Positions 1-64,000 of a stretch of DNA of 64,000 bases are shown in pieces. The position numbers were made by a program, and so were the translations under genes. Where the stretch lies: assembly GCA_017456605.1 (NCBI GenBank), contig JAFTJA010000004.1:248001-312000 (forward strand), given 5' to 3'. The DNA comes from Clostridia bacterium (lineage in GTDB: Bacteria > Bacillota > Clostridia > Monoglobales > Monoglobaceae). The notes below the pieces were generated by a model. That model was given only the letters and a program-made list of their open reading frames with translations, was not told where the DNA came from and did not search any database. Every line of letters starts with the position of its first letter. Positions within the stretch are counted from its first letter, which is position 1.

Positions 1-510
1 GACCTTTATCGGGTGAAGCTGATTACCGATGAAAGCTTCAAGACGAAAAGACTTATCGGCACACGAAACAGCGACATAATTTCAAACGTGATAATAAATA
101 TCATAAAGAACAGTATCGATTCGCCCTCTCTCAATATGGACACAGAGGTTTTTGAGGATTTGAGGGATTTGATTGCAGAAAATACAAGGCTCATATATCT
201 TGCTGAAGATGTGAAAGAGCCATATCACGAAAGTATTCAGCCCCTTATGAAAAAGCTTTATATGAGGCTATACAGTGATGTTGAGGAGCGGAATTTCAAA
301 TCACCGATATTTGTGCATTACTTAAACGACTTTGTTCTTGGCGAAAGCTATCGAAACAAAGCCACACGAAAAATTGTGGGTGATACAGACGAGATTGTCA
401 CCGACTTTATTGCTGCGATGACCGATGATTATTTTGTTGATATATGCAACGAGCTTCACATTGATGACGATGCCCTCGCTCATATAAAATACCACAGCTA
501 TTTTGAATAA
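1..510 (+). CDS. HD-domain dNTP triphosphohydrolase (dGTPase-like), C-terminal part only
   Basis: The reading frame is open from the left edge to a TAA at 508-510, so this is the last 169 residues of a longer protein. The HD metal-binding region is not in view. The visible part is helical and ends with the motif DFIAAMTDDYFVDICNEL, which matches the C-terminal 'YIAGMTDRYA' block of the deoxyguanosinetriphosphate triphosphohydrolase family. Proteins of that family hydrolyse dNTPs to deoxynucleoside and triphosphate. The gene ends 22 bp before the next start, so the two may be co-transcribed. The family call rests on this C-terminal block alone; another HD-family protein is possible. Confidence 0.6.
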   Translation, partial: DLYRVKLITDESFKTKRLIGTRNSDIISNVIINIIKNSIDSPSLNMDTEVFEDLRDLIAENTRLIYLAEDVKEPYHESIQPLMKKLYMRLYSDVEERNFKSPIFVHYLNDFVLGESYRNKATRKIVGDTDEIVTDFIAAMTDDYFVDICNELHIDDDALAHIKYHSYFE

Positions 511-532
511 AATCAAAGAAAGGAAAAGCAGA

Positions 533-1372
533 ATGAAAAAGATAATCGCAGTATTTTTAACGGTTTGCTGCCTGATGATGGGCGTATATGCTGAGAGCGG
601 TGATGCAAAAAGAGTTCCCGTTCTTATGTATCATTCGGTGTCCAATGGGCAAAATGACGTAACCATCTCGCCTGAAAATTTCAGAAAACATCTGGAAGTG
701 ATGCAGGACAACGGCTTTACGCCGATTTCGGTTTCGGATATGATTGAATTTGTGGATAACGGCAAAGAGCTTCCCGGGAAACCGGTGTGCATAACATTTG
801 ACGACGGTTACAGCGATAATTTTTCAAATGCGTTTCCACTCCTTGAGGAATTTGGCTTTAAGGCAACAATATTTATCATTGGCAGCTCGGTGGGAAAGGA
901 TACCTACAAAGATACCGGCTTTGGTATAAATGCCCACTTTGACTTTGGTCAAGCAAAGGAAATGTATGAATCAGGCCTTGTTTCAATCCAGAGTCACAGC
1001 TTTGATATGCATCAGTGGGAGGGCGGCGAAAATTCACTGTCTGTCAGGAAGAATGTTCTTCCCTTTGACGGTGAAAATATTTTTGATTATGTAAATGCTT
1101 TCCAAAATGACTTCAAAAAGAGCAAAGCGGACATAGAGGAAAACGTAGGAAATGAGGTGGTTGCCTTTGCATACCCAACGGGCAGATACAACGCCCTGTC
1201 GGAGTTTATTCTTAAGCAAAATGGTGTCAGGGTGACAATGGCGACATCGGAGGGGCCCAATTATATAAAAAAAGGCGACAAAGAAAGTCTTTACAAGCTT
1301 AATCGCTATAATGTAGGCGACCAGATCAGCGAAGAACATCTTTTAAAATGGCTCAATGAGGGAAGTTTATGA
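533..1372 (+). CDS. secreted polysaccharide deacetylase (NodB-like, CE4)
   Basis: The 279-residue protein has an N-terminal signal peptide (MKK plus a hydrophobic run ending near VYAES), so it should be exported. The NodB domain opens with VPVLMYHSVS at about residue 28. It carries the catalytic Asp-Asp motif TFDDGYSDN at about 88-96, the second metal-ligand motif SHSFDMH at about 154-160, and FAYPTGRY near residue 200. The family removes N- or O-acetyl groups from peptidoglycan or other surface polysaccharides. The ATG at 533 is chosen because AAAGGAA lies just upstream and the signal peptide starts there; an in-frame TTG at 503 lacks such support. It overlaps the next gene by ATGA. A paralogue lies at 2954-3868. 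Confidence 0.9.
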   Translation: MKKIIAVFLTVCCLMMGVYAESGDAKRVPVLMYHSVSNGQNDVTISPENFRKHLEVMQDNGFTPISVSDMIEFVDNGKELPGKPVCITFDDGYSDNFSNAFPLLEEFGFKATIFIIGSSVGKDTYKDTGFGINAHFDFGQAKEMYESGLVSIQSHSFDMHQWEGGENSLSVRKNVLPFDGENIFDYVNAFQNDFKKSKADIEENVGNEVVAFAYPTGRYNALSEFILKQNGVRVTMATSEGPNYIKKGDKESLYKLNRYNVGDQISEEHLLKWLNEGSL

Positions 1373-2913
1373 AAAGGATAATTTTGATAACACTTGCGGT
1401 TTTGCTGCTTTTTCAAAACGTGACTTTTGCAGCAAAGAATGAAGTGACAGAATATGAAATAGTATATGTGACCGACAGCGAAACAGAAATCAATCCGTCG
1501 TCGGTGAAAACATCTTCAAAGTCTGCAAAAATAGAAATCACCAAAACAGTGCCGCAAAAGGACGGCTATGAGTTTTTGGGTTGGAGCCGCGACTATGGCT
1601 ATGATGCGGGACCTGAGTATCAGGCGAAGCAAAAAATAGAAATAAGCGAGCCGACGGTGGTGCTTTATGCCGTATGGAAAAGAACAGACGCAAAAAAGCT
1701 TTCATACAAAGATGGAGACGATAGCCTCTTGCCTACTCAGGTTGTGCTGACAGAAGAGGCGGTTGTTTCGGAAACCATTCCGCAAAAAGACGGGTATGTC
1801 TTTGGCGGTTGGCAGATAAGCAAAGAGAAAACTGTAAAACCCGGTGAAAAAATTGCTGTGAAAAAGGACACAACACTCACTCCAATATGGCACAAAGGAA
1901 GCCTTAGTACACCTGAAATTTTGGTGTGGAGCAATGAGGGTGGACAGGTGCTTTTTTCAGCGGGGAATTTGGCGGATTTTGACAATTTCAGCCTTACAGT
2001 TAAAAACCTTATAACCGGCGAGGAAACGGTTTATAGAAGACGGCTTCTTGCCGAAGGGTTGGCTCCGGGACAGTATAAGGCATGGATTGAAGCCGAAAAG
2101 TATGGTATCAGCTACAAAAGCAACACTACAAATTTTGTGGTGCAATCACCTGAAATGGGTGATGACACACCCATTCGACTTTTTATTGACGGTGAAGAAG
2201 TGTTTTTTGATATGCCGCCGAGATTGATTGACGGATATACTTTTATTGCGCTCCGGCATTTCTGTGAGAGCATGGGGGCAAGTGTTAGATGGATTGATGA
2301 AAGCCGTTGTGCTGAAATAATTCTGAACGGAAAAATCGCAAGACTTTATGAAGACTCAAACAAATGTATCATAAACGGCAAAACACAGTATTTGCCCGCA
2401 AAGACACGGCTTATATCATCAAGCATGTTTTTGCCGCTTAGGTCAGTGGCGGAAATATTGGATTGTGAAATCGTGTGGGATGTTGGACGCAGAGTTTATG
2501 CATATAAAAATGAGGATGCTGCGTTTGATAGAAATATGTTCTATGTGAAAAGTTCCGGCGGACAATACCTGACGGCAAATAAGGATTTGGCTCTTTCGGA
2601 TGCGAAGACAGAGCAGGGAGTATGGCTCTTTAGTGCCGTCGACAAAGAAAAAAGCATATTCGAAATATATAATTTAAGTGATATGGCAGCACCCCTTGAA
2701 GTGAAACGTTCCGAAGCTTTTGTGGGGCAGAGCGTGAGACCGTGGCAAAAGAGCAGCTTTGACGGAAACCTATGGAAGATTACAAAAATTCAAAATGATG
2801 AAATCTTGATTTCGCCGGTAAGTGCCCGCAGCTTATATTTGGATATTGACACTATGACACTGACGGAAGAAGAAAAGGCAGTTATAATTGAAAACGTAAA
2901 TATCTTAGACTAA
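1369..2913 (+). CDS. secreted multidomain protein: InlB-type repeats, copper-amine-oxidase-N domain, ricin-like C-terminus
   Basis: This 514-residue protein begins with a signal peptide ending near VTFAA. Two Listeria-Bacteroides (InlB B-type) repeats follow at about residues 25-105 and 110-175, recognised by the DGYEFLGW and DGYVFGGW cores and the trailing YAVWK and TPIWHK strands. A linker leads to a copper amine oxidase N-terminal-like domain at about 265-385 (RLFIDGEEVFF, FIALRHFCESMGA, FLPLRSVAEIL), a fold common in clostridial surface proteins. The last 130 residues resemble a beta-trefoil/ricin carbohydrate-binding unit (GGQYLTANKDLAL, GNLWKITK). There is no LPXTG or SLH anchor. The start overlaps the deacetylase stop by ATGA, so a joint envelope role is likely, but the ligand is unknown. 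Confidence 0.75.
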   Translation: MKRIILITLAVLLLFQNVTFAAKNEVTEYEIVYVTDSETEINPSSVKTSSKSAKIEITKTVPQKDGYEFLGWSRDYGYDAGPEYQAKQKIEISEPTVVLYAVWKRTDAKKLSYKDGDDSLLPTQVVLTEEAVVSETIPQKDGYVFGGWQISKEKTVKPGEKIAVKKDTTLTPIWHKGSLSTPEILVWSNEGGQVLFSAGNLADFDNFSLTVKNLITGEETVYRRRLLAEGLAPGQYKAWIEAEKYGISYKSNTTNFVVQSPEMGDDTPIRLFIDGEEVFFDMPPRLIDGYTFIALRHFCESMGASVRWIDESRCAEIILNGKIARLYEDSNKCIINGKTQYLPAKTRLISSSMFLPLRSVAEILDCEIVWDVGRRVYAYKNEDAAFDRNMFYVKSSGGQYLTANKDLALSDAKTEQGVWLFSAVDKEKSIFEIYNLSDMAAPLEVKRSEAFVGQSVRPWQKSSFDGNLWKITKIQNDEILISPVSARSLYLDIDTMTLTEEEKAVIIENVNILD

Positions 2914-2918
2914 CTTAA

Positions 2919-2949
2919 AAAAGGCAGAGCGGTTTTGCTCTGCCTTTTG
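2919..2949. terminator. bidirectional intrinsic terminator
   Basis: A perfect 12-bp stem, AAAAGGCAGAGC with GCTCTGCCTTTT, closes a six-base loop. It sits between two convergent genes ending at 2913 and 2954 and has A/T runs on both sides, so it can stop transcription from either direction. Confidence 0.9.
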
Positions 2950-2953
2950 ATAT

Positions 2954-3868
2954 TTATTCAAGAATTGCCTGGGCTGATTTTTTCGGTGTACGAAGATACC
3001 TTTTCAGCATATAAAGGTCATCAGGATTTTGCTTTATGTGATTCATCCCGCTTTCGCAGGAGAGGGATGCCCGAAAGCCCATTTCGCGGATTATGTCGAA
3101 GGAATCGTTGCTGACACTTCCAAATGGGTAAGTAAACGTGGTGGGGGTTGTGCCCACATTGCTCTTGAACGCATCCTGAAGCTTTCCCAAATCAGAGGTG
3201 AGGGCGGACTTGTATTCGGCAAGAGATTCCCCACGCTTCTTTTTTGTGCCGTTTCTGCCTTTGTCAATGGTGTGAAGATTGTAGGAGTGATTTTGGAACT
3301 CAACAAATCCTGAGTCAATCATATTTTTTATATCAGTCCAGGTCAGGTGTGAATATGCAGGATTTTCGTCGGGGGTCTCGGTGTAAAGGTCGGTGTAATA
3401 GCCAATGATTGAAATAACAGCCTTTGAATTATATTTTTGCAGCAAGGGAAAAGCGTATGAACAGTTGTTGAAATATCCGTCATCAAAGGTGAGCATAACG
3501 GGCTTTTCAGGAAGTGCACGCTTCTTTTCAACATAGTCAATAAGGTCTTGCATAACGATGGTTGTATAACCGTTTTTCTTAAGAAATTTGAGGTCACGCT
3601 CAAAATCTGCTTCAGAAATAATATAATCACTGTTTGAATGACTGCTTCTTAAAATGCTGTGATACATAAGGATGGGGACCTCGGCCTCATCCTCACTTTT
3701 TTTGTCAAAAAGCATGGCGGAGCTTTGGGGGTTGGGAGAAGTGGCTTCTATTGTGTCAGCGGCAGTAGACGCCGGATATCCAGAGAGCTTTATAATTCCC
3801 ATTCCGGCGAGGGTTATGGCAAAAATCGCAAAGTAATAAATCAATGTTTTCATTTTTATAACATACAT
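2954..3868 (-). CDS. membrane-anchored or secreted polysaccharide deacetylase (NodB-like, CE4)
   Basis: The protein has 304 residues. An N-terminal hydrophobic segment (about residues 8-28) can serve as signal peptide or anchor, and a polar linker follows. The NodB domain starts at VPILMYHSI (about residue 64). It carries TFDDGYFNN, the second motif QNHSYNLH, and TYPFGSVS. It is a paralogue of the deacetylase at 533-1372 in the same motif order. The start at 3868 has AAAGGCAGG about nine bases upstream; a second ATG five codons in is an alternative. The likely substrate is peptidoglycan or another acetylated wall glycan. It runs 17 bp downstream of the M23 peptidase gene in the same direction, so the two may form an envelope-remodelling unit. 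Confidence 0.88.
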   Translation of the reverse strand: MYVIKMKTLIYYFAIFAITLAGMGIIKLSGYPASTAADTIEATSPNPQSSAMLFDKKSEDEAEVPILMYHSILRSSHSNSDYIISEADFERDLKFLKKNGYTTIVMQDLIDYVEKKRALPEKPVMLTFDDGYFNNCSYAFPLLQKYNSKAVISIIGYYTDLYTETPDENPAYSHLTWTDIKNMIDSGFVEFQNHSYNLHTIDKGRNGTKKKRGESLAEYKSALTSDLGKLQDAFKSNVGTTPTTFTYPFGSVSNDSFDIIREMGFRASLSCESGMNHIKQNPDDLYMLKRYLRTPKKSAQAILE

Positions 3869-3885
3869 AAAAAAGCCTGCCTTTC

Positions 3886-4950
3886 TTATTCCATATTGTT
3901 TACGGATTCTTCAAAAAAATCGTATTTTCGGCGGTATTCCCCCATAAGCTCATCTTTCACGACCTCGCTTCGGTTTTTGGACAGAAACTTTATTATTTCG
4001 AAACAGTCAATCCATATTTCGCCGTTCCCGTCTTTTTGGGACTCGTCGAAAATAAGCTGAATTCCAAAATGAAGATGTGGGGTGTCAATGTTGTTTGTGT
4101 TTTCCTTTGCGCTGTATCCTGTCATGCCAAGATAGCCGATTACATCGCCGGCTTTCACTGTATGCCCTATGGACAAATCCTTGGGATAGGGGTGGTTTTT
4201 GCGAAGGTGTGCGTAGTAATAATAACGCTTTTTGTCAAAACTGCGTATGCCAATCCGCCACCCTCCGTATTGGTTCCAGCCGATAGCTTCGACAGTTCCG
4301 CTTTCAGTGGCGATAATGGGAGTGCCCACACCGCCCATCATATCGTGCCCCAAATGCTTTCGCTGGTATCCATAGGAACGGCTTGCACCAAAATCGTCAT
4401 AGTGTGAATAGCCATAGTTTTTTGCAATGGGCGAAAACCCTTTTAGCCCGTATTTTTTTGTCCACACAAGCTCGTCTGTTTCTGATTTTTCCTGAATTTC
4501 ATATTCGCCCAAAAATCCGCCAAGAACGGCAGTATATGCCTGATGATAGTATGAATAATATTTCATATCTTTTGTTATATCCTCGATTTTCTCGCCACGT
4601 TTAAGGCGGTCTACCAGTGAAGAAAGGTCTGCTGTCTTGAAAGAAGTGAAATTCCCGCCGTATTTTGCGCCTAAATATGCCAGAAGGTCAATCCAGTCAA
4701 TGGGAGTTTTCGAGTCGTGACTCTCAATATCTGCTTTCATTGCGGCATTCATGGCGGCTTCCGTTATGCCAAAATCAACCCATTTTATGAAATCCTTTTT
4801 TGCATCAAGGTTGACATTGGTCTGTGGGGTGGTTTTGGTGGCAGCATCGCGACTTATGGAATGAAAAATAAAAAAGGTAAGGGAGGAAACCAAGAGAAAA
4901 GCTATGCATAAAACCGCGATACCACGGCTCAATCTGAATGATATAAACAT
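3886..4950 (-). CDS. membrane-anchored M23 (LytM-type) metallopeptidase
   Basis: This 354-residue protein has one N-terminal membrane segment (RGIAVLCIAFLLVSSLTFF), a roughly 180-residue helical linker, and a C-terminal LytM domain. The domain shows the zinc ligands HLGHDMMG (H-x3-D) and HLHFG, with the usual GTPIIATESGTVEAIG strand between them. M23 peptidases cut peptide cross-bridges in peptidoglycan; some members lacking key histidines are non-catalytic regulators, but the ligands are present here. The start at 4950 is chosen because GGAAGGGGGG precedes it and the membrane segment follows directly. An in-frame TTG at 4992 has no Shine-Dalgarno sequence. The chosen site lies inside the hairpin at 4954-4989. 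Confidence 0.85.
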   Translation of the reverse strand: MFISFRLSRGIAVLCIAFLLVSSLTFFIFHSISRDAATKTTPQTNVNLDAKKDFIKWVDFGITEAAMNAAMKADIESHDSKTPIDWIDLLAYLGAKYGGNFTSFKTADLSSLVDRLKRGEKIEDITKDMKYYSYYHQAYTAVLGGFLGEYEIQEKSETDELVWTKKYGLKGFSPIAKNYGYSHYDDFGASRSYGYQRKHLGHDMMGGVGTPIIATESGTVEAIGWNQYGGWRIGIRSFDKKRYYYYAHLRKNHPYPKDLSIGHTVKAGDVIGYLGMTGYSAKENTNNIDTPHLHFGIQLIFDESQKDGNGEIWIDCFEIIKFLSKNRSEVVKDELMGEYRRKYDFFEESVNNME

Positions 4951-4953
4951 AAA

Positions 4954-4989
4954 AGCCCCCCTTCCATACAGCTTATGGAAAGGGGGGCT
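4954..4989 (-). promoter_or_regulatory. G/C-rich hairpin burying the M23 gene's ribosome binding site (terminator or translational lock)
   Basis: On the minus strand AGCCCCCC-T-TTCCATA pairs with TATGGAA-GGGGGGCT (15 bp, one bulged base), closing a five-base loop. The 3' arm contains the GGAAGGGGGG ribosome binding site. It is followed by TTTT and then the ATG of the M23 gene at 4950. The structure could end the upstream metA-CpXC transcript, could mask translation of the M23 gene, or both. Confidence 0.7.
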
Positions 4990-5002
4990 CAAATATGATA
5001 AA

Positions 5003-5635
5003 TTATTTCTGATTGTCCGAAAAAGTGTTTTGCAAAACCCCGATTGCCCAGTCGCGGTTTATTTCTGATGTCGCATCAAACTTTTCGGCAGACTCCCCAA
5101 ATTGACGGCTTATGCTGTCATAAACATCAAAGGACAGCATTGCACGGCAGTTTTGGGCGTTTTCTGTGATTATAAAGAAAACAAGATTTTTTCCGTCTTC
5201 GTCCTTGCCACCATAATATATACCAAGGATTTTTGCACCAGGCCGCTCGTCTTCAAACTGGTCTTCGAGCATAATTTTGTAAAGCTCAACAATGCGGTCG
5301 TCCACGTTGTCCTCAATAAGCGCAATTTTTTCAACAAAATCGTTTATTGAGCGGACAACACGCAGGTTATATTCGGTTGTTTCAATGATAGTATCATCAC
5401 TTTTGTCTGTGACAAGCATTATCATAGAGCCAGAGTCGCGGTCAAGATAGGTGCAGTCATATGCAACAAGAATTTCCTCGCCACATTCAGAGCAACGATA
5501 GCGAAAAATGTCACGGCTGAAAATCCGTTCCTTTATATCAGGCGTGTCTGCGGTGTCCCAAAAGTCACAAATCCTGAAAGTGCCTTCTTCAAGGCAGGCG
5601 GGACAGCAAACAGGCATTGATTTGTCTTTTGTCAT
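5003..5635 (-). CDS. CpXC-domain protein
   Basis: This 210-residue protein begins with a cysteine module: CCPAC at about residue 9 and CSECGEE at about residue 52. Together they form the likely zinc-binding CpXC domain, which is common in Firmicutes and of unknown function. The rest is an acidic alpha/beta region with no signal peptide or membrane segment, so it is probably cytoplasmic. The start has AGAGGTGA nine bases upstream. It begins 13 bp after the metA stop on the same strand, which suggests co-transcription, but no functional link to methionine synthesis is evident from the sequence. Confidence 0.75.
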   Translation of the reverse strand: MTKDKSMPVCCPACLEEGTFRICDFWDTADTPDIKERIFSRDIFRYRCSECGEEILVAYDCTYLDRDSGSMIMLVTDKSDDTIIETTEYNLRVVRSINDFVEKIALIEDNVDDRIVELYKIMLEDQFEDERPGAKILGIYYGGKDEDGKNLVFFIITENAQNCRAMLSFDVYDSISRQFGESAEKFDATSEINRDWAIGVLQNTFSDNQK

Positions 5636-5648
5636 AAAAAATCACCTC

Positions 5649-6572
5649 TTATTTTATAGTTTTGATGTCATAAGGTGTGGTCTGGTAAACAAAATAGTTG
5701 AGCCAGTTTGAATAAAGCAGATTTGCGTGGGAACGCCACTTCACCATAGGCTCAGCTTCAGGGTCGTCATTGGGAAAATAGTTTTTTGGAACGTCAATAT
5801 CAAGCCCTTTGGCAACGTCACGTTCATATTCTGTTTTGAGGGTGTCGGCGTCATATTCCGAATGGCCCGTTATGAAAAATCTGCGTTCGTTTTTGTCGGT
5901 GATGATGTATACACCGGCGTCTTTCGACTCTGCAAGAATTTCAAGGGCAGGAACTTTCTCTATGTCCTCTTTTCGCACCTCGGTGTGACGTGAGTGGGGA
6001 ACAAAGAAGATGTCATCAAAGCCACGAAGCAGAATTTTGTGCTTCTTCCCGGGGGAGACGGTGTGTTCAAAAATTCCAAAAACCTTTTTGCCCATGGGGT
6101 GCTTTGGAATACCATAATGATAATAAAGTGCCGCCTGAGCCCCCCAGCATATGTGGAAGGTAGAGGTCACGTTGGTTTTTGACCATTCCATAATCTCGCA
6201 AAGTTCTTCCCAATAATCAACATCTTCAAATTCCATGGTCTCAACCGGTGCACCGGTTATTATCAGTCCGTCAAATTTACTGTCTTTTATATCATCAAAG
6301 GTCTTATAAAAAGTTTCGATGTGGCTTGTTGATGTATTTTTTGAAACGTGGGTACTGGTATTTATGAATTGAACATTTATCTGAAGTGGTGTGTTTCCCA
6401 AAACACGCAGAAGCTGTGTTTCGGTTGTGATTTTTGTAGGCATAAGATTGAGCACGGCGATTTCAAGAGGTCTGATGTCCTGAGTGAGAGCACGTGTTTC
6501 GGTTATTACAAATATGTTTTCGTTGTTTAAAACTTCAATAGCAGGAAGTGAGTCAGAAACTTTGATAGGCAT
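5649..6572 (-). CDS. metAA: homoserine O-acetyltransferase (MetA-type)
   Basis: This 307-residue protein is full length for the MetA family. It activates homoserine by acylation, the first step of methionine synthesis from homoserine. The nucleophilic cysteine lies in HICWGAQAA at residue 142, and the catalytic His/Glu pair is in GHSEYDAD. Residue 111 is glutamate (GAPVE). In the Bacillus cereus enzyme this position selects acetyl-CoA, whereas succinyl-CoA enzymes have glycine, so acetyl-CoA is the predicted donor. The start is preceded by AAGGAGATGA. A good promoter lies at 6617-6645. No SAM riboswitch or T-box fits in the short leader. Confidence 0.93.
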
Positions 6573-6616
6573 AATATCATCTCCTTGCGGTTAAAATTAA
6601 AATAATAATCAAAATA

Positions 6617-6645
6617 AGTATATCATACCTGAAAAGATATATCAA
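6617..6645 (-). promoter_or_regulatory. sigma-A-type promoter for metAA
   Basis: On the minus strand TTGATA (6645-6640), a 17-base spacer and TATACT (6622-6617) lie 45 bases upstream of the metA start. The leader is too short for a known methionine-responsive riboswitch. Confidence 0.75.
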
Positions 6646-6675
6646 CAAAAATTTTAAAGGAGAATTGCGAGCAAA

Positions 6676-7353
6676 ATGTCTGATGAAAACAAAAATGAAA
6701 ATCAAAAAGAACAAATAAAGGATATGGGCGGTGTATATACAAAGAATAATAAGATGAACATATACTGCCTCAGCATCGTGGGTCAGATTGAGGGGCATAC
6801 CAATCTTCCGTCTGATACAAAGACCACCAAATATGAGCATGTTATTCCAAAACTTGTGGAGATAGAGCAAAGTGACGAAGTTGACGGACTTCTCATTATG
6901 CTCAACACTGTTGGTGGCGATGTGGAGGCGGGGCTTGCCATTGCCGAAATGATTGCCAGCATGAAAAAACCTACCGTTTCTATTGTGCTGGGCGGTGGGC
7001 ACAGCATAGGTGTGCCTCTTGCGGTGTCGGCAAAGCATTCCCTCATTGTGCCTTCTGCCACAATGACAGTGCATCCCATCAGGACCGGTGGAATTGTTAT
7101 TGGTGTTCACCAGATGTTTGATTATCTCACAAAAGTTCAGGACAGAATAATAGATTTTGTGGAGAGAAATTCAAAAATCAAAGGTGAAGCCTTCAAAAAA
7201 ATAATGCTCGAAACCGGAAAAATTGCAAACGATGTGGGAACAATACTTTTTGGTGAAGAGGCAGTAAGCTGCGGCTTGATTGACGGCGTCGGAGGTATGC
7301 AGGATGCCATTGAGATATTGTATAAGATGAAAGAAGAAAAAACAAAGAGGTGA
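6676..7353 (+). CDS. tepA: ClpP-family serine peptidase, TepA-like
   Basis: The 225-residue protein has the ClpP/crotonase fold. The catalytic serine lies in VLGGGHSIGVPLAV and the histidine in SATMTVHPIR, which matches the TepA (translocation-enhancing protein) branch of family S14 rather than housekeeping ClpP (GQAAS and MIHQP). The first 30 residues are polar and disordered-looking. TepA-like proteins are linked to export or membrane-associated proteolysis in Bacillus; the natural substrate is not known. AAAGGAG lies upstream with a long spacing of 13 bases. The gene is divergent from metAA, and the next gene, rpsU, has its own promoter. Confidence 0.83.
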   Translation: MSDENKNENQKEQIKDMGGVYTKNNKMNIYCLSIVGQIEGHTNLPSDTKTTKYEHVIPKLVEIEQSDEVDGLLIMLNTVGGDVEAGLAIAEMIASMKKPTVSIVLGGGHSIGVPLAVSAKHSLIVPSATMTVHPIRTGGIVIGVHQMFDYLTKVQDRIIDFVERNSKIKGEAFKKIMLETGKIANDVGTILFGEEAVSCGLIDGVGGMQDAIEILYKMKEEKTKR

Positions 7354-7419
7354 AATCCCGCGGTGACAAGGGTTTGAAAAAATCAAAGGGAAAGGCAGAA
7401 AATTCTTTGAAAAATATGC

Positions 7420-7448
7420 TTGACATACGAAAGAAAAACGGCTATAAT
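7420..7448 (+). promoter_or_regulatory. consensus sigma-A promoter for rpsU-yqeY
   Basis: A perfect TTGACA (7420-7425), a 17-base spacer and a perfect TATAAT (7443-7448) precede rpsU by about 80 bases, as expected for a highly expressed ribosomal gene. Confidence 0.92.
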
Positions 7449-7530
7449 TGATAAGGTAGAATTTTTAAACTTATTTGACACAAGAAAACCACATTTCCAA
7501 TTCTCAATATTGGAGGGAGGGAAATCAGTA

Positions 7531-7707
7531 ATGGCTGAAATCAGAGTTAAAGATAACGAATCATTGGACAGTGCACTTCGCCGTTTTAAACGTTCTTGTG
7601 CAAAAGCGGGTGTTTTATCAGAAGTTAGAAAAAGGGAACATTATGAAAAACCCAGCGTAAAACGTAAGAAAAAATCAGAAGCTGCAAGAAAGCGCAAATT
7701 CAGATAA
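7531..7707 (+). CDS. rpsU: 30S ribosomal protein S21
   Basis: This 58-residue basic protein starts [20 protein letters not shown] and ends in a Lys/Arg-rich tail ([15 protein letters not shown]), the signature of bS21. It binds the small subunit near the anti-Shine-Dalgarno region. GGAGGGAGGG precedes the ATG at 7531; an in-frame TTG at 7420 is part of the promoter and is not a start. The rpsU-yqeY order is widely conserved in Firmicutes. A terminator follows at 7726. Confidence 0.97.
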
Positions 7708-7725
7708 TTTTTTACAGTTTATTTT

Positions 7726-7760
7726 AGGTCGCCGTCAAATTTCTGATGGCGACCTTTTAT
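7726..7760 (+). terminator. intrinsic terminator after rpsU
   Basis: AGGTCGCC (7726-7733) pairs with GGCGACCT (7748-7755), with extra TCA/TGA pairing inside, and is followed by TTTTAT. Some read-through into yqeY is likely, because yqeY has no clear promoter of its own. Confidence 0.85.
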
Positions 7761-7783
7761 TTAAAAGTTTGGAGGTATAAAAA

Positions 7784-8227
7784 ATGGCTTTGAAAGAAAC
7801 TTTGATGCAGGACTTAAAAGATGCAATGAAAGAAAAGGATACCATCAGGAAAAATACTGTGCAAATGATACGTTCTGCAATTTTGCAGTTTGAAAAGGAT
7901 AATCTTACTGAGCTTGATGAAGAAGGAGTTCTTGAGGTGATTGCAAAGGAACTGAAAAAGCGCCGTGATGTTTTGCCTGAATACGAAAAAAGCGGCAGAG
8001 AAGATTTGATTGGAGACATCAAACGCGAGATAGAAATTCTTCTCACTTATCTTCCCAAACAGCTTACCCGTGAAGAACTTGAGGAAATTGTAGCAGATGC
8101 AATCTCCGAAACAGGCGCGGCATCAATGCGTGATATAGGAAAGATTATGGCAGCGGTTATGCCTAAAGTTAAGGGCAGAGCCGATGGCAAAATGATAAAC
8201 GAAATAGCAAAAGAAAAACTTTCATAA
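7784..8227 (+). CDS. yqeY: GatB/YqeY domain protein
   Basis: The 147-residue protein is helical throughout. It has the YqeY pattern: MALKETLMQDLKDAMKEKD at the start, LPKQLTREELEEIV in the middle, and GRADGKMINEIAKEKL at the end. It corresponds to the tail domain of GatB, which contacts tRNA, but stands alone and its exact role is undetermined. GGAGGT precedes the ATG. The companion GatB is encoded at 48520-49944. Confidence 0.93.
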   Translation: MALKETLMQDLKDAMKEKDTIRKNTVQMIRSAILQFEKDNLTELDEEGVLEVIAKELKKRRDVLPEYEKSGREDLIGDIKREIEILLTYLPKQLTREELEEIVADAISETGAASMRDIGKIMAAVMPKVKGRADGKMINEIAKEKLS

Positions 8228-8244
8228 ACCCAGAGGAAAGATAT

Positions 8245-8733
8245 ATGAAGAACATATTTTTGCCCGAAATTTTTGTTGATACAGTTTTTGATATTGACCT
8301 TGAAAAACTGTCACAGAACGGGGTAAAGGCGTTTATTTTTGATATAGACAACACTTTGGCGACATATGCCATGCCGCTTCCTGATGAGAAAACGGCACAG
8401 TGGATAAAGATGCTGCGTGACAAGGACTTTGGCGTGTTTTTTGCGTCAAACAATGACGAAGAAAGAGTAAAGACCTTTGCTGACAGCGTGGGCGTTCCCT
8501 ACAAGGCAAAGGCGCTGAAACCTCTTGGAAAATACCTGAGGAGAGCCTGCAAGCTTATGGGAGTTACGCCGCACGAGACAGCTCTTGTGGGCGACCAGCT
8601 TTTCACCGACATATGGGGCGGAAAATGGCTTGGGATGTGTACGATTTTAGTTAATCCCATTTCTGAGGTGGAAGACAGCTTTGTGAAGTTTAAGCGCAGA
8701 TTTGAAAAAATGATACTTAAAAATAGCAGATAG
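8245..8733 (+). CDS. yqeG: YqeG family HAD-type phosphatase
   Basis: This 162-residue HAD-superfamily protein shows motif I as FDIDNTLATY with the nucleophilic Asp, motif II as ASNNDEERV, and motif IV as GDQLFTDIWGG. These are diagnostic of the YqeG branch (HAD subfamily IIIA). The physiological substrate is unknown; in Bacillus yqeG heads a cluster with ribosome assembly genes. It starts 17 bp after yqeY in the same direction, so it is probably in the same operon. Confidence 0.9.
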   Translation: MKNIFLPEIFVDTVFDIDLEKLSQNGVKAFIFDIDNTLATYAMPLPDEKTAQWIKMLRDKDFGVFFASNNDEERVKTFADSVGVPYKAKALKPLGKYLRRACKLMGVTPHETALVGDQLFTDIWGGKWLGMCTILVNPISEVEDSFVKFKRRFEKMILKNSR

Positions 8734-8752
8734 AAAATCGAGGTTGTTTGTT

Positions 8753-9619
8753 ATGAATGCACTTTTTGGTCCCGCGGGGAATTGTGAAGATTTTTATGCA
8801 TCAGGAAAGCGGTCATCTTTGGAAGCACCTTTGTGGGTGCAGGAAAGGGGCCTTGGTGCTTATGAATATCAGTGCGGCAAAGGTGTGAAAATTTCGGACG
8901 AAGCCGCGAAAAAACTGGGCGAAAAAGCCGCTGAATACGGAATAGCTTTGTCGGTTCACGCACCATATTATATAAGTCTGTCATCTGCCGATGCCGAAAA
9001 ACGCGACAACAGCATTGGATACATTTTGAAAACCCTCAAAGCGGCGAAAGAAATGGGCGCGAAAAGGATTGTGGTACATTCCGGCTCTTGTGGTGATATA
9101 ACCAGAAAAGAGGCACTTGGCTTTGCGAAAGATACCCTCTTGAGAGCGATAAAGACGGCTGATGAGGCGGGATTTGGTGACATTCATATCTGCCCTGAAA
9201 CTATGGGAAAGGTGAAGCAACTGGGAACGGTTGATGAGGTATGCGAGCTTTGTAGCATTGATGAGCGGCTTATCCCGACCATTGATTTTGGTCATGTAAA
9301 TGCCCAGACTCTTGGAGGACTAAAAACAATGGAAGATTATGAGCGTATATTTGATACCATCCACAAAAGGCTGGGAGAATATCGGCTCAAAAATTTTCAT
9401 TCCCATTACAGCCGCATTGAATACACAAACAGCGGTGAAAAAAAGCATCACACCTTTGATGAAATAGAATTCGAGCCGGAGTTTGACCCCATTGCAGAAA
9501 TTGTTGCAAGGCGAAATCTTTCGCCCATAATCATTTGTGAATCCCGTGGTACACAAACTCGGGATGCGGTGAAAATGCAGGAGATTTACAGGAGGGCGCT
9601 GGATGAACAAAAAAATTGA
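8753..9619 (+). CDS. AP endonuclease family 2 / endonuclease IV-like TIM-barrel protein
   Basis: This 288-residue protein has the order of metal ligands of endonuclease IV: SVHAPY, VVHSGS (HPG in classical Nfo), CPETMGK, IDFGHVN (Asp and His), HSHYSRI, a KHHTF pair and ICESRG. Three zinc ions would be bound at the barrel mouth. Classical Nfo cuts the backbone 5' of abasic sites. The signature segments here diverge from Escherichia coli Nfo, so another xylose-isomerase-like barrel enzyme is possible. The ATG at 8753 is used with AGGT upstream. The 3' end overlaps the next gene by 17 bp, which points to translational coupling. Confidence 0.78.
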   Translation: MNALFGPAGNCEDFYASGKRSSLEAPLWVQERGLGAYEYQCGKGVKISDEAAKKLGEKAAEYGIALSVHAPYYISLSSADAEKRDNSIGYILKTLKAAKEMGAKRIVVHSGSCGDITRKEALGFAKDTLLRAIKTADEAGFGDIHICPETMGKVKQLGTVDEVCELCSIDERLIPTIDFGHVNAQTLGGLKTMEDYERIFDTIHKRLGEYRLKNFHSHYSRIEYTNSGEKKHHTFDEIEFEPEFDPIAEIVARRNLSPIIICESRGTQTRDAVKMQEIYRRALDEQKN

Positions 9620-10652
9620 CGAACTTTTAAAAGATAACACATCAGTACTCCTTACATCACCCCACAATATGCGATATTTCAGCAACTTTTCAGGGGGAGA
9701 GGGAGTTGTCCTTTTTGCCGGTGACAAAAAATTTCTCTTCACTGATTCAAGATATACCGAGCAGGCAAAAGGCGAGGCAGTTGGTTTTTTGGTGGTTGAA
9801 ACCAATGACTATCTGAAATCTGCTTGTGAAGTTCTGGAAAGCGACAACGGTTGCAGGGCTTTGATTGAGGAGAATGAAATCAGCGCCAAGGATTACACAC
9901 GAATTTGCAGCATGGTGAAGAACTGTGAATTCACATTCGGTGCAGAAAAAATCAATGCTCAAAGAATGGTAAAAACAGAAACCGAGCTTGAAAAAATCAA
10001 AAAGGCAGAGGAGATTGGATGCAAAGCTTTTGAACATATCCTTGATTTTATAAAGCCCGGCATCTGTGAAAAAGAAATTGCCACCGAACTTGAATATTTT
10101 ATGAAGAAAAATGGTGCTGACGCCATAGCTTTTGAAACAATAGCCATTTCAGGAAAGCGAACAAGCCTTCCCCACGGCGTGCCAGGCGACAAAAAAATTG
10201 AAAAAGGCGATTTTGTAACCATGGATTTTGGTTGCACTGTTGACGGCTACTGTTCAGATATGACAAGAACAGTGGTTGTGGGCAAGGCAAGCGATGAACA
10301 GAAAAAGATATATAATGCGGTAAGAAATGCACAGCAGGCGGCTCTTGATGTGATTTGTGAGGGAATACGCGGCTGTGATGCAGATAAAGTAGCGCGGGAT
10401 TATATAGAACGAGCCGGCTATGGGCAGTATTTCAGACATTCTCTGGGCCACGGTGTGGGACTTCTGGTGCATGAACTACCAAATCTTTCGCCAAAATCCG
10501 AAATTGTACTCTCTGAAAATATGGTGACAAGCTGTGAACCGGGCATTTATATCCCCGATTTTGGCGGTGTAAGAATTGAAGATTTGGTTGTTGTCAGGAA
10601 AGACGGCTGCGAAAATCTTACCCCTGCGACAAAGGAGATTATTGAGCTTTAA
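9603..10652 (+). CDS. pepP: M24 family Xaa-Pro aminopeptidase
   Basis: This 349-residue protein has an N-terminal creatinase-like domain (residues 1-125, with LTSPHNMRYFSNF and LFTDSRY) and a pita-bread catalytic domain. The five dimetal ligands are visible in MDFGCTVDGY, CSDMTRT, HSLGHGVG, CEPGIY and RIEDLV. It removes N-terminal residues that precede proline and is cytoplasmic. In Clostridia this gene usually sits directly upstream of efp, as here. The family includes dipeptidases, so exact substrate specificity is inferred. GGAGGGCG within the preceding gene serves as ribosome binding site. Confidence 0.9.
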   Translation: MNKKIDELLKDNTSVLLTSPHNMRYFSNFSGGEGVVLFAGDKKFLFTDSRYTEQAKGEAVGFLVVETNDYLKSACEVLESDNGCRALIEENEISAKDYTRICSMVKNCEFTFGAEKINAQRMVKTETELEKIKKAEEIGCKAFEHILDFIKPGICEKEIATELEYFMKKNGADAIAFETIAISGKRTSLPHGVPGDKKIEKGDFVTMDFGCTVDGYCSDMTRTVVVGKASDEQKKIYNAVRNAQQAALDVICEGIRGCDADKVARDYIERAGYGQYFRHSLGHGVGLLVHELPNLSPKSEIVLSENMVTSCEPGIYIPDFGGVRIEDLVVVRKDGCENLTPATKEIIEL

Positions 10653-10693
10653 GGCTATTTGTGACTAAATTTTGGAATATTATAAAATTTGTC

Positions 10694-10722
10694 TTGATTT
10701 TTTCCCGATAGTAGTATACAAT
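10694..10722 (+). promoter_or_regulatory. sigma-A-type promoter for efp
   Basis: TTGATT (10694-10699), a 17-base spacer and TACAAT (10717-10722) lie 35 bases before the efp start, in the gap after pepP. Confidence 0.75.
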
Positions 10723-10757
10723 ATATAGTAGAATAAAATTGTTAGGAGGAAATACCA

Positions 10758-11312
10758 ATGATATCTGCTGGTGATTTCAGAAACGGCATTACTTTTGAAT
10801 TTGAAGGCAACGTTTACCAGGTTGTTGAATTTCAGCATGTAAAGCCCGGTAAAGGTGCAGCTTTTGTAAGAACAAAGATGAAGAATGTTATTACAGGCGG
10901 CGTTGTTGAAAGATCTTTCAACCCCACAGAAAAGGTTGCAAAGGCACATATTGAAAGAAAGGAAATGGAATATCTCTACGAAGACGGCGGTCTTTATTAT
11001 TTCATGGATCAGGACTATGAACAGATTCCGTTAAGTGCTGACCAGCTTGGGGATGCGCTCAAGTTTGTTAAAGAAAATATGACCGTTACCATTCTTTCAC
11101 ACAAAGGCAACGTGTTTGCTGTTGAACCCCCGACATTTGTTGAGCTCGTGGTTACAGCGACTGAACCCGGCGTAAAGGGCAACACTGCAACAAACGTTAC
11201 AAAGCCTGCGACAGTTGAGACCGGTGCGATTGTTACTGTTCCTGCGTTTATTAACGAGGGCGATATGATTAAAATCGACACAAGAACATCTGAATATCTT
11301 TCAAGAGTATAA
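10758..11312 (+). CDS. efp: translation elongation factor P
   Basis: The 184-residue length is standard. The N-terminal KOW-like domain contains [12 protein letters not shown], whose lysine at the loop tip is the residue modified or used to rescue ribosomes stalled at polyproline. The two OB domains follow ([52 protein letters not shown]). TTAGGAGGAAAT precedes the ATG. The gene has its own promoter and terminator, so it can be expressed as a single unit. Confidence 0.97.
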
Positions 11313-11325
11313 AATTGTGTTCTGC

Positions 11326-11362
11326 GGCTCAAACTCAAAATAGGGTTTGAGCCTTATTTTTT
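11326..11362 (+). terminator. intrinsic terminator after efp
   Basis: GGCTCAAAC (11326-11334) pairs with GTTTGAGCC (11345-11353), followed by TTATTTTTT. Confidence 0.9.
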
Positions 11363-11406
11363 AAAATTGCGATTATGCAAAATAAATTTTTACGGAGGAT
11401 TTTAAA

Positions 11407-11823
11407 ATGGCTGAACTTACAAACCGTGCAGCATACCTCAAGGGCCTTGCTGACGGAATGAAACTTGATACAGAAAAAAATGAAGGAAAACTTCTTTCTG
11501 AAATCATTGATTTTTTAAGCGACATTGCGGTAGAGATAGAATCTCTTGATGCAGAGCAGGGCTTCCTTGCTGACCAGATTGAAGATCTGGACGAAGAAGT
11601 TGAAGTGATTGGAAACGAAGTATTTGACGAGTATTATGACGCAGAAGACGACGATGAATTTGAAATCTGCTGTCAGGGCTGTGGCGAGGAAATAATTGTT
11701 TCTTCTGAAGACCTTATGGATGGCGAAATTCTTTGTCCCACCTGCGGTGCAACAATCGAGTTTGACTTTGATTGTGACTGCGACTGCGACGAATGTGACT
11801 GCGAAGATTGCGACTGTGAATAG
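11407..11823 (+). CDS. CD1247-type domain protein with zinc ribbon and Asp/Cys-rich tail
   Basis: The 138-residue acidic protein starts with a helical N-terminal domain of the CD1247 type found in Clostridia (RAAYLKGLADGMKLD, then LLSEIIDFLSDIAVEI). A zinc ribbon follows (CCQGCGEE near residue 92 and CPTCGATIEF near residue 114). The last 20 residues alternate aspartate and cysteine (DCDCDCDECDCEDCDC), which gives eight closely spaced thiols. Function is unknown; the tail suggests metal binding or redox sensing. TACGGAGGA precedes the ATG. It sits between efp and perR and has its own strong terminator. Confidence 0.8.
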   Translation: MAELTNRAAYLKGLADGMKLDTEKNEGKLLSEIIDFLSDIAVEIESLDAEQGFLADQIEDLDEEVEVIGNEVFDEYYDAEDDDEFEICCQGCGEEIIVSSEDLMDGEILCPTCGATIEFDFDCDCDCDECDCEDCDCE

Positions 11824-11839
11824 TATTTTTTGAAAAACG

Positions 11840-11870
11840 GACCGGATTTTTAAAAATCCGGTCTTTTTTT
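11840..11870 (+). terminator. intrinsic terminator after the CD1247-type gene
   Basis: A perfect 12-bp stem, GACCGGATTTTT with AAAAATCCGGTC, is followed by seven T residues. Confidence 0.93.
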
Positions 11871-11954
11871 ATGCCACAAAAATCTCAGAAAAGCTTCTGC
11901 TTCAGAGTCTTTTGTTCTTTAGGAAAAATTTTCTAAAAAATTTTAAAAAAAGTA

Positions 11955-11990
11955 TTGACAAATAAAAATAATCTGTTATAATAATAGTAA
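11955..11990 (+). promoter_or_regulatory. perR-rubrerythrin promoter with overlapping PerR box
   Basis: TTGACA (11955-11960), a 16-base spacer and TATAAT (11977-11982) form a strong promoter. TTATAATAATAGTAA at 11976-11990 matches 13 of 15 positions of the Bacillus Per box TTATAATNATTATAA and covers the -10 element. This predicts autorepression and derepression by peroxide. Confidence 0.8.
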
Positions 11991-12021
11991 CAGTTATCAA
12001 TATTAAAAATGAGGTGCTGTT

Positions 12022-12414
12022 ATGACAACTACAAAAAGAAGCAGACAAAGGGAGGCAATCCTTGAGGTGGTACAAGGCACTAAGTGTCACCCAACAGCCG
12101 ACTGGGTCTATTCCGAGGTGAGAAAGATTATCCCAAACATCAGCCTTGGCACGGTGTACAGAAATCTTTCGCAACTTTCGGAAAAAGGAACAATCCAAAA
12201 ATTGCATATGGGCACAGCCAGTGAGCATTTTGACGGAAATCCAAATCCCCATTATCATGTTTGTTGCACACAGTGCGGAAAGATTGATGATATAGATGCG
12301 GAACCCTTTGAAAAGTTCAATGCCTGGGCGGCAGATATGTATGATGGAGAAATTTTTGAACACTATACGCTGTTTACAGGAAAGTGTTCGCAGTGCAAAA
12401 GTATAAAATTTTAG
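12022..12414 (+). CDS. perR: Fur family peroxide-sensing repressor PerR
   Basis: The 130-residue protein has a winged-helix N-terminal domain ([11 protein letters not shown], then [16 protein letters not shown]) and a C-terminal dimer domain. That domain holds the structural zinc site as two CxxC pairs, CCTQCGK and CSQCKS, and the regulatory metal ligands in [12 protein letters not shown]. The HFD and NPHYHV sequences favour PerR over Fur or Zur. It should repress oxidative-stress genes with Fe or Mn and lose binding when His is oxidised by peroxide. It is 13 bp upstream of rubrerythrin, in one operon behind a Per box. Confidence 0.88.
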
Positions 12415-12427
12415 GAGGAAAATTATT

Positions 12428-13015
12428 ATGAAAAAATTTGTATGTTCAGTATGTGGTTACGTTCACGAGGGAGATGCTCCCCCTGCGGCTTGTCCGGTAT
12501 GCAAGGTTCCGGCTGAAAAGTTCAAGGAAATGCAAGAAGGCGCAGCGCTTGCTGCAGAGCACGAATATGGTGTTTATGGCAAAACTGTGAAGAACAACCC
12601 TGACATCAGCGAAGAAGACAAAAAGTATATCTTTGAACAGCTTATGGCAAACTTCAACGGTGAATGTGCGGAGGTGGGGATGTATCTCTGTATGGCAAGA
12701 ATTGCTCACCGCGAGGGTTATCCCGAAGTTGGACTTTATTGGGAAAAGGCTGCTTTTGAGGAAGCAGAGCACGCAGCAAAGTTTGCAGAGCTTTTGGGCG
12801 AAGATCTTGAACCCAATATGAAAGCTACAACAAAGGACAACCTCAAGTGGAGAGTTGATTGTGAATACGGCGCAACCCAGGGCAAGTTTGATTTGGCATC
12901 TTGCGCAAAGAAAAACGGCCTTGATGCAATCCATGACACTGTTCACGAAATGGCACGCGACGAAGCTCGCCATGGTCGTGGTCTTGAAGGGCTTTTGAAG
13001 AGATACTTCAAATAA
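12428..13015 (+). CDS. rbr: reverse-type rubrerythrin (rubredoxin domain N-terminal)
   Basis: The 195-residue protein starts with a rubredoxin domain whose four Fe ligands are in CSVCGY (6 and 9) and CPVCK (22 and 25). A ferritin-like four-helix domain follows, with diiron ligands in [19 protein letters not shown] and [10 protein letters not shown]. This domain order is the reverse of classical rubrerythrin and is typical of clostridial oxygen and peroxide reductases. Electrons come from NAD(P)H via rubredoxin-type carriers. GGAGG precedes the ATG. It is co-transcribed with perR and ends at a terminator. A 3' fragment of a second copy lies at 15486-15539. Confidence 0.95.
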
Positions 13016-13030
13016 AACATTAAAATTACA

Positions 13031-13060
13031 AGGGTTCGGACATTCCGAACCCTTATTTAT
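13031..13060 (+). terminator. intrinsic terminator after rubrerythrin
   Basis: AGGGTTCGG (13031-13039) pairs with CCGAACCCT (13045-13053) and is followed by TATTTAT. Confidence 0.85.
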
Positions 13061-13442
13061 GCGGTTTTGTAGCACTAAAGTCTCGTGGACTGTATCGGTA
13101 TAGAGTAAATGATATAATGCAGTAAAAGCGGGCTTTATTAACTGTTTTTACTCAAAATTGATGCCAAACTGACAACGAAATTGGCAATTGTGAAAAAATA
13201 TTCAAAAATAAAAATGAACTGGCAATAAAATTGCCAGTTCTTCTCTGGAAAACCTTGTCCCATAAGAGTTTGTTCGTGTTGAAAAAGTTTGTTTTCGTTG
13301 CCGGTTAAATATTTTTATTTAGTTTAATTGTTAACAAGTAAAAAATGTAAGAAATTGAAAAATTAATGCATATAATTATATCACAACGAAAATAATACAT
13401 TCGTAATATTTTTTCGGTTCCGTAATTTTATTACGGTAGAAC
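13061..13442. other. non-coding left flank of the accessory island with two inverted repeats
   Basis: No gene is visible in this AT-rich stretch. It holds a perfect hairpin at 13216-13240 (GAACTGGCAAT and its complement, three-base loop) without a T tract, with a related half-match AAATTGGCAATT at about 13179-13190. A second imperfect inverted repeat, GTTCCGTAA with TTACGG-TA-GAAC, lies at 13417-13442 directly against the -35 box of the ATPase gene. The latter could be an operator; the former may be a terminator remnant or an end of the inserted segment. Confidence 0.5.
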
Positions 13443-13471
13443 TTGACAATATGAAGAAAGTATGGTATAAT
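13443..13471 (+). promoter_or_regulatory. consensus sigma-A promoter for the ATPase/TOPRIM pair
   Basis: A perfect TTGACA (13443-13448), a 17-base spacer and a perfect TATAAT (13466-13471) lie 33 bases before the ATPase start. The inverted repeat at 13417-13442 abuts the -35 box. Confidence 0.9.
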
Positions 13472-13503
13472 GCATGATACTAAAAAATAATAGGGGTTTT
13501 ATC

Positions 13504-14613
13504 ATGTTAAAAAAGTTTGAAGTTGAAAATTTCAAGGGGTTTGAAAAAAATATTGTCCTAGATCTTTCTGCTCGCGAATATGAATTTAACAAAAATATAG
13601 TTGTCAATGATGTTGTTAACAAAGCGATCATTTATGGTAAAAATGGCGTTGGTAAAAGTTCTTTAGGCATTGCTATATTTGATATTGTGGGTCATTTAAC
13701 TGATAAAGAAAGAATGCCGACAAGATATTTGATGAACTATCTTAATTTAAAATCCAAAAAACAGTATGCAACATTTAAATATACATTCCAGTTTGATGAA
13801 GATCTTGTTATTTATGAGTATGCAAAACGTGACCCCAATAATTTGATTTATGAAAAACTTATAATTAATCAAAATGTTGTTATAGATTACAACTTCTTTG
13901 ATGAGAATATAAGACTTTTAGATGATTCAATTATTGGTGACTTAAATATTGAGTTAGTTGATAACAAGTTATCTGTGGTGAAGTATATATATAGAAATAC
14001 CCCCACCAACTCTTCTGAACCAATTACAAAGATGATGAAATTTGTAGATAATATGTTGTGGTATAGGAGCTTGTCGGAAGGAAATTCTTATTGTGGTTTT
14101 TCTAATGGCGGATCAACACTGATTGATAAACTCTATGAAACCGGCAAAATAAAGGAGTTTGAACGTTTTCTCCAAGACAATGATCTTAATTATACATTAA
14201 AATTTGTTAATACAAATGGTACACACGAGCTGATGGCATATTATGAAGAAAGTAATAAGATGGCTCCTTTTACTTCTTTGGCGTCGACTGGTACGATGGC
14301 ATTATTTCTGTTTTATATTTGGAGCATATCTGCATTTGAAGAAATTTCTTTTCTTTTTATAGATGAATTTGATGCATTTTTCCATTATGAATCTGCAGAA
14401 ACTATTGTACTGCAACTTAACAAAGCGAAAAAATTCCAAACAATTTTAACTTCACACAACACATATTTGATGCAAAATCGTTTAACTAGACCTGATTGTT
14501 GTTATATAATGACAAATGAAAGAATTACTAATCTTTTCAATTCGACAGATAAGGAAATTAGAGAAGCACATAATCTTGAAAAGATGTATATTAATGGAGT
14601 ATTCAATGAGTAA
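13504..14613 (+). CDS. AAA/ABC-type ATPase (AAA_15/AAA_21, OLD-like), candidate anti-phage defence protein
   Basis: The 369-residue protein starts FEVENFKGFEK, as in SMC/RecF-like ATPases. Walker A is GKNGVGKSS at about 45-53, an ABC-type signature is STGT at about 261, Walker B is FLFIDEFDAFF with the DE pair at about 287, and the switch histidine is TSHN at about 317. The middle third is a poorly conserved insertion, as in AbiLi, AriA (PARIS) and other defence ATPases. The gene overlaps its TOPRIM partner by 8 bp. The codons are much more AT-rich than the neighbours (sampled 60-base lines at 20-25% GC against about 45% in core genes). AGGGG precedes the ATG. A defence role is inferred from family and pairing. 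Confidence 0.75.
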   Translation: MLKKFEVENFKGFEKNIVLDLSAREYEFNKNIVVNDVVNKAIIYGKNGVGKSSLGIAIFDIVGHLTDKERMPTRYLMNYLNLKSKKQYATFKYTFQFDEDLVIYEYAKRDPNNLIYEKLIINQNVVIDYNFFDENIRLLDDSIIGDLNIELVDNKLSVVKYIYRNTPTNSSEPITKMMKFVDNMLWYRSLSEGNSYCGFSNGGSTLIDKLYETGKIKEFERFLQDNDLNYTLKFVNTNGTHELMAYYEESNKMAPFTSLASTGTMALFLFYIWSISAFEEISFLFIDEFDAFFHYESAETIVLQLNKAKKFQTILTSHNTYLMQNRLTRPDCCYIMTNERITNLFNSTDKEIREAHNLEKMYINGVFNE

Positions 14614-15400
14614 AGAATCAAAAACTCTTATTGTGGTAGAAGGCGGACATTTAGAACCCGTTTTCTTCGAACAAATTAAAAAGGTATTTGGTCTAAATTT
14701 AGACATATATTGCTTAAAATCCAACATTTATCTTTTGTACAAAAAAATGAATGAAACGGGTTTTAATGTTAATATTAAAGATGTATTGCTAGAAATCCAA
14801 AATACCGAAGAAAACAAAGAGATATTATCGCAGAATTTTGCATATACGTACTTGATATTTGATTTTGATCCCCATCATACAGAAGAATATGAGAAAGATA
14901 TTCCATTGGAAACTATTGTTGATAACAACATTACCAAAGTGAGAGAAATGGCAAAATATTTTATTGATGAAACAGATCCAACGATAGGAAAATTGTATAT
15001 CAATTATCCTATGATGGAATCATTTAAGGATTGTGATTCGTTTGATGATGAAGATTATCTCAATCGCATGATAGGGTTGGACAGTGTAAAACAATATAAA
15101 TCTATTGTTGGAAGCAGAAAAATGGCAAATAAAAGAGTAGATACATACACAAAAAGCGATTTTACCAAACTCACTAAACAAAATGTAAAAAAACTTGAAA
15201 TAATGTGTTCTGGGCAAAAAATACTTTCGGATTATGCTTTATATTTACGCGAATCTTCTCAAACTAATATTTTGCATTATGAAGAGGAAGTTGTTCGTCT
15301 GCTTAAACAAATTGCCGTCTTGAATACATCTGTATTCTTTGCTTTAGATTATTACGGAAACAAAAGCGGTTTTTTTGATGAGGCTATGAAAGATGAATAA
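14606..15400 (+). CDS. TOPRIM-like RloB/AbiLii-type protein, partner of the ATPase
   Basis: This 264-residue protein has the TOPRIM layout of the RloB and AbiLii family. The first acidic residue lies in TLIVVEGGHLEP (Glu12), the DxD-like metal motif in YLIFDFDPHH (about 86-88), and the conserved YPMMESF block follows at about 134-140. Such proteins are predicted nucleases or nucleic-acid effectors controlled by the upstream ATPase. The start overlaps the ATPase stop by 8 bp with GGAG upstream, so translation is coupled. Nothing else belongs to the unit: a promoter precedes the pair and no gene follows for 320 bp. An effector role is inferred; no activity is shown by sequence. Confidence 0.65.
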   Translation: MSKESKTLIVVEGGHLEPVFFEQIKKVFGLNLDIYCLKSNIYLLYKKMNETGFNVNIKDVLLEIQNTEENKEILSQNFAYTYLIFDFDPHHTEEYEKDIPLETIVDNNITKVREMAKYFIDETDPTIGKLYINYPMMESFKDCDSFDDEDYLNRMIGLDSVKQYKSIVGSRKMANKRVDTYTKSDFTKLTKQNVKKLEIMCSGQKILSDYALYLRESSQTNILHYEEEVVRLLKQIAVLNTSVFFALDYYGNKSGFFDEAMKDE

Positions 15401-15485
15401 AAGGTACATACCCAGTCATAAAAATTACTGTCTAGATTGAAATTTCAATAAAACCTGATAAATTCAATTTGATTATACCTATGGC

Positions 15486-15539
15486 GAAGCTCGTCACGGA
15501 CGTGGTCTTGAAGGACTTTTAAAGAGATATTTCGGTTAA
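15486..15539 (+). pseudogene. orphan 3' end of a second rubrerythrin gene
   Basis: Seventeen codons and a TAA encode [17 protein letters not shown], which matches the last residues of the intact rubrerythrin ([17 protein letters not shown]) with about 10 synonymous base changes. Similarity stops abruptly upstream of 15486, and no ribosome binding site or start serves this piece. It is a remnant of a diverged tandem copy whose 5' part is missing, located directly behind the ATPase/TOPRIM island. Confidence 0.85.
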
Positions 15540-15578
15540 TTTAAAAACCGCTTAAAATCAAGGAAATATAAGAACTCA

Positions 15579-15620
15579 AGGGCTGATAGGATGCACACTA
15601 TCAGCCCTATTATATTTTTT
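15579..15620 (+). terminator. intrinsic terminator, probably of the lost second rubrerythrin
   Basis: A perfect 11-bp stem, AGGGCTGATAG with CTATCAGCCCT, is followed by ATTATATTTTTT. It lies 40 bp after the rubrerythrin remnant and now serves the island. Confidence 0.9.
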
Positions 15621-15654
15621 AATGTGTTTGCACAAAATAAGATGAAATAAAGCA

Positions 15655-15683
15655 TTTACAAAACTTCGGATTTGTGATATCCT
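15655..15683 (+). promoter_or_regulatory. promoter for amidohydrolase-glycerate kinase
   Basis: TTTACA (15655-15660), a 17-base spacer and TATCCT (15678-15683) lie 39 bases before the amidohydrolase start. The remaining sequence between 15401 and 15721 holds only the rubrerythrin remnant and its terminator. Confidence 0.65.
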
Positions 15684-15721
15684 AAAATGTAGAAAATAAT
15701 GCGGCAGAGTGGAGAGTTCCT

Positions 15722-16513
15722 ATGATTATAGATTTTCATACACACGCGTTCCCGCAAAAAATTGCGGAAACGGCTATTGAAAAACTGGCATATGTTTCTG
15801 GCGGGCTTATTCCTCAGCACAAGGGAACGCTTGAAAGCTTGGGGGAAGAAATGGACAAAGACAGTGTCAATCTCTCGGTGGTTCTTGGCATCGCCACAAA
15901 CCCAAAACAACAGCAAAACGTAAACGATTTTGCGGCGGAGATAAATTCGGACTCGAAATTTGTGGCATTTGGCTCGGTTCATCCCGATGCGCCGGATGCA
16001 CTTTGTGAGCTTGAACGGATAAAGGATTTGGGGCTTCGGGGTGTGAAGTTTCATCCTGAATATCAGAGTTTTTTTGTGGATGATGAAAAGATGAAGCCAA
16101 TATACAAAAAGATTTCACAGCTTGGGCTTATCACAGTTTTTCATGCAGGCCATGACCTTGGATATCGTGAGCCGTTTCACTGTATGCCGGAAAATTTGGA
16201 AAGGGCACTGAGCTGGTTTTCATCCCCGGTCGTTGCAGCACACTGGGGCGGTGCAGGTTGTGCAAAGCTTGTGCAAAAACATCTTTGTGGAAAGGATGTT
16301 TGGTTTGATTTGTCCTTTGGCTATGGAACAATGCCCAAAAGCTTTGCACAAAGAATTGTGGATATGCATACCCCTGACCGGCTTTTGTTTGGCTCGGATA
16401 TGCCGTGGCACAGACCGTCTTGGGAAATGCGGCTTGTTGAAAGCCTTGATATATCAAAACAGGACAAAGAAAAAATATATTACAAAAATGCACAAAAGCT
16501 TTTGAAAATATGA
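15722..16513 (+). CDS. amidohydrolase family 2 metal-dependent hydrolase
   Basis: The 263-residue TIM-barrel protein has the amidohydrolase_2 ligands: DFHTHAFP at the start, GVKFHPEYQ, FHAGHD, VVAAHWGG and the late catalytic Asp in LLFGSDMPWHRP. Relatives include decarboxylases and lactonases acting on cyclic or carboxylated substrates; the substrate here cannot be read from sequence. It lies 12 bp upstream of glycerate kinase in the same direction, so it may act on a sugar-acid lactone or related compound, but this is inference. GAGTGGAGAG precedes the ATG. Confidence 0.83.
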   Translation: MIIDFHTHAFPQKIAETAIEKLAYVSGGLIPQHKGTLESLGEEMDKDSVNLSVVLGIATNPKQQQNVNDFAAEINSDSKFVAFGSVHPDAPDALCELERIKDLGLRGVKFHPEYQSFFVDDEKMKPIYKKISQLGLITVFHAGHDLGYREPFHCMPENLERALSWFSSPVVAAHWGGAGCAKLVQKHLCGKDVWFDLSFGYGTMPKSFAQRIVDMHTPDRLLFGSDMPWHRPSWEMRLVESLDISKQDKEKIYYKNAQKLLKI

Positions 16514-16525
16514 GAAGGAGATACT

Positions 16526-17665
16526 ATGAAAGTTGTTATTGCAATAGATTCGCTGAAAGGAAGCCTCACATCCCTCCAGGCGGGTGAGGCGATAAAGCGA
16601 GGAATAAAAGAAGAGATCCCTGATGCCGAGGTTTTGGTAAGGCCCTTGGCTGACGGCGGCGAGGGGACTGTTGAAGCACTTGCGTTGGGGCTTGGCGGAA
16701 GCCTCGAAAAAATAAGCGTTACGGGTCCTGTGGGGAAAACGATTACGGCTGAATATGGAATAATAAATGACACAAAAACCGCAATAATCGAAATGTCTGC
16801 TGCGGCAGGAATTACTAAGGTCCATGGTGCGGAGCTGAATCCTCTCAATACAACCACCTTTGGCGTTGGCGAAATGATTTGCGACGCAATGGAAAAGGGC
16901 TGTCGGGATTTTATAATAGGAATAGGCGGAAGTGCCACAAATGACGGTGGGCTTGGTATGCTTTCGGCTTTGGACTTTAAATTTTTCGATAAAGATGGAC
17001 AAAGAATAGGAGTATACGGAAGAGACCTTGAAAAAATTGCGAGAATTTCAAAAGAAAGTGTGAATCCGATGCTCGCTGAGTGTAAATTCAGCATAGCCTG
17101 TGACGTGACAAACCCCTTGTGCGGTGAGATGGGTTGCAGCAGCGTTTACGGACCTCAAAAGGGTGCTACACCTGAGATTGTGAAAGAAATGGACAGCTGG
17201 CTTTTTGAATATGCAAAGACCGCGGCGAAAGTCTTTCCAAACACTGACCCTGACTTCCCAGGCTCGGGAGCTGCAGGAGGACTTGGGTTTGCGTTCAGGA
17301 CATTTCTTTCGGGAGAGTTGCTTGGTGGGATTGATTTGGTACTTTCAAAAACCGACCTTGAAAGCTACATAAAGGATGCGGATATTGTGGTGACCGGTGA
17401 GGGTAGACTTGACTTTCAGACCGCTATGGGAAAAGCCCCGATAGGTGTCGCAAGACTTGCAAAAAAATATAACAAGCCAGTTGTTGCTTTTGCCGGATGT
17501 GTCACAAAAGAGGCGGTGGAATGTAACAAATCAGGAATTGATGCGTTCTTCCCTATCTTGCGTGAGGTCGTTGACCTTGATACCGCTATGAACGCGGAAT
17601 ATGCCGCCGAAAATATGACGGCAACAGCCCGGCAGGTATTCAGGGCAATAAATATAAAGCTTTAA
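16526..17665 (+). CDS. glxK: glycerate kinase (type 2, GlxK/GarK family)
   Basis: This 379-residue protein is full length for the family. It opens with KVVIAIDSLKGSLTSLQAG and contains PLADGGEGTVEAL, GIGGSATNDGGLGML, GSGAAGGLGFAF and VVTGEGRLDFQT, all family blocks. It phosphorylates D-glycerate with ATP to 2-phosphoglycerate, feeding glycolysis. GAGAAGGAGA precedes the ATG. It is in an apparent two-gene operon with the amidohydrolase and ends at a strong terminator shared with clpC. Confidence 0.95.
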   Translation: MKVVIAIDSLKGSLTSLQAGEAIKRGIKEEIPDAEVLVRPLADGGEGTVEALALGLGGSLEKISVTGPVGKTITAEYGIINDTKTAIIEMSAAAGITKVHGAELNPLNTTTFGVGEMICDAMEKGCRDFIIGIGGSATNDGGLGMLSALDFKFFDKDGQRIGVYGRDLEKIARISKESVNPMLAECKFSIACDVTNPLCGEMGCSSVYGPQKGATPEIVKEMDSWLFEYAKTAAKVFPNTDPDFPGSGAAGGLGFAFRTFLSGELLGGIDLVLSKTDLESYIKDADIVVTGEGRLDFQTAMGKAPIGVARLAKKYNKPVVAFAGCVTKEAVECNKSGIDAFFPILREVVDLDTAMNAEYAAENMTATARQVFRAINIKL

Positions 17666-17668
17666 AAG

Positions 17669-17697
17669 AAAAACCGCCTCGTACGAGGCGGTTTTTT
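17669..17697. terminator. bidirectional terminator between glycerate kinase and clpC
   Basis: AAAACCGCCTC and GAGGCGGTTTT form an 11-bp stem around a GTAC loop, with A and T runs on either side. Both convergent genes end beside it. Confidence 0.93.
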
Positions 17698-17701
17698 GAT
17701 G

Positions 17702-20164
17702 CTATTTTTTAACAACAAATTTGTCCTTTGAAAAGTCAATTTTGATGCTGTCGCCGGGTGTTATTTCACCGGCAAGCATTTTTTCGGCAATCATATCTTC
17801 GATGTCGGATTGAATCGCGCGTCTTAGTGGCCTTGCACCAAAGGTGGGGTCAAAGCCGATTTCTGCAATGTGTTCAATTGCTTTGTCGGTGAATTTTGCG
17901 GTTACATCATTTGATAAAAGTCTTTCGGCGAGAACAGAAAGCATTTTTGCAGAAATCTGTTTGATGTCATCGCGACTGAGCTGGCGGAAGACAATTATAT
18001 CGTCAATTCTGTTCAAAAACTCAGGTCGAAATGCTCTCTTAAGCTCGCCCATAACGTCGGACTTTATCTTTGAATAATCCTTCTCAAGATTTTCGCTCTC
18101 AGTGGCAAAGCCCAAGGATTTGTTTTCTGTTATCAGTCGCGCACCGAGGTTTGATGTCATAATGATGACGGTATTGCGAAAGTCCACACGTCTGCCTTGT
18201 GAATCGGTTAAAATTCCGTCGTCAAGAATTTGGAGCAGGATGTTGAACACATCCGGATGTGCTTTTTCGATTTCGTCAAAAAGGATGACGGAATACGGCT
18301 TTCTGCGGACCTTTTCGGTGAGTTGACCGCCTTCGTCATAGCCCACATATCCGGGAGGCGATCCCACTAAGCGTGATACCGCGTGCTTTTCCATATACTC
18401 TGACATATCAACACGTATGAGGGAATCTTCATCCCCGAACATCGCCTCAGAAAGTGCTTTTGAAAGCTCGGTTTTTCCCACACCGGTGGGACCAAGGAAG
18501 ATGAAGGAGCCAATGGGACGTTTCGGGTCCTTGAGCCCAACTCTTCCGCGACGGATTGCCTTTGAAACAGCGGACACTGCCTCGCTTTGACCGATAACTC
18601 TCTTGTGAAGCTCATCTTCAAGCCGAAGAAGTCTTTGACTTTCGCCATCTTCAATGGCTTTCACGGGAACACCGGTCCAGTTTGAAACGATTTCTGCGAT
18701 TTCGTTTGGTGTTACTTCTGTGCTTTCGGTACGGCTTTTGTTTTCCCAGCTTTCTTTCTGGGATTTGAGACTATCGCAAAGATTTTTTTCTTCGTCACGG
18801 AGCTTAGCTGCTTTTTCGTATTCCTGAGATGCGATGGCTGCTTCTTTTTCTTTGCGGAGTTCGTCGATTTTTGTTTCAATATCCTTGACATCAGGTGGAG
18901 CGGTGAGCACCTTTATTCTTATGCTTGATGCGGCTTCATCAATGAGGTCAATGGCCTTATCCGGCAAAAATCTGTCAGGAATATAACGGATTGACATTTT
19001 AACCGCCGCTTCAATGGCGCTGTCGGTGATAGTTACCCGGTGATGTGCTTCATATTTGTCACGAATACCTTTAAGGATTTCGATGCTTTCTTCGGGGGTT
19101 GGTTCTTCAAGAAGAATGGACTGAAATCTTCGTTCAAGCGCTGAGTCTTTTTCGATGTACTTTCGGTATTCTTCCAAAGTGGTTGCCCCGATAATCTGTA
19201 TTTCACCTCGCGACAGTGCGGGCTTCAAGATGTTTGCGGCATCAATAGCCCCTTCGGCTGCACCTGCACCCACAATGGTGTGGATTTCGTCAATGAAAAG
19301 AATGATATTCCCCGCCTTGTGAATTTCTTCCATAACATTTTTGAGTCGCTCCTCAAATTCGCCGCGGTATTTCGCTCCGGCAACCATCGAGGAAAGGTCA
19401 AGATTTATCACCTTTTTGTCTTTTAAAATTTCAGGAACAGTTCCCTGAATGATTTTTTGTGCCAAGCCTTCGGCAATAGCGGTTTTTCCCACACCCGGCT
19501 CACCGATTAAGCACGGATTGTTTTTTGTCCGGCGGCTGAGGGTCTGGATAACTCTTTCGATAATGGTATCACGCCCGATGATGGGGTCAAGCTTTAGCTC
19601 TCTTGCCATTTGCGTCAGGTCACGGCCGAACTTATCAAGGGTGGGAGTTTTTTCAGATTTTGGCTTTTTCACGTGATTTATAGGATTCTCGGGAGAGGAC
19701 CCGTCATTTTGGATTTCACCGAAGTTGTTTTCGTTCATAAGTCTCAAAATGTCCCCATAAAGCTTTTGGGGGTTTATGTCAAGGTCAGACAAGATACGCA
19801 CAGCAAGACTTTCGTTTTCCCGAAGCAGGGAAATCAGGATATGCTCGGTACCTATATAGTTGTGACCAAGCCGCCTCGCTTCGGTGTAGCTGTGTTGAAG
19901 TACACTTTTTGTCCTTGGAGTAAAACCGATTTCGGGGTTGTTTATGGGCAGGTCAGAGCCCACAAAGAAGTCGATTTTGTCAATTATCTTGCTTGGTGTT
20001 ATGTTGTTTTCTGCCAGAACCTTTGCTGCAACACCGGTTCCTTCTTTTGAAAGACCAAGAAGAAGATGTTCTGTGCCTATATAGTTGTGACCCAGTTCTG
20101 CGGCACAGTTTCCGGCTAAATTTATGGCGGTTTTTGCGCTTTGGGTAAGTTTTTGTTCAAACAT
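17702..20164 (-). CDS. clpC: ATP-dependent Clp protease ATPase subunit ClpC
   Basis: The 820-residue protein is full length. Two Clp N-terminal repeats (residues 1-145, each with [10 protein letters not shown]) bind adaptors. The first AAA module has Walker A GEPGVGKT and Walker B LFIDEIH. A middle region carries a UVR-like segment ([22 protein letters not shown]). The second AAA module has GPTGVGKTE and [11 protein letters not shown]. It unfolds substrates, often phospho-arginine tagged, for ClpP. It is the last gene of the ctsR-mcsA-mcsB-clpC operon, 25 bp after mcsB. No clpP is in this window. Confidence 0.97.
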
Positions 20165-20189
20165 ATGAAAACATCCTTTCTTTATAAAG

Positions 20190-21206
20190 TTATTCAGCCC
20201 AAAGGCTGTCTTTTACTATTTCCGCACGTTTTAAGTCACGCTCTGTTGCCGATGAGATATTGTGATTTTTGGTAATGGTGGCAGGTAGAACACTATAAAA
20301 TACGGAGCTCAACGTTTCAAGGCTTATGTTGGTTATTATTCCCAGATTTATTGCCCATCTTACATCGGATATAAGATTTATGGTTTCAAGGGATGTGAGA
20401 AGCCTTGCGTTTGTCAGAATTCCAAATGACCGCATAAGCTTGTCTTCCAGCGAAATCCTGTTTTGTTCATAAAGCAGTCGGCTCTGGTCACGTTCCTTTT
20501 GGATAATGTCGGCAATCAGATGATTGAGCTTTTCAAGGGTTTCTTCTTCGGTGACGCCAAGGGTTACCTGATTTGAAATCTGATAAATATTTCCAAGAGC
20601 CTGGCTTCCCTCGCCATAAAGACCTCTTACTGCAAGTCCAAGCTTTGAAAGGGAGCGGATTATGCTTTCAATTCTGCCGCTTTGTGTGAGTGATGGAAGA
20701 TGCATCATAACCGATGCCCGAAGCCCTGTGCCCAGATTGGTGGGACACTGGGTGAGGTATCCAAAGTCCTTGTGGAATGCATAATCTGCCTTTTGTTCCA
20801 ATCTGTCGTCAAGGTCGTTTGCAACTTTAAGACAAAGGTCAAGGTTGAGCCCCGGAGCCATTGATTGAATTCTTATGTGGTCCTCTTCGCCAAGCATTAT
20901 GCAGCTTGAACAGTCGTTGTTCACCAAAATTCCACAGTGCTTTTGGCTTTCTGCCATAGCGGGACTTACCAGATGACACTCTGAAAGGGATTGCTTTTCA
21001 ATGGGCGGCATCTGTGAAAAGTCTATAAACTTCATATCGGGAAGAGCTTCCCGACAACGGGATATAACGGTTTTTTGGTGCTCATCCGTCATACAGTTGC
21101 CAAAAGGAATATCCGAAAAATTTCGCGCAAGGCGAACTCTTGATGAAAGAACGGTGTCACCTGATGGTCCGAATTTTGTGTACCACATAGAAAAATCCTT
21201 TTTCAT
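20190..21206 (-). CDS. mcsB: protein arginine kinase McsB
   Basis: The 338-residue protein has the phosphagen kinase fold: [10 protein letters not shown], a nucleotide-binding region, the [18 protein letters not shown] block and [20 protein letters not shown]. It phosphorylates arginine residues, marking proteins for ClpCP and inactivating CtsR under stress. The start overlaps the mcsA stop by ATGA, and GAGGGGGGAT is the ribosome binding site. It is somewhat shorter than the roughly 360-residue Bacillus protein but retains the core motifs. Confidence 0.96.
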
Positions 21207-21706
21207 TTGACATCCCCCCTCAGCATTCTTATTTCGTCACGGATTTGTGCCGCTTCTTCAAAATTCTGCTTAGAAACTGCGTCATCAAGCTTTGCCTGGA
21301 GTGCTGCAATCTGGTCCTCGGTTTCAAATGTCCGGCTGAGCTGTGACGGAGTTTTTCCCGTGTGTTTGGTACTGCCGTGGATTTGTTTTAGGGGCCTCAT
21401 CAGAAGTTCTTCAAATACAGTATAACATTTGCTGCATCCGGGCTTCCCAGTTTTTAGAAAACGGCTTCTTGTGGTGCCGCACATCTTGCAGTTACCTTCT
21501 TCATAAAGAGTCTTTGACACTGCGGGAACATTCCAGAAGCTTCCAAAAAGACTGTCAAACTCCTGGTCAATATTTGGAGCAAAACTGAAGAAGTCAGGAG
21601 TTTCGCCTGCACATTCGCTGCACAAATATATTTCGGTTTTGACGCCGTTTATAACTTGTTTGATGTGAGTGGTTGCCGGATTGTTGTTGCATTTTTGACA
21701 TTTCAT
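21203..21706 (-). CDS. mcsA: McsA, zinc-binding activator of McsB
   Basis: The 167-residue protein carries CxxC pairs in MKCQKCNNN, YLCSECAGE, CKMCGTTRSRF and GCSKCYTVF, which form the zinc sites needed to stimulate McsB. A C-terminal UVR domain (QAKLDDAVSKQNFEEAAQIR) follows. It joins McsB in controlling ClpC and CtsR. It starts 16 bp after ctsR, with AGGAG in the gap. Confidence 0.95.
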   Translation of the reverse strand: MKCQKCNNNPATTHIKQVINGVKTEIYLCSECAGETPDFFSFAPNIDQEFDSLFGSFWNVPAVSKTLYEEGNCKMCGTTRSRFLKTGKPGCSKCYTVFEELLMRPLKQIHGSTKHTGKTPSQLSRTFETEDQIAALQAKLDDAVSKQNFEEAAQIRDEIRMLRGDVK

Positions 21707-21722
21707 AAAAGGTTGCTCCTTT

Positions 21723-22166
21723 CTAAATAAGATTTATCAGAATATTTTTGAAAATCTTTGCCCTTACAATATCCCGTTCGGGGCGTGGAAGAATAATGGA
21801 ATTGTCACTGAGTGCCGCCATAATAAGCTTTGCCTCTTTGTGCGTTATGAGACCCAAGCTGTAAAGATCGCCAAGCACCGCTGTGCTGCTTGCTGCTGAA
21901 ATGCTGTCGCCGATTGATTTCACTGCATGGAGGATGTAGCTTTCATTTTCCGGAGCGGTGCGAGTTATTTTGATGTAACCGCCGCCACCACGCCGGCTTT
22001 CAACGCTGTAACCACGCTCAGGCGAAAACCGCGTTGAAATGACATAGTTAATCTGTGACGGAACACAGTTAAACCGGTTTGCCAGCTCGTTTCGCTGAAG
22101 CTCAATTTCACGGTTTCCAGAGAGCATCTCCTTGATAAATTCTTCTATTATATTACTGAGTTTCAT
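21723..22166 (-). CDS. ctsR: class III stress repressor CtsR
   Basis: The 147-residue protein has the CtsR winged-helix domain (LANRFNCVPSQINYVISTRF), the glycine-rich wing RRGGGGYIKI that reads the operator and senses heat, and a helical C-terminal domain bound by McsB/ClpC. It represses its own operon and other clp genes. GAGGTGAT precedes the ATG. A multi-copy operator lies at 22186-22208. Confidence 0.97.
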   Translation of the reverse strand: MKLSNIIEEFIKEMLSGNREIELQRNELANRFNCVPSQINYVISTRFSPERGYSVESRRGGGGYIKITRTAPENESYILHAVKSIGDSISAASSTAVLGDLYSLGLITHKEAKLIMAALSDNSIILPRPERDIVRAKIFKNILINLI

Positions 22167-22185
22167 TTGAAATCACCTCATAAAG

Positions 22186-22208
22186 TTTGACTTTGACTTT
22201 CTTTGACC
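22186..22208 (-). promoter_or_regulatory. CtsR operator (tandem heptads)
   Basis: On the minus strand GGTCAAA (22208-22202), three bases, and AGTCAAA (22198-22192) match the RGTCAAA-NAN-RGTCAAA consensus. A third AGTCAAA (22192-22186) follows, sharing one base. The site lies between the -10 box and the ctsR ribosome binding site, so bound CtsR would block initiation. Confidence 0.93.
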
Positions 22209-22217
22209 TTTGATTTT

Positions 22218-22245
22218 ATTATAGCACAAATTTTTCGGGTGTCAA
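22218..22245 (-). promoter_or_regulatory. promoter of the ctsR-mcsA-mcsB-clpC operon
   Basis: On the minus strand TTGACA (22245-22240), a 16-base spacer and TATAAT (22223-22218) form a near-consensus sigma-A promoter just upstream of the CtsR operator. Confidence 0.9.
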
Positions 22246-22282
22246 GGGGTTTTGAAAAAATTTAATAAAATTTGCCCTTTGC

Positions 22283-22311
22283 TTGACTTTGAAAGGTGGG
22301 TGTGATAGAAT
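22283..22311 (+). promoter_or_regulatory. promoter for azlCD
   Basis: TTGACT (22283-22288), a 17-base spacer and TAGAAT (22306-22311) lie 37 bases before the azlC start, divergent from the ctsR promoter. Confidence 0.75.
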
Positions 22312-22348
22312 AATATGGTATTTTCAGGGTTAAAGAACGGTGTTTAAT

Positions 22349-23056
22349 ATGACAAGCATAAAAAGTCAAAATTCATACATATATGGCCTGGGAAAGGGGC
22401 TGCCCATTGCCCTTGGTTATTTGTCTGTTGCCTTTGGGTTTGGAATTTCAGCCCTTGGACAAGGGATATGGGGCTTTGGTGCTATTCTTATTTCTCTCAC
22501 AAATCTGACCTCTGCCGGACAGGTTGCCGGGGTTGCGATTATTGCCGCCGGAGGAACTCTTTTTGAAATGATTATTACCCAATTTGTTATAAATGTAAGA
22601 TATTGCCTTATGGGGCTTGCCCTCACACAGAAGCTGGACAAGAGCTTTACCACAATTCATCGAATGATTGCGTCATTTGGTATAACGGATGAGATTTTTG
22701 CCGTAGCGGCGGCAGAAAGGTGGATGATAGGCAGACGCTTTATGTATGGGCTTATTACCCTGCCTTATATTGGCTGGGCGTTGGGGACTATTCTTGGTGT
22801 CTATGCCGGACAGATTTTGCCCGCAAGTCTTTGTGCGGCTCTTGGGATTGCTATTTACAGTATGTTTGTTGCCATAATCGTCCCCCCGTCAAGGGATGAC
22901 AAAGGTACAATGGTGGCTGTTTTGATTTCAGCCGGTCTCAGTTGCGTTCTTTATTTTATACCATTGTTTGGCAGGGTTTCACAGGGCTTTTCCGTGATAA
23001 TATGTGCAGTGCTGGCATCCGGAATTATGGCATTTGTTTCACCAAAGGATCTTTAA
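22349..23056 (+). CDS. azlC: AzlC-type branched-chain amino acid exporter subunit
   Basis: The 235-residue membrane protein has about six to eight hydrophobic segments and the AzlC start pattern GLGKGLPIALGYLSVAFGFGIS, followed by AGQVAGVAIIAAGGT and QFVINVRYCLMGLAL. With AzlD it exports branched-chain amino acids or analogues. The ATG at 22349 is chosen with the weak GGTG upstream; a GTG at 22340 is an alternative start. The partner azlD begins 23 bp downstream. Confidence 0.9.
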   Translation: MTSIKSQNSYIYGLGKGLPIALGYLSVAFGFGISALGQGIWGFGAILISLTNLTSAGQVAGVAIIAAGGTLFEMIITQFVINVRYCLMGLALTQKLDKSFTTIHRMIASFGITDEIFAVAAAERWMIGRRFMYGLITLPYIGWALGTILGVYAGQILPASLCAALGIAIYSMFVAIIVPPSRDDKGTMVAVLISAGLSCVLYFIPLFGRVSQGFSVIICAVLASGIMAFVSPKDL

Positions 23057-23079
23057 GATTAAATCGGGGGGAGGAAGCT

Positions 23080-23382
23080 ATGACAAAACAGTTTTTTGCC
23101 TATCTTTTGGTTATGGCACTGGTTACATACGGGGTAAGGATGATACCCTTTACCCTTATGCGCAGCAAGATAAAATCTCATTACATAAGGAGCTTTTTGT
23201 ACTATGTACCCTATTCGGTGCTTGGTGCGATGACGTTTCCGTATATTTTTTATTCAACGGGGAACGTTTTTACCGCAGCGGTGGGGACAGCAGTAGCGTT
23301 TGTGCTTGCATTTTTCAGGTGTTCCCTCATAGTGGTGGCAATTTGTGCATCTGTGGCGGCATTTCTTGCAGGGCTTATTTAA
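23080..23382 (+). CDS. azlD: AzlD-type branched-chain amino acid transport subunit
   Basis: This 100-residue protein has three to four membrane segments and the AzlD motif TYGVRMIPFTLMR near the N-terminus. It is the small partner of AzlC. The ATG at 23080 has GGGGGAGGAAG upstream; a longer reading frame from 22942 overlaps azlC and is not the start. Malic enzyme follows after 23 bp in the same direction. Confidence 0.9.
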   Translation: MTKQFFAYLLVMALVTYGVRMIPFTLMRSKIKSHYIRSFLYYVPYSVLGAMTFPYIFYSTGNVFTAAVGTAVAFVLAFFRCSLIVVAICASVAAFLAGLI

Positions 23383-23405
23383 ATTTGAAAGGAAGAAAAA
23401 GGATT

Positions 23406-24578
23406 ATGGATATCAAAGAACTGGCACTCAAAAAACATCATGAATGGAACGGCAAGATTGAGGTGGTATCACGCACATCGGTGAAAAGCAGCGAGGATTT
23501 GTCGGTGGCATATACCCCGGGGGTTGCAGAGCCGTGCCTTGCTATACGTGACGATATTGACAAATCATACGAGCTCACACGACGCAACAATCTTGTAGCT
23601 GTTGTGACAGACGGCTCGGCGGTTCTGGGACTTGGCGACATAGGTCCAGAAGCCGGGATGCCGGTTATGGAGGGCAAGTGTGTACTTTTTAAAGAATTTG
23701 CCGATGTTGATGCCTTTCCCCTTTGCATAAAGACTCAGGATATTGACGAAATAGTAAAAACTGTTTATAACATTTCAGGCTCTTTTGGCGGAATAAATCT
23801 TGAGGATATAGCGGCACCAAGGTGTTTTGAAATCGAAAGACGGCTCAAGGAAATCTGTGATATTCCGGTTTTCCACGATGACCAGCACGGAACGGCAATT
23901 GTTCTGGCGGCGGCACTTCTCAATGCTCTCAAGGTTGTGAAAAAGGATATAAAAAATGTTCGTATAGTGATAAACGGTGCAGGCTCGGCGGGGATTGCCA
24001 TTGCCAAGCACCTTTTGAAGCTTGGTGCAGAAAATATTGTTATGTGCGACCGCTTTGGAATAATCTGTGAGGGGCTAGATGGTCTCAATGATGCTCACAG
24101 GGAAATGAGCCTTATAACAAACCGTGAAAAAATTACAGGGACACTTTCTGACGCAATGTGCGGTGCAGACGTATTCATCGGGGTTTCGGCACCGGGGATT
24201 GTTAGTGAAGAAATGGTTTCTTCGATGGCAGAAAAGCCGATAGTATTCCCGATGGCAAATCCTGTTCCTGAAATTATGCCGGACAAAGCGCTTTCAGCGG
24301 GAGCCGAGGTTGTGGGAACAGGCCGCTCGGACTTCCCAAACCAGATAAACAACGTTTTGGCTTTCCCCGGAATTTTCAGGGGCGCACTTGACGTCAGGGC
24401 ATCGGACATAAACGACGATATGAAAATGGCGGCGTCTTATGCAATAGCAAGCCTCGTTTCAGAAGAAGAACTGACAAAGGACTACATATTGCCCAAAGCC
24501 TTTGACGAAAGAGTTGGCAAAACCGTGGCCGCAGCTGTTGCAAAGGCTGCACGGGATAGCGGCGTTGCAAGAATTTAA
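23406..24578 (+). CDS. maeA: NAD(P)-dependent malic enzyme
   Basis: The 390-residue length and motifs fit the short bacterial malic enzyme. The malic domain has [12 protein letters not shown], the catalytic tyrosine region, [18 protein letters not shown] and the metal-binding [12 protein letters not shown]. The Rossmann domain has [16 protein letters not shown], and [12 protein letters not shown] follows. It decarboxylates malate to pyruvate with reduction of NAD or NADP. GAAAGGAAG precedes the ATG at 23406. It probably shares the azlCD transcript and ends at a terminator. Cofactor choice is not read from the sequence. Confidence 0.94.
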
Positions 24579-24584
24579 AGAAAT

Positions 24585-24614
24585 AAAAGCCTGATGCAAA
24601 TGCATCAGGCTTTT
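24585..24614. terminator. bidirectional terminator after malic enzyme
   Basis: A perfect 14-bp stem, AAAAGCCTGATGCA with TGCATCAGGCTTTT, has a two-base loop. It lies between malic enzyme and the convergent small gene that ends at 24620. Confidence 0.93.
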
Positions 24615-24619
24615 GAAAT

Positions 24620-24799
24620 TTATCGGTTGTCTTTTTCGTCAGCGAGCCTCACGACTTTCTCGGATTTTTTGTTTTCTTCATCTTCGTCACCCATTGAAAG
24701 ATACATTTCTTCAACATCAATCTGGGATTTCTGCAAAAAATCGATAACATCGGTGATATCATTGAACAGTTTGTGATAGAGCTTTTTGTAATCAACCAC
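24620..24799 (-). CDS. small conserved-type clostridial protein, 59 residues, function unknown
   Basis: A GTG at 24799 opens 60 codons including a TAA at 24620-24622. AAGGGGGGGG lies about eight bases upstream. The product starts MVDYKKLYHKLFNDITDVI, continues through VEEMYLSMGDEDEENKK and ends VRLADEKDNR: amphipathic helix first, then an acidic tail. Small proteins with a DYKKLY-LFN start are familiar from clostridial genomes, but no function is assigned. It lies directly downstream of the terminator of the small RNA at 24823-24981, so it may be expressed by read-through. It ends at a terminator shared with malic enzyme. Confidence 0.75.
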   Translation of the reverse strand: MVDYKKLYHKLFNDITDVIDFLQKSQIDVEEMYLSMGDEDEENKKSEKVVRLADEKDNR

Positions 24800-24822
24800 T
24801 TTGATTCCCCCCCCTTGTAATT

Positions 24823-24857
24823 AAAAAATGCGCCAACCGAAGCTGACGCACGAAAAA
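24823..24857 (-). repeat. 35-bp identical repeat, copy 1 (terminator block of small RNA A)
   Basis: The 35 bases are identical to 25049-25083, a period of 226 bp. The block contains the UUCG-loop terminator hairpin and the CGUGCG sequence before it. Identity here contrasts with the diverged but pairing-conserved stems upstream. Confidence 0.9.
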
Positions 24858-24981
24858 TGCACAACTCCTGTTGTTGGCACACAACTTTTTAATTTCAATA
24901 CCAGCGTAAAGAAACAGAGCGTACATTTTTACCAAAGGTAAAATTACACCAGTATTGAAAAAATTATTAAGTTATGTGCCG
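24823..24981 (-). ncRNA. structured small RNA, copy A
   Basis: On the minus strand a transcript of about 159 nt runs from a promoter at 24987-25015 to a terminator. A 12-bp closing stem pairs GGCACATAACTT (24980-24969) with AAGTTGTGTGCC (24887-24876), one pair being U-G. Inside it GTATTGAAA-complementary arms pair (24952-24960 with 24893-24901), and an apical hairpin TTTTACC/GGTAAAA (24927-24943) caps the rod. The terminator is a 9-bp stem with a UUCG loop followed by six U residues. No convincing reading frame is shared with copy B. It matches no RNA family I can name; 6S RNA was considered and rejected. Confidence 0.7.
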
Positions 24982-24986
24982 ATTTT

Positions 24987-25015
24987 AGTATACCACAAGC
25001 AAAAGGAAATTACAA
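24987..25015 (-). promoter_or_regulatory. promoter of small RNA copy A
   Basis: On the minus strand TTGTAA (25015-25010), a 17-base spacer and TATACT (24992-24987). The -35 box and most of the spacer repeat the copy B promoter almost base for base. Confidence 0.75.
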
Positions 25016-25048
25016 TACTTTTTATGTGGCAAATTTGCGCATTAAATC

Positions 25049-25083
25049 AAAAAATGCGCCAACCGAAGCTGACGCACGAAAAA
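25049..25083 (-). repeat. 35-bp identical repeat, copy 2 (terminator block of small RNA B)
   Basis: This is the second copy of the block at 24823-24857. The minus-strand stem TGCGTCAGC/GTTGGCGCA (two wobble pairs) with a TTCG loop is followed by six T residues. Confidence 0.9.
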
Positions 25084-25212
25084 CGCAGCTTGGTTGATTG
25101 CGAATCAAATAAAATACTACTACAAAAAGTGAGTACTAAAAAAGCGTGCGTTTTTGCCAAAGCAAAACTCACCAATTATAGTAGTACCAAATGTATTAAA
25201 TTTGATTCGCAC
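25049..25212 (-). ncRNA. structured small RNA, copy B
   Basis: This copy has the same layout as copy A with different bases in the stems. The closing stem TGCGAATCAAAT (25211-25200) pairs perfectly with ATTTGATTCGCA (25110-25099). Inner pairs are TACTACTA/TAGTAGTA (25186-25179 with 25122-25115) and GTGAGT/ACTCAC (25172-25167 with 25134-25129), and the apical hairpin is TTTTGC/GCAAAA (25152-25167). The terminator hairpin and U tract are identical to copy A. Stem sequences changed while pairing was kept, which argues for selection on RNA structure. Confidence 0.7.
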
Positions 25213-25216
25213 TATT

Positions 25217-25245
25217 ATGATATCACAAACAAAAGAAAATTACAA
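25217..25245 (-). promoter_or_regulatory. promoter of small RNA copy B
   Basis: On the minus strand TTGTAA (25245-25240), a 17-base spacer and TATCAT (25222-25217), with transcription predicted to begin near 25212, at the closing stem. Confidence 0.7.
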
Positions 25246-25269
25246 CACCTTTTTTCCGTCAAAAAATTC

Positions 25270-25321
25270 TTGACAGAGAGGGTATATGAATATATAATAA
25301 TTTGAGAATTACTCTCAAATT
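25270..25321 (+). promoter_or_regulatory. promoter and palindromic Zur-type operator of the zinc operon
   Basis: TTGACA (25270-25275), a 17-base spacer and TATAAT (25293-25298) are both perfect. Immediately downstream, AATTTGAGA (25299-25307) and TCTCAAATT (25313-25321) form a perfect 9-bp inverted repeat around five bases. The architecture fits a Fur-family operator covering the transcription start. Confidence 0.85.
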
Positions 25322-25339
25322 TGAAAGGGGCGAAAGGAA

Positions 25340-25750
25340 TTGGCTTGTTACAAAACTGCACAGAAGAAAAACTTGATAGATTTTTTGAGCAAACACAGCG
25401 AAGAAGCCTTTTCGGTGGAAGAGCTTTGCGAAAAAATGCAAAGGGAATGTCCTGCGTCGCAGCTGCCTGGCAAAAGCACGGTTTATCGCCTTATTCAAAA
25501 GATGACCCTTGACGGCACGGTCAAACGTTTGCCTGAAGAAAACAGCAGAAGGTTTGTTTATCAGATTGCGGCGGGCGAGAGCTGTGCTTCACATCTTCAT
25601 ATGAAGTGCATAAAGTGCGGACGGCTCCTTCATATGGATGATGACCAGTCTCTGAGACTGCTCAAAGAGGTTTTTGACCAAAACCGATTTCGGGTGGACG
25701 AAAGACAAACCGTTCTGGTGGGCAGATGCGGTGATTGCAAAAATGTTTGA
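25340..25750 (+). CDS. zur: Fur family metal regulator, probably Zur
   Basis: The 136-residue protein has a winged helix (FSVEELCEKM, then STVYRLIQKMTLDGTVK) and a dimer domain with zinc sites in HLHMKCIKCGRLLHM and GRCGDCKNV. It is the first gene of an operon with an ABC zinc importer, which favours Zur over Fur or PerR. The start is TTG at 25340, with AAAGGGG about ten bases upstream. It probably binds the palindrome at 25299-25321 in its own promoter and shuts the operon off when zinc is plentiful. Confidence 0.83.
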   Translation: MACYKTAQKKNLIDFLSKHSEEAFSVEELCEKMQRECPASQLPGKSTVYRLIQKMTLDGTVKRLPEENSRRFVYQIAAGESCASHLHMKCIKCGRLLHMDDDQSLRLLKEVFDQNRFRVDERQTVLVGRCGDCKNV

Positions 25751-25763
25751 GAGGTGTGGTGAA

Positions 25764-26717
25764 ATGACAAAAAGACTGACGACAATACTTTTGATGCTCG
25801 TGATGGCTATATCAGGTCTTTCGGGCTGTGCCACAAAAGACATAGAAGGCGACAAAATAAGCATAGTAAGCACCTCTTTTGCGGCATATGACTGGATATC
25901 TGAAATCGTGGGTGAGGATAATGACAGCTTCAACGTGACCTTGCTCTCGAATGGCGGAGATATGCACAGCTATCAGCCGAAGGCTTCGGACATTGCGAAA
26001 ATTCACAGCTGTGATTTGTTTGTGTATGTGGGCGGAAATACGGATGAATGGGCAAAGAAGCTCCTTGAAAACAGCAATATAAATTCCGTAGATATGTTTA
26101 GCTTGGTGGGTGAAAATGACTGGCTTGTGACAGAGCCGGATAAGCACCCCAAAGTGCACAATCACGAAAGCCATTCCCATGCGGTGTATGATGAACATCT
26201 GTGGCTTTCGCTTAGACTTGCCAAGAAAATGGTTGGAGGACTTCTTGAAGAGATTTTGGTGCTTGACGCACAAAATAGAGAGGTTTATCAAAAAAATGCG
26301 GAGAATTATATCCAAAAGCTTGATGATCTTGACAAAGAATATCAAAAAGCGGTGGATGACTCAAGGGATAAGACGGTTATCTTTGCGGACAGATTTCCGT
26401 TCCTTTACCTTGTGAAAGATTATGGCATAAAGCATTATGCAGCGTTCCCCTCTTGCTCGTCGGACACCGATGCGAGCTTTGATGTGGTGATAGAGCTTGC
26501 TGAAAAGACAAAAGAACTGAAAAAGGAAGCCTTGCTTGTTCTTGAAAACCCCGCACAAAGCATTGCACAGGCTGTTATAAAGGCGGCTGAATGTGAAAAT
26601 ACAAAAACTGCGGTTATGAATTCCTGCCAGTCAATAGCGGGAAAAGACGCCAAAGATAATGATTATATCGAAATAATGACAGAAAACTTAGCTTCACTCA
26701 AAGAAGCACTGAGATAA
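25764..26717 (+). CDS. znuA: zinc ABC transporter substrate-binding lipoprotein
   Basis: The 317-residue protein has a lipoprotein signal with lipobox LSGC at about residues 18-21. The cluster A-I fold shows the first metal histidine in GGDMHSYQPK and another in DEHLWLS. Between them is a short His-rich loop (KVHNHESHSHAV) typical of zinc-specific ZnuA. It captures Zn at the cell surface for ZnuBC; manganese cannot be fully excluded from sequence. The ATG at 25764 has GAGGTGTGG upstream. Confidence 0.9.
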   Translation: MTKRLTTILLMLVMAISGLSGCATKDIEGDKISIVSTSFAAYDWISEIVGEDNDSFNVTLLSNGGDMHSYQPKASDIAKIHSCDLFVYVGGNTDEWAKKLLENSNINSVDMFSLVGENDWLVTEPDKHPKVHNHESHSHAVYDEHLWLSLRLAKKMVGGLLEEILVLDAQNREVYQKNAENYIQKLDDLDKEYQKAVDDSRDKTVIFADRFPFLYLVKDYGIKHYAAFPSCSSDTDASFDVVIELAEKTKELKKEALLVLENPAQSIAQAVIKAAECENTKTAVMNSCQSIAGKDAKDNDYIEIMTENLASLKEALR

Positions 26718-26733
26718 AACGGAGGTGAAAAAG

Positions 26734-27456
26734 ATGCCGTATATTGAATGTCGGGATATTTCCCTGGGTTATGGGGGAAAGGTGATTGCCGAGGATATAT
26801 CCTTTGCGGTTGAAGAAGGCGACTATCTTTGCATTGTGGGTGAAAACGGTGCTGGGAAAAGCACGCTTGTGAAAACTTTGCTGGGACTTGAAAACCCCAT
26901 AAAGGGCGAAGTTGTTGTGGATAGCTATATTTCAAAAAACAGCATAGGCTATCTTCCACAGCAAACAGACTTTCAGCGGGACTTCCCTGCGACCGTGCGG
27001 GAAATAGTCCTTTCGGGGTGCATTGCACGATATGGAAAGCAGCCGTTTTTCGGCAAAAGACAAAGGAACCTTGCCGAAGAAAATATGAAAAAGTTAGGGA
27101 TTGAAAATCTGAAAAATAAATGCTATCGGGAGCTATCCGGCGGACAACAGCAAAGAGTTCTTCTTGCAAGGACACTTTGTGCCGCCAAAAAGCTTTTGCT
27201 CCTTGACGAGCCGGCAGCGGGGCTTGACCCGGTGGCTACAAACGATATGTATCACCTTGTTATGGACTTAAACAGGCAGGAAGACATAACGGTTGTTATG
27301 GTTTCCCACGATATAAAAGCGGCGGTAAGACATTCAAAGCATATTCTGCATCTTGGAGACGGAGAGATGTTTTTCGGCACTGCTGAGGAATATTCAAAGA
27401 GCAAGGTCGGTACCAGATTTTTGAATTCGGACAAATGCGGGAGGTGTGAAGAATGA
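26734..27456 (+). CDS. znuC: zinc ABC transporter ATP-binding protein
   Basis: The 240-residue ABC ATPase has Walker A GENGAGKST, Q-loop YLPQQTDF, signature LSGGQQQR, Walker B LLLLDEPAAGLD and switch VSHD. It powers ZnuB. The ATG at 26734 is chosen because GGAGG ends eight bases upstream; the GTG at 26725 lies within that ribosome binding site. It overlaps znuB by ATGA. Confidence 0.92.
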   Translation: MPYIECRDISLGYGGKVIAEDISFAVEEGDYLCIVGENGAGKSTLVKTLLGLENPIKGEVVVDSYISKNSIGYLPQQTDFQRDFPATVREIVLSGCIARYGKQPFFGKRQRNLAEENMKKLGIENLKNKCYRELSGGQQQRVLLARTLCAAKKLLLLDEPAAGLDPVATNDMYHLVMDLNRQEDITVVMVSHDIKAAVRHSKHILHLGDGEMFFGTAEEYSKSKVGTRFLNSDKCGRCEE

Positions 27457-28298
27457 GTGACTTGTTTAGCGTAATCCAGTATTATTTCACCTTTGATTTT
27501 GTCAGGTATGCCTTTTTGGTAGGAACGCTGATAGCACTGTGCTCGGCACTTTTCGGGGTTATTCTGGTGCTCAAGCGGTTTTCGTTCATTGGGGACGGGC
27601 TTTCCCACACAGCCTTTGGCGCATTGGCGGTGGCGACGGTCCTCAGAGTATCAAATCCCCTTTATGTGGTGCTGCCGGTGACGGCTGTTCTTGCAGTGCT
27701 GCTGCTCAAAGCCGGACAAAATCGCAAGATAAAGGGAGATGCCTCACTTGCTATGGTTTCGGTCGGGGCACTGGCTGTTGGTTATCTTTTGCTTAATATA
27801 TTACCGGCGTCAACCAATGTATCGGGTGACGTGTGCGGAACACTTTTTGGTGCCACATCAATACTCACTTTGTCAAAGGCCGATGTGCTCCTTTGCATGG
27901 CTCTGGCTTTGACGGTAACGGTGCTTTTTGTTGTTCTTTACAACCGGATTTTTTCTATCACTTTTGACGAAAACTTTGCCCGCAGTATGGGAATACATAC
28001 CGGAGCATACAATACCATTGTTGCAATAGTAACTGCGGTGATTATTGTTCTTGCAATGAATCTTGTGGGCTCGCTTCTGGTTTCGGCTCTTGTGGTTTTT
28101 CCGGCACTTTCTGCGATGCGGTTATTTAGAAGCTTCAGGGGTGTGACTTTGGGCTCAGCAGTTTTGGGTACTTTGTGTGCCGCAATCGGGATTTTGGGCT
28201 CAATAATTTTGTCGGTGCCCGTTGGTCCTGCTGTGGTGGCTGTTAATATTATTGCTTTTCTTTTGTTTTTTGTTCTTGGAAAGGCTTTCAATCGATAA
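27453..28298 (+). CDS. znuB: zinc ABC transporter permease
   Basis: The 281-residue protein has about eight membrane segments and the ABC-3 family pattern, including LKRFSFIGDGLSHTAFGALAV near residue 40 and SLLVSALVVFPALSAMRL near residue 210. It forms the zinc channel with ZnuC. The start overlaps the znuC stop by ATGA, completing a zur-znuA-znuC-znuB operon. Confidence 0.92.
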   Translation: MSDLFSVIQYYFTFDFVRYAFLVGTLIALCSALFGVILVLKRFSFIGDGLSHTAFGALAVATVLRVSNPLYVVLPVTAVLAVLLLKAGQNRKIKGDASLAMVSVGALAVGYLLLNILPASTNVSGDVCGTLFGATSILTLSKADVLLCMALALTVTVLFVVLYNRIFSITFDENFARSMGIHTGAYNTIVAIVTAVIIVLAMNLVGSLLVSALVVFPALSAMRLFRSFRGVTLGSAVLGTLCAAIGILGSIILSVPVGPAVVAVNIIAFLLFFVLGKAFNR

Positions 28299-28339
28299 AT
28301 CGGGTATAATAATATTGAAAATTTAAAGGAGTGACACAG

Positions 28340-29623
28340 TTGAAAACAGATGTGTATGAAATTTCAAAGGGCGTAAAGCTGCGGTTTATTGAAACCGACA
28401 AATTCAAAACAAATGTTTTGAGTGTTTATTTTTGTTTGCCGCTTTGCCGGGAAAATGTAACCTGTGCGGCACTTATACCGAGGGTCCTAAAACGCGGGAG
28501 CGTTAAGTATCCCACCATGGCTCAGCTTTCACGACGCGCAGAAGAACTTTATGGAGCATCAATCGGTGCAGATATCTTGAAAGAGGGCGATGAGCTGCTT
28601 ATCCGTGCATCGGCACAGTTTGTAAGTGACAGCTTCATAACAGAAACCATAATAAAGGACATTGCGGAGCTGCTTTATGAGTTTGTGCTCTGCCCCATCA
28701 CAAAGGACGGAGCTTTTGACAAAACCTATGTGGAGCAGGAAAAAGAAAACGCCAAAAACTTCATTAAAGGCCTTATCAATGACAAAAAGGAGTATGCCCA
28801 GGTAAGATGCAATGAGATAATGTTTGAGGGCGACCCCTACGGGAATTTCTCATACGGCTATGTCGAAGACCTTGAGTGTATTGACGAGAAAAATCTTTAT
28901 GATTTTTATAAAGATGTTATAGAAACCGCAGAGGTGAACATTTTTGCCAGCGGATGCTTTGATAAAGATGCAGTAAAGGCTGAAATCGAAAAGACTTTTG
29001 GCAAGGCGCTTTCGCCGCGCGACTCAAAGCGGACAAGGACAAACCTTGCGGCGTTTGAAGAAAGCATAAAGGTGAAAGAAGTTACCGAAGAAATAACGGC
29101 ATCCCAAAGCAAGCTCTGTATGGGATTTAACTGCGGAATTGAGCCCGCATCGGATGAGTGTTATGCTGTGGCAGTTTTTTCGTGCATATACGGCGGAAGC
29201 CCATTTTCGAAGCTTTTCAATAATGTCCGTGAAAAGCTGAGCCTTGCTTATTATGTTTTTTCAGCTTTCAACAGACAAAAAAGCTTTATGCGGATAAGCG
29301 CAGGGGTAGAGGCTGGCAAGTTCAGTGCGGCATATGACGAAATTCTACTTCAGCTTGATATGATGAAAAACGGCGATTTTTCGGATGATGAAATAGCGTC
29401 TGCTAAAAAGTATCTTAAAACTCAAGTTGGCAGCATCAAGGACAGCCTTGTTGCAACGGAAGATTTTTATATGACACGGGCTATGATGTTGGTGGATGAG
29501 TCCCCCGACGAGTTCCTGGAAAAAATCAACAAGGTCAGCCGCGAAGAAATTATTGCCGCGGCAAACAAGATGCAGCTTGATACGGTTTATTTTCTGAAAG
29601 GGGTGAGCGGCGATGAGATTTGA
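28340..29623 (+). CDS. M16 family peptidase-like protein lacking the zinc motif (YmfF-type)
   Basis: This 427-residue protein has the two-lobe M16 fold (SRRAEELYGASIG; RCNEIMFEGDPYGNFSYG; LCMGFNCGI; SKLFNNVREKLSLAYYVFS). The HxxEH zinc motif expected near residue 50 is replaced by a sequence without histidine, so it is probably the inactive subunit of a heterodimer with the next gene. The Bacillus YmfF/YmfH pair has this arrangement. The start is TTG at 28340 with AAAGGAG upstream. It overlaps its partner by 11 bp. Confidence 0.83.
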   Translation: MKTDVYEISKGVKLRFIETDKFKTNVLSVYFCLPLCRENVTCAALIPRVLKRGSVKYPTMAQLSRRAEELYGASIGADILKEGDELLIRASAQFVSDSFITETIIKDIAELLYEFVLCPITKDGAFDKTYVEQEKENAKNFIKGLINDKKEYAQVRCNEIMFEGDPYGNFSYGYVEDLECIDEKNLYDFYKDVIETAEVNIFASGCFDKDAVKAEIEKTFGKALSPRDSKRTRTNLAAFEESIKVKEVTEEITASQSKLCMGFNCGIEPASDECYAVAVFSCIYGGSPFSKLFNNVREKLSLAYYVFSAFNRQKSFMRISAGVEAGKFSAAYDEILLQLDMMKNGDFSDDEIASAKKYLKTQVGSIKDSLVATEDFYMTRAMMLVDESPDEFLEKINKVSREEIIAAANKMQLDTVYFLKGVSGDEI

Positions 29624-30914
29624 GAAAACAGAAAACAAATTTTTGAATGAAAGTGTGCTTTTCGGCGTTCACGAAAGCGGACTTCGGGTGTATATCGTCC
29701 CAAAGAAAGGCTTTTCAAAGTATTATGCGATTTATGGCACCGAATATGGTTCAGTTGACAGAGTTTTAAACCTTGACGGCGAAGAGGTGATGCTCCCTGA
29801 CGGGATTGCACACTTTCTTGAGCACAAGCTTTTTGAGGAGGAAGACGGAAAGAACGCTTTTGATAAATTTGCCCTTACCGGAGCAAGCAGTAATGCATTC
29901 ACCAGCTTTGATATGACAGCATATCTGTTTTCCTGCACCGACAGCTTTTATGAAAATCTTGATATACTCCTTGAATTTGTGAACAATCCGTATTTTACAG
30001 ACGAAAATGTTGCAAAAGAACAGGGTATCATCGGTCAGGAAATAAAGATGTACGACGATGACCCTGACTGGAGGCTGTTTTTCAATATGCTTCAGGGAAT
30101 GTATCACAAAAATCCCGTTAAGACCGACATTGCAGGTACAGTTGAGAGTATAAGCCATATAACGCCCGAGCTCCTTTACAAGTGCTGTGAGGCGTATTAC
30201 AACCCGTCAAATATGATGCTTGTTATGGTGGGCGATATTGATGCCAAAAAGGCGGTTGAATATATCAATAGGCACGTGAAGACTGATAAGGACAGAGGCA
30301 GAATTGAAAAAACGGTTTGTGCTGAGCCGCGTACTGTAGCCCAAAAGATTGTCAGACAAAAGCTCAGTGTGTCAAAGCCGCTGTTTCTTATGGGATTTAA
30401 GGAAAAAGAAGAGGGTATCGACGGCGAAAAGCTGCTCCTCAAGCAAATAAAGACGGATATTCTTATGGAAGTGCTTTTTGGAAAGAGCAGTTCGTTTTTC
30501 ACCGAGCTTTACGGCGAGGGGCTGATTGACGGAAGCTTTGGGAAGGACAGCGAGCTTGAAAGGAGCTATGGCTTTTCAAGCATAAGCGGTGAAAGCTCAA
30601 AGCCGGAAGAGGTATACAAAAGAGCTCTTGAATATTTGACAGAGGTAAAGGAAAAGCCTCTCGACAAGTCGGCAGTGGATGTTGCAAAAAGAGTGCTTAT
30701 AGGAAGAAACTTAAGACGTTTCAACAGCGTAGAAAGACTTGGTAATGACTTTATCCGTTCTTTTATGAACAACATAAACCCGTTAGAGTACAGTGAGATT
30801 GTTGAAAACGTGAGCCACCAAGAACTTGGCGAAAGGCTCAGGGAACACTTTGATGAGGAGTGCTGTACGCTTTCGATTATCGAGCCGTTGGAGGAAAGTG
30901 AAAATGATAAATAA
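29613..30914 (+). CDS. M16 family zinc metallopeptidase (YmfH-type)
   Basis: The 433-residue protein has the active-site HFLEH (HxxEH) near residue 69, with the third ligand glutamate downstream in the QEIKMYDDDPDWR region. The second M16 lobe ends at the C-terminus. It should pair with the upstream inactive subunit to degrade peptides; the natural target is unknown. Both genes overlap their neighbours (11 bp at each end), so the run to lgt is translated as a coupled unit. Confidence 0.87.
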   Translation: MRFEKTENKFLNESVLFGVHESGLRVYIVPKKGFSKYYAIYGTEYGSVDRVLNLDGEEVMLPDGIAHFLEHKLFEEEDGKNAFDKFALTGASSNAFTSFDMTAYLFSCTDSFYENLDILLEFVNNPYFTDENVAKEQGIIGQEIKMYDDDPDWRLFFNMLQGMYHKNPVKTDIAGTVESISHITPELLYKCCEAYYNPSNMMLVMVGDIDAKKAVEYINRHVKTDKDRGRIEKTVCAEPRTVAQKIVRQKLSVSKPLFLMGFKEKEEGIDGEKLLLKQIKTDILMEVLFGKSSSFFTELYGEGLIDGSFGKDSELERSYGFSSISGESSKPEEVYKRALEYLTEVKEKPLDKSAVDVAKRVLIGRNLRRFNSVERLGNDFIRSFMNNINPLEYSEIVENVSHQELGERLREHFDEECCTLSIIEPLEESENDK

Positions 30915-31713
30915 TATCTCATTTCCGGGGCTTGGTCTTGATTTTGAAATAAACAGAGTGGCGTTTTCCCTTTTCGGGGTTCCTGTTTATGCTTATGGAT
31001 TGATTATTGCATTGGGTCTTGTCCTTGCTTTTGTGTATGCATCAAGAGAAGCAAAAAGGACAGGAATTTCGGACAACGACTTTTTCAATATGTTCATAAT
31101 AGGTCTGCCGGTAGCGGTTGTGTGTGCAAGGATTTATTATGTGGTTTTCAGCTGGGATTATTACAAGTATAATCTCTCTGAAATATTCAACATCCGTGGT
31201 GGCGGAATAGCGATTTACGGTGCTGTGATTGGAGCGGCACTGGTTGTACTTATTTATTGCCGGGCAAAGAAAATCAGTATAGGGAAAGTCCTTGACGTGC
31301 TGGCGGTATCGCTTTTAATTGGTCAGGCAGTGGGTCGCTGGGGCAATTTTGTAAATGGCGAAGCCTTTGGCGAGAGTTGTTCACTTCCCTGGGCGATGAC
31401 TGTTGTCCGTGGCGGAAGAACTGTGGCAGAGCTTGCTCACCCCACGTTTCTTTATGAATCTCTTTGGAATGCCCTTGGTATTTTGGTGCTTATTCTTTAT
31501 AAGAGAAAAAAAGCCTTTGAAGGCGAAGTTTTTTGCGGATATATGATATGGTACGGCATTGGCAGACTGTTTATTGAAGGGTTAAGGACGGATTCCCTTT
31601 ACTTGGGGTCCATAAGGGTTTCGCAGCTGCTTTCTCTGGTGTTGATAGTGGCGGGAATAATTATTATCTTAAAAAACAGAAAAAATATAAAAAAACACTT
31701 GACAAACGAATGA
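30904..31713 (+). CDS. lgt: prolipoprotein diacylglyceryl transferase
   Basis: The 269-residue protein has about seven membrane segments. The Lgt signature GRWGNFVNGEAFGE lies near residue 143, and the conserved AYGLIIALG and HPTFLYESLWN blocks are present. It transfers diacylglycerol to the lipobox cysteine of prolipoproteins, such as ZnuA and PotD in this window. The ATG at 30904 has GGAGG nine bases upstream and overlaps the M16 gene by 11 bp. Confidence 0.95.
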   Translation: MINNISFPGLGLDFEINRVAFSLFGVPVYAYGLIIALGLVLAFVYASREAKRTGISDNDFFNMFIIGLPVAVVCARIYYVVFSWDYYKYNLSEIFNIRGGGIAIYGAVIGAALVVLIYCRAKKISIGKVLDVLAVSLLIGQAVGRWGNFVNGEAFGESCSLPWAMTVVRGGRTVAELAHPTFLYESLWNALGILVLILYKRKKAFEGEVFCGYMIWYGIGRLFIEGLRTDSLYLGSIRVSQLLSLVLIVAGIIIILKNRKNIKKHLTNE

Positions 31714-31727
31714 TTTTGGGTTAAAAT
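31699..31727 (+). promoter_or_regulatory. promoter for ylxM-ffh
   Basis: TTGACA (31699-31704), a 17-base spacer and TAAAAT (31722-31727) overlap the 3' end of lgt and lie 53 bases before ylxM. Confidence 0.8.
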
Positions 31728-31780
31728 TGGTGAGGTGTAAAGCAAAACAGCTTTACAGTTTGCCTGAAGGGGGAGATAAA

Positions 31781-32152
31781 ATGGAAAAAAACGTTGAAAT
31801 TTCTCTTCTTCTCAGTTTTTACAAAAATATGCTTACCGAGCGTCAGGCAGACACGGCAGAGCTTTATTACAATGAAGATTTGTCCCTGTCGGAAATCGGT
31901 ACTGAGCTTGGCATAAGCCGTCAGGGTGTCAGGGACAATTTAAAGCGTGCGGAAAACACACTTTATGATGTTGAAGAAAAGCTTGGTCTTGCGAAAAGAT
32001 TTCTTGAAATCAAATCAAGGCTTGGCGAGATTGACAGCATCATTTCAAAAATTGAAAAATCTCCAGATTCAAGGCTTTTGCCAAACAGCATAAAGCATCA
32101 GATAAACGATATTCTTGCCATTGTGGCTGGAATAAACGAAATGGAGATTTGA
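31781..32152 (+). CDS. ylxM: YlxM family SRP-associated helix-turn-helix protein
   Basis: The 123-residue protein has a sigma-70 region-4-like helix-turn-helix (LTERQADTAELYYNEDLSLSEIG; SRQGVRDNLKRAEN). It sits directly upstream of ffh, the standard YlxM context. It is thought to stimulate the signal recognition particle in Gram-positive bacteria. The ATG at 31781 has AAGGGGGAGAT upstream; a longer frame from 31727 has no such site. Confidence 0.92.
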   Translation: MEKNVEISLLLSFYKNMLTERQADTAELYYNEDLSLSEIGTELGISRQGVRDNLKRAENTLYDVEEKLGLAKRFLEIKSRLGEIDSIISKIEKSPDSRLLPNSIKHQINDILAIVAGINEMEI

Positions 32153-32182
32153 TTTTGAAAAAATCCTGAAAGGGGTGTGCAT

Positions 32183-33532
32183 ATGGCTTTTGAAAGTCTG
32201 GCAGACAAACTGCAAAGCACCTTCAAAAAGCTTCGGGGCAAGGGCAAGGTTTCGCCCGCTGACCTGAAAGAAGCAATGCGTGAAGTTAAACTTGCACTCC
32301 TTGAGGCAGACGTCAACTTCAAGGTTGTGAAAAGCTTTATTTCAAGCGTTTCAGAACGTGCTTCGGGTGCTGAAGTGATGGAATCACTCACCCCCGCACA
32401 GCAGGTTATTAAAATAGTAAACGAAGAGCTTGTTGCTCTTATGGGCACTGAAGAAAAAATCAAGATTTCTTCAAAACCGCCGACAGTTATTATGATGGCG
32501 GGGCTTCAGGGTGCCGGAAAGACCACTACTGCGGCAAAGCTTGGAGGACTTCTCAAAAAGCAAGGGAAAAGACCTCTGCTTTGCGCCTGCGACGTTTACC
32601 GCCCGGCGGCTATAAAACAGCTTCAGGTGGTGGGTACGCAGCTTGAACTTCCGGTTTTCACCATTGAGGGAAACCAAAACCCCGTGGAAATTGCGGAAAA
32701 GGCACTTGAGCACGCAAGACTTCATTCAAATGATATTTTGATTGTGGATACCGCCGGAAGACTTCACGTCGATGAAGAGCTGATGGACGAACTCAAAAGC
32801 ATCAAAGAAAAAATTGACCCGACTGAAATTCTTTTGGTTATTGATGCTATGACAGGTCAGGACGCGGTCAATGTGGCAGAGGTATTCAACAGCCAGCTTG
32901 AAATTGATGGTGTTGTTCTTACCAAGCTTGACGGTGATACCCGTGGCGGTGCGGCGATTTCGGTACGTGCTGTTACCCAAAAACCCATAAAGTTTTGCGG
33001 TATGGGCGAAAAGCTCACTGACCTTGAGGTATTCCATCCTGAACGTATGGCGTCAAGAATTTTGGGTATGGGTGATATGCTCAGCCTGATTGAAAAGGCA
33101 GAGCAGGCGCTGGATGAAAAGAAAGCTATGGAGCAGATGCAAAAAATGCGGAACTCCACATTCACATACAGCGACTTTCTTGACCAGATGGACCAAATGA
33201 AAAAGATGGGTCCCCTTGATCAGCTTATTGGGATGATTCCCGGGGTTGACACACGGGCGCTTAAAGATGCAAACATTGACGAGAAAAAAATGCTCCATAC
33301 TGAGGCGATAATCAAATCAATGACAAAGGGCGAACGTGAAAACCGAGACAAGCTTACACCAAAGCGTCGTGAACGCATTGCAAAGGGCAGCGGAACAACC
33401 GTTGCTGAGGTGAACGCTCTTGTCAAACAGTTTGAACAGATGCAAAAAATGATGAAAATGATGACCGGGGGCAAGTTTGCAAAGCAAATGGGCCGTATGG
33501 GCAAGATGGGGAAAATGAAATTTCCCTTCTGA
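32183..33532 (+). CDS. ffh: signal recognition particle GTPase Ffh
   Basis: The 449-residue protein has an N domain, a G domain with GLQGAGKTTTAAKL, CDVYRPAAIKQL, DTAGRLHVD, TKLDGDTRGG and GMGEKL, and a methionine-rich M domain ending MMTGGKFAKQMGRMGKMGKM. It binds SRP RNA and signal peptides and targets nascent membrane proteins with FtsY. The ATG at 32183 has AGGGG seven bases upstream. The SRP RNA gene and ftsY are not seen in this window. Confidence 0.97.
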   Translation: MAFESLADKLQSTFKKLRGKGKVSPADLKEAMREVKLALLEADVNFKVVKSFISSVSERASGAEVMESLTPAQQVIKIVNEELVALMGTEEKIKISSKPPTVIMMAGLQGAGKTTTAAKLGGLLKKQGKRPLLCACDVYRPAAIKQLQVVGTQLELPVFTIEGNQNPVEIAEKALEHARLHSNDILIVDTAGRLHVDEELMDELKSIKEKIDPTEILLVIDAMTGQDAVNVAEVFNSQLEIDGVVLTKLDGDTRGGAAISVRAVTQKPIKFCGMGEKLTDLEVFHPERMASRILGMGDMLSLIEKAEQALDEKKAMEQMQKMRNSTFTYSDFLDQMDQMKKMGPLDQLIGMIPGVDTRALKDANIDEKKMLHTEAIIKSMTKGERENRDKLTPKRRERIAKGSGTTVAEVNALVKQFEQMQKMMKMMTGGKFAKQMGRMGKMGKMKFPF

Positions 33533-33593
33533 GCACCTGGGATTTAAATTTTAAAAATTATTAAATTATATATTTTTTTGGAGGTAATTTATT

Positions 33594-33836
33594 ATGGCAG
33601 TAAAAATTCGTTTGAGAAGAATGGGAGCAAAGAAGGCACCTTTCTATCGTGTAGTTGTGGCTGATTCAAGATATCCCCGCGATGGCAGATTCATTGAACA
33701 GGTTGGCACATACAACCCCATGACAGAACCCGCTGCAGTTGAATTTGATGCAGAAAAGGTTGCTAAGTGGATTTCAAACGGTGCACAGCCCACAGACACA
33801 GTAAAACGTCTTTTGAAAGAAAAGGGCATTATCTAA
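33594..33836 (+). CDS. rpsP: 30S ribosomal protein S16
   Basis: The 80-residue protein starts [20 protein letters not shown], the S16 signature, followed by [30 protein letters not shown] precedes the ATG. It heads the rpsP-khpA-rimM-trmD series downstream of ffh, a standard Firmicute order. Confidence 0.97.
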
Positions 33837-33854
33837 TCTGAAAAGACATCGGCG

Positions 33855-33876
33855 GCTTGTCCTTTTTGGGACAAGC
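33855..33876 (+). other. hairpin between rpsP and khpA
   Basis: GCTTGTCC (33855-33862) pairs with GGACAAGC (33869-33876) across a six-base loop. No T tract follows, so this is not a normal terminator. It may set the relative levels of rpsP and khpA mRNA. Confidence 0.55.
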
Positions 33877-33907
33877 TGTCCGGTACCTTTGGGTTTTGGA
33901 GGAAAAA

Positions 33908-34135
33908 ATGAAAGAACTTTTGGAATTTATTGCAAAAACAATGGTTTCAGAACCTGATGCGGTTGAGGTAAAAGAAACAGTATCGGGTGATTCAATTGTG
34001 CTTTCCTTGCACGTTGCCGAAGGCGATATGGGCAAGGTAATCGGCAAACAGGGCAGAATAGCAAAAGCTATACGCACTGTTGTCAAGGCTGCAGCAAGCC
34101 ACGAAAACAAAAAAGTGACGGTTGATATTGTATAA
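33908..34135 (+). CDS. khpA: KH-domain RNA-binding protein KhpA
   Basis: The 75-residue protein is a single KH domain with the GxxG-type loop GKVIGKQGRIAKAIR. It binds RNA and in related bacteria works with KhpB/EloR in cell division and elongation control. The ATG at 33908 is preceded by TTGGAGGA. It lies between rpsP and rimM, as usual in Firmicutes. Confidence 0.93.
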   Translation: MKELLEFIAKTMVSEPDAVEVKETVSGDSIVLSLHVAEGDMGKVIGKQGRIAKAIRTVVKAAASHENKKVTVDIV

Positions 34136-34145
34136 CTTGCGCAGG

Positions 34146-34194
34146 AGACTGTATCATCAAAGGCGGATTTTGGGCGTTTGATTTGGTACAGTCT
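34146..34194 (+). promoter_or_regulatory. leader hairpin upstream of rimM
   Basis: AGACTGTA (34146-34153) pairs with TACAGTCT (34187-34194), and ATCAAA pairs with TTTGAT (34177-34182), separated by a small internal loop. It is followed by TTTGCTTGCTTTTT. It may be a weak terminator or attenuator separating khpA from rimM-trmD. Confidence 0.55.
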
Positions 34195-34238
34195 TTGCTT
34201 GCTTTTTAAGAAACAGTGTTTGAAAGATAGGAATTTTT

Positions 34239-34736
34239 ATGAAAAAAGAACTTGAAATTGGACAAATAGTGAATACGCATGGGCTTCGGGGCGACGTAAA
34301 GGTTATGTACTGGTGCGATACTCCTGAACTTTTTCATGAGCTTGCGTATGTTAACATAGATGGTGAAGAATTTGACATCGAAAAATCAAGGATTCACAAG
34401 AATATGGTAATTCTTAAACTTAAAGGCATTGATGACATAAATATTGCCGAAAAATACCGGAACAAAATTCTCACAGTTCCAAGGGAAGAACTGGGCGATT
34501 TGCCTGACGGAACATATTATATTTGCGACCTTCTGGGCTGCAGTGTTGAAACTGTTGAGGGCAGGCTTTTGGGGAAAATCTGCGATATAATAAAGACCGG
34601 CAGCAACGATGTGTATGTGGTTGAAAATGACGACAAAAAGCAGGTGCTTATTCCGGTGATTAGTGATGTTATAAAATCCGTTGACATTGAAGCAAAGCGG
34701 ATTTTGATAGAACCCTTAAAAGGATTGATTGACTGA
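34239..34736 (+). CDS. rimM: 16S rRNA processing protein RimM
   Basis: The 165-residue protein starts LEIGQIVNTHGLRGDVKVM, the RimM N-terminal signature. It has a PRC-barrel C-terminal half (TYYICDLLGCSV, then VYVVENDDKKQVLIPVI). It helps mature the 30S subunit head around S19. It overlaps trmD at the stop/start (TGATG). ATAGGA lies upstream with a spacing of about nine. Confidence 0.95.
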   Translation: MKKELEIGQIVNTHGLRGDVKVMYWCDTPELFHELAYVNIDGEEFDIEKSRIHKNMVILKLKGIDDINIAEKYRNKILTVPREELGDLPDGTYYICDLLGCSVETVEGRLLGKICDIIKTGSNDVYVVENDDKKQVLIPVISDVIKSVDIEAKRILIEPLKGLID

Positions 34737-35476
34737 TGGCAGATTTAAGAGTTGATATTTTGACCCTATTTCCTGAAATGTTTGATGCTGTGCTAAACAG
34801 CAGCATTATCGGACGTGCTGTGGAAAATGGAATTCTTGAAATAAACTGTGTGCAGATAAGGGACTTCGCATTCAATAAGCACAGACAGGTTGATGACTAT
34901 CCTTATGGCGGCGGTCAGGGCATGGTTATGCAGGCAGAGCCCATATACCTTGCGTATATGAGTGTTTGCGAGGGGCTTTCATATAAGCCCAAAACCATAT
35001 ATCTGTCTCCTCAGGGGAAGACCTTCAGGCAATCAACGGCAAAAAGATTGGCAAAAGAAAAACATCTGGTGCTTATCTGTGGACACTATGAGGGTGTTGA
35101 CCAGAGAGTGCTTGATGAAATTGTGGACGAAGAAATCTCCTTGGGAGATTTTGTACTTACCGGTGGCGAAATTGGGGCAATGGCTGTGGTGGATGCCACC
35201 GCCAGAATGATTCCCGGGGTGCTTGCATCCGAGGCTGCTTTTTCGGATGAGTCGCACTACAGCGGACTTTTGGAATATCCCCAGTACACAAGGCCTGCCG
35301 TGTGGCACGACATGGAAGTTCCCGAAGTTTTGATGAGCGGAAATCACAAGCTCATTGAGGAATGGAAGCGTTTTTCAGCTATCAAAAACACCTTTGAAAA
35401 GCGAAGAGGAATGCTGAGTCGTGCCAAGCTTTCAAAAAAAGATTTGACGACGGTAGAAAAGCTTCGGGGGAAATAA
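34736..35476 (+). CDS. trmD: tRNA (guanine-N1)-methyltransferase
   Basis: The 246-residue protein has the SPOUT fold and the trefoil-knot motifs LICGHYEGVDQRV and SLGDFVLTGGEIGAM. The N-terminus DILTLFPEMFDA and the PYGGGQGMVM loop are typical. It methylates G37 of tRNAs with 36G. The start overlaps rimM. The usual rplS is not downstream; a zinc-ribbon membrane protein gene follows behind its own promoter. Confidence 0.97.
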   Translation: MADLRVDILTLFPEMFDAVLNSSIIGRAVENGILEINCVQIRDFAFNKHRQVDDYPYGGGQGMVMQAEPIYLAYMSVCEGLSYKPKTIYLSPQGKTFRQSTAKRLAKEKHLVLICGHYEGVDQRVLDEIVDEEISLGDFVLTGGEIGAMAVVDATARMIPGVLASEAAFSDESHYSGLLEYPQYTRPAVWHDMEVPEVLMSGNHKLIEEWKRFSAIKNTFEKRRGMLSRAKLSKKDLTTVEKLRGK

Positions 35477-35508
35477 GCTGGTAAATTGTTTAAAATTTTA
35501 ATATACTG

Positions 35509-35537
35509 TTGTTTTTTGACGTAATTTATGATACAAT
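35509..35537 (+). promoter_or_regulatory. promoter for the zinc-ribbon membrane protein
   Basis: TTGTTT (35509-35514), a 17-base spacer and TACAAT (35532-35537) lie 63 bases before the gene at 35601. Confidence 0.6.
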
Positions 35538-35600
35538 TATTCTACTTATAATTTGGCAAATCAGAGAAGATATAAATTTTTAAAAATCGGAGGGATCCTG

Positions 35601-37622
35601 ATGAAATGTTTAAACTGTGGAGCAGATATTTATGATGGAATTAAAAAATGTCCATACTGCAAAACATTGACCCCGGATGTGAATGAAGACGAAAAATTCA
35701 AAAATTTTGACTTTAAGTATACGATTACTTCGACCGAGCAGGTGAGAAAGATCCATGACTCGGTAAACGAAGTAAGAAAGGAAACAAAAAAGAACACACT
35801 TGAAAAGTTCCTTGCCGCAAGACGTGCTAAAAAGCGTGCTGCAAGACGTGCTGCAAGACGGGGTGAAGCTCCTGCAAAAAAACCGCTTTTTGAGAAAAAG
35901 CCAAAAGCGGACAAGACTATCATCAAAAAGGAAAAAGCGGTCAACAAAGAGAAAAAGTCCTTTATGCCAAAGGATATGAAAAAGTTCACCCAAAGAGCGG
36001 TTGGGCTTCTGACTGTTGCGGTTTGTCTTGTGCTTTTGGTGTGGGGTGTTGTGGCTTTTGCCAATATGCTTTCGGGTGACGATACTACTCCGTCATACAC
36101 TTACGCAAAGGACAACTCGCTTTATATGGTATACAAGGGCAAAAACATTCTCTTGTCAGAAAGTGTTATCACAGATTCATACATCAGGATGCTTGACGAA
36201 AACAACAACCTTGTTTCTGCTGAACGCGCTGCTAAAAATGCAGGCATCATCCATGCGTCAAAGGATGGCAAGACAGTATTCTTCTTTGAAAACTTTGACC
36301 CTGAAACAGGCAGTGGAAAGCTTTGTATGATAAAGAACGGAAAGGCAAAGAGGGTAAAAGAAATTTCCGACGCAGTACATAATTCACTGGTTATGACAAG
36401 CGACGGAAAGAAGCTCTTATATCTCCAGACCGCTGACAAAAACGGAGATATGGGCGTTCTCTATTATTGGGAGGACGGCATCGAAGAACCTTTCAAAATA
36501 GCAACAGATATTGACCACGGAACATTCGCTTTTTCAGCAGATGAGAATTGGGCAATCTTTTTGCAGAATTTGAACCGCATTACTATGCACGGCGATATGT
36601 ACGCAAAAAGTCTTGAAAGGCTCAAGGATGAGAAAATAAAGATGGATACTGATGTGTGCAAGATTTTTGGCTCAAACAAAAATGGCGACACACGTATCTA
36701 TGGAAAAGATTATGACGAGACAGACGGCTCGTTTGATATTTATGCAATGAACGAAAAGGGCCGTTCTATAAGACTTGGTGAAAGAACGACCAAAGCACCG
36801 CTTATTCAGAAGAAAAAGAACAGCTTGTTTGTTTATGGAATTGCTGACGACAAAACAAACAATCTCTATACAGTGGAGATAGACTCCGGCAAGAAAGAAA
36901 AGATTGCCAGCGGAGTAAACAGCATCCTTATGATGTCAAAAGACGAAAAGACTGTTATTTATGACAAGGTTTACACAGGCAAGCTTGCGGATTATTATGC
37001 ATATACCAAAGGCAAACAGCCTCTCAAAATCGCAGGCAACGTAGTTGTTGACTATGAGGTTGTAGCAGGAAAGCCCCAGATGGCTGCAAGCTATGATTGC
37101 CGCAAGGTTGTCTATATTTCAGAATTTGAAAGCTTCAAGGGTGGCGGAACGCTCACTCTTTGCGAATACAAGAACGGACGCGTTGTGTCAGAAACCCAGA
37201 TTGCGGAAGATGTATATTCGTGCTATCTGGCAGAGGATGACAAGTTCATTTTTACAAAGGATTACAGCCCGTCACGAAAAGTGTTTGATGTATATCTCCT
37301 TGATGGAACAGAAATGACTCTCCTCCGTGAAGAAGTTTCGCCCGAAATGTTTGGAGTTTCAAAATCGGGAGATAATATATTCTATATCTCAAATTATAAC
37401 GTTGAGGGTGTTTATGGAACCCTTGAAAAGATGGACCTCAAAGGCAATTCCGAAGAACTTGCGTCTGAGGTTGTGGATTTTGATTTGACCTCTTTCTCGG
37501 ATGTACTTTTCTACAAGAATTTAAACAGCGAAACAGGACTTTTTGATGTGTTCCTTGCAAAAAACGGAAAGTCTTCGTGGACCCAAATCAACACTTCGGT
37601 AAACGAAATCCTGACATATTAA
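35601..37622 (+). CDS. zinc-ribbon, single-pass membrane protein with beta-propeller-like ectodomain
   Basis: The 673-residue protein starts with a zinc ribbon (CLNCGAD, then CPYCKTLTP). A highly basic Ala/Arg/Lys linker of about 70 residues follows, then one membrane segment (LTVAVCLVLLVWGVVAFAN, about 155-173) and a long outside region. That region is made of repeated strands such as KDGKTVFFFENF, DGKKLLYLQTAD, ENWAIFLQN and DEKTVIYDKV, which resemble TolB/WD40-like propeller blades. Function is unknown; the topology suggests a sensor or scaffold with a nucleic-acid- or protein-binding cytoplasmic head. AATCGGAGGGAT precedes the ATG at 35601. nadD follows after 13 bp. Confidence 0.7.
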   Translation: MKCLNCGADIYDGIKKCPYCKTLTPDVNEDEKFKNFDFKYTITSTEQVRKIHDSVNEVRKETKKNTLEKFLAARRAKKRAARRAARRGEAPAKKPLFEKKPKADKTIIKKEKAVNKEKKSFMPKDMKKFTQRAVGLLTVAVCLVLLVWGVVAFANMLSGDDTTPSYTYAKDNSLYMVYKGKNILLSESVITDSYIRMLDENNNLVSAERAAKNAGIIHASKDGKTVFFFENFDPETGSGKLCMIKNGKAKRVKEISDAVHNSLVMTSDGKKLLYLQTADKNGDMGVLYYWEDGIEEPFKIATDIDHGTFAFSADENWAIFLQNLNRITMHGDMYAKSLERLKDEKIKMDTDVCKIFGSNKNGDTRIYGKDYDETDGSFDIYAMNEKGRSIRLGERTTKAPLIQKKKNSLFVYGIADDKTNNLYTVEIDSGKKEKIASGVNSILMMSKDEKTVIYDKVYTGKLADYYAYTKGKQPLKIAGNVVVDYEVVAGKPQMAASYDCRKVVYISEFESFKGGGTLTLCEYKNGRVVSETQIAEDVYSCYLAEDDKFIFTKDYSPSRKVFDVYLLDGTEMTLLREEVSPEMFGVSKSGDNIFYISNYNVEGVYGTLEKMDLKGNSEELASEVVDFDLTSFSDVLFYKNLNSETGLFDVFLAKNGKSSWTQINTSVNEILTY

Positions 37623-37635
37623 AGGGGCGAAGATC

Positions 37636-38238
37636 TTGCGAATAGGAGTTTTCGGCGGAACATTCAATCCTCCGCACTTTGGACATCTGCATCTGGCACG
37701 CGAGGCTATGGAAAAGGCTGCCCTTGATAAAATGATTTTTATTCCGTGCGCTATTCCCCCTCACAAACCAAACCTCAAAATTCCTGACGGTGAGCACAGA
37801 CTCAGTATGGTCAAGCTCGCCACCATGGGGGATGCGAGGTTTTCGGTGTCTGATATTGAAATAGAGGCAGGGGGAAAAAGCTATACGGCAAAGACCCTTG
37901 AAAGGCTTGAAAAAATCTATCCTCATGACAGACTTTGTTTTATTGTGGGTGCTGATTCTCTTTGTGAGATGGAAGGCTGGTTTTGCCCCGGGGAAATTTT
38001 TAGACGTGCAGAAATTGTTGTAGCTATGCGCGGCGGTATGAATGAAAGCTTTCTGGATGCTGCAATTTCCCTTTTGCGACAGAAATACAAGGCAAGGATT
38101 ACGAAGATTTCTATGGCCGAAATGGAAATTTCGTCATCGGAAATAAGACGCCGTATCCAAAACGGAGAAAACATAGCTGATATGGTATGCGAAGAAGTCA
38201 TTGATTATATTGAAAAAACACAGATTTATGAAGGATAG
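37636..38238 (+). CDS. nadD: nicotinate-nucleotide adenylyltransferase
   Basis: The 200-residue nucleotidyltransferase has the (H/T)xGH motif as GVFGGTFNPPHFGHLHLA and the C-terminal SSSEIRRRI motif. It adenylates nicotinate mononucleotide to deamido-NAD, the step before NadE, which is encoded at 43551. The start is TTG at 37636 with AAAGGGGCGA upstream. It is followed by yqeK, the common partner. Confidence 0.95.
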   Translation: MRIGVFGGTFNPPHFGHLHLAREAMEKAALDKMIFIPCAIPPHKPNLKIPDGEHRLSMVKLATMGDARFSVSDIEIEAGGKSYTAKTLERLEKIYPHDRLCFIVGADSLCEMEGWFCPGEIFRRAEIVVAMRGGMNESFLDAAISLLRQKYKARITKISMAEMEISSSEIRRRIQNGENIADMVCEEVIDYIEKTQIYEG

Positions 38239-38246
38239 TTTTTAAT

Positions 38247-38819
38247 ATGCAAAGTTTTGACGAAATAAGGGATTATGCAAAAAATGTTTTGAGTCAAAAG
38301 CGGTTTTTGCATACTCTCAGCGTTGCGGATGAAGCAAAGGAGCTTGCGCTTCTTTGGGGTGCAGATTGTGAGAAGGCTTATTTTGCGGCACTTCTGCACG
38401 ATATAGCAAAAGAGATACCTTTTGAAGAATCAAAAGAGATTTTGAAAAAGGCAGGACTCCCGACGGATTTTATCAGGCCCCTTATTCACGGACCGGTGGC
38501 GGCGTATATGGCGCGCGAGAAATTTGGCATATGCGATGAGGATATCCTCAATGCCATAAGGTATCACAGTACCGGGCGCACAGGAATGTCAGTTTTAGAA
38601 AAGATAATTTTTGTAGCTGATTTCACCGAGCCAAACCGCCTTTATACTGATTCAAAAGAGGTCAGGGAGCTATCAAGAAAAGACCTTGACGCCGCTATGC
38701 TCCTTCAATGCGACAGATGCATAAAGTTCCTGATAGATACGGGCAAAATTGTGAATACATTGACAGTAGATTTGAGAAACAGTTTGATCAAGCAGCAAAA
38801 AAGAGGAAAAGATAAATGA
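38247..38819 (+). CDS. yqeK: HD-domain Ap4A hydrolase YqeK
   Basis: The 190-residue HD protein has the metal ligands in RFLHTLSVADEA, ALLHDIAKEIP, HGPVAAYMA, RYHSTGR and VADFTEPNR. The YqeK family splits diadenosine tetraphosphate into two ADP. It lies 8 bp after nadD and overlaps the LCP gene by ATGA, so the set is one operon. Confidence 0.93.
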   Translation: MQSFDEIRDYAKNVLSQKRFLHTLSVADEAKELALLWGADCEKAYFAALLHDIAKEIPFEESKEILKKAGLPTDFIRPLIHGPVAAYMAREKFGICDEDILNAIRYHSTGRTGMSVLEKIIFVADFTEPNRLYTDSKEVRELSRKDLDAAMLLQCDRCIKFLIDTGKIVNTLTVDLRNSLIKQQKRGKDK

Positions 38820-40057
38820 GAGTAAAGTCACCACTTAGACTTATAGTTGCAATAGTTATTTTAATTGTCCTTATTTATGTGGGGTTCAAAGGGGCAATGT
38901 CAATAATTTCAGGTGAGCCCATAAAGTTTGGTTTCAGCAGCAACCGTATGTTTGGCTCTGACCGTGTTCAGGACTTTGTTGTTGCCGGAATTGACGAAGA
39001 GGGTTACCGCACAGACTTGATACTTTTTTGCAGGTATAATCTGGCGGACAATTCAATAGACGTCTTGCAAATTCCCCGTGACACCAAGGTTGAAACGGAC
39101 AGATACGACAAAAAGATAAATTCAGCGTATGGCAGCAAGGAAAAAGAAAAAGCTCTTTTTGATGAGATTGAGAGCGTAATAGGAATAAGACCTGAAAAAT
39201 CTGTTATAGTGAGCTTTAAGGCATTTCGTGAGCTTATTGATGCCATTGGCGGAGTAGAGGTGAATGTCCCGATGCGGATGTATTATACAGACCCCTATCA
39301 GGACCTCACCATTGACCTTTATCCGGGCAAGCAGGTGCTTGACGGAAGGCGGGCCGAAATGTTTATGCGGTTTCGTTACAACAACGACGGCACGGGCTAT
39401 CCAAACGGCGATATTGACAGAATTGCGGCACAAAAAAATCTTTATAATGCGGCAATGGAAAAACTGCTCAGCGGGAGCACGGTGCTTAAAGCTCCAAAGA
39501 TTTTGGGTATAATTTCAGACAATGTAAAGACGGACTTTTCTGTTGATGAGATTGTAGGATATATGACACGTATTCCAAAATTCAGTATGGAAAAGGTTAA
39601 TATATTCACACTTCCCGGTGAAGGTGCATATGATTCAAACGGCGTTTCGTATTTCTTCCCCGATAAAGAAGAAACTGAAAAGCTGATAAAAGAAAACTTT
39701 TCTTCAAAAAGAAAGACTGATCCCAGCGAAGCTGGGTATACAGGTTCCTTTAAAAACCGGTTTATCAAGGTGAGAATTGTTGATGCAACAGGCCTTGATG
39801 AATCCCAGGCGGATATGCTGAAAATTGTTTCAGAAACCCTTTCTGATTATGGTTTCAAGGTGGTTTCAACCGAAAAATCAGACAGAATTTCGGACAAATC
39901 AGTCTTCATAAATCACAACGAAAAGCACGCTGCGACAGAGGTCAAAAAGGTCTATGGAGCGGTTGAAATTTCTGAAACAATAGAAGAATATGTGGTTGAA
40001 AGTGGCGAAAAAATGGCAGATGTTACACTGAAAATCGGCAGCGACTTTTCGTTTTAG
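38816..40057 (+). CDS. LytR-CpsA-Psr family cell-wall glycopolymer ligase
   Basis: The 413-residue protein has one N-terminal membrane segment, then the LCP domain with RTDLILFCRYNL, DVLQIPRDTKVET, AIGGVEVNVP and FMRFRYNN...DIDRIAAQKN. A C-terminal LytR_C-like domain follows (KVRIVDATGLDESQADML). LCP enzymes attach wall teichoic acids or other glycopolymers to peptidoglycan outside the cell. It overlaps yqeK by ATGA and precedes rsfS, a conserved clostridial order. Confidence 0.93.
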   Translation: MRVKSPLRLIVAIVILIVLIYVGFKGAMSIISGEPIKFGFSSNRMFGSDRVQDFVVAGIDEEGYRTDLILFCRYNLADNSIDVLQIPRDTKVETDRYDKKINSAYGSKEKEKALFDEIESVIGIRPEKSVIVSFKAFRELIDAIGGVEVNVPMRMYYTDPYQDLTIDLYPGKQVLDGRRAEMFMRFRYNNDGTGYPNGDIDRIAAQKNLYNAAMEKLLSGSTVLKAPKILGIISDNVKTDFSVDEIVGYMTRIPKFSMEKVNIFTLPGEGAYDSNGVSYFFPDKEETEKLIKENFSSKRKTDPSEAGYTGSFKNRFIKVRIVDATGLDESQADMLKIVSETLSDYGFKVVSTEKSDRISDKSVFINHNEKHAATEVKKVYGAVEISETIEEYVVESGEKMADVTLKIGSDFSF

Positions 40058-40084
40058 ATAAGACACTTGAAAGGAAGAATTTTT

Positions 40085-40447
40085 ATGAGTTGTGAAAATA
40101 ACTATGTTAACACGGTTGTCAAGGCTATCGACAAGAAAAAAGGACGGGATATACAGGTTCTTGATCTTAGCGGACTTACCACTTTGACAAACTATTTTGT
40201 TATCGCCACAGGCGGTTCAAACAAAAATGTTCAGGCGATTTGTGACTTTATTGAAGAAGAAATGCAAAAGATTGGCGCAAAGATGTGGAACAAAGAAGGT
40301 TATGACGGCGGCGAATGGATTTTACTCAATTATGATGACGTTATGGTGCATATTTTTCAGGAAGAACCCCGTGAATTTTACAAGCTGGAGCATATATGGA
40401 AAGACGCACCTGGCATAGATGTTTCAGACCTTATTGACGAAGACTAA
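40085..40447 (+). CDS. rsfS: ribosomal silencing factor RsfS
   Basis: The 120-residue protein has the RsfS motifs DLSGLTTLTNYFVIATGGSN and EGYDGGEWILLNYDDVMVHIF. It binds uL14 on the 50S subunit and blocks subunit joining when nutrients are scarce. The ATG at 40085 has GAAAGGAAG upstream; an in-frame TTG at 40067 is less likely. leuS begins 22 bp later. Confidence 0.95.
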   Translation: MSCENNYVNTVVKAIDKKKGRDIQVLDLSGLTTLTNYFVIATGGSNKNVQAICDFIEEEMQKIGAKMWNKEGYDGGEWILLNYDDVMVHIFQEEPREFYKLEHIWKDAPGIDVSDLIDED

Positions 40448-40469
40448 AAACCGAAAGGATTGATAATAA

Positions 40470-42941
40470 ATGAAATACGATTTCAAAGGAATTGAAGAAA
40501 AATGGCAAAAAAACTGGGAGGACAAAAAGGTCTTTGCAATCAAAGAAAACCCTGCAAAGCCCAAGTATTATGCCCTTGAAATGTTCCCGTATCCGTCAGG
40601 AAACTTACATATGGGACACGTGCGCAACTATTCAATCGGCGATGTTGTGGCACGCTATAAGACAATGCAGGGCTTCAATGTTCTCCATCCCATGGGCTGG
40701 GACTCTTTTGGCTTGCCTGCAGAAAATGCGGCTATTAAAAACGGAACACCTCCCGCTGACTGGACATGGAAGAATATTGACAATATGCGCGACCAGCTCA
40801 AACGTCTTGGCTTCAGCTATGACTGGGACCGTGAGGTTGCAACAGCAAAAGAAGATTATTACAAATTCACCCAGTGGATGTTTTTGAAGCTGTTTGAAAA
40901 CGGTCTTGCATACAAGAAAAAATCTTTTGTAAACTGGTGTCCCTCGTGCCAGACTGTTCTTGCAAATGAGCAGGTGGTAAATGGCAAGTGCGAACGCTGC
41001 AAGAGCGAGGTAGGAAAGAAAGATTTGGAGCAGTGGTTCTTCAAAATTACTGATTATGCAGAACGTCTTCTTGCTGATATTGAAAAGCTCAAAGGCTGGC
41101 CCGATAAGGTAAAATCAATGCAGACCAACTGGATTGGAAGATCTGAGGGTGCTGAGGTTAAATTCAAGATTGACGGCACTGACAAGGAGCTTACTGTGTT
41201 CACTACACGTCCTGATACAATTTATGGTGTGTCATATATGGTGATTGCTCCTGAGCATCCTATTGTGGATGAACTCATCACAGGAAAGCCCCAGGAGGCA
41301 GAATGCCGTGCATTTATCGAAAAAGTACACGGTATGAGTGAAATTACCCGCAGCGCTACCGACACCGAAAAAGAGGGCGTATTCACCGGGGTATATATGA
41401 TAAACCCCATAAACGATGAAAAAATCCCGCTGTACCTTGCAAATTATGTATTCCTTGATTATGGAACAGGTATTGTTATGGGTGTTGCGGCTCACGACCA
41501 GCGTGACTTTGAATTTGCAAAGAAATACAATCTTCCCATTCGCATTGTTATTCAGCCTGAGGGACAGAATATGAAAGAGGAAGATATGACCGAGGCTTTT
41601 GCTGCTGAGGGTATAATGGAAAATTCCGGCGAATTCAACGGAATGAACAATCGTGATGCGCTTAAAAAGATAATTTCTTATATGGAAGAAAAGGGCATAG
41701 GCGAAAAGAAAGTCAACTTCCGTCTTCGTGACTGGTTGATTTCACGTCAGAGATACTGGGGTGCTCCAATCCCTGTTGTGTACTGTGAAAAGTGCGGAAC
41801 TGTGGCAATCCCTGAGGAACAGCTTCCTGTGCGTCTTCCTGAAAATGTTGAATTTACAGGTCAGGGAAAATCACCTCTTTCGGAATGTGCGGACTTTATG
41901 AATACAACTTGTCCCAAGTGCGGCGGAAAGGCTGTCCGCGAGAGCGACACAATGGATACTTTTGTTTGTTCATCGTGGTATTTTTTAAGATATTGTGACC
42001 CCAAGAATGACAAAATGCCATTCAGCAAAGAAAAGACAGATTACTGGATGAATGTTGACCAGTATATCGGCGGTGTTGAACACGCAATTCTCCATCTTCT
42101 TTATGCGAGATTTTTCACAAAAGTTCTCTATGACCAAGGCTATGTTTCCTGCGAAGAACCTTTTGAAAACCTGCTCACTCAGGGTATGGTGCTGAAAGAC
42201 GGCAGCAAGATGTCAAAGTCTGTGGGAAATGTAGTAAGTCCTGAAGAGATTATCGAAAAATACGGCGCAGATACAGCAAGACTCTTTATCCTCTTTGCGG
42301 CACCCCCCGAACGTGACCTCGACTGGAATGATACAGCGGTTGAGGGTGCATATCGATTCCTAAACCGTGTATGGCGTGCGGTTGACGAGCTTCGCCAGTA
42401 TGCATCATACGATGCGGTTGATGGTGCAAAACTTAATGAGACAGAGAAAAAACTTCACTTTGCGGTTAATGCAGGTATCAAAAAAGTTACCGAAGATTTT
42501 GATAGATTCAGCTTCAATACTGCAATCAGCAGCATCATGGAAACAGTTAATGCACTTTATCAGTATAAAGATGCGGTAAATGCTGAAAACTATAACAAAG
42601 AACTCCTAGGCGAAGCACTTCGTGCCATTGTTCTTATGCTTTCACCTATCGTTCCGCACATCACTCAGGAGCTTTGGGAGATGCTGGGAAATTGCGAAAA
42701 CCTTTTTGATACACCATGGCCGAAGTATGACGAAAGTGCATTGGTTGTCAGCGAGGTAGAGGTTGTTGTTCAGATTAACGGCAAAATCCGTGACAAAATG
42801 ATGATTTCTGCTGACCTTGACCCCCAGGGTATGCAAAATGTAGCACTTGAAAATGACAAGGTTAAGGCACTTATTGACGGCAAACAGGTGGTTAAAGTTA
42901 TTGCTGTTCCCAAAAAGCTTATAAACATAGTGGTGAAATAA
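40470..42941 (+). CDS. leuS: leucyl-tRNA synthetase
   Basis: The 823-residue class I synthetase has HIGH as HMGHVRNY (about residue 49) and KMSKS as [11 protein letters not shown] (about residue 580). The editing domain carries [12 protein letters not shown] and [15 protein letters not shown], and a C-terminal anticodon-binding and tail region follows. The zinc-type cysteine pairs CEKCGTV and CPKCGGK are present. It charges tRNA-Leu. No T-box leader is present in the 22-bp gap after rsfS. CCGAAAGGATTG is the ribosome binding site. Confidence 0.97.
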
Positions 42942-42943
42942 TT

Positions 42944-43528
42944 ATGAGCGCAAAACAGGAATTTATTGAACTATATCAAAACTTAATAAAAAGAGAGGGA
43001 GCTGAAAAGCTCCTTGCTCATCTTATGTCCCCGGCAAGTGATTTCTTCACGGCACCTGCCAGCACAAGATATCACGGAGCGTACGAGGGCGGCTTGGTTG
43101 AGCATAGTTTGAATGTTTATGAATGCCTTAAGGATTATCTGGCAAGAGAAAGAGTGGCAGAGCTTTATGGCATCGAGGCAAGTGAAGAAAGCATTGCAAT
43201 AGTTGCACTTCTTCACGACATTTGCAAAATGAATTTTTACAAACCTTCATTAAGAAATGTGAAAGACGAAAACGGCGTTTGGCAAAAAGTTCCCACATAC
43301 GAGATTGATGACAAGCTTCCGTATGGACACGGTGAAAAATCGGTTTATATAATTTCAGGCTTTATGCGACTCACTCGTGAGGAGGCTTTTGCCATAAGAT
43401 ACCATATGGGCTTTTCTGGCAGTGAAGAGCCACGCAATGTGGGCAGTGCATTTGAGATGTTCCCCCTTGCGTTTGCGCTTTCAACTGCTGATATGGAAGC
43501 TACATATTTCCTTGAAGGAAAAAACTAA
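42944..43528 (+). CDS. HD-domain hydrolase
   Basis: The 194-residue protein has HD-superfamily ligands in YHGAYEGGLVEHSLNVYE, ALLHDICKMNFY and YGHGEKSVYI, and a late Asp in LSTADMEATY. It resembles the HD hydrolases widely found beside housekeeping genes in Clostridia. The likely substrate is a nucleotide, but this is not determined. It starts two bases after the leuS stop, and a usable Shine-Dalgarno sequence is not obvious, so reinitiation after leuS is likely. Confidence 0.8.
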   Translation: MSAKQEFIELYQNLIKREGAEKLLAHLMSPASDFFTAPASTRYHGAYEGGLVEHSLNVYECLKDYLARERVAELYGIEASEESIAIVALLHDICKMNFYKPSLRNVKDENGVWQKVPTYEIDDKLPYGHGEKSVYIISGFMRLTREEAFAIRYHMGFSGSEEPRNVGSAFEMFPLAFALSTADMEATYFLEGKN

Positions 43529-43550
43529 AAAGAAAAGGGAGGACTGACTT

Positions 43551-45431
43551 GTGAAGGACGGATTTATAAAGGTTGCGGTGGCTACACCTGAAATTGTGGT
43601 AAATGCCACAGCCAAAAACTGTGAAAAAATAATAGACCAGATTTCCACTGCGGCAAAAAATGGCGCAAAGGTCATTGTTTTCCCTGAACTTTCGATTTCG
43701 GGATACACCGTGGGGGATTTGTTGTTCCAAAGCTCTCTTTGGAAACGTTCAAAGACTGCACTCCTTGAAATCCTCAAACAAACAAAAAAACTGGATATTC
43801 TTTTTGCGGTGGGTATTGCCGTTTTATACTGCGACAAGCTTTATAATGCGGCGGCTGTCTGCAAGAACGGAAAAGTTTTGGGCTTTGTCACAAAAAGCCA
43901 TCTTCCCGGCTTTGGCGAATATAATGAGAGCCGATATTTCAGTGTGCTTAAAAAGACGGTCCAAGTGCCCTTTGACGGATATCTTGTGCCTATGGGGACA
44001 AAGTTGATTTTCTGCTGCGAAAGCATGGAAAATCTGCGGATTTCCTGTGAAATTTGCGAAGATATGTGGGTTGCAAATCCCCCGTCAATGCGCCACGCAC
44101 AAAACGGAGCGACCGTTATACTCAATCTCTCTGCCTGCAACGAAACTCCAAACAAGCAGAAAGCGCGGAAGATGACTGTTGCATCAAACAGTGCAAGAGG
44201 TCTTTGTGCTTATGTTTATGCGGACGCAGGTGACGGCGAGTCTACAACCGATTTAGTCTATGCGGGCAACAATATGATTTATCAGTTAGGACGTTGCATC
44301 AAAGAAGCGCCGCTTTTTGAAAATGGGATAATTTATGGTATTCTTGACCTTGACAAGATAACCCAATCAAGAAAAATGCGGACAACCTTTATCCCGGAAT
44401 TTGATGAAGAATATACAAAGATTCACTTTGATATGGAGATTTCAGAGACAACCCTTGAGGAAATTTCTCCAACTCCTTTTGTGCCTCAGGGGAAACTGCG
44501 ACTTGCACAGCATTGTGACAGAGTTTTCAGGATGCAGTGCGCAGGTCTTAAGAAAAGAATAAAGCATATAGGTCTCAAAACCGTTACTATTGGCGTTTCA
44601 GGCGGGCTTGACAGCACACTTGCGCTGCTTGTGGCTGTTCGCACATTTGACGACCTTGGACTTGACCGAAAGGGCATAATAGCGGTTTCTATGCCGTGTT
44701 TTGGGACTACCGGCAGAACTTATGACAATTCAAAGAAAATGGCAGAAGCCTTGGGTGTTACATTCCGTGAGGTGTCTATCGCAAAAGCGGTGGAACTGCA
44801 TCTTTCGGATATTGGTGCATCCACTGCTGAGCACGATGTGACGTACGAAAATGCCCAGGCAAGAGAACGCACTCAGGTGCTTATGGATATTGCAAACAAA
44901 ACCGGTGGAATTGTGATTGGAACAGGCGATTTGTCGGAGCTTGCCCTTGGTTTTGCCACCTACAACGGTGACCATATGTCAATGTACGGAGTGAACGCAA
45001 GTGTGCCAAAAACGCTGATGCGTGAGATTGTAAAATATCTGGCGGGGGATTTTGGAGGCGAGCTTGAAAAGGTGCTTGTTGATGTGGTGGACACACCGGT
45101 GAGCCCTGAACTTCTTCCTCCTGAAAATGCCAGCGAAACAAGTCAGAAAACCGAGGATATTATCGGGCCTTATGAAGTTCACGATTTCATACTTTATCAT
45201 TTTGTGAAATCGGGGTTTGAAAGAAATAAGATTTTCCGGATGGCAAAGTGTGCATTTTGCGGAATGTATGATGAAAAACTTATCGAAAAATGTATTGATA
45301 CTTTCTACAAAAGATTTTTTGCAAATCAGTTCAAGCGTTCTGCGGTTCCTGACGGACCAAAGGCGGGGAGCATTTCATTGTCGCCCAGAGGTGACTGGAA
45401 GATGCCGTCGGATGCAGCTTTTGAAGAATAA
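43551..45431 (+). CDS. nadE: glutamine-dependent NAD synthetase
   Basis: The 626-residue protein has an N-terminal nitrilase domain with the Glu-Lys-Cys triad in FPELSISGY, TKSHLPGFGEY and SCEICEDMW. The C-terminal synthetase domain has the P-loop GVSGGLDSTLAL and GTGDLSELALGF. It converts deamido-NAD to NAD using glutamine as nitrogen source through an internal tunnel. The start is GTG at 43551 behind GGGAGGACTG. It follows NadD in the pathway. A terminator is at 45437. Confidence 0.96.
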   Translation: MKDGFIKVAVATPEIVVNATAKNCEKIIDQISTAAKNGAKVIVFPELSISGYTVGDLLFQSSLWKRSKTALLEILKQTKKLDILFAVGIAVLYCDKLYNAAAVCKNGKVLGFVTKSHLPGFGEYNESRYFSVLKKTVQVPFDGYLVPMGTKLIFCCESMENLRISCEICEDMWVANPPSMRHAQNGATVILNLSACNETPNKQKARKMTVASNSARGLCAYVYADAGDGESTTDLVYAGNNMIYQLGRCIKEAPLFENGIIYGILDLDKITQSRKMRTTFIPEFDEEYTKIHFDMEISETTLEEISPTPFVPQGKLRLAQHCDRVFRMQCAGLKKRIKHIGLKTVTIGVSGGLDSTLALLVAVRTFDDLGLDRKGIIAVSMPCFGTTGRTYDNSKKMAEALGVTFREVSIAKAVELHLSDIGASTAEHDVTYENAQARERTQVLMDIANKTGGIVIGTGDLSELALGFATYNGDHMSMYGVNASVPKTLMREIVKYLAGDFGGELEKVLVDVVDTPVSPELLPPENASETSQKTEDIIGPYEVHDFILYHFVKSGFERNKIFRMAKCAFCGMYDEKLIEKCIDTFYKRFFANQFKRSAVPDGPKAGSISLSPRGDWKMPSDAAFEE

Positions 45432-45436
45432 AATAC

Positions 45437-45458
45437 GGGCGGAGAAATCCGCCCTTTT
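45437..45458 (+). terminator. intrinsic terminator after nadE
   Basis: GGGCGGA (45437-45443) pairs with TCCGCCC (45448-45454) over a GAAA loop and is followed by four T residues. Confidence 0.85.
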
Positions 45459-45473
45459 GCATAGGAGAAGAAG

Positions 45474-46058
45474 ATGCTTCACATAAAAGAAACAATAGTC
45501 GTCGAGGGAAAGTTTGACAAGGAACAACTGAAAAAAGTCACCGATGCACCGATTATCTGCACCGGAGGTTTCACACTTTATACCGACAAAAGTATAATAA
45601 ATTCAATACGCACCATGGCGAAAAAAACGGGAATAATTGTTCTGACCGACTCCGATAGCGCCGGATTTCGCATACGAAATTACATCAAACAGTGTGTTGG
45701 GGAAAACGGCACGGTGAAGCACGCATATATCCCATCTGTTGAGGGAAAAGAAAAACGCAAAGAAAGACCCGGAAAGGAAGGTCTTTTGGGAGTAGAGGGA
45801 ATAAGCGAAGAACAACTTTCAAAAATTCTTGAGAGCGTTACTGAGGTATGTGACAAAACAGAAAAAAACGAGCCACAGATAACGAAAGCTATGCTTTTTG
45901 AAGACGGCCTCAGCGGCGGCATCGAAAGTGCAGAAAAACGAAAAAAACTTGCGAGGATGCTTGGCCTCCCTGTACGGATTTCGTCGAATGCATTGATTGA
46001 AGTGCTGAATGCCGCGGTGGGATATGAAGAATATAAAAAAACAATAGGAAAAATTTAA
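45474..46058 (+). CDS. rnmV: ribonuclease M5
   Basis: The 194-residue protein has the TOPRIM motifs VVEGKFD and LTDSDSAGFRIRNYI, a C-terminal DUF4093 region and the family GKEGLLGVEG block. It processes 5S rRNA precursors. AGGAGAAGA precedes the ATG at 45474. It lies just after a terminator, so read-through from nadE or an unseen promoter drives it. A second terminator follows. Confidence 0.95.
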   Translation: MLHIKETIVVEGKFDKEQLKKVTDAPIICTGGFTLYTDKSIINSIRTMAKKTGIIVLTDSDSAGFRIRNYIKQCVGENGTVKHAYIPSVEGKEKRKERPGKEGLLGVEGISEEQLSKILESVTEVCDKTEKNEPQITKAMLFEDGLSGGIESAEKRKKLARMLGLPVRISSNALIEVLNAAVGYEEYKKTIGKI

Positions 46059-46065
46059 CACAAAC

Positions 46066-46102
46066 AAAAGCAACATTTTTCGAAGCAGAATGGTTGCTTT
46101 TT
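46066..46102 (+). terminator. terminator after rnmV
   Basis: AAAAGCAAC (46066-46074) pairs with GTTGCTTTT (46094-46102). Inner pairing of ATT with AAT is offset by one base. A T run follows. Confidence 0.75.
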
Positions 46103-46132
46103 GTGTCTTGCTATGGTATACTTTTAAAGTAT
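46094..46132 (+). promoter_or_regulatory. promoter of the OPT transporter with overlapping palindrome
   Basis: TTGCTT (46094-46099), a 17-base spacer and TATACT (46117-46122) form a promoter 95 bases before the gene. ATACTTTTAAAGTAT at 46118-46132 is a perfect 15-base palindrome covering the -10 box and start region. It could be an operator for an unidentified regulator. Confidence 0.6.
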
Positions 46133-46217
46133 GTGCGTGAGATTTTGACAAAATTTCACAAAAGATTTATTTGCCTGCAAACAAAAGGTGCTGGCAAGAA
46201 AGATTAGGGGGATTTTT

Positions 46218-48131
46218 ATGGAAAACAAAAATTTCAAACCATATATTCCGGCAGATAGGGTAACTCCTGAAATTACTATTACATCTATTGTTATGGGGAT
46301 TTTGCTTGCTGTGATATTTGGTGCGGCAAACGCTTATCTTGGCCTCAGGGTTGGTATGACGGTTTCGGCGTCTATCCCTGCGGCTGTTATTGCTATGGGC
46401 GTTATTCGCGTTATTATGAAGAAAAATTCAATTCTTGAAAGCAACATTGTCCAGACAGTGGGCTCAGCGGGCGAATCTGTTGCAGCGGGTGCGATTTTTA
46501 CACTTCCTGCACTTTTTCTGTGGGCAGCAGAGGGAACAATGGAAAAACCTGGAATTTTGGAAATTACATTGATTGCACTTCTTGGAGGACTCCTTGGTGT
46601 ATTCTTTATGGTGCCGCTTCGCAACGCACTCATTGTGAAAGAGCACGGGGTTCTTCCTTATCCTGAGGGTACTGCTTGTGCAGAGGTTCTGCTTGCCGGT
46701 GAAGAGGGCGGTGCAAATGCATCAACTGTTTTTGCGGGTATGGGCTTTGCGGCACTTTTCAAGTTTATAATCGACGGGCTCAAAGCTGTTCCGGGTGAAA
46801 TCGCGCTTAAGTTTAAAGGCTATGCCGGCGAAATAGGAACTCAGATTTATCCTGCAGTAATGAGTGTAGGATACATTTGCGGTCCAAGGATTTCGTCATA
46901 TATGTTTGCCGGCGGCGTGCTTAGCTGGATGGTACTTATCCCGATGATTGTCCTTTTCGGAAAAGAAATCGTTCTCTATCCGGGAACGGAGTCTATTGGC
47001 GAGATGTTTGCATCGGGCGGTGCAAGTGCAATCTGGGGTTCTTATATCCGTTATATCGGTGCGGGCGCTTTGGCTGCAGGTGGAATAATCAGTCTTATCA
47101 AGTCGCTTCCTCTTATTGTCCGCACATTTAAAGATGCGCTCAAAGGCATAGGCGGAGCGGGTAATGGCGGCGCATCACGCACAGAAAAAGACTTGAGTAT
47201 GAAAACAGTTCTTATCGCAATAGCTGTGCTCACAATTCTTGTATGGCTTGTTCCTGCGATTCCGGTGTCACTTCTTGGTGCTGTTATCGTGGTTGTGTTT
47301 GGCTTCTTCTTTGCCACAGTTTCATCCCGTATGGTTGGGCTTGTAGGAAGCAGCAACAACCCAGTTTCAGGTATGGCAATTGCAACACTTCTTATATCAA
47401 CACTTATATTGAAGCTCACGGGTGACGGCGGTGCTCACGGTATGCAGGGTGCTATTGCTATCGGCTCAATTATCTGTATCGTAGCGGCGATTTCGGGTGA
47501 TACCTCCCAAGACCTCAAGACGGGATACCTTCTTGGTGCAACACCAAAGAAACAGCAGATTGGTGAAATAATCGGTGTTGTTGCGGCGGCTCTTGCTATT
47601 GGCGGAACACTTTATCTTCTTGACAGTGCGTGGGGCTTTGGAACTGATGAGCTTGCGGCTCCCCAAGCAACACTTATGAAGATGATTATTGAGGGCGTTA
47701 TGGATGCAAATCTTCCTTGGGGATTGGTTCTTATCGGTGTGTTCATTGCGATTATCGTTGAAATAGTAGGAATACCCGTGTTGCCCTTTGCAATAGGCAT
47801 TTATCTGCCTGTGCATCTCAATGCGTGCATTATGGTGGGCGGTCTTGTAAGACTTGTTATGGATAAATTAAAGCGCGAAAAGGCACAAAAAGATGCAATG
47901 ATAAATGACGGAATTCTCTTCTGTTCGGGTATGATTGCCGGAGAAGGCATTGTGGGCATAGCTTTGGCACTTCTGGCAGTTTTCGGTGTGGACAAGGTTA
48001 TAAACATTTCTGGACTTTTAAATCTTACTCCCATGGTATCAAACATTTTGAGCGTTGTAGTGTTTGCGCTGGTTATCCTCAGTGTGCTGAAATTTTCACT
48101 ATGGAAAAAGCGTAAGCCGCTAGATAAATAA
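46218..48131 (+). CDS. OPT family oligopeptide transporter
   Basis: The 637-residue protein has about 14-16 hydrophobic segments. OPT family motifs include ITSIVMGILLAVIFGAANAYLGLRVGMT near the start, LPYPEGTACAEVL, FVGSSNNPVSGMAIA-like SSNNPVSG, and DTSQDLKTGYLLGATP. Members import small peptides or iron/siderophore-like ligands with protons. The ATG at 46218 has TTAGGGGGAT upstream. The stop at 48131 is two bases from the PqqD-like gene, so the pair is co-translated. Substrate is not determined. Confidence 0.9.
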   Translation: MENKNFKPYIPADRVTPEITITSIVMGILLAVIFGAANAYLGLRVGMTVSASIPAAVIAMGVIRVIMKKNSILESNIVQTVGSAGESVAAGAIFTLPALFLWAAEGTMEKPGILEITLIALLGGLLGVFFMVPLRNALIVKEHGVLPYPEGTACAEVLLAGEEGGANASTVFAGMGFAALFKFIIDGLKAVPGEIALKFKGYAGEIGTQIYPAVMSVGYICGPRISSYMFAGGVLSWMVLIPMIVLFGKEIVLYPGTESIGEMFASGGASAIWGSYIRYIGAGALAAGGIISLIKSLPLIVRTFKDALKGIGGAGNGGASRTEKDLSMKTVLIAIAVLTILVWLVPAIPVSLLGAVIVVVFGFFFATVSSRMVGLVGSSNNPVSGMAIATLLISTLILKLTGDGGAHGMQGAIAIGSIICIVAAISGDTSQDLKTGYLLGATPKKQQIGEIIGVVAAALAIGGTLYLLDSAWGFGTDELAAPQATLMKMIIEGVMDANLPWGLVLIGVFIAIIVEIVGIPVLPFAIGIYLPVHLNACIMVGGLVRLVMDKLKREKAQKDAMINDGILFCSGMIAGEGIVGIALALLAVFGVDKVINISGLLNLTPMVSNILSVVVFALVILSVLKFSLWKKRKPLDK

Positions 48132-48132
48132 A

Positions 48133-48477
48133 ATGAAAAAAGAAAAAATATCAGAAAATTATCTTGAAAGAATTCCAAATGCGCGTGACGGCCTGAAATG
48201 GGAAACAGCCGAGGACGGAAAAGTGACATTGTGTATTGAAAACAAAGGACTATTTAACAAGATAGCCCAAAGGCTTTTCAAAAAGCCCAAAATCAGCTAT
48301 GTTCACCTTGATGAAAACGGCAGCTTTGTATGGCAAGTTATGGATGGAAAGCATAACATAATTGAAATCGGAGAATTGGTAGACGAAAAATTTGGTGAAG
48401 GTGCCCATCCACTTTATCCGCGGCTGGCAAAGTTTTTTAAAGTGCTTGACAGCTACGGCTTTATTGAATGGAAATAA
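48133..48477 (+). CDS. PqqD-like (RRE-fold) small protein
   Basis: The 114-residue protein has the PqqD-like wHTH/RRE fold pattern: KISYVHLDENGSFVWQVMDG, then IIEIGELVDEKFGE and LAKFFKVLDSYGFIEWK. PqqD-type domains bind precursor peptides for radical-SAM enzymes, but no radical-SAM gene or precursor is nearby. Here it is coupled to a peptide transporter. No Shine-Dalgarno sequence is visible, and it starts two bases after the OPT stop. Its role is unknown. Confidence 0.75.
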   Translation: MKKEKISENYLERIPNARDGLKWETAEDGKVTLCIENKGLFNKIAQRLFKKPKISYVHLDENGSFVWQVMDGKHNIIEIGELVDEKFGEGAHPLYPRLAKFFKVLDSYGFIEWK

Positions 48478-48481
48478 AAAG

Positions 48482-48512
48482 AAAAGAGAACGGTATGTGC
48501 CGTTCTCTTTTT
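48482..48512. terminator. bidirectional terminator between the PqqD-like gene and gatB
   Basis: AAAAGAGAACGG (48482-48493) pairs with CCGTTCTCTTTT (48500-48511) across a six-base loop, with A and T runs on both sides. It ends both convergent operons. Confidence 0.93.
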
Positions 48513-48519
48513 ATGCTTT

Positions 48520-49944
48520 TTAAAGTTCGCTGAATTTCTTTTCAAGATACGCCTTGATTGACATAGGCGTCGCTTTTCCGGTAAGGGCGCGATTTGCTTG
48601 TCCCATAAAGAAGCCAAATACATTGGTCTTGCCGTTTTTATAGTCTTCAATGAGGTCAGGACGCTCTGCAAAAAGCTTGTCGATTACTTCAGCTATTGCT
48701 GCGGTATCCTCAACGACAATAAAGCCGTTTGCTTTCGCAATTTCTTCCGGGTCGCCGCCTTCTTCAAACATAATGCGGATTATTGACTTGGCGTCGTTTC
48801 GGTTGACCGTATTTTTGTCAGCCATCTGGACAACCTTTGCAAAATCCTTTGGTGAAATGGGAACTTCCTCGCTGTCAGTATCTTTCACACGACGCATAAT
48901 TTCGGTGAGAAAGAGGTTCGCAACATTCTTATATTGAGGATAAATTTCAACAGTGCGGTCATAAAAGTCCGAAAGATATTTTTCAAGGGTAATAACTCTC
49001 GCATCTTCGTCGGTGAGACCATATTCTTTCGTATACCTTTCCACGCGCTGATGGGGCAGAAGCGGAATTTCACTCTTTGCCTTTTCAATGTCTTCTTCGG
49101 TAAAAGTAATTGCCAGAATATCAGGCTCAGGGAAGTAGCGATAGTCATTTGCGTTTTCCTTGCTGCGAAGAGAGGAGGTTGTTCCGGTGGCATCATCAAA
49201 ACGTCTTGTTTCCTGAACTACCTTTCCGCCACCTTCTAATATTTCGGTCTGGCGGGCAATTTCGCTTTCGATTGCACGCTGAATTGAGCGGAAGGAGTTG
49301 AGGTTTTTAATCTCTGCTCTGTCGCCCAAAACGCTGGAGCCCGCAGGTTTCAGTGAAACGTTTACGTCTGCACGGATTGAGCCTTCCTGCATCTTGGCAT
49401 CGCAGACATTCAGGTATTTGAGATAAAGGGCAATTTTTGAGACAAATTCTGCCGCTTCTTCGGATGATTTGATGTCAGGCTCGGTGACAATTTCGATGAG
49501 AGGAACGCTGCATCGGTTGTAATCCGCCCAGCTTTCGCCGTGATAGTCATCGTGAACCATTTTCCCTGCATCTTCCTCAAGGTGAATTTGGTGAATTCGA
49601 ACAACAGTGCCAGTAGAAAGCTCCAAAGAACCGTTTATACAAAGGGGCAAATCAAGCTGAGAAATCTGGTATGCTTTTGGAAGGTCAGGATAGAAATAAT
49701 TCTTTCTGTCAAACCGTGTGTAGCGGTTTATGTCACAGTTAAGTGCAAGTCCCGCACGCATCGCATATTCTACTGCGGCATGGTTGATAACGGGAAGAGC
49801 CCCCGGCTGACCTGTGCAGACAGGACAGATATGAGTGTTGGGGTCACCGCCAAAGGAAGCATCGCAGGTGCAGAATGCCTTTGTTTTTGTTGAAAGCTCG
49901 GCGTGTATTTCAAGGCCGATGACTGTATCGTATTTTTTGCACAT
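48520..49944 (-). CDS. gatB: Asp/Glu-tRNA amidotransferase subunit B
   Basis: The 474-residue protein starts with YDTVIGLEIHAELSTKTKAFC, the GatB signature. It has cysteine ligands in CTCDASF and CPVCTGQPG, the RFDRKNYFYPDLPKAYQIS block, and a helical C-terminal YqeY-like tail domain. It phosphorylates Glu-tRNA-Gln or Asp-tRNA-Asn and receives ammonia from GatA. GAGGAGGTT precedes the ATG. It is the last gene of gatCAB. Confidence 0.97.
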   Translation of the reverse strand: MCKKYDTVIGLEIHAELSTKTKAFCTCDASFGGDPNTHICPVCTGQPGALPVINHAAVEYAMRAGLALNCDINRYTRFDRKNYFYPDLPKAYQISQLDLPLCINGSLELSTGTVVRIHQIHLEEDAGKMVHDDYHGESWADYNRCSVPLIEIVTEPDIKSSEEAAEFVSKIALYLKYLNVCDAKMQEGSIRADVNVSLKPAGSSVLGDRAEIKNLNSFRSIQRAIESEIARQTEILEGGGKVVQETRRFDDATGTTSSLRSKENANDYRYFPEPDILAITFTEEDIEKAKSEIPLLPHQRVERYTKEYGLTDEDARVITLEKYLSDFYDRTVEIYPQYKNVANLFLTEIMRRVKDTDSEEVPISPKDFAKVVQMADKNTVNRNDAKSIIRIMFEEGGDPEEIAKANGFIVVEDTAAIAEVIDKLFAERPDLIEDYKNGKTNVFGFFMGQANRALTGKATPMSIKAYLEKKFSEL

Positions 49945-49959
49945 GTTGATAACCTCCTC

Positions 49960-51393
49960 TTATATACTTGCCACAGGATGTGGATTTTCTTTTTCAAAAA
50001 TATCAGCCGCACCGATGAGCTTTGCATCATCAAAGCGTTTTGCAGAAAGGGAGAAGCCGATAGGCATACCTGCTTTGTCGCAACCGCAGGGAACAGAAAT
50101 CGCAGGGATGCCGGCGATGTTTGCGGTAACTGTGCAGATATCCGCGAGATACATTTTTACAGGGTCGTCAATGTTTGCTCCTGCCTTATATGCAACTGTC
50201 GGTGCAGTAGGCGTCAGCATAAGGTCGCACTTTGAGAAGATTTCGTCGTGTTCCGCACGGCACTGCTGACGTACAGCAAGTGCCTTTTTGTAATATGCAT
50301 CATAATATCCGCTTGAAAGTGCATAAGTTCCAAGGAGAATTCTGCGCTTAACTTCTGTGCCAAAGCCCTCGCTGCGGGTTTTCTTTATGAGTTTGTCATA
50401 GCTTTCGGGAGATGCGGTGCGATAACCGTATTTCACACCGTCATACCGTGAAAGGTTTGAGCTTGCTTCAGCACAAGCCAAAAGGTAATAAGCAGAGACC
50501 GCGTATTTGAGGGTGGGCATTGAAACTTCAACAAGCTCCGCACCCATATTTTCATAGAATTTTGCAACGCTCAAAACAGCGGCTTTCACTTCTTCATCAA
50601 TACCGTCACCAAAAAATTCTTTCGGAAGACCGATTTTCATACCTTTTATGCTGTTTCCCATGCATGAAAGAAAGTCAATATCGTGCTTTCTTGTGGTGCG
50701 GTCGTGCTTGTCCTGACCTGCGATTGCATTCAGGATAATTCCGCAGTCCTCGGCTGAATTTGCCATTGGACCAATCTGGTCAAGAGAACTGCCGAAAGCA
50801 ACAAGCCCGAAACGTGAAACAGTTCCATAAGTGGGCTTTATGCCGGTTATGCCGCAAAACGATGCCGGCTGACGGATTGAACCGCCGGTGTCACTACCGA
50901 GTGCTGCACTGCAAAGACCTGCCGAAACCGCTGTGGCACTTCCGCCTGACGAACCGCCGGGAACACATTCGGTATTGAATGGATTTTTCGGTTTTGAAAG
51001 CGCCGAGGTCTGTGACGAGCCGCCCATAGCAAATTCGTCCATAGAGGTCTTTCCCAAGATAACAATGTTTTGGGCATTAAGCTTTTCCATAACGGTTGCG
51101 TTATAGGGGGGAGCATAGCTTTCAAGCATCTTCGACGAGCAGGTGGTCTTTATCCCCTTGGTGCAGATGTTATCCTTTATCGCCATAGGGATACCTGTGA
51201 GAGGAGATATATTGCCCGAAACGATTTTTTCATCTGCCAAGGATGCAGCGGACAGAGCTTCTTCTTCACAAACTGTGTTGAATGCACCAAGGTTTTCGTT
51301 TTCACGGATTTTTTTCAGGTATTCTTTTGTCAGCTCGACCGAAGAAAATTCTTTTTGGTCAAGCTTTTTTCTAAGAGTTGAAACAGTAATCAT
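49960..51393 (-). CDS. gatA: Asp/Glu-tRNA amidotransferase subunit A
   Basis: The 477-residue amidase has the Lys-Ser-Ser triad in GIPMAIKDNIC, GGSSGGSATAV and SDTGGSIRQPA. It releases ammonia from glutamine and passes it to GatB. It starts 17 bp after gatC, with AAGGAG in the gap, and gatB follows after 15 bp. The complex supplies Gln-tRNA-Gln and possibly Asn-tRNA-Asn. Confidence 0.97.
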   Translation of the reverse strand: MITVSTLRKKLDQKEFSSVELTKEYLKKIRENENLGAFNTVCEEEALSAASLADEKIVSGNISPLTGIPMAIKDNICTKGIKTTCSSKMLESYAPPYNATVMEKLNAQNIVILGKTSMDEFAMGGSSQTSALSKPKNPFNTECVPGGSSGGSATAVSAGLCSAALGSDTGGSIRQPASFCGITGIKPTYGTVSRFGLVAFGSSLDQIGPMANSAEDCGIILNAIAGQDKHDRTTRKHDIDFLSCMGNSIKGMKIGLPKEFFGDGIDEEVKAAVLSVAKFYENMGAELVEVSMPTLKYAVSAYYLLACAEASSNLSRYDGVKYGYRTASPESYDKLIKKTRSEGFGTEVKRRILLGTYALSSGYYDAYYKKALAVRQQCRAEHDEIFSKCDLMLTPTAPTVAYKAGANIDDPVKMYLADICTVTANIAGIPAISVPCGCDKAGMPIGFSLSAKRFDDAKLIGAADIFEKENPHPVASI

Positions 51394-51410
51394 TTGAATT
51401 TCTCCTTATA

Positions 51411-51695
51411 TCAGTCAACAATCTTTGGAACAACAAACTGATTTTCCACAGTTTGCGGACCGTTATTCACGATGCCTTCCATGTTTTCAAAGGTTTCAAT
51501 TTCGTCAGCACGAAGACTGGAAAACGGAACAGCATTTGTCATATCTATGGGGTTATATTCAAAATTTGATTCGCCGATGGTGTCCATAAGTGAAATGATA
51601 TCAGACATCTCTTTGCTGTATTCAGCGAACTCTTCCTCGGATAAGTGGAGCTTTGAAAGCTCACACAAAAGCTCAAGATTTTCTCTTGAAATCAT
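51411..51695 (-). CDS. gatC: Asp/Glu-tRNA amidotransferase subunit C
   Basis: The 94-residue protein is helical, with LCELSKLHLSEEEFAEYSKEM near the start and the loop region VPFSSLRADEIE that wraps between GatA and GatB. It stabilises the complex. AAAGGAAG precedes the ATG. It heads the operon, and its promoter lies at 51739-51767. Confidence 0.93.
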   Translation of the reverse strand: MISRENLELLCELSKLHLSEEEFAEYSKEMSDIISLMDTIGESNFEYNPIDMTNAVPFSSLRADEIETFENMEGIVNNGPQTVENQFVVPKIVD

Positions 51696-51738
51696 AAGTA
51701 AGTCACTTCCTTTTGCTTAAATAATTACAATTCATTAT

Positions 51739-51767
51739 ATTTTAACACTTTTGACTTTGTTTTGCAA
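51739..51767 (-). promoter_or_regulatory. promoter of gatCAB
   Basis: On the minus strand TTGCAA (51767-51762), a 17-base spacer and TAAAAT (51744-51739) lie 43 bases upstream of gatC. Confidence 0.65.
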
Positions 51768-51867
51768 TACAAATTTGGAAAATCAGATAAAACACGGAAA
51801 AACTGCTTTGCATTTTCCGAAAAATGCGAAAAAACATAAAATTTGTCAATGTTTTTTCAAAAAGTAC

Positions 51868-51917
51868 TTGATTATTTCTGTATTATTATGTATAATAACA
51901 CTTGTTTTATAGTGTTA
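51868..51917 (+). promoter_or_regulatory. promoter and inverted-repeat operator of the cupin-XRE/potABCD unit
   Basis: TTGATT (51868-51873), a 17-base spacer and TATAAT (51891-51896) are followed at once by TAACACT (51896-51902) and AGTGTTA (51911-51917). The inverted repeat has 7-bp arms and an eight-base spacer and covers the transcription start. Binding by the downstream XRE regulator is a reasonable guess. Confidence 0.8.
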
Positions 51918-51958
51918 AAAGAAAAGTTTTGTATTACTAAATTTCGGGGTGAAACAAA

Positions 51959-52492
51959 ATGGACATAGGAAAGAAACTGAAAAGGCTCAGAATAAAGAAC
52001 CAGCTTACCCTTTCGGACGTGGCAAACCGAAGCGAGCTTTCAAAGGGGTTTTTGTCCCAGCTTGAAAACAACAACTGTTCGCCATCAATTTCGACACTTG
52101 AGGATATTTTAGAGGTTCTGGGCTCGTCTTTGCAGGAATTTTTTGCTGACAACAAAGAAGATTCGATTGTGTTCACAAAGAAAGATTATTTTGAGAATGT
52201 GCAGGAGGAATATAAGATAGACTATCTTGTTCCAAATGCCCAGAAAAACTCGGTAGAGCCAATAAAGATTACCATTCATCCGGGTGGAAAGTCACAGACG
52301 GTGATTCCCCACGACGGCGAGGACTTTGGCTATGTCATTTCGGGAAATGCGGATTTGATTTACGGAAATGAGAAACATCACTTGAAAATCGGCGACACCT
52401 TTTATGTTTATTGCAACGAAAGCTATCATCTTGAAAACAACGGCAAAAAAGACTGTGAGATAATATGGATATCAACACCGCCGTTTTTTTAA
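51959..52492 (+). CDS. XRE-cupin transcriptional regulator (PuuR-like)
   Basis: The 177-residue protein has an N-terminal XRE helix-turn-helix (IGKKLKRLRIKNQLTLSDVA; LSKGFLSQLENN) and a C-terminal cupin barrel (VIPHDGEDFGYVISGNADLI; IGDTFYVYCNESYHLENN). This layout is that of polyamine-responsive PuuR-type regulators. It directly precedes potABCD and probably controls it in response to a small ligand, likely a polyamine. TCGGGGTGA precedes the ATG. Confidence 0.88.
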   Translation: MDIGKKLKRLRIKNQLTLSDVANRSELSKGFLSQLENNNCSPSISTLEDILEVLGSSLQEFFADNKEDSIVFTKKDYFENVQEEYKIDYLVPNAQKNSVEPIKITIHPGGKSQTVIPHDGEDFGYVISGNADLIYGNEKHHLKIGDTFYVYCNESYHLENNGKKDCEIIWISTPPFF

Positions 52493-52525
52493 ATTGGAAG
52501 GATAAAATCTGATTGGAGGAAAAAT

Positions 52526-53563
52526 ATGAACACTCTGATAGAACTCAACAATATAACAAAAACCTTTGATGACCAGCAGGTTTTGAAAGGAATAAATTTA
52601 AAAATTTACGAGAATGAGTTTTTGACGCTTCTTGGCCCATCGGGCTGCGGAAAGACCACAACCCTCAGGATTATTGCGGACTTTGATGAGCCTGACTGCG
52701 GTGAGCTTTTGTTTGGAGGAATTGAAATATCAAAGCTCCCGCCCTATAAGAGGGAAGTAAACACCGTGTTCCAGAAGTACGCTCTTTTTCCGCACCTTGA
52801 TGTTTTTGAAAACATTGCCTTTGGACTTAACATAAAAAAGACCGAAAAATCGGTTGTGAAGCAAAAGGTTGAACGTATGCTGGAACTTGTGGGACTTTCG
52901 GGCTTTGAAAAACGTGATGTTACGTCCCTTTCAGGCGGACAGCAACAGCGTGTTGCAATCGCAAGAGCTCTCATAAACGAGCCGAAAGTCTTGCTCCTTG
53001 ACGAACCCCTTGGGGCACTGGATGCAAAGCTCCGCAAGGAAATGCAGTTCGAGCTTAAAAAAATCCAGAAAGAAGTGGGCATCACCTTTATTTATGTAAC
53101 CCACGACCAGGAAGAAGCTCTTTCTATGTCCGACACCGTGGTTGTTATGAATGACGGATATATTCAGCAGATAGGAACGCCCACCGATGTATATAACGAG
53201 CCAGAAAACAGATTTGTTGCGAGCTTCATTGGTGAGTCAAACATAATCGAGGGAATTATGATACGTGATTGTCTTGTGAGCTTTGACGATTTTGAATTTG
53301 AATGTGTTGACAAGGGCTTCAAGGACAATGAGGACGTAGAAGTGGTTTTAAGACCCGAAGACATAGATATAGTAAGCCCTGAGGGAGCAAAGCTCACCGG
53401 CACAGTTGAAAGTGTGGTATTCAAGGGCGTTCATTATGAAATTATGGTAAAGTCCAAATACAGAAGCTATATGATTCATACCACCGATTTTTGTGAAGAG
53501 GGCAGACGTGTAGGGCTCAGCTTTGGCCCTGAGGATATTCATGTAATGTGGAAGATGGTATAA
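52526..53563 (+). CDS. potA: spermidine/putrescine ABC transporter ATP-binding protein
   Basis: The 345-residue ABC ATPase has Walker [11 protein letters not shown]-loop [14 protein letters not shown], signature LSGGQQQR, Walker [12 protein letters not shown] and a C-terminal TOBE region ([14 protein letters not shown]). It energises the PotBC permease. TTGGAGGAA precedes the ATG. The order potA-B-C-D behind a PuuR-like regulator supports polyamine uptake. Confidence 0.94.
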
Positions 53564-53581
53564 TCATAAAGGAGGATAAAA

Positions 53582-54400
53582 GTGAAATATTTCAAAAAAC
53601 TGGTAAGACCTTATATTGCCTGGTCTGCCGTTGTTATCATAATACCGCTTATTATGATGCTTCTTTATGCATTCACCAACAGCGGAAATTCACTTCTTAA
53701 TATTCAGTTTACGTTTGAAAATTTCAAAAGGTTTGCAGAGCCGGTCTACTTAAATGTATTTTTGAAATCGTTAAAGCTGGGACTTTTGACGGTAGCAATA
53801 TGTCTTGTTCTTGGATATGCCCTTGCGTATATAATCGCTCAGTTCAAAGAAAGCACCCAGAATGTGCTTATCCTTTTGGTGACAGTTCCCATGTGGATAA
53901 ATATGCTTCTTCGTACATATGCGTGGATAAGCATTTTGTCGGATAACGGTCTTTTAAATGCGCTTCTTTCAAAGCTGGGGCTTGAGCCGGTTTCAATGAT
54001 GTATACTGACTTTGCGGTTATGATTGGTCAGGTATGTGACTTTTTGCCGTTTATGATAATTCCCATCCATACTTCACTCAGCAAGATGGATAAATCCTTT
54101 ATTGAGGCGTCATATGACCTTGGAGCAAATCCGGTGCAGACCTTTTTCAAGGTAGTATTCAAGCTGTCAATTCCCGGTGTGCTTAACGGAGTTATTATGG
54201 TTTTCCTTTTGTCCATATCGACATTTGTCATTCCAAAGCTTTTGGGCGGAGGTCAGTATGTGCTTATGGGCAATTTGATTGAAAGTCAGTTTGTTTCGGT
54301 GGGTGACTGGAATTTCGGCAGTGCGATTTCGATTATTCTTGCGGTAATCATTCTTTTTGCCATCAGATGGATGAAAAAGGTGGACGCTGCAGACAACTAA
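53582..54400 (+). CDS. potB: spermidine/putrescine ABC transporter permease
   Basis: The 272-residue protein has six membrane segments and the EAA loop (EASYDLGANPVQTFFKVVFKLS), which contacts PotA. The start is GTG at 53582 with GGAGGATA upstream. It lies 18 bp after potA. Confidence 0.93.
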   Translation: MKYFKKLVRPYIAWSAVVIIIPLIMMLLYAFTNSGNSLLNIQFTFENFKRFAEPVYLNVFLKSLKLGLLTVAICLVLGYALAYIIAQFKESTQNVLILLVTVPMWINMLLRTYAWISILSDNGLLNALLSKLGLEPVSMMYTDFAVMIGQVCDFLPFMIIPIHTSLSKMDKSFIEASYDLGANPVQTFFKVVFKLSIPGVLNGVIMVFLLSISTFVIPKLLGGGQYVLMGNLIESQFVSVGDWNFGSAISIILAVIILFAIRWMKKVDAADN

Positions 54401-54428
54401 AACTTAATGGTGTAAAGGGGGTTTTGTG

Positions 54429-55232
54429 ATGAAAAGATTGGCAAAAATTTCGATGGGTGTTTATGTGGCTCTTTGTTTTGCGTTCTTTTATCTTCCCATA
54501 TTTATCACGATGATATTTTCATTCAACTCATCAAAGTCGCTGACTAAGTTCACAGGGTTTTCATTCAAGTGGTATCAAGAGCTTATAGAGAATCAGGAAA
54601 TTATGTCGGCGGTGTGGGTTTCGGTGAGCATTGCAATTCTTGCAACAGCAATTTCCACAGTCCTTGGGACAATAACAGCTATCGGGCTTACAAGGCACCG
54701 CAAGCTGGTCAAGGAATGGATACTGAATGTAAACAACATTCCCATTATGAACCCTGAAATAGTTACGGCGATTGGTCTTATGCTGCTTTTCACAGCTATG
54801 AAGATTGACAAGGGGTATGTAACGATGCTGCTTGCTCATATTTCGTTCTGTACACCTTATGTGATAACAAGCGTTTATCCAAAGGTTCGAAGTCTTGACA
54901 ACAACATTGCCAATGCAGCTATGGACCTTGGCGCAACACCGTGGCAGGCCCTTCGAAAGGTCATAATTCCGATGATAAAGCCTGGTATTTATGCCGGTGT
55001 GCTCCTCGCTTTCACCATGTCCTTTGATGATTTTGTCATTTCATATTTTGTAAGCGGCAATGGGGTTATGAATATCTCGATGATTGTATATAATATGACA
55101 AAAAGAACAAACCCTACCATAAACGCGCTATCGACCATTGTTATTCTGGTTATTTTTATAGCAGTAGCGGTTGTTAATATAATTCCAATACTCAAAAGAA
55201 AGAAGGTAACTGTCAATGAAAAAAATAATTAG
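54429..55232 (+). CDS. potC: spermidine/putrescine ABC transporter permease
   Basis: The 267-residue protein has six membrane segments and the EAA loop AAMDLGATPWQALRKVIIPM. It pairs with PotB. The ATG at 54429 has AAAGGGGG seven bases upstream; a GTG one codon earlier is possible. It overlaps potD by 17 bp. Confidence 0.93.
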   Translation: MKRLAKISMGVYVALCFAFFYLPIFITMIFSFNSSKSLTKFTGFSFKWYQELIENQEIMSAVWVSVSIAILATAISTVLGTITAIGLTRHRKLVKEWILNVNNIPIMNPEIVTAIGLMLLFTAMKIDKGYVTMLLAHISFCTPYVITSVYPKVRSLDNNIANAAMDLGATPWQALRKVIIPMIKPGIYAGVLLAFTMSFDDFVISYFVSGNGVMNISMIVYNMTKRTNPTINALSTIVILVIFIAVAVVNIIPILKRKKVTVNEKNN

Positions 55233-56256
55233 TCTTATTCTTTGCCTGGTGCTTGTGTGCGCCATTTCGGGATGTGGCGAGGCAAAGCCTGTTCTCAAGG
55301 TTTACAATGCGGGTGAATACATAGACACATCGCTCCTTTCTGCATTTGAAAAAGAAAATGGCTGCAAGGTTGTTTATGAAACCTTTGATTCAAATGAGTC
55401 CATGTATACAAAGGTCATGAGCGGAGAACAGTATGACATAATAATTCCGTCGGATTATATGATAGAACGTCTTTTGAAAGAGGGTTACCTTCAGGAGATA
55501 GACAAAGCGAAACTCACAAATTATGACGGCATAATCCCTACTCTTTTGTCACAGCCCTTTGATGAAGAGAATAAGTACACAGTGCCCTACTTCTGGGGTA
55601 GTGTGGGGATTTTATATGACAAGACAGTGGTTGATGAAGAAGACCTTGAGGCTGGTTGGGAGCTTCTCAGAAGCCCCAAGTATAAGGACGACATATATAT
55701 GTATGATTCCGAGCGTGACTCGTTTATGATTGCATTGAAAGCACTGGGATATTCACTTAACACCGCAGACAGAGATGAGCTTGATGCGGCATACGATTGG
55801 CTTGTTAAGCAGAGAGATGCGGTAAATCCCATATATGTAGGCGATGAAGTTATCGACAGTATGGTTTCAGGAAATAAATCTATTGCCATTGTTTATTCAG
55901 GCGATGCGGCATATATTATGTCCGAGAACGAAAATCTGCGTTATTTTGAGCCCGATGAGGGAACAAACGCCTGGATTGATGCCATGGTGCTGACAAAGGA
56001 TTGTCAGAATACAGAATTGGCACACAAATTCATTGATTTTATGATATCCCCACAAAATGCAATGAAAAACTCTGAGACTGTGGGCTACACTTCGTCTGTA
56101 ATGAGCGTTTTTGAAGAGCTGAAAGAGACTGTATACAGCGGAAACAGTGCCTACAATCCCCGTCAAAATGGCGAAAATGATGAATTTTTCAGATATCAGG
56201 ATACAGAAACGAAAAAATACTGCGCAGAGCTTTGGACAAAGGTAAAGGCACAGTAA
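55216..56256 (+). CDS. potD: spermidine/putrescine-binding lipoprotein
   Basis: The 346-residue protein has a lipoprotein signal with lipobox ISGC at about residues 17-20. The periplasmic-binding-protein fold has VYNAGEYIDTSLLSAFEKENGCKVVYETFDSN and IIPSDYMIERLLKEG, typical of PotD. The acidic and tyrosine residues that hold polyamines are in regions YFWGSVGILYD and DAWIDAMVL-like TNAWIDAMVL. It overlaps potC by 17 bp. pth follows after 23 bp with no terminator. Confidence 0.93.
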   Translation: MKKIISLILCLVLVCAISGCGEAKPVLKVYNAGEYIDTSLLSAFEKENGCKVVYETFDSNESMYTKVMSGEQYDIIIPSDYMIERLLKEGYLQEIDKAKLTNYDGIIPTLLSQPFDEENKYTVPYFWGSVGILYDKTVVDEEDLEAGWELLRSPKYKDDIYMYDSERDSFMIALKALGYSLNTADRDELDAAYDWLVKQRDAVNPIYVGDEVIDSMVSGNKSIAIVYSGDAAYIMSENENLRYFEPDEGTNAWIDAMVLTKDCQNTELAHKFIDFMISPQNAMKNSETVGYTSSVMSVFEELKETVYSGNSAYNPRQNGENDEFFRYQDTETKKYCAELWTKVKAQ

Positions 56257-56279
56257 TTGACCGTCGGGAGTGAAGAGCG

Positions 56280-56843
56280 ATGTATATAATTGCAGGGCTG
56301 GGAAACCCCGGCAGGCGCTATATAAACAGCAGACATAATGTGGGCTTTGAGGCACTTGATGCTGTTGCGGCAAAATATAATATTGACATCAAAAAGGTGA
56401 AATTCAACGGGATTTACGGTGAAGGTATCATAGAGGGCGAAAAGGTGGTTTTGGTGAAGCCCCAGACCTTTATGAACCTGAGTGGTGAGTGTATCCGTGA
56501 TTTCAAGAACTGGTATAAGACCGAAGATACGCAAATAATAATTATTTATGACGATATTTCTTTGCCACTCGGTAAAATGCGCATAAGACCAAAAGGGAGC
56601 GCAGGGGGACATAATGGCGTAAAAAGCATCATTTATCAGCTGGGCTCGGAGGTTTTTCCGCGTATAAAGATTGGCGTAGGAGCACCTCAAAACCCTGACT
56701 ATGATTTGGCGGATTATGTGTTGGGAAAGTTCAGCCCAAAAGAAATTGAAGCCTTGGTACCCACAGCAGTAAAAACCGCTGAAGCCGTAGGCGAAATAAT
56801 AAAAAGTGGTACAGAAAGCGCTATGTCAAAATATAACGGCTAA
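56280..56843 (+). CDS. pth: peptidyl-tRNA hydrolase
   Basis: The 187-residue protein has GLGNPGRRYINSRHNVGF with the catalytic histidine (about residue 20), KPQTFMNLSG, and YDDISLPLGKMRIRPKGSAGGHNG. It frees tRNA from dropped-off peptidyl-tRNA. GGGAGTGAAG precedes the ATG. It leads mfd, a conserved Firmicute pair, but here appears to be joined to the end of the pot operon. Confidence 0.96.
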   Translation: MYIIAGLGNPGRRYINSRHNVGFEALDAVAAKYNIDIKKVKFNGIYGEGIIEGEKVVLVKPQTFMNLSGECIRDFKNWYKTEDTQIIIIYDDISLPLGKMRIRPKGSAGGHNGVKSIIYQLGSEVFPRIKIGVGAPQNPDYDLADYVLGKFSPKEIEALVPTAVKTAEAVGEIIKSGTESAMSKYNG

Positions 56844-56871
56844 CGTTTATTACAATATGAAAGGCTGAGTT

Positions 56872-59800
56872 ATGAACGGATTTTTCAAAATTTTGAACAG
56901 CTTGGCTGACTTTGAAGAAATAATAGGGGGGCTCAAAAAAAATGAGTCCCCTGTAAGTGTTACGGGTGTTTCCGATTCGGTGAGGGCACACCTTGTTTTT
57001 TGCGTCTCAAAAAAGCTTAAGAAAAGCTCTTTGGTGATTGCACCAAACCAGATGAGGGCAAAACAGATTTTTGAAGATATGAAGTTCTTTTTCGGCGAAA
57101 AAGTTCTGTTTTTCCCTGAACGTGACCTTATGTTTTATGACATAGAGGCGGCAGCAAACGACATAAAAAAGCAGCGGCTTTCAGTGATTGAAAAGCTGAT
57201 AGAGTTCCCCGGTGAATTTTCGGTGGTGACAACGGCGTCGGCGCTGAGAGGCGTGACGGTTTCAAAGAATTTTTATGAGGAAAGGTCAATTTCGCTGAAA
57301 GTCGGTGACGAAATCGGGCTTGACGAACTCCAAAGAATAATGACCGATTTCGGATATACCAGATGTGATTTGGTGGAGGGTGCCGGGCAGTTCAGCATCC
57401 GCGGCGGGATTTTTGACTTTTTCCCGTTTTGGAGTGATGTGGCTTTCCGCGTTGAGTTTTTTGATACCGAGGTGGACTCAATCAGGGAATTTCAGGTTGA
57501 AACTCAGCGTGCCTTGAGCGGCAAGAATTCGCCCGAAGTTGTAACGATAACACCCGCTGACGAGCTTTCAATGGATGAAAGCAAGAGGATTGAGTGTTCT
57601 GAAAGACTGAGAAAAGAGGCCGGAAATATTTGCAGAAAAAAAGAACAGACAGAAGAAACTCTGAAACTTATAGTGAGGCTCAAACGTGATGCAGAGCGGA
57701 TTGAAGAAGGGATTGTTTTTCCCTCAAGAGACAGGTATATCCCCATGTTTTATCCTGAAAATATTCCTTGTCTGCTTGATTATTTTTCTGATGATTATGT
57801 GGCGTTTATTGATGATGCATCAAGTGTATCCGCTGCGGTGAAAGCAGAGGACTCAAGACTTTTGGAAGACCTCAAGGATATGCTTGAAAGGGGAATTATC
57901 CCCAGAAGCTCAATGAAATATATCAGGGATTATGGAGAAATAGTGAAAAAGCTCTCCGTTATGGGGCTTGTATGTATGAACGTGCTGTCCCATCAAAATC
58001 CTGATATAAAGCCCAAAAGGTTGGTGGGCTTTACGGCGAAAAGCCTTACGGGTTATGACGGGAAGATGGAGTTTTTCTATGATGCCCTCAGCTTTTACCA
58101 GAAAAACAAATACAAGACAATTATTCTGGCAGGCTCCCATCACCGCATGGAAAATCTTTACAGACAGCTGAGTGATGAGGGTATAACAGCTACTTTAAGT
58201 GAGAGCTTTGATGAACTGCCTGAGGACGGAAAAATAATTATTACCCACGGAGCCATTTCCTCCGGATTTGAATATCCCCTTGTGCGCACTGTTGTCATAA
58301 GTGACAAGGAAATTTTTGGTGACAGAAAGAAAAAACGAAAGAAAAAAGCAATAAGCCGTGAAAACAGAATAGAAAATTTCACCGATATAAGTGTGGGCGA
58401 TTTTGTGGTGCACCAAAACCACGGAATAGGTCAGTATACGGGGATAGAGCGTCTTACGGTTGAGGGTGCCCAAAAGGATTATCTGAAGATTGTGTATAAG
58501 GGCGGTGATAGCCTTTATGTGCCGTCTGACCAGCTCAATTTGATTTACAAGCACACCGCACGGGGCGAGGGTCAGGTAAAACTCAACAGCCTTGGTGGTC
58601 AGGAGTGGAACCGTGCAAAGCAAAGAGTGAAAGAGTCCTGTCAGGATATGGCGAGAGAACTCGTGGAACTTTATGCTCAAAGAGAAACCCTGCGGGGAAT
58701 TGAATTTTCAAAGGATTCGCCGTGGCAGCATGATTTTGAAGCGGCGTTTCCTTATGAAGAAACTGACGACCAGCTTCGATGCATCGAAGAAGTGAAAAGG
58801 GATATGGAAAAGCCTCGTCCTATGGAACGTCTTCTTTGCGGTGACGTGGGCTACGGAAAGACCGAGGTGGCTATGCGTGCCGCATTCAAAGCTATTATGG
58901 ACGGATATCAGGTGGCATACCTTGTTCCCACAACAATCCTTGCAAATCAGCATTTTGTGAATTTCAGGCAGAGGATGAAGGATTATCCCATAAACGTAGC
59001 AATTCTTTCAAGATTTTCAACCCCTGCCCAGCAGAAAAAGACGGTTAAGGGACTTAAAGATGGTGAAATTGACATAGTTATCGGCACACACAAGCTTCTT
59101 CAGGACTCGGTGAGCTTCAAAAAACTTGGGCTTTTGATTATTGATGAGGAGCAGCGGTTCGGGGTTGCCCATAAGGAAAAAATAAAGGAAATAAAAAAGG
59201 AAATAGACGTTCTTTCTCTTTCTGCAACGCCAATCCCAAGAACTCTTCATATGTCAATGTCGGGAATACGGGATATGAGCTTACTTTCCGAGCCACCCGA
59301 AGACCGATACCCGGTTGCCACATACGTTATGGAATTTGATGCGGATGTGGTGCGTGAAGCGATAATCAAGGAGCTTTCAAGGGGCGGTCAGGTGTATTAT
59401 CTTCACAACCGTGTTCAGGGAATTGAAAAAACCGCAAAGCTGATTTCGGATATGATACCTGACGCAAACATTGCGGTTGCCCACGGAAAAATGGCAGAAA
59501 GCCAGCTCGAAAAGGTTATGCTTGATATGTCAAACGGAGAAATTGATGTCCTTGTTTGCACTACCATAATCGAAACAGGTCTTGACATAGCCAATGTGAA
59601 TACCATAATAATCGAGGATGCCGACCGACTTGGCCTTGCCCAGCTTTATCAGCTCAGGGGCAGGGTGGGACGTTCAAACCGCCTGGCATATGCATATCTC
59701 ACTTATCACCGGGACAAGGTGCTCAATGAAGATGCACAAAAGAGGCTTAAAGCCATCCGTGAATTTACCGAATTTGGCTCAGGGTTTAAGATTGCTATGC

Positions 59801-60381
59801 GTGACCTTGAAATCCGTGGCGCAGGAAACGTCATAGGTGTTCAGCAGAGCGGGCATATGGACAGTGTCGGGTATGATATGTATTGCAAGCTTTTGGGTGA
59901 TGCAGTCCGTGAAATAAAGGGCGAAGTCTTTGAAGAAACCATTGAAACACTGGTTGACTTTCCTGTCAGTGCCTTTATCCCTGAAAATTATATAAGAGCA
60001 CACAACCAAAGGATTGCGGCATATAAAAAAATTGCTGCCATTGAAACGAGCGAGGACGTGGAAGACGTTTTTGATGAGCTTCTGGACAGATATGGGGACG
60101 TGCCGGAGGTGGTACGCAATCTTATGATGATTTCGCTTATACAAAAAATAGCGTCAAAGAAAAAATTTACCGAGCTTAAAGGACAGAAAAACAGCTTGAT
60201 TATGCTGTTTGAAGGGGACAATGCCCCCGACTTTTCAAACTTTGTTGAAAGTGAATATATGAAGAATGGTAAGGCTGCCATAAAGACCGGCAAAAAGCCA
60301 AAGCTCATATGGAATTTTGAGCAAAATGTAAAGGGCGAAAAATATCTTGAGCTGATGAAAGAATTTATTGAAAAAGTATAG
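56872..60381 (+). CDS. mfd: transcription-repair coupling factor
   Basis: The 1169-residue protein has a UvrB-like N-terminal region, a CarD-type RNA polymerase-binding domain (SVGDFVVHQNHGIGQYTG), and a helicase module with GDVGYGKTEVAMRAAF, DEEQRFG, LSATPIPRTLHM, TTIIETGLDI and QLRGRVGRS. The C-terminal TRCF domain follows. It pushes stalled RNA polymerase off lesions and recruits UvrA. AAAGGCTGAG precedes the ATG. Confidence 0.97.
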   Translation: MNGFFKILNSLADFEEIIGGLKKNESPVSVTGVSDSVRAHLVFCVSKKLKKSSLVIAPNQMRAKQIFEDMKFFFGEKVLFFPERDLMFYDIEAAANDIKKQRLSVIEKLIEFPGEFSVVTTASALRGVTVSKNFYEERSISLKVGDEIGLDELQRIMTDFGYTRCDLVEGAGQFSIRGGIFDFFPFWSDVAFRVEFFDTEVDSIREFQVETQRALSGKNSPEVVTITPADELSMDESKRIECSERLRKEAGNICRKKEQTEETLKLIVRLKRDAERIEEGIVFPSRDRYIPMFYPENIPCLLDYFSDDYVAFIDDASSVSAAVKAEDSRLLEDLKDMLERGIIPRSSMKYIRDYGEIVKKLSVMGLVCMNVLSHQNPDIKPKRLVGFTAKSLTGYDGKMEFFYDALSFYQKNKYKTIILAGSHHRMENLYRQLSDEGITATLSESFDELPEDGKIIITHGAISSGFEYPLVRTVVISDKEIFGDRKKKRKKKAISRENRIENFTDISVGDFVVHQNHGIGQYTGIERLTVEGAQKDYLKIVYKGGDSLYVPSDQLNLIYKHTARGEGQVKLNSLGGQEWNRAKQRVKESCQDMARELVELYAQRETLRGIEFSKDSPWQHDFEAAFPYEETDDQLRCIEEVKRDMEKPRPMERLLCGDVGYGKTEVAMRAAFKAIMDGYQVAYLVPTTILANQHFVNFRQRMKDYPINVAILSRFSTPAQQKKTVKGLKDGEIDIVIGTHKLLQDSVSFKKLGLLIIDEEQRFGVAHKEKIKEIKKEIDVLSLSATPIPRTLHMSMSGIRDMSLLSEPPEDRYPVATYVMEFDADVVREAIIKELSRGGQVYYLHNRVQGIEKTAKLISDMIPDANIAVAHGKMAESQLEKVMLDMSNGEIDVLVCTTIIETGLDIANVNTIIIEDADRLGLAQLYQLRGRVGRSNRLAYAYLTYHRDKVLNEDAQKRLKAIREFTEFGSGFKIAMRDLEIRGAGNVIGVQQSGHMDSVGYDMYCKLLGDAVREIKGEVFEETIETLVDFPVSAFIPENYIRAHNQRIAAYKKIAAIETSEDVEDVFDELLDRYGDVPEVVRNLMMISLIQKIASKKKFTELKGQKNSLIMLFEGDNAPDFSNFVESEYMKNGKAAIKTGKKPKLIWNFEQNVKGEKYLELMKEFIEKV

Positions 60382-60407
60382 ACGGGAAAGTATTTTTGTT
60401 GTATAAT
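60379..60407 (+). promoter_or_regulatory. possible promoter for the PrsA-like gene
   Basis: TAGACG (60379-60384), a 17-base spacer and a perfect TATAAT (60402-60407) lie just after the mfd stop. The -35 box is a 4/6 match. Confidence 0.5.
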
Positions 60408-60439
60408 CAAGTTATGAAAAAGAAATGAGGCGAAGTTTT

Positions 60440-61849
60440 ATGGAAAACGAAAATATAAGAGAAAATGAAAATTTAACTCCTGAAGAAATGGAAAACGAAA
60501 ATTCTTCCGCTGCCGAGGAAGTTTCTGCTGAAATTACAGAGGAAAACGGCGACGTGACCAAAGAAGAGCTTTCTGACGTTGCAGAAGAAAGCGGTGAAGA
60601 AACAGAAAACCCAGAGGACCTCATCGGCGACGAATGGCAGGAGGAAGCTGAGGCTTTTGAAGAAGTACAGCTCAGCGAAGAAGAGCTTGAAGCAATTCGT
60701 GCAGCCAAGAAAAAAAGAACAGTCAAAATTCTTGTGGCATCAGGAGTTGTTGCATTGGTTGTTGCAATTTTTGCGGCTTTTTATTGTTATACCGAGGGTG
60801 TTGGCAGCAAAACTGCGGTTGATACGCCTATGCAGGTAAATGAACTTTACCTCACTGGACGGGACGACAATATAAAGTTTCAATCTCCGGTTGTTTCATT
60901 GTTTAAGACAATCTTTGGCAAGGAAAAAGACGCTGTTATGACTATCAATGGCAAAGCGGTGGACGAGGACATCCTTTCCTATATAACAAATCAGGCAGGT
61001 CTCAACTGTGTTGCTGAACTTATGCAGACAGGTATGATAACTTCTGTTGAAGACTTTGGGTGGGACGCACCGGAATTTTCAACGGGACTTTCTTATCTTG
61101 AATATGCCAAAGGTCTGGGGCTTAACAGCCTTGTACAAGTTTATTCCTTGGCGGCAGAGGGCGAAAAACACGGAATTGTGCTTTCTGAGGAAGATGAACA
61201 AAAAATAAAAGACAACATCGAAGGATTAAAGACTCAATACGGTGAAAATTTTGAACTTGCTCTCAAACAGAACGGATTTCCTGATGAAGAGACTCTCTTT
61301 GATGTTCAGGTGCTTGATGTCCTCGCAGAAAAAACATCAAATGACGTGCAGGCCGATGTTTCAAAGTATGCAACGACTGATGAAATCATCAAAAATGAAA
61401 CCGAAGAAAAGGTTACAGTAAAGCATATTCTTATTGCATTTGACAACGAAATGACCGGTGAAATCACTGACGAAATGCGCAGTGATGCAAAGAAAAAGAT
61501 TGATGAAGTTGCCGAAAAAATCAAAAACGGAGAAGATTTCGACAAACTCATAGAGGAATACAACCAGGACCCCGGTGCTACAGATGAGGGATATACCTTC
61601 GCCAATGACGGCACAATGGTTCAATCCTTTGCTGATGCGTCTTTCGCTCTCAAGGTAGGAGAGGTCAGCGACATTGTTGAAACATCTTATGGTTATCATA
61701 TAATCAAAAGAATTGACAGAGCGGTGAGCGTGGAAGACTATTTAAAATATCTTTTCAGGACCTCAAAGGTAAAAATCAAAAAAAGCAAATATGATGATGT
61801 TAATGTTACAATAAATCTTGAAGATTATTTTGGAACACCGATAGAGTAA
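60440..61849 (+). CDS. membrane-anchored PpiC-type peptidyl-prolyl isomerase (PrsA/SurA-like)
   Basis: The 469-residue protein has a strongly acidic cytoplasmic N-terminus (about 90 residues rich in Glu), one membrane segment (ILVASGVVALVVAIFAAFYCY) and an outside SurA-N-like helical domain. A PpiC rotamase domain follows, with VKHILIAFDNEM, FDKLIEEYNQDPGA, MVQSFADASFALKVGEVSDIVETSYGYHIIK. It probably helps fold secreted proteins. The acidic cytoplasmic head is unusual for PrsA, which is normally a lipoprotein. The ATG at 60440 has GAGGCGAAG upstream. A terminator follows. Confidence 0.85.
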   Translation: MENENIRENENLTPEEMENENSSAAEEVSAEITEENGDVTKEELSDVAEESGEETENPEDLIGDEWQEEAEAFEEVQLSEEELEAIRAAKKKRTVKILVASGVVALVVAIFAAFYCYTEGVGSKTAVDTPMQVNELYLTGRDDNIKFQSPVVSLFKTIFGKEKDAVMTINGKAVDEDILSYITNQAGLNCVAELMQTGMITSVEDFGWDAPEFSTGLSYLEYAKGLGLNSLVQVYSLAAEGEKHGIVLSEEDEQKIKDNIEGLKTQYGENFELALKQNGFPDEETLFDVQVLDVLAEKTSNDVQADVSKYATTDEIIKNETEEKVTVKHILIAFDNEMTGEITDEMRSDAKKKIDEVAEKIKNGEDFDKLIEEYNQDPGATDEGYTFANDGTMVQSFADASFALKVGEVSDIVETSYGYHIIKRIDRAVSVEDYLKYLFRTSKVKIKKSKYDDVNVTINLEDYFGTPIE

Positions 61850-61856
61850 CAAAACA

Positions 61857-61888
61857 AAAGGCAACCGCACACTTGGCAGTTGCCTTTG
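61857..61888 (+). terminator. intrinsic terminator after the PrsA-like gene
   Basis: AAAGGCAAC (61857-61865) pairs with GTTGCCTTT (61879-61887), and the short loop region has an extra GC/GC contact. Confidence 0.8.
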
Positions 61889-61914
61889 ACTTAATTTCAG
61901 GGAACCAATACAAA
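61886..61914 (+). promoter_or_regulatory. possible promoter for the FHA-ftsW-PBP operon
   Basis: TTGACT (61886-61891), a 17-base spacer and TACAAA (61909-61914) begin inside the preceding terminator, 18 bases before the FHA gene. Confidence 0.45.
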
Positions 61915-61931
61915 AGACGGGTGGTGAGGAT

Positions 61932-62414
61932 ATGTCGGCTTATTCAATAATTTCGTCCCTGCTCAGCTATGTCTTTACGACAATAATTTATCTTTTCATT
62001 TTCAGCGTAATCGCGCTTATTTATATGGACATAAAGAAAATGGGCAAGAAAGAAAAACGTGAGCAGGCAGATTCTTTTGCCCTTAAAGATAAGAGCATTG
62101 ACCATTATGCAGTGCTGAAAACAGTTAAAAACAAAAAACTCAGTGACGTGAAAATAAAAGCTGCATACCGCATAAACGGCAAAGGTGTAATAATCGGTCG
62201 AAGCAAGGACTGTGACATCTCGATAAGCCACAAGTTTGTGTCGGTGGAGCATTTTCAGGTGTGGTACGATGAGGGCTTTTGGTACATAGGTGATATGGGC
62301 AGCAAAAACGGAACATACCTAAATGGAGCAAGAATCAAAAAGGTGAAAACCTTGCAAAATGATGACAGAATAGCTTTTGGAGGACTTGAGTTTATATTCA
62401 GGGAGGAAGAATGA
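61932..62414 (+). CDS. membrane-anchored FHA-domain protein
   Basis: The 160-residue protein has one N-terminal membrane segment and a C-terminal FHA domain with GVIIGRSKDCDISISHKFVS, VEHFQVWYDEG and GSKNGTYLNG. These are the residues that bind phosphothreonine. It probably recruits a phosphorylated partner to the cell-wall synthesis complex encoded next. GGTGAGGAT precedes the ATG. It overlaps the FtsW/RodA gene by ATGA. Confidence 0.9.
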   Translation: MSAYSIISSLLSYVFTTIIYLFIFSVIALIYMDIKKMGKKEKREQADSFALKDKSIDHYAVLKTVKNKKLSDVKIKAAYRINGKGVIIGRSKDCDISISHKFVSVEHFQVWYDEGFWYIGDMGSKNGTYLNGARIKKVKTLQNDDRIAFGGLEFIFREEE

Positions 62415-63649
62415 TGAAAAGGGCAAATTACAGACTGCCCGCGTATCTTCTTGTTCTTATGAATGTGCTCGGGTTTTTGCTTGTGTTTATGGCAAATGAT
62501 TATCAGCTGAACGTGCTTTACGTCGGGCTTGGTATGATGTGCCTTTTTTTGCTTATATATTCGATTTTGGTGCTGTGCCGTATGGGCGACAAATATCTTG
62601 TGCTTATTGCCTCGATGCTTATGACAATCGGGGTTCTTATGCTGTGTAGGCTGAACATTGTGACGGGCGCAAGGCAAATTGTGTGGATTGGTATCGGCGG
62701 CATTGTGTTTTTTGCTACATATACGATTTATTACAACATCCGTTTCTGGCACAGGATGTGGTTTTTGTATGTGGCTTTGGGCATTGCTCTTTTTGTGATA
62801 ACCCTTGTTTTCGGGAAGACGGTAAACGGCTCAAGAAACTGGATTGATATTGGACCCATTGCTTTTCAGCCTTCCGAAATAATAAAAATCCTTTATGTCA
62901 TGTTTCTTTCGTGTCATTATTCAAAGAGTTGGGAAAAGCCTTTCCTTCGGGTAAACCCTATGTATATGACGGGGATTGTGACTTATGTTTATATCCTTTT
63001 TCTTATGCTTCAAAGGGACTGGGGCACCATTTTGGTTGTTTTTTCAATCTTCATTTTTATGATATACATTTATGAAGAAACAAAGTGGTTTCTCTGGGCA
63101 AATATCGCGGCAGCAGTGATTGTGGCGCTTATCGGCTACAAGTTTTTGTATCATATCCAGGTGCGCGTTGGTGTGTGGCTTGACCCATGGGCGGATGTTT
63201 CAAACAAAGGCTATCAGATTGCGCAGTCGCTTTTTGCCATTGCGTCGGGGGGATATTTTGGAAAAGGCCTGGGCAACGGCTCGCCTGATTATATTCCGGA
63301 GGTGCATACAGACTTCATTTTTTCTGCAATCTGTGAGGAAATGGGGGTTTTTGGCGGAGCGGCAGTTATCATTTTGTTCTTTTTGCTCTTTTACAGATGC
63401 TTCAAGGTTACCCTAAACACCGAAAACCAGTACAACAAAGCGGTTGGCGCGGGACTTACCCTTATGTTTGCTTTGCAGACGTTCATAATTATCGGCGGTG
63501 TGACGAAATTCATACCCCTCACCGGCATAACGCTGCCATTTGTCAGCTATGGCGGAACGTCCATTGTTGTAAGCTTTGCGTCACTTGGTATAATCCAGGC
63601 AATTTCTGCCATCGAGGACAGAAAGGGGGCAGAAGCACTTGAACAGTAA
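62411..63649 (+). CDS. FtsW/RodA/SpoVE family peptidoglycan glycosyltransferase
   Basis: The 412-residue protein has about ten membrane segments and SEDS motifs: GSRNWIDIGPIAFQPSEIIKI, LQRDWGTILVVFSIF, KGYQIAQSLFAIASGGYFGKGLGNG, FIFSAICEEMGVFGG and PLTGITLPFVSYGGTS. It polymerises glycan strands with the class B PBP encoded next. The FHA-SEDS-PBP set resembles the actinobacterial FhaB-RodA-PbpA order. Assignment to FtsW, RodA or SpoVE cannot be made from motifs alone. GGGAGGAAG precedes the ATG at 62411; an adjacent ATG at 62414 is also possible. Confidence 0.9.
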   Translation: MMKRANYRLPAYLLVLMNVLGFLLVFMANDYQLNVLYVGLGMMCLFLLIYSILVLCRMGDKYLVLIASMLMTIGVLMLCRLNIVTGARQIVWIGIGGIVFFATYTIYYNIRFWHRMWFLYVALGIALFVITLVFGKTVNGSRNWIDIGPIAFQPSEIIKILYVMFLSCHYSKSWEKPFLRVNPMYMTGIVTYVYILFLMLQRDWGTILVVFSIFIFMIYIYEETKWFLWANIAAAVIVALIGYKFLYHIQVRVGVWLDPWADVSNKGYQIAQSLFAIASGGYFGKGLGNGSPDYIPEVHTDFIFSAICEEMGVFGGAAVIILFFLLFYRCFKVTLNTENQYNKAVGAGLTLMFALQTFIIIGGVTKFIPLTGITLPFVSYGGTSIVVSFASLGIIQAISAIEDRKGAEALEQ

Positions 63650-64000
63650 CAGAAAAATTATACGCGTTCTGATTGTGGTTTCGGCACTTTTTCTGGCGCT
63701 TCTCACCTATCTTTTGTATTTCAATATGTTTGAGGCAGAAAGTGTTGCTACGAATCCGTACAATCGCCGTCAGTGGGACGATGAAAAATATGTGACCCGT
63801 GGCACTATTTATGACCAAGACGGGATAGTTCTTGCCGAAACCGTTGAAGACGGGGTCAGCATAAAGCGTGAATATCCTTACGGCAGGCTTTACAGCCATG
63901 TGATTGGATATTGTTCAAGGGTTTATGGAAAGAGCCTGCTTGAAAGAGAATTTGACAGTGAGCTTTTGGGAAAGGGCGACATTGGTATCTTTCAGGGCGA
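63639..64000 (+). CDS. class B penicillin-binding protein, N-terminal part
   Basis: A TTG at 63639 with AAAGGGGG upstream opens a frame that runs off the window after 120 codons. The product starts with a basic residue cluster and one membrane segment (VLIVVSALFLALLTYLLYF). It then has the class B PBP entry motif NPYNRRQWDDEKYVTRGTIY followed by DQDGIVLAE, as in PbpA. The transpeptidase active site is outside the window. It overlaps the SEDS gene by 11 bp. Confidence 0.85.
   Translation, partial: MNSNRKIIRVLIVVSALFLALLTYLLYFNMFEAESVATNPYNRRQWDDEKYVTRGTIYDQDGIVLAETVEDGVSIKREYPYGRLYSHVIGYCSRVYGKSLLEREFDSELLGKGDIGIFQG

Follow-up and report, generated by a model that had tools for sequence, protein, structure and literature searches.

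A high-copy family of structured RNAs in Clostridia, probably acting as cis-acting transcription attenuators of diverse accessory genes

Most known aptamers possess rich conserved unpaired cores. T-box leaders (RF00230) reach high copy numbers per genome in Firmicutes, where they serve as terminator/antiterminator leaders of many target genes. Transcription-terminating riboswitches, consisting of an aptamer and a terminator/antiterminator expression platform, are among the subjects of a review (PMC10907184). Another described arrangement is that of the RCd22/abiF RNA (RF03085), in which a promoter of its own, a structured RNA of 100-130 nt and a terminator are followed by a gene that is occasionally reached by read-through (PMC12373285).

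The window, which is the whole stretch of 64,000 nucleotides analysed, contains two structured RNA units on the minus strand, unit B and unit A, that resemble these systems in part. With terminating riboswitches they share a predicted 5' leader position, a terminator right before the Shine-Dalgarno (SD) sequence, a competing antiterminator, a pseudoknot as putative control element and tandem arrangements. In contrast to terminating riboswitches, up to 27 copies per genome precede unrelated genes, the promoter is fixed in the cassette, and no compact, highly conserved unpaired core is evident; the few conserved unpaired residues are an AAUA element after the closing stem P1 and a CRRCAA linker. 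T-box leaders are similar in their high copy number, their terminator/antiterminator organisation and their many targets. However, the T-box core AGGGTGG was found in 0 of 167 copies, Rfam gave no T-box hit, a specifier domain is missing and the targets are not amino-acid genes. The succession of promoter, structured RNA, terminator and gene is shared with RCd22/abiF, whereas here the genes behind vary by copy, the abiF motif is absent and a pseudoknot/antiterminator switch is predicted. 6S RNA (RF00013) has a similar length and a long interrupted hairpin; the RNAs described here differ from it by their pseudoknot, leader position and many copies, and the genome's only 6S RNA lies elsewhere (G000:C6:4926-5118, locus L001), scoring 65.4 bits, above the cut-off. 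Leader-peptide attenuation was likewise rejected, as candidate short SD-bearing ORFs occur in 10 of 167 copies versus 17 in shuffles.

The sequence-only reading of this DNA had recognised no family for the two units, and the covariance-model search against Rfam 15 agrees, with 0 matches at the gathering score across the whole window; in 20 relatives, searched up to E 1, no hit to the RNA reached a gathering score either. The best match below the threshold, to MIR7807 (E 0.1), is taken as chance since this is a eukaryotic microRNA family. In openly licensed papers no description of this RNA was found, an unnamed entry in the supplementary motif lists of a survey being possible. If the RNAs were divergent representatives of 6S RNA, of the T-box leaders or of an established riboswitch class, this would explain the long interrupted hairpin, as in 6S RNA, and the terminator/antiterminator logic, as in T-box leaders and many riboswitches. 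In view of the separate 6S RNA, the missing T-box core and the Rfam result, this assignment is considered extremely unlikely. By mechanism, the RNAs belong among the terminator/antiterminator leaders; by sequence and structure, they are a family of their own.

Layout of unit B and unit A

The two minus-strand units repeat with the 226-bp period given by the sequence-only reading, measured between terminators, and with 231 bp between stem starts. A TTGTAA-N17-TATNNT promoter is present in both, and the 12-bp closing stems, apical hairpins and identical UUCG-loop terminators all lie where that reading had placed them. It had not included the pairing of the apical strand PK1 with the strand PK2 (pseudoknot), the pairing of PK2 with the terminator 5' arm T5 (antiterminator) or the 59-codon gene behind unit A. 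The following features make up the locus, in the order of transcription:

25217-25245, minus strand: unit B promoter, with the -35 element TTGTAA at 25240-25245, a 17-nt spacer and the extended -10 element TATCAT at 25217-25222
25049-25211, minus strand: unit B RNA, about 163 nt, first in the tandem, from the closing stem through the U-run (covariance model R2: 108.5 bits, E 2.9e-20)
25200-25211 and 25099-25110, minus strand: P1 of B, 12 bp, 5' strand TGCGAATCAAAT and 3' strand ATTTGATTCGCA (P1 covariation in the family, z -35)
25142-25155, minus strand: PK1 of B, apical strand AAAAACGCACGCTT, the 5' end of which can alternatively pair with the P3 5' strand TTTTGC at 25162-25167
25079-25091, minus strand: PK2 of B, strand AAGCTGCGTTTTT, pairing with PK1 at -13.3 kcal/mol (pseudoknot) or with T5 at -10.6 kcal/mol (antiterminator)
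25049-25076, minus strand: terminator of B, with T5 at 25068-25076, UUCG at 25064-25067, T3 at 25055-25063 and the U-run at 25049-25054
24987-25015, minus strand: unit A promoter, with the -35 element TTGTAA at 25010-25015, N17 and the -10 element TATACT at 24987-24992
24823-24980, minus strand: unit A RNA, about 158 nt, second in the tandem, predicted leader of the 59-codon gene (R2: 130.8 bits, E 4.5e-25)
24969-24980 and 24876-24887, minus strand: P1 of A, 12 bp, 5' strand GGCACATAACTT and 3' strand AAGTTGTGTGCC
24916-24930, minus strand: PK1 of A, apical strand AAAAATGTACGCTCT, the 5' end of which can alternatively pair with the P3 5' strand TTTTACC at 24937-24943
24853-24869, minus strand: PK2 of A, strand AGGAGTTGTGCATTTTT, pairing with PK1 at -14.4 kcal/mol or with T5 at -13.1 kcal/mol
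24823-24850, minus strand: terminator of A, with T5 at 24842-24850, UUCG at 24838-24841, T3 at 24829-24837 and the U-run at 24823-24828
24620-24799, minus strand: 59-codon gene behind A, with a GTG start and a G-rich SD sequence at 24807-24814
24588-24614, no strand assigned: inverted repeat flanked by A/T runs, located between the 59-codon gene and a convergent malic-enzyme-like gene

In both units the gap between the -10 element and P1 measures 5-6 nt. The folding energies of B (-59.1 kcal/mol versus -32.0 +/- 3.6 for shuffled sequences; z -7.6) and A (-58.9 versus -31.8 +/- 3.5 kcal/mol; z -7.9) both lie about 27 kcal/mol below those of shuffled sequences, and 0 of 200 shuffles were as good in either case. 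The nested minimum free energy fold of unit B contains the PK2:T5 antiterminator in place of the terminator. The earlier claim of selection on RNA structure is supported, and the stems covary strongly across homologues.

On one side, the two units are flanked by a FUR-family/zinc-transport operon that runs divergently on the plus strand from 25340 onward, and on the other by the convergent malic-enzyme-like gene, which ends at 24578. The inverted repeat at 24588-24614 is probably a bidirectional terminator shared by this gene and the unit formed by B, A and the 59-codon gene. A palindrome, ATTTGAGAATTACTCTCAAAT, is located at 25300-25320 before the FUR-family gene and the zinc transporter genes, adjoining the unit B promoter on the opposite strand. 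It looks like an operator of the FUR-family regulator.

Distribution and alternative helices of the family

A DNA search with the A-B pair gave matches in 9 of 9 genomes of the genus. Covariance model R1, built from five copies, detected 14 copies in this genome, 3-12 in congeners, and was positive in 60 of 148 genomes of relatives; two nearly complete relatives carry 23-27 copies each. Model R2, built from 68 copies, was used to scan the class and found at least 99 of 391 sampled genomes and 56 of 222 genera positive; since only a few candidates in each genome were scored, both counts are minimum values. An insensitive scan of the phylum, in which 7 candidates were scored for each genome, yielded nothing beyond the own genome, and the class scan is the better measure of the distribution. 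The units had previously been described as a tandem pair; they are indeed arranged in tandem in the window, with B before A, and tandem copies are common across the family, but the pair is not a lone one, given the other copies in this genome and hundreds in relatives. The spread is patchy: of 13 genomes belonging to the order but to its other families, 0 were positive, yet many other families of the class are represented. The named carrier records are nearly all metagenome-assembled Clostridia, Oscillospiraceae and Ruminococcaceae of the ruminant gut, and include one type-strain genome, that of the cultured carrier Agathobaculum desmolans ATCC 43058. Partial blastn matches were also observed in two unannotated human-faecal 'Bacteriophage sp.' records (MT835845.1:2124-2231 and MT835503.1:493-532), which may stem from genuine phages or from contaminating chromosomal DNA.

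The high copy number, the patchy distribution and the tandem and inverted partial copies would also be expected of a cassette that is mobile or selfish, either MITE-like or a mobile promoter, and that has spread through the Clostridia and landed before genes. However, the copies within one genome are highly diverged and still keep compensatory pairing, and the spacing between their 3' boundary and the start codon is constant, as is unexpected under random insertion. An exact-pattern search of IMG/VR and a plasmid search gave no match, the latter being a weak negative owing to its hand-written, consensus-like query, and an unsystematic search saw neither transposase nor target duplication. Overall, a mobile cassette is very unlikely to be the explanation.

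The helices were examined on covariance-model alignments, as a full-length MAFFT alignment misplaced the closing stem due to the variable P2 region of differing length. PK1 (consensus AAAAAYGYAnGCUC), located at the apex, is complementary to PK2 (GAGYnRUGCRUUUUU), the strand directly 3' of the closing stem. This complementarity is present in every unit of the first set that has the canonical apical motif, and RNAalifold, applied to a sequence-only alignment, chose PK1/PK2 unprompted as a consensus helix. PK2 is also complementary to T5. Alignment A6 was made with a covariance model from which both the pseudoknot and the antiterminator helix were absent; in it, 88% of the cells are paired for the pseudoknot, with 74 double-change cells versus 25 +/- 5 in shuffles. 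For the antiterminator PK2:T5, under a model without that helix, 80% of the cells are paired and 66 double-change cells compare with 36 +/- 5 in shuffles. The control pair PK1:T3 shows 34 double-change cells versus 29 +/- 4.5. In four loci (L011, L014, L022 and L024) P2 is longer by 40-70 nt, and PK1/PK2 are still perfectly complementary over 14-15 bp.

In a swap test, the duplex energy of each native pair was compared with that of swapped partners in 119 non-redundant copies that had not been selected by pattern. The resulting z values, calculated without a tree and thus descriptive rather than probabilities, with sequence relatedness only partly controlled, are -35 for P1, -15 for P3:PK1, -17 for PK1:PK2, -15 for PK2:T5 and -28 for T5:T3. 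PK2:T5 reaches -10 kcal/mol or better in 106 of the 119 copies. PK1:T3, which involves the same kinds of strands and lies outside the model, has a z of 0.2, and this null control argues against relatedness or composition as the cause of the signals. The antiterminator signal could be inflated by similarity forced through PK2, which pairs with both PK1 and T5, but the same control speaks against this. PK1:T3 itself was rejected as a second antiterminator on the basis of this z and of pair counts near those of shuffles.

The 3' side of P3 includes part of PK1, which results in a chain of alternatives: the P3 5' strand with PK1, PK1 with PK2, PK2 with T5, and T5 with T3. Because these pairings are exclusive, they allow two compatible combinations, P3 plus antiterminator and pseudoknot plus terminator. 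Rough duplex sums, before pseudoknot loop penalties, amount to -24 kcal/mol for the former and -31 kcal/mol for the latter. Such values would force neither state, in line with a switch.

Position before genes and the genes behind

An ORF of at least 30 codons with an SD sequence and a start no more than 60 nt from the terminator follows 148 of the 233 distinct copies. The distance is 14-30 nt in 128 of these, and in unit A the start codon lies 23 nt past the end of the U-run. In these copies the terminator is thus situated between the promoter and a same-strand start codon. On the 5' side, the same criterion is satisfied in only 3 of 233 copies, and in random windows of the same loci in 8%. 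While subset A5 was collected by the exact PK1/PK2 pattern, the unbiased sets A4 (28 copies with an ORF, control 0) and A6 (56, control 2) agree on the leader position. Promoter hexamers with at least 9 of 12 matches precede 135 of 164 non-redundant copies versus 22% of shuffles, and 136 of the 164 have a gap of 5-6 nt between the end of the -10 element and P1. The promoter is a fixed part of the cassette.

The sequence-only reading had proposed divergent paralogous regulatory RNAs. Their structure and the selection on pairing stand, but the RNAs are probably 5' leaders and not free-standing; the latter is improbable because in most copies the terminator lies 14-30 nt before a same-strand start codon. 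Even so, roughly a third of the copies lack a gene behind them, so the terminated RNA may also serve some function in its own right.

The protein encoded behind unit A belongs to a family with the consensus [MV]xDYKKLYxKLFNxITDxIExLxKxQ, a length of about 46-65 amino acids and an acidic tail. It matches no Pfam, NCBIfam or PHROG family, and its predicted structure comprises two helices (residues 4-35 and 39-57; mean pLDDT 84). All five homologues found in this genome are encoded directly behind an RNA copy. Proteins of this type were observed behind the RNA in the window and at loci L013, L019, L025, L188, L190, L191 and L228-L230.

The 148 downstream proteins form 61 clusters. The largest contains 38 proteins, most of them secreted (BspA-type leucine-rich repeats, DUF6273, CHAP), followed by 19 relatives of the 59-codon protein, 11 small MazE/AbrB-like regulators and 10 small cysteine-rich proteins. 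The remaining genes encode lipoproteins, zinc-ribbon membrane proteins, helix-turn-helix regulators and AMP-binding enzymes. Among the 61 clusters no common pathway or metabolic theme was found, and none names a ligand. The genes downstream of riboswitches that read global signals, such as c-di-GMP, likewise have no shared pathway. Two groups of small proteins recur. Eleven MazE/AbrB-like regulators with C-terminal cysteine pairs are located in relatives of the same family (L170, L196, L197, L200, L215-L217, L219, L226, L243 and L244). Cysteine-rich proteins of the type IIDVTGIxLTPGNxGKDCLGNG...CCCDECNYL are found at L058, L115, L141, L155, L169, L174, L238 and L241; one of them was tested against Pfam and had no match.

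A small protein that recurs behind the RNA, together with the order of promoter, RNA, terminator and gene as in RCd22-abiF (PMC12373285), could also indicate a type III toxin-antitoxin or AbiF-like pair, in which an RNA antitoxin and a leaky terminator precede a toxin gene. Yet the downstream genes are mutually unrelated, a single conserved toxin gene is missing, and the AbiF motif (RF03085) has no match in the window or in 20 relatives. Hardly any probability is therefore assigned to such a pair.

In 53 of 167 non-redundant copies, no recognisable gene follows the RNA. These copies keep the antiterminator complementarity (z -7.7), and regulation of a following gene is therefore not the whole story. 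Some of the loci look like decayed genes. A second terminator within 150 nt is present in 18 of the 53, versus 3 of 104 copies with a gene. Some gene-less copies also contain an inverted segment of the P1 3' strand, linker and PK2, located 20-60 nt past the terminator, with an RNA pairing potential of -22 to -40 kcal/mol. As the mean excess over swapped partners is modest (z -2.8), this segment is regarded as a feature of a subset. Within the first 80 nt past the RNA, an inverted segment followed by a second terminator was observed, for example, at L057, L036, L032, L020, L172, L006, L198, L187 and L038. As a lead, gene-less copies with the inverted segment may be noncoding or antisense members acting in trans.

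More generally, the terminated RNA of about 160 nt could be the actual product, a free-standing small RNA acting in trans on other RNAs or proteins, with the following gene being incidental. This would fit the finding that in nearly every copy both the promoter and the terminator are strong, the gene-less copies with their excess of second terminators, and the inverted P1 3'/PK2 segment in many of them. Furthermore, PK1 and PK2 are so alike across copies that swapped partners still pair at -12 kcal/mol, making pairing between copies possible. However, the placement of 128 copies 14-30 nt before an SD-bearing start codon, versus 3 of 233 on the 5' side, is not explained in this way, and PK2:T5 covaries even though a constitutively terminated RNA would not need it. 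A trans-acting small RNA as the general explanation is thus unlikely.

Proposed switch and its significance

The interpretation preferred here, and held with fair confidence, is that A and B belong to a family of transcription attenuators, high in copy number and hitherto undescribed, that act in cis and control diverse accessory genes. The computational analysis establishes the family, four helices with covariation, and a defined spacing to the gene and to the promoter. At the level of sequence, covariation supports the helices, their exclusivity and their position. The terminator between promoter and start codon and the conserved, mutually exclusive antiterminator pairing are both features of an attenuator, and the RNAs probably decide whether transcription proceeds into the next gene.

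In each cassette, a promoter of the sigma-A type would be followed by a structured leader, about 160 nt in length, and by an intrinsic terminator just before the Shine-Dalgarno sequence of the next gene. It is suggested that P1, P2 and P3 form early in transcription. In the proposed ON state, P3 would hold PK1, leaving PK2 free to pair with T5 as antiterminator, so that RNA polymerase continues into the gene. In the alternative OFF state, PK1 would be released and pair with PK2 in the pseudoknot, the terminator would form and only a short RNA would be produced. In the window, B and A would act as two switches in series before the small gene at 24799-24620. We infer that termination truly responds to this switch. 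In order of likelihood, the candidate triggers are a small molecule or second messenger that the P1-P2 region would sense, an RNA-binding protein, and a ligand-free kinetic switch.

A broader reading is tentative and, taken as a whole, rather doubtful. It proposes, for gut Clostridia, a global network built on one undescribed RNA switch class that, with ten to nearly thirty promoter-leader cassettes per genome, would connect a common cellular signal to accessory genes, namely those for surface leucine-rich-repeat proteins, small acidic proteins, cysteine-rich proteins and AbrB-like regulators, while the gene-less copies with an inverted PK2 would act as antisense RNAs in trans.

If the attenuator interpretation is true, the RNAs are a class missing from Rfam that would rank among the more abundant ones, counted per genome, of the cis-regulatory RNAs of uncultured gut Clostridia. 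They would also illustrate how sequence alone can reveal a two-state switch, through four helices that covary and exclude one another. Dozens of genes of unknown function would then be tied into one regulon per species, raising the testable question of which signal is read via a common RNA switch to turn on surface and small proteins. Provided that the switch role holds, the attenuator family would constitute a large regulatory network.
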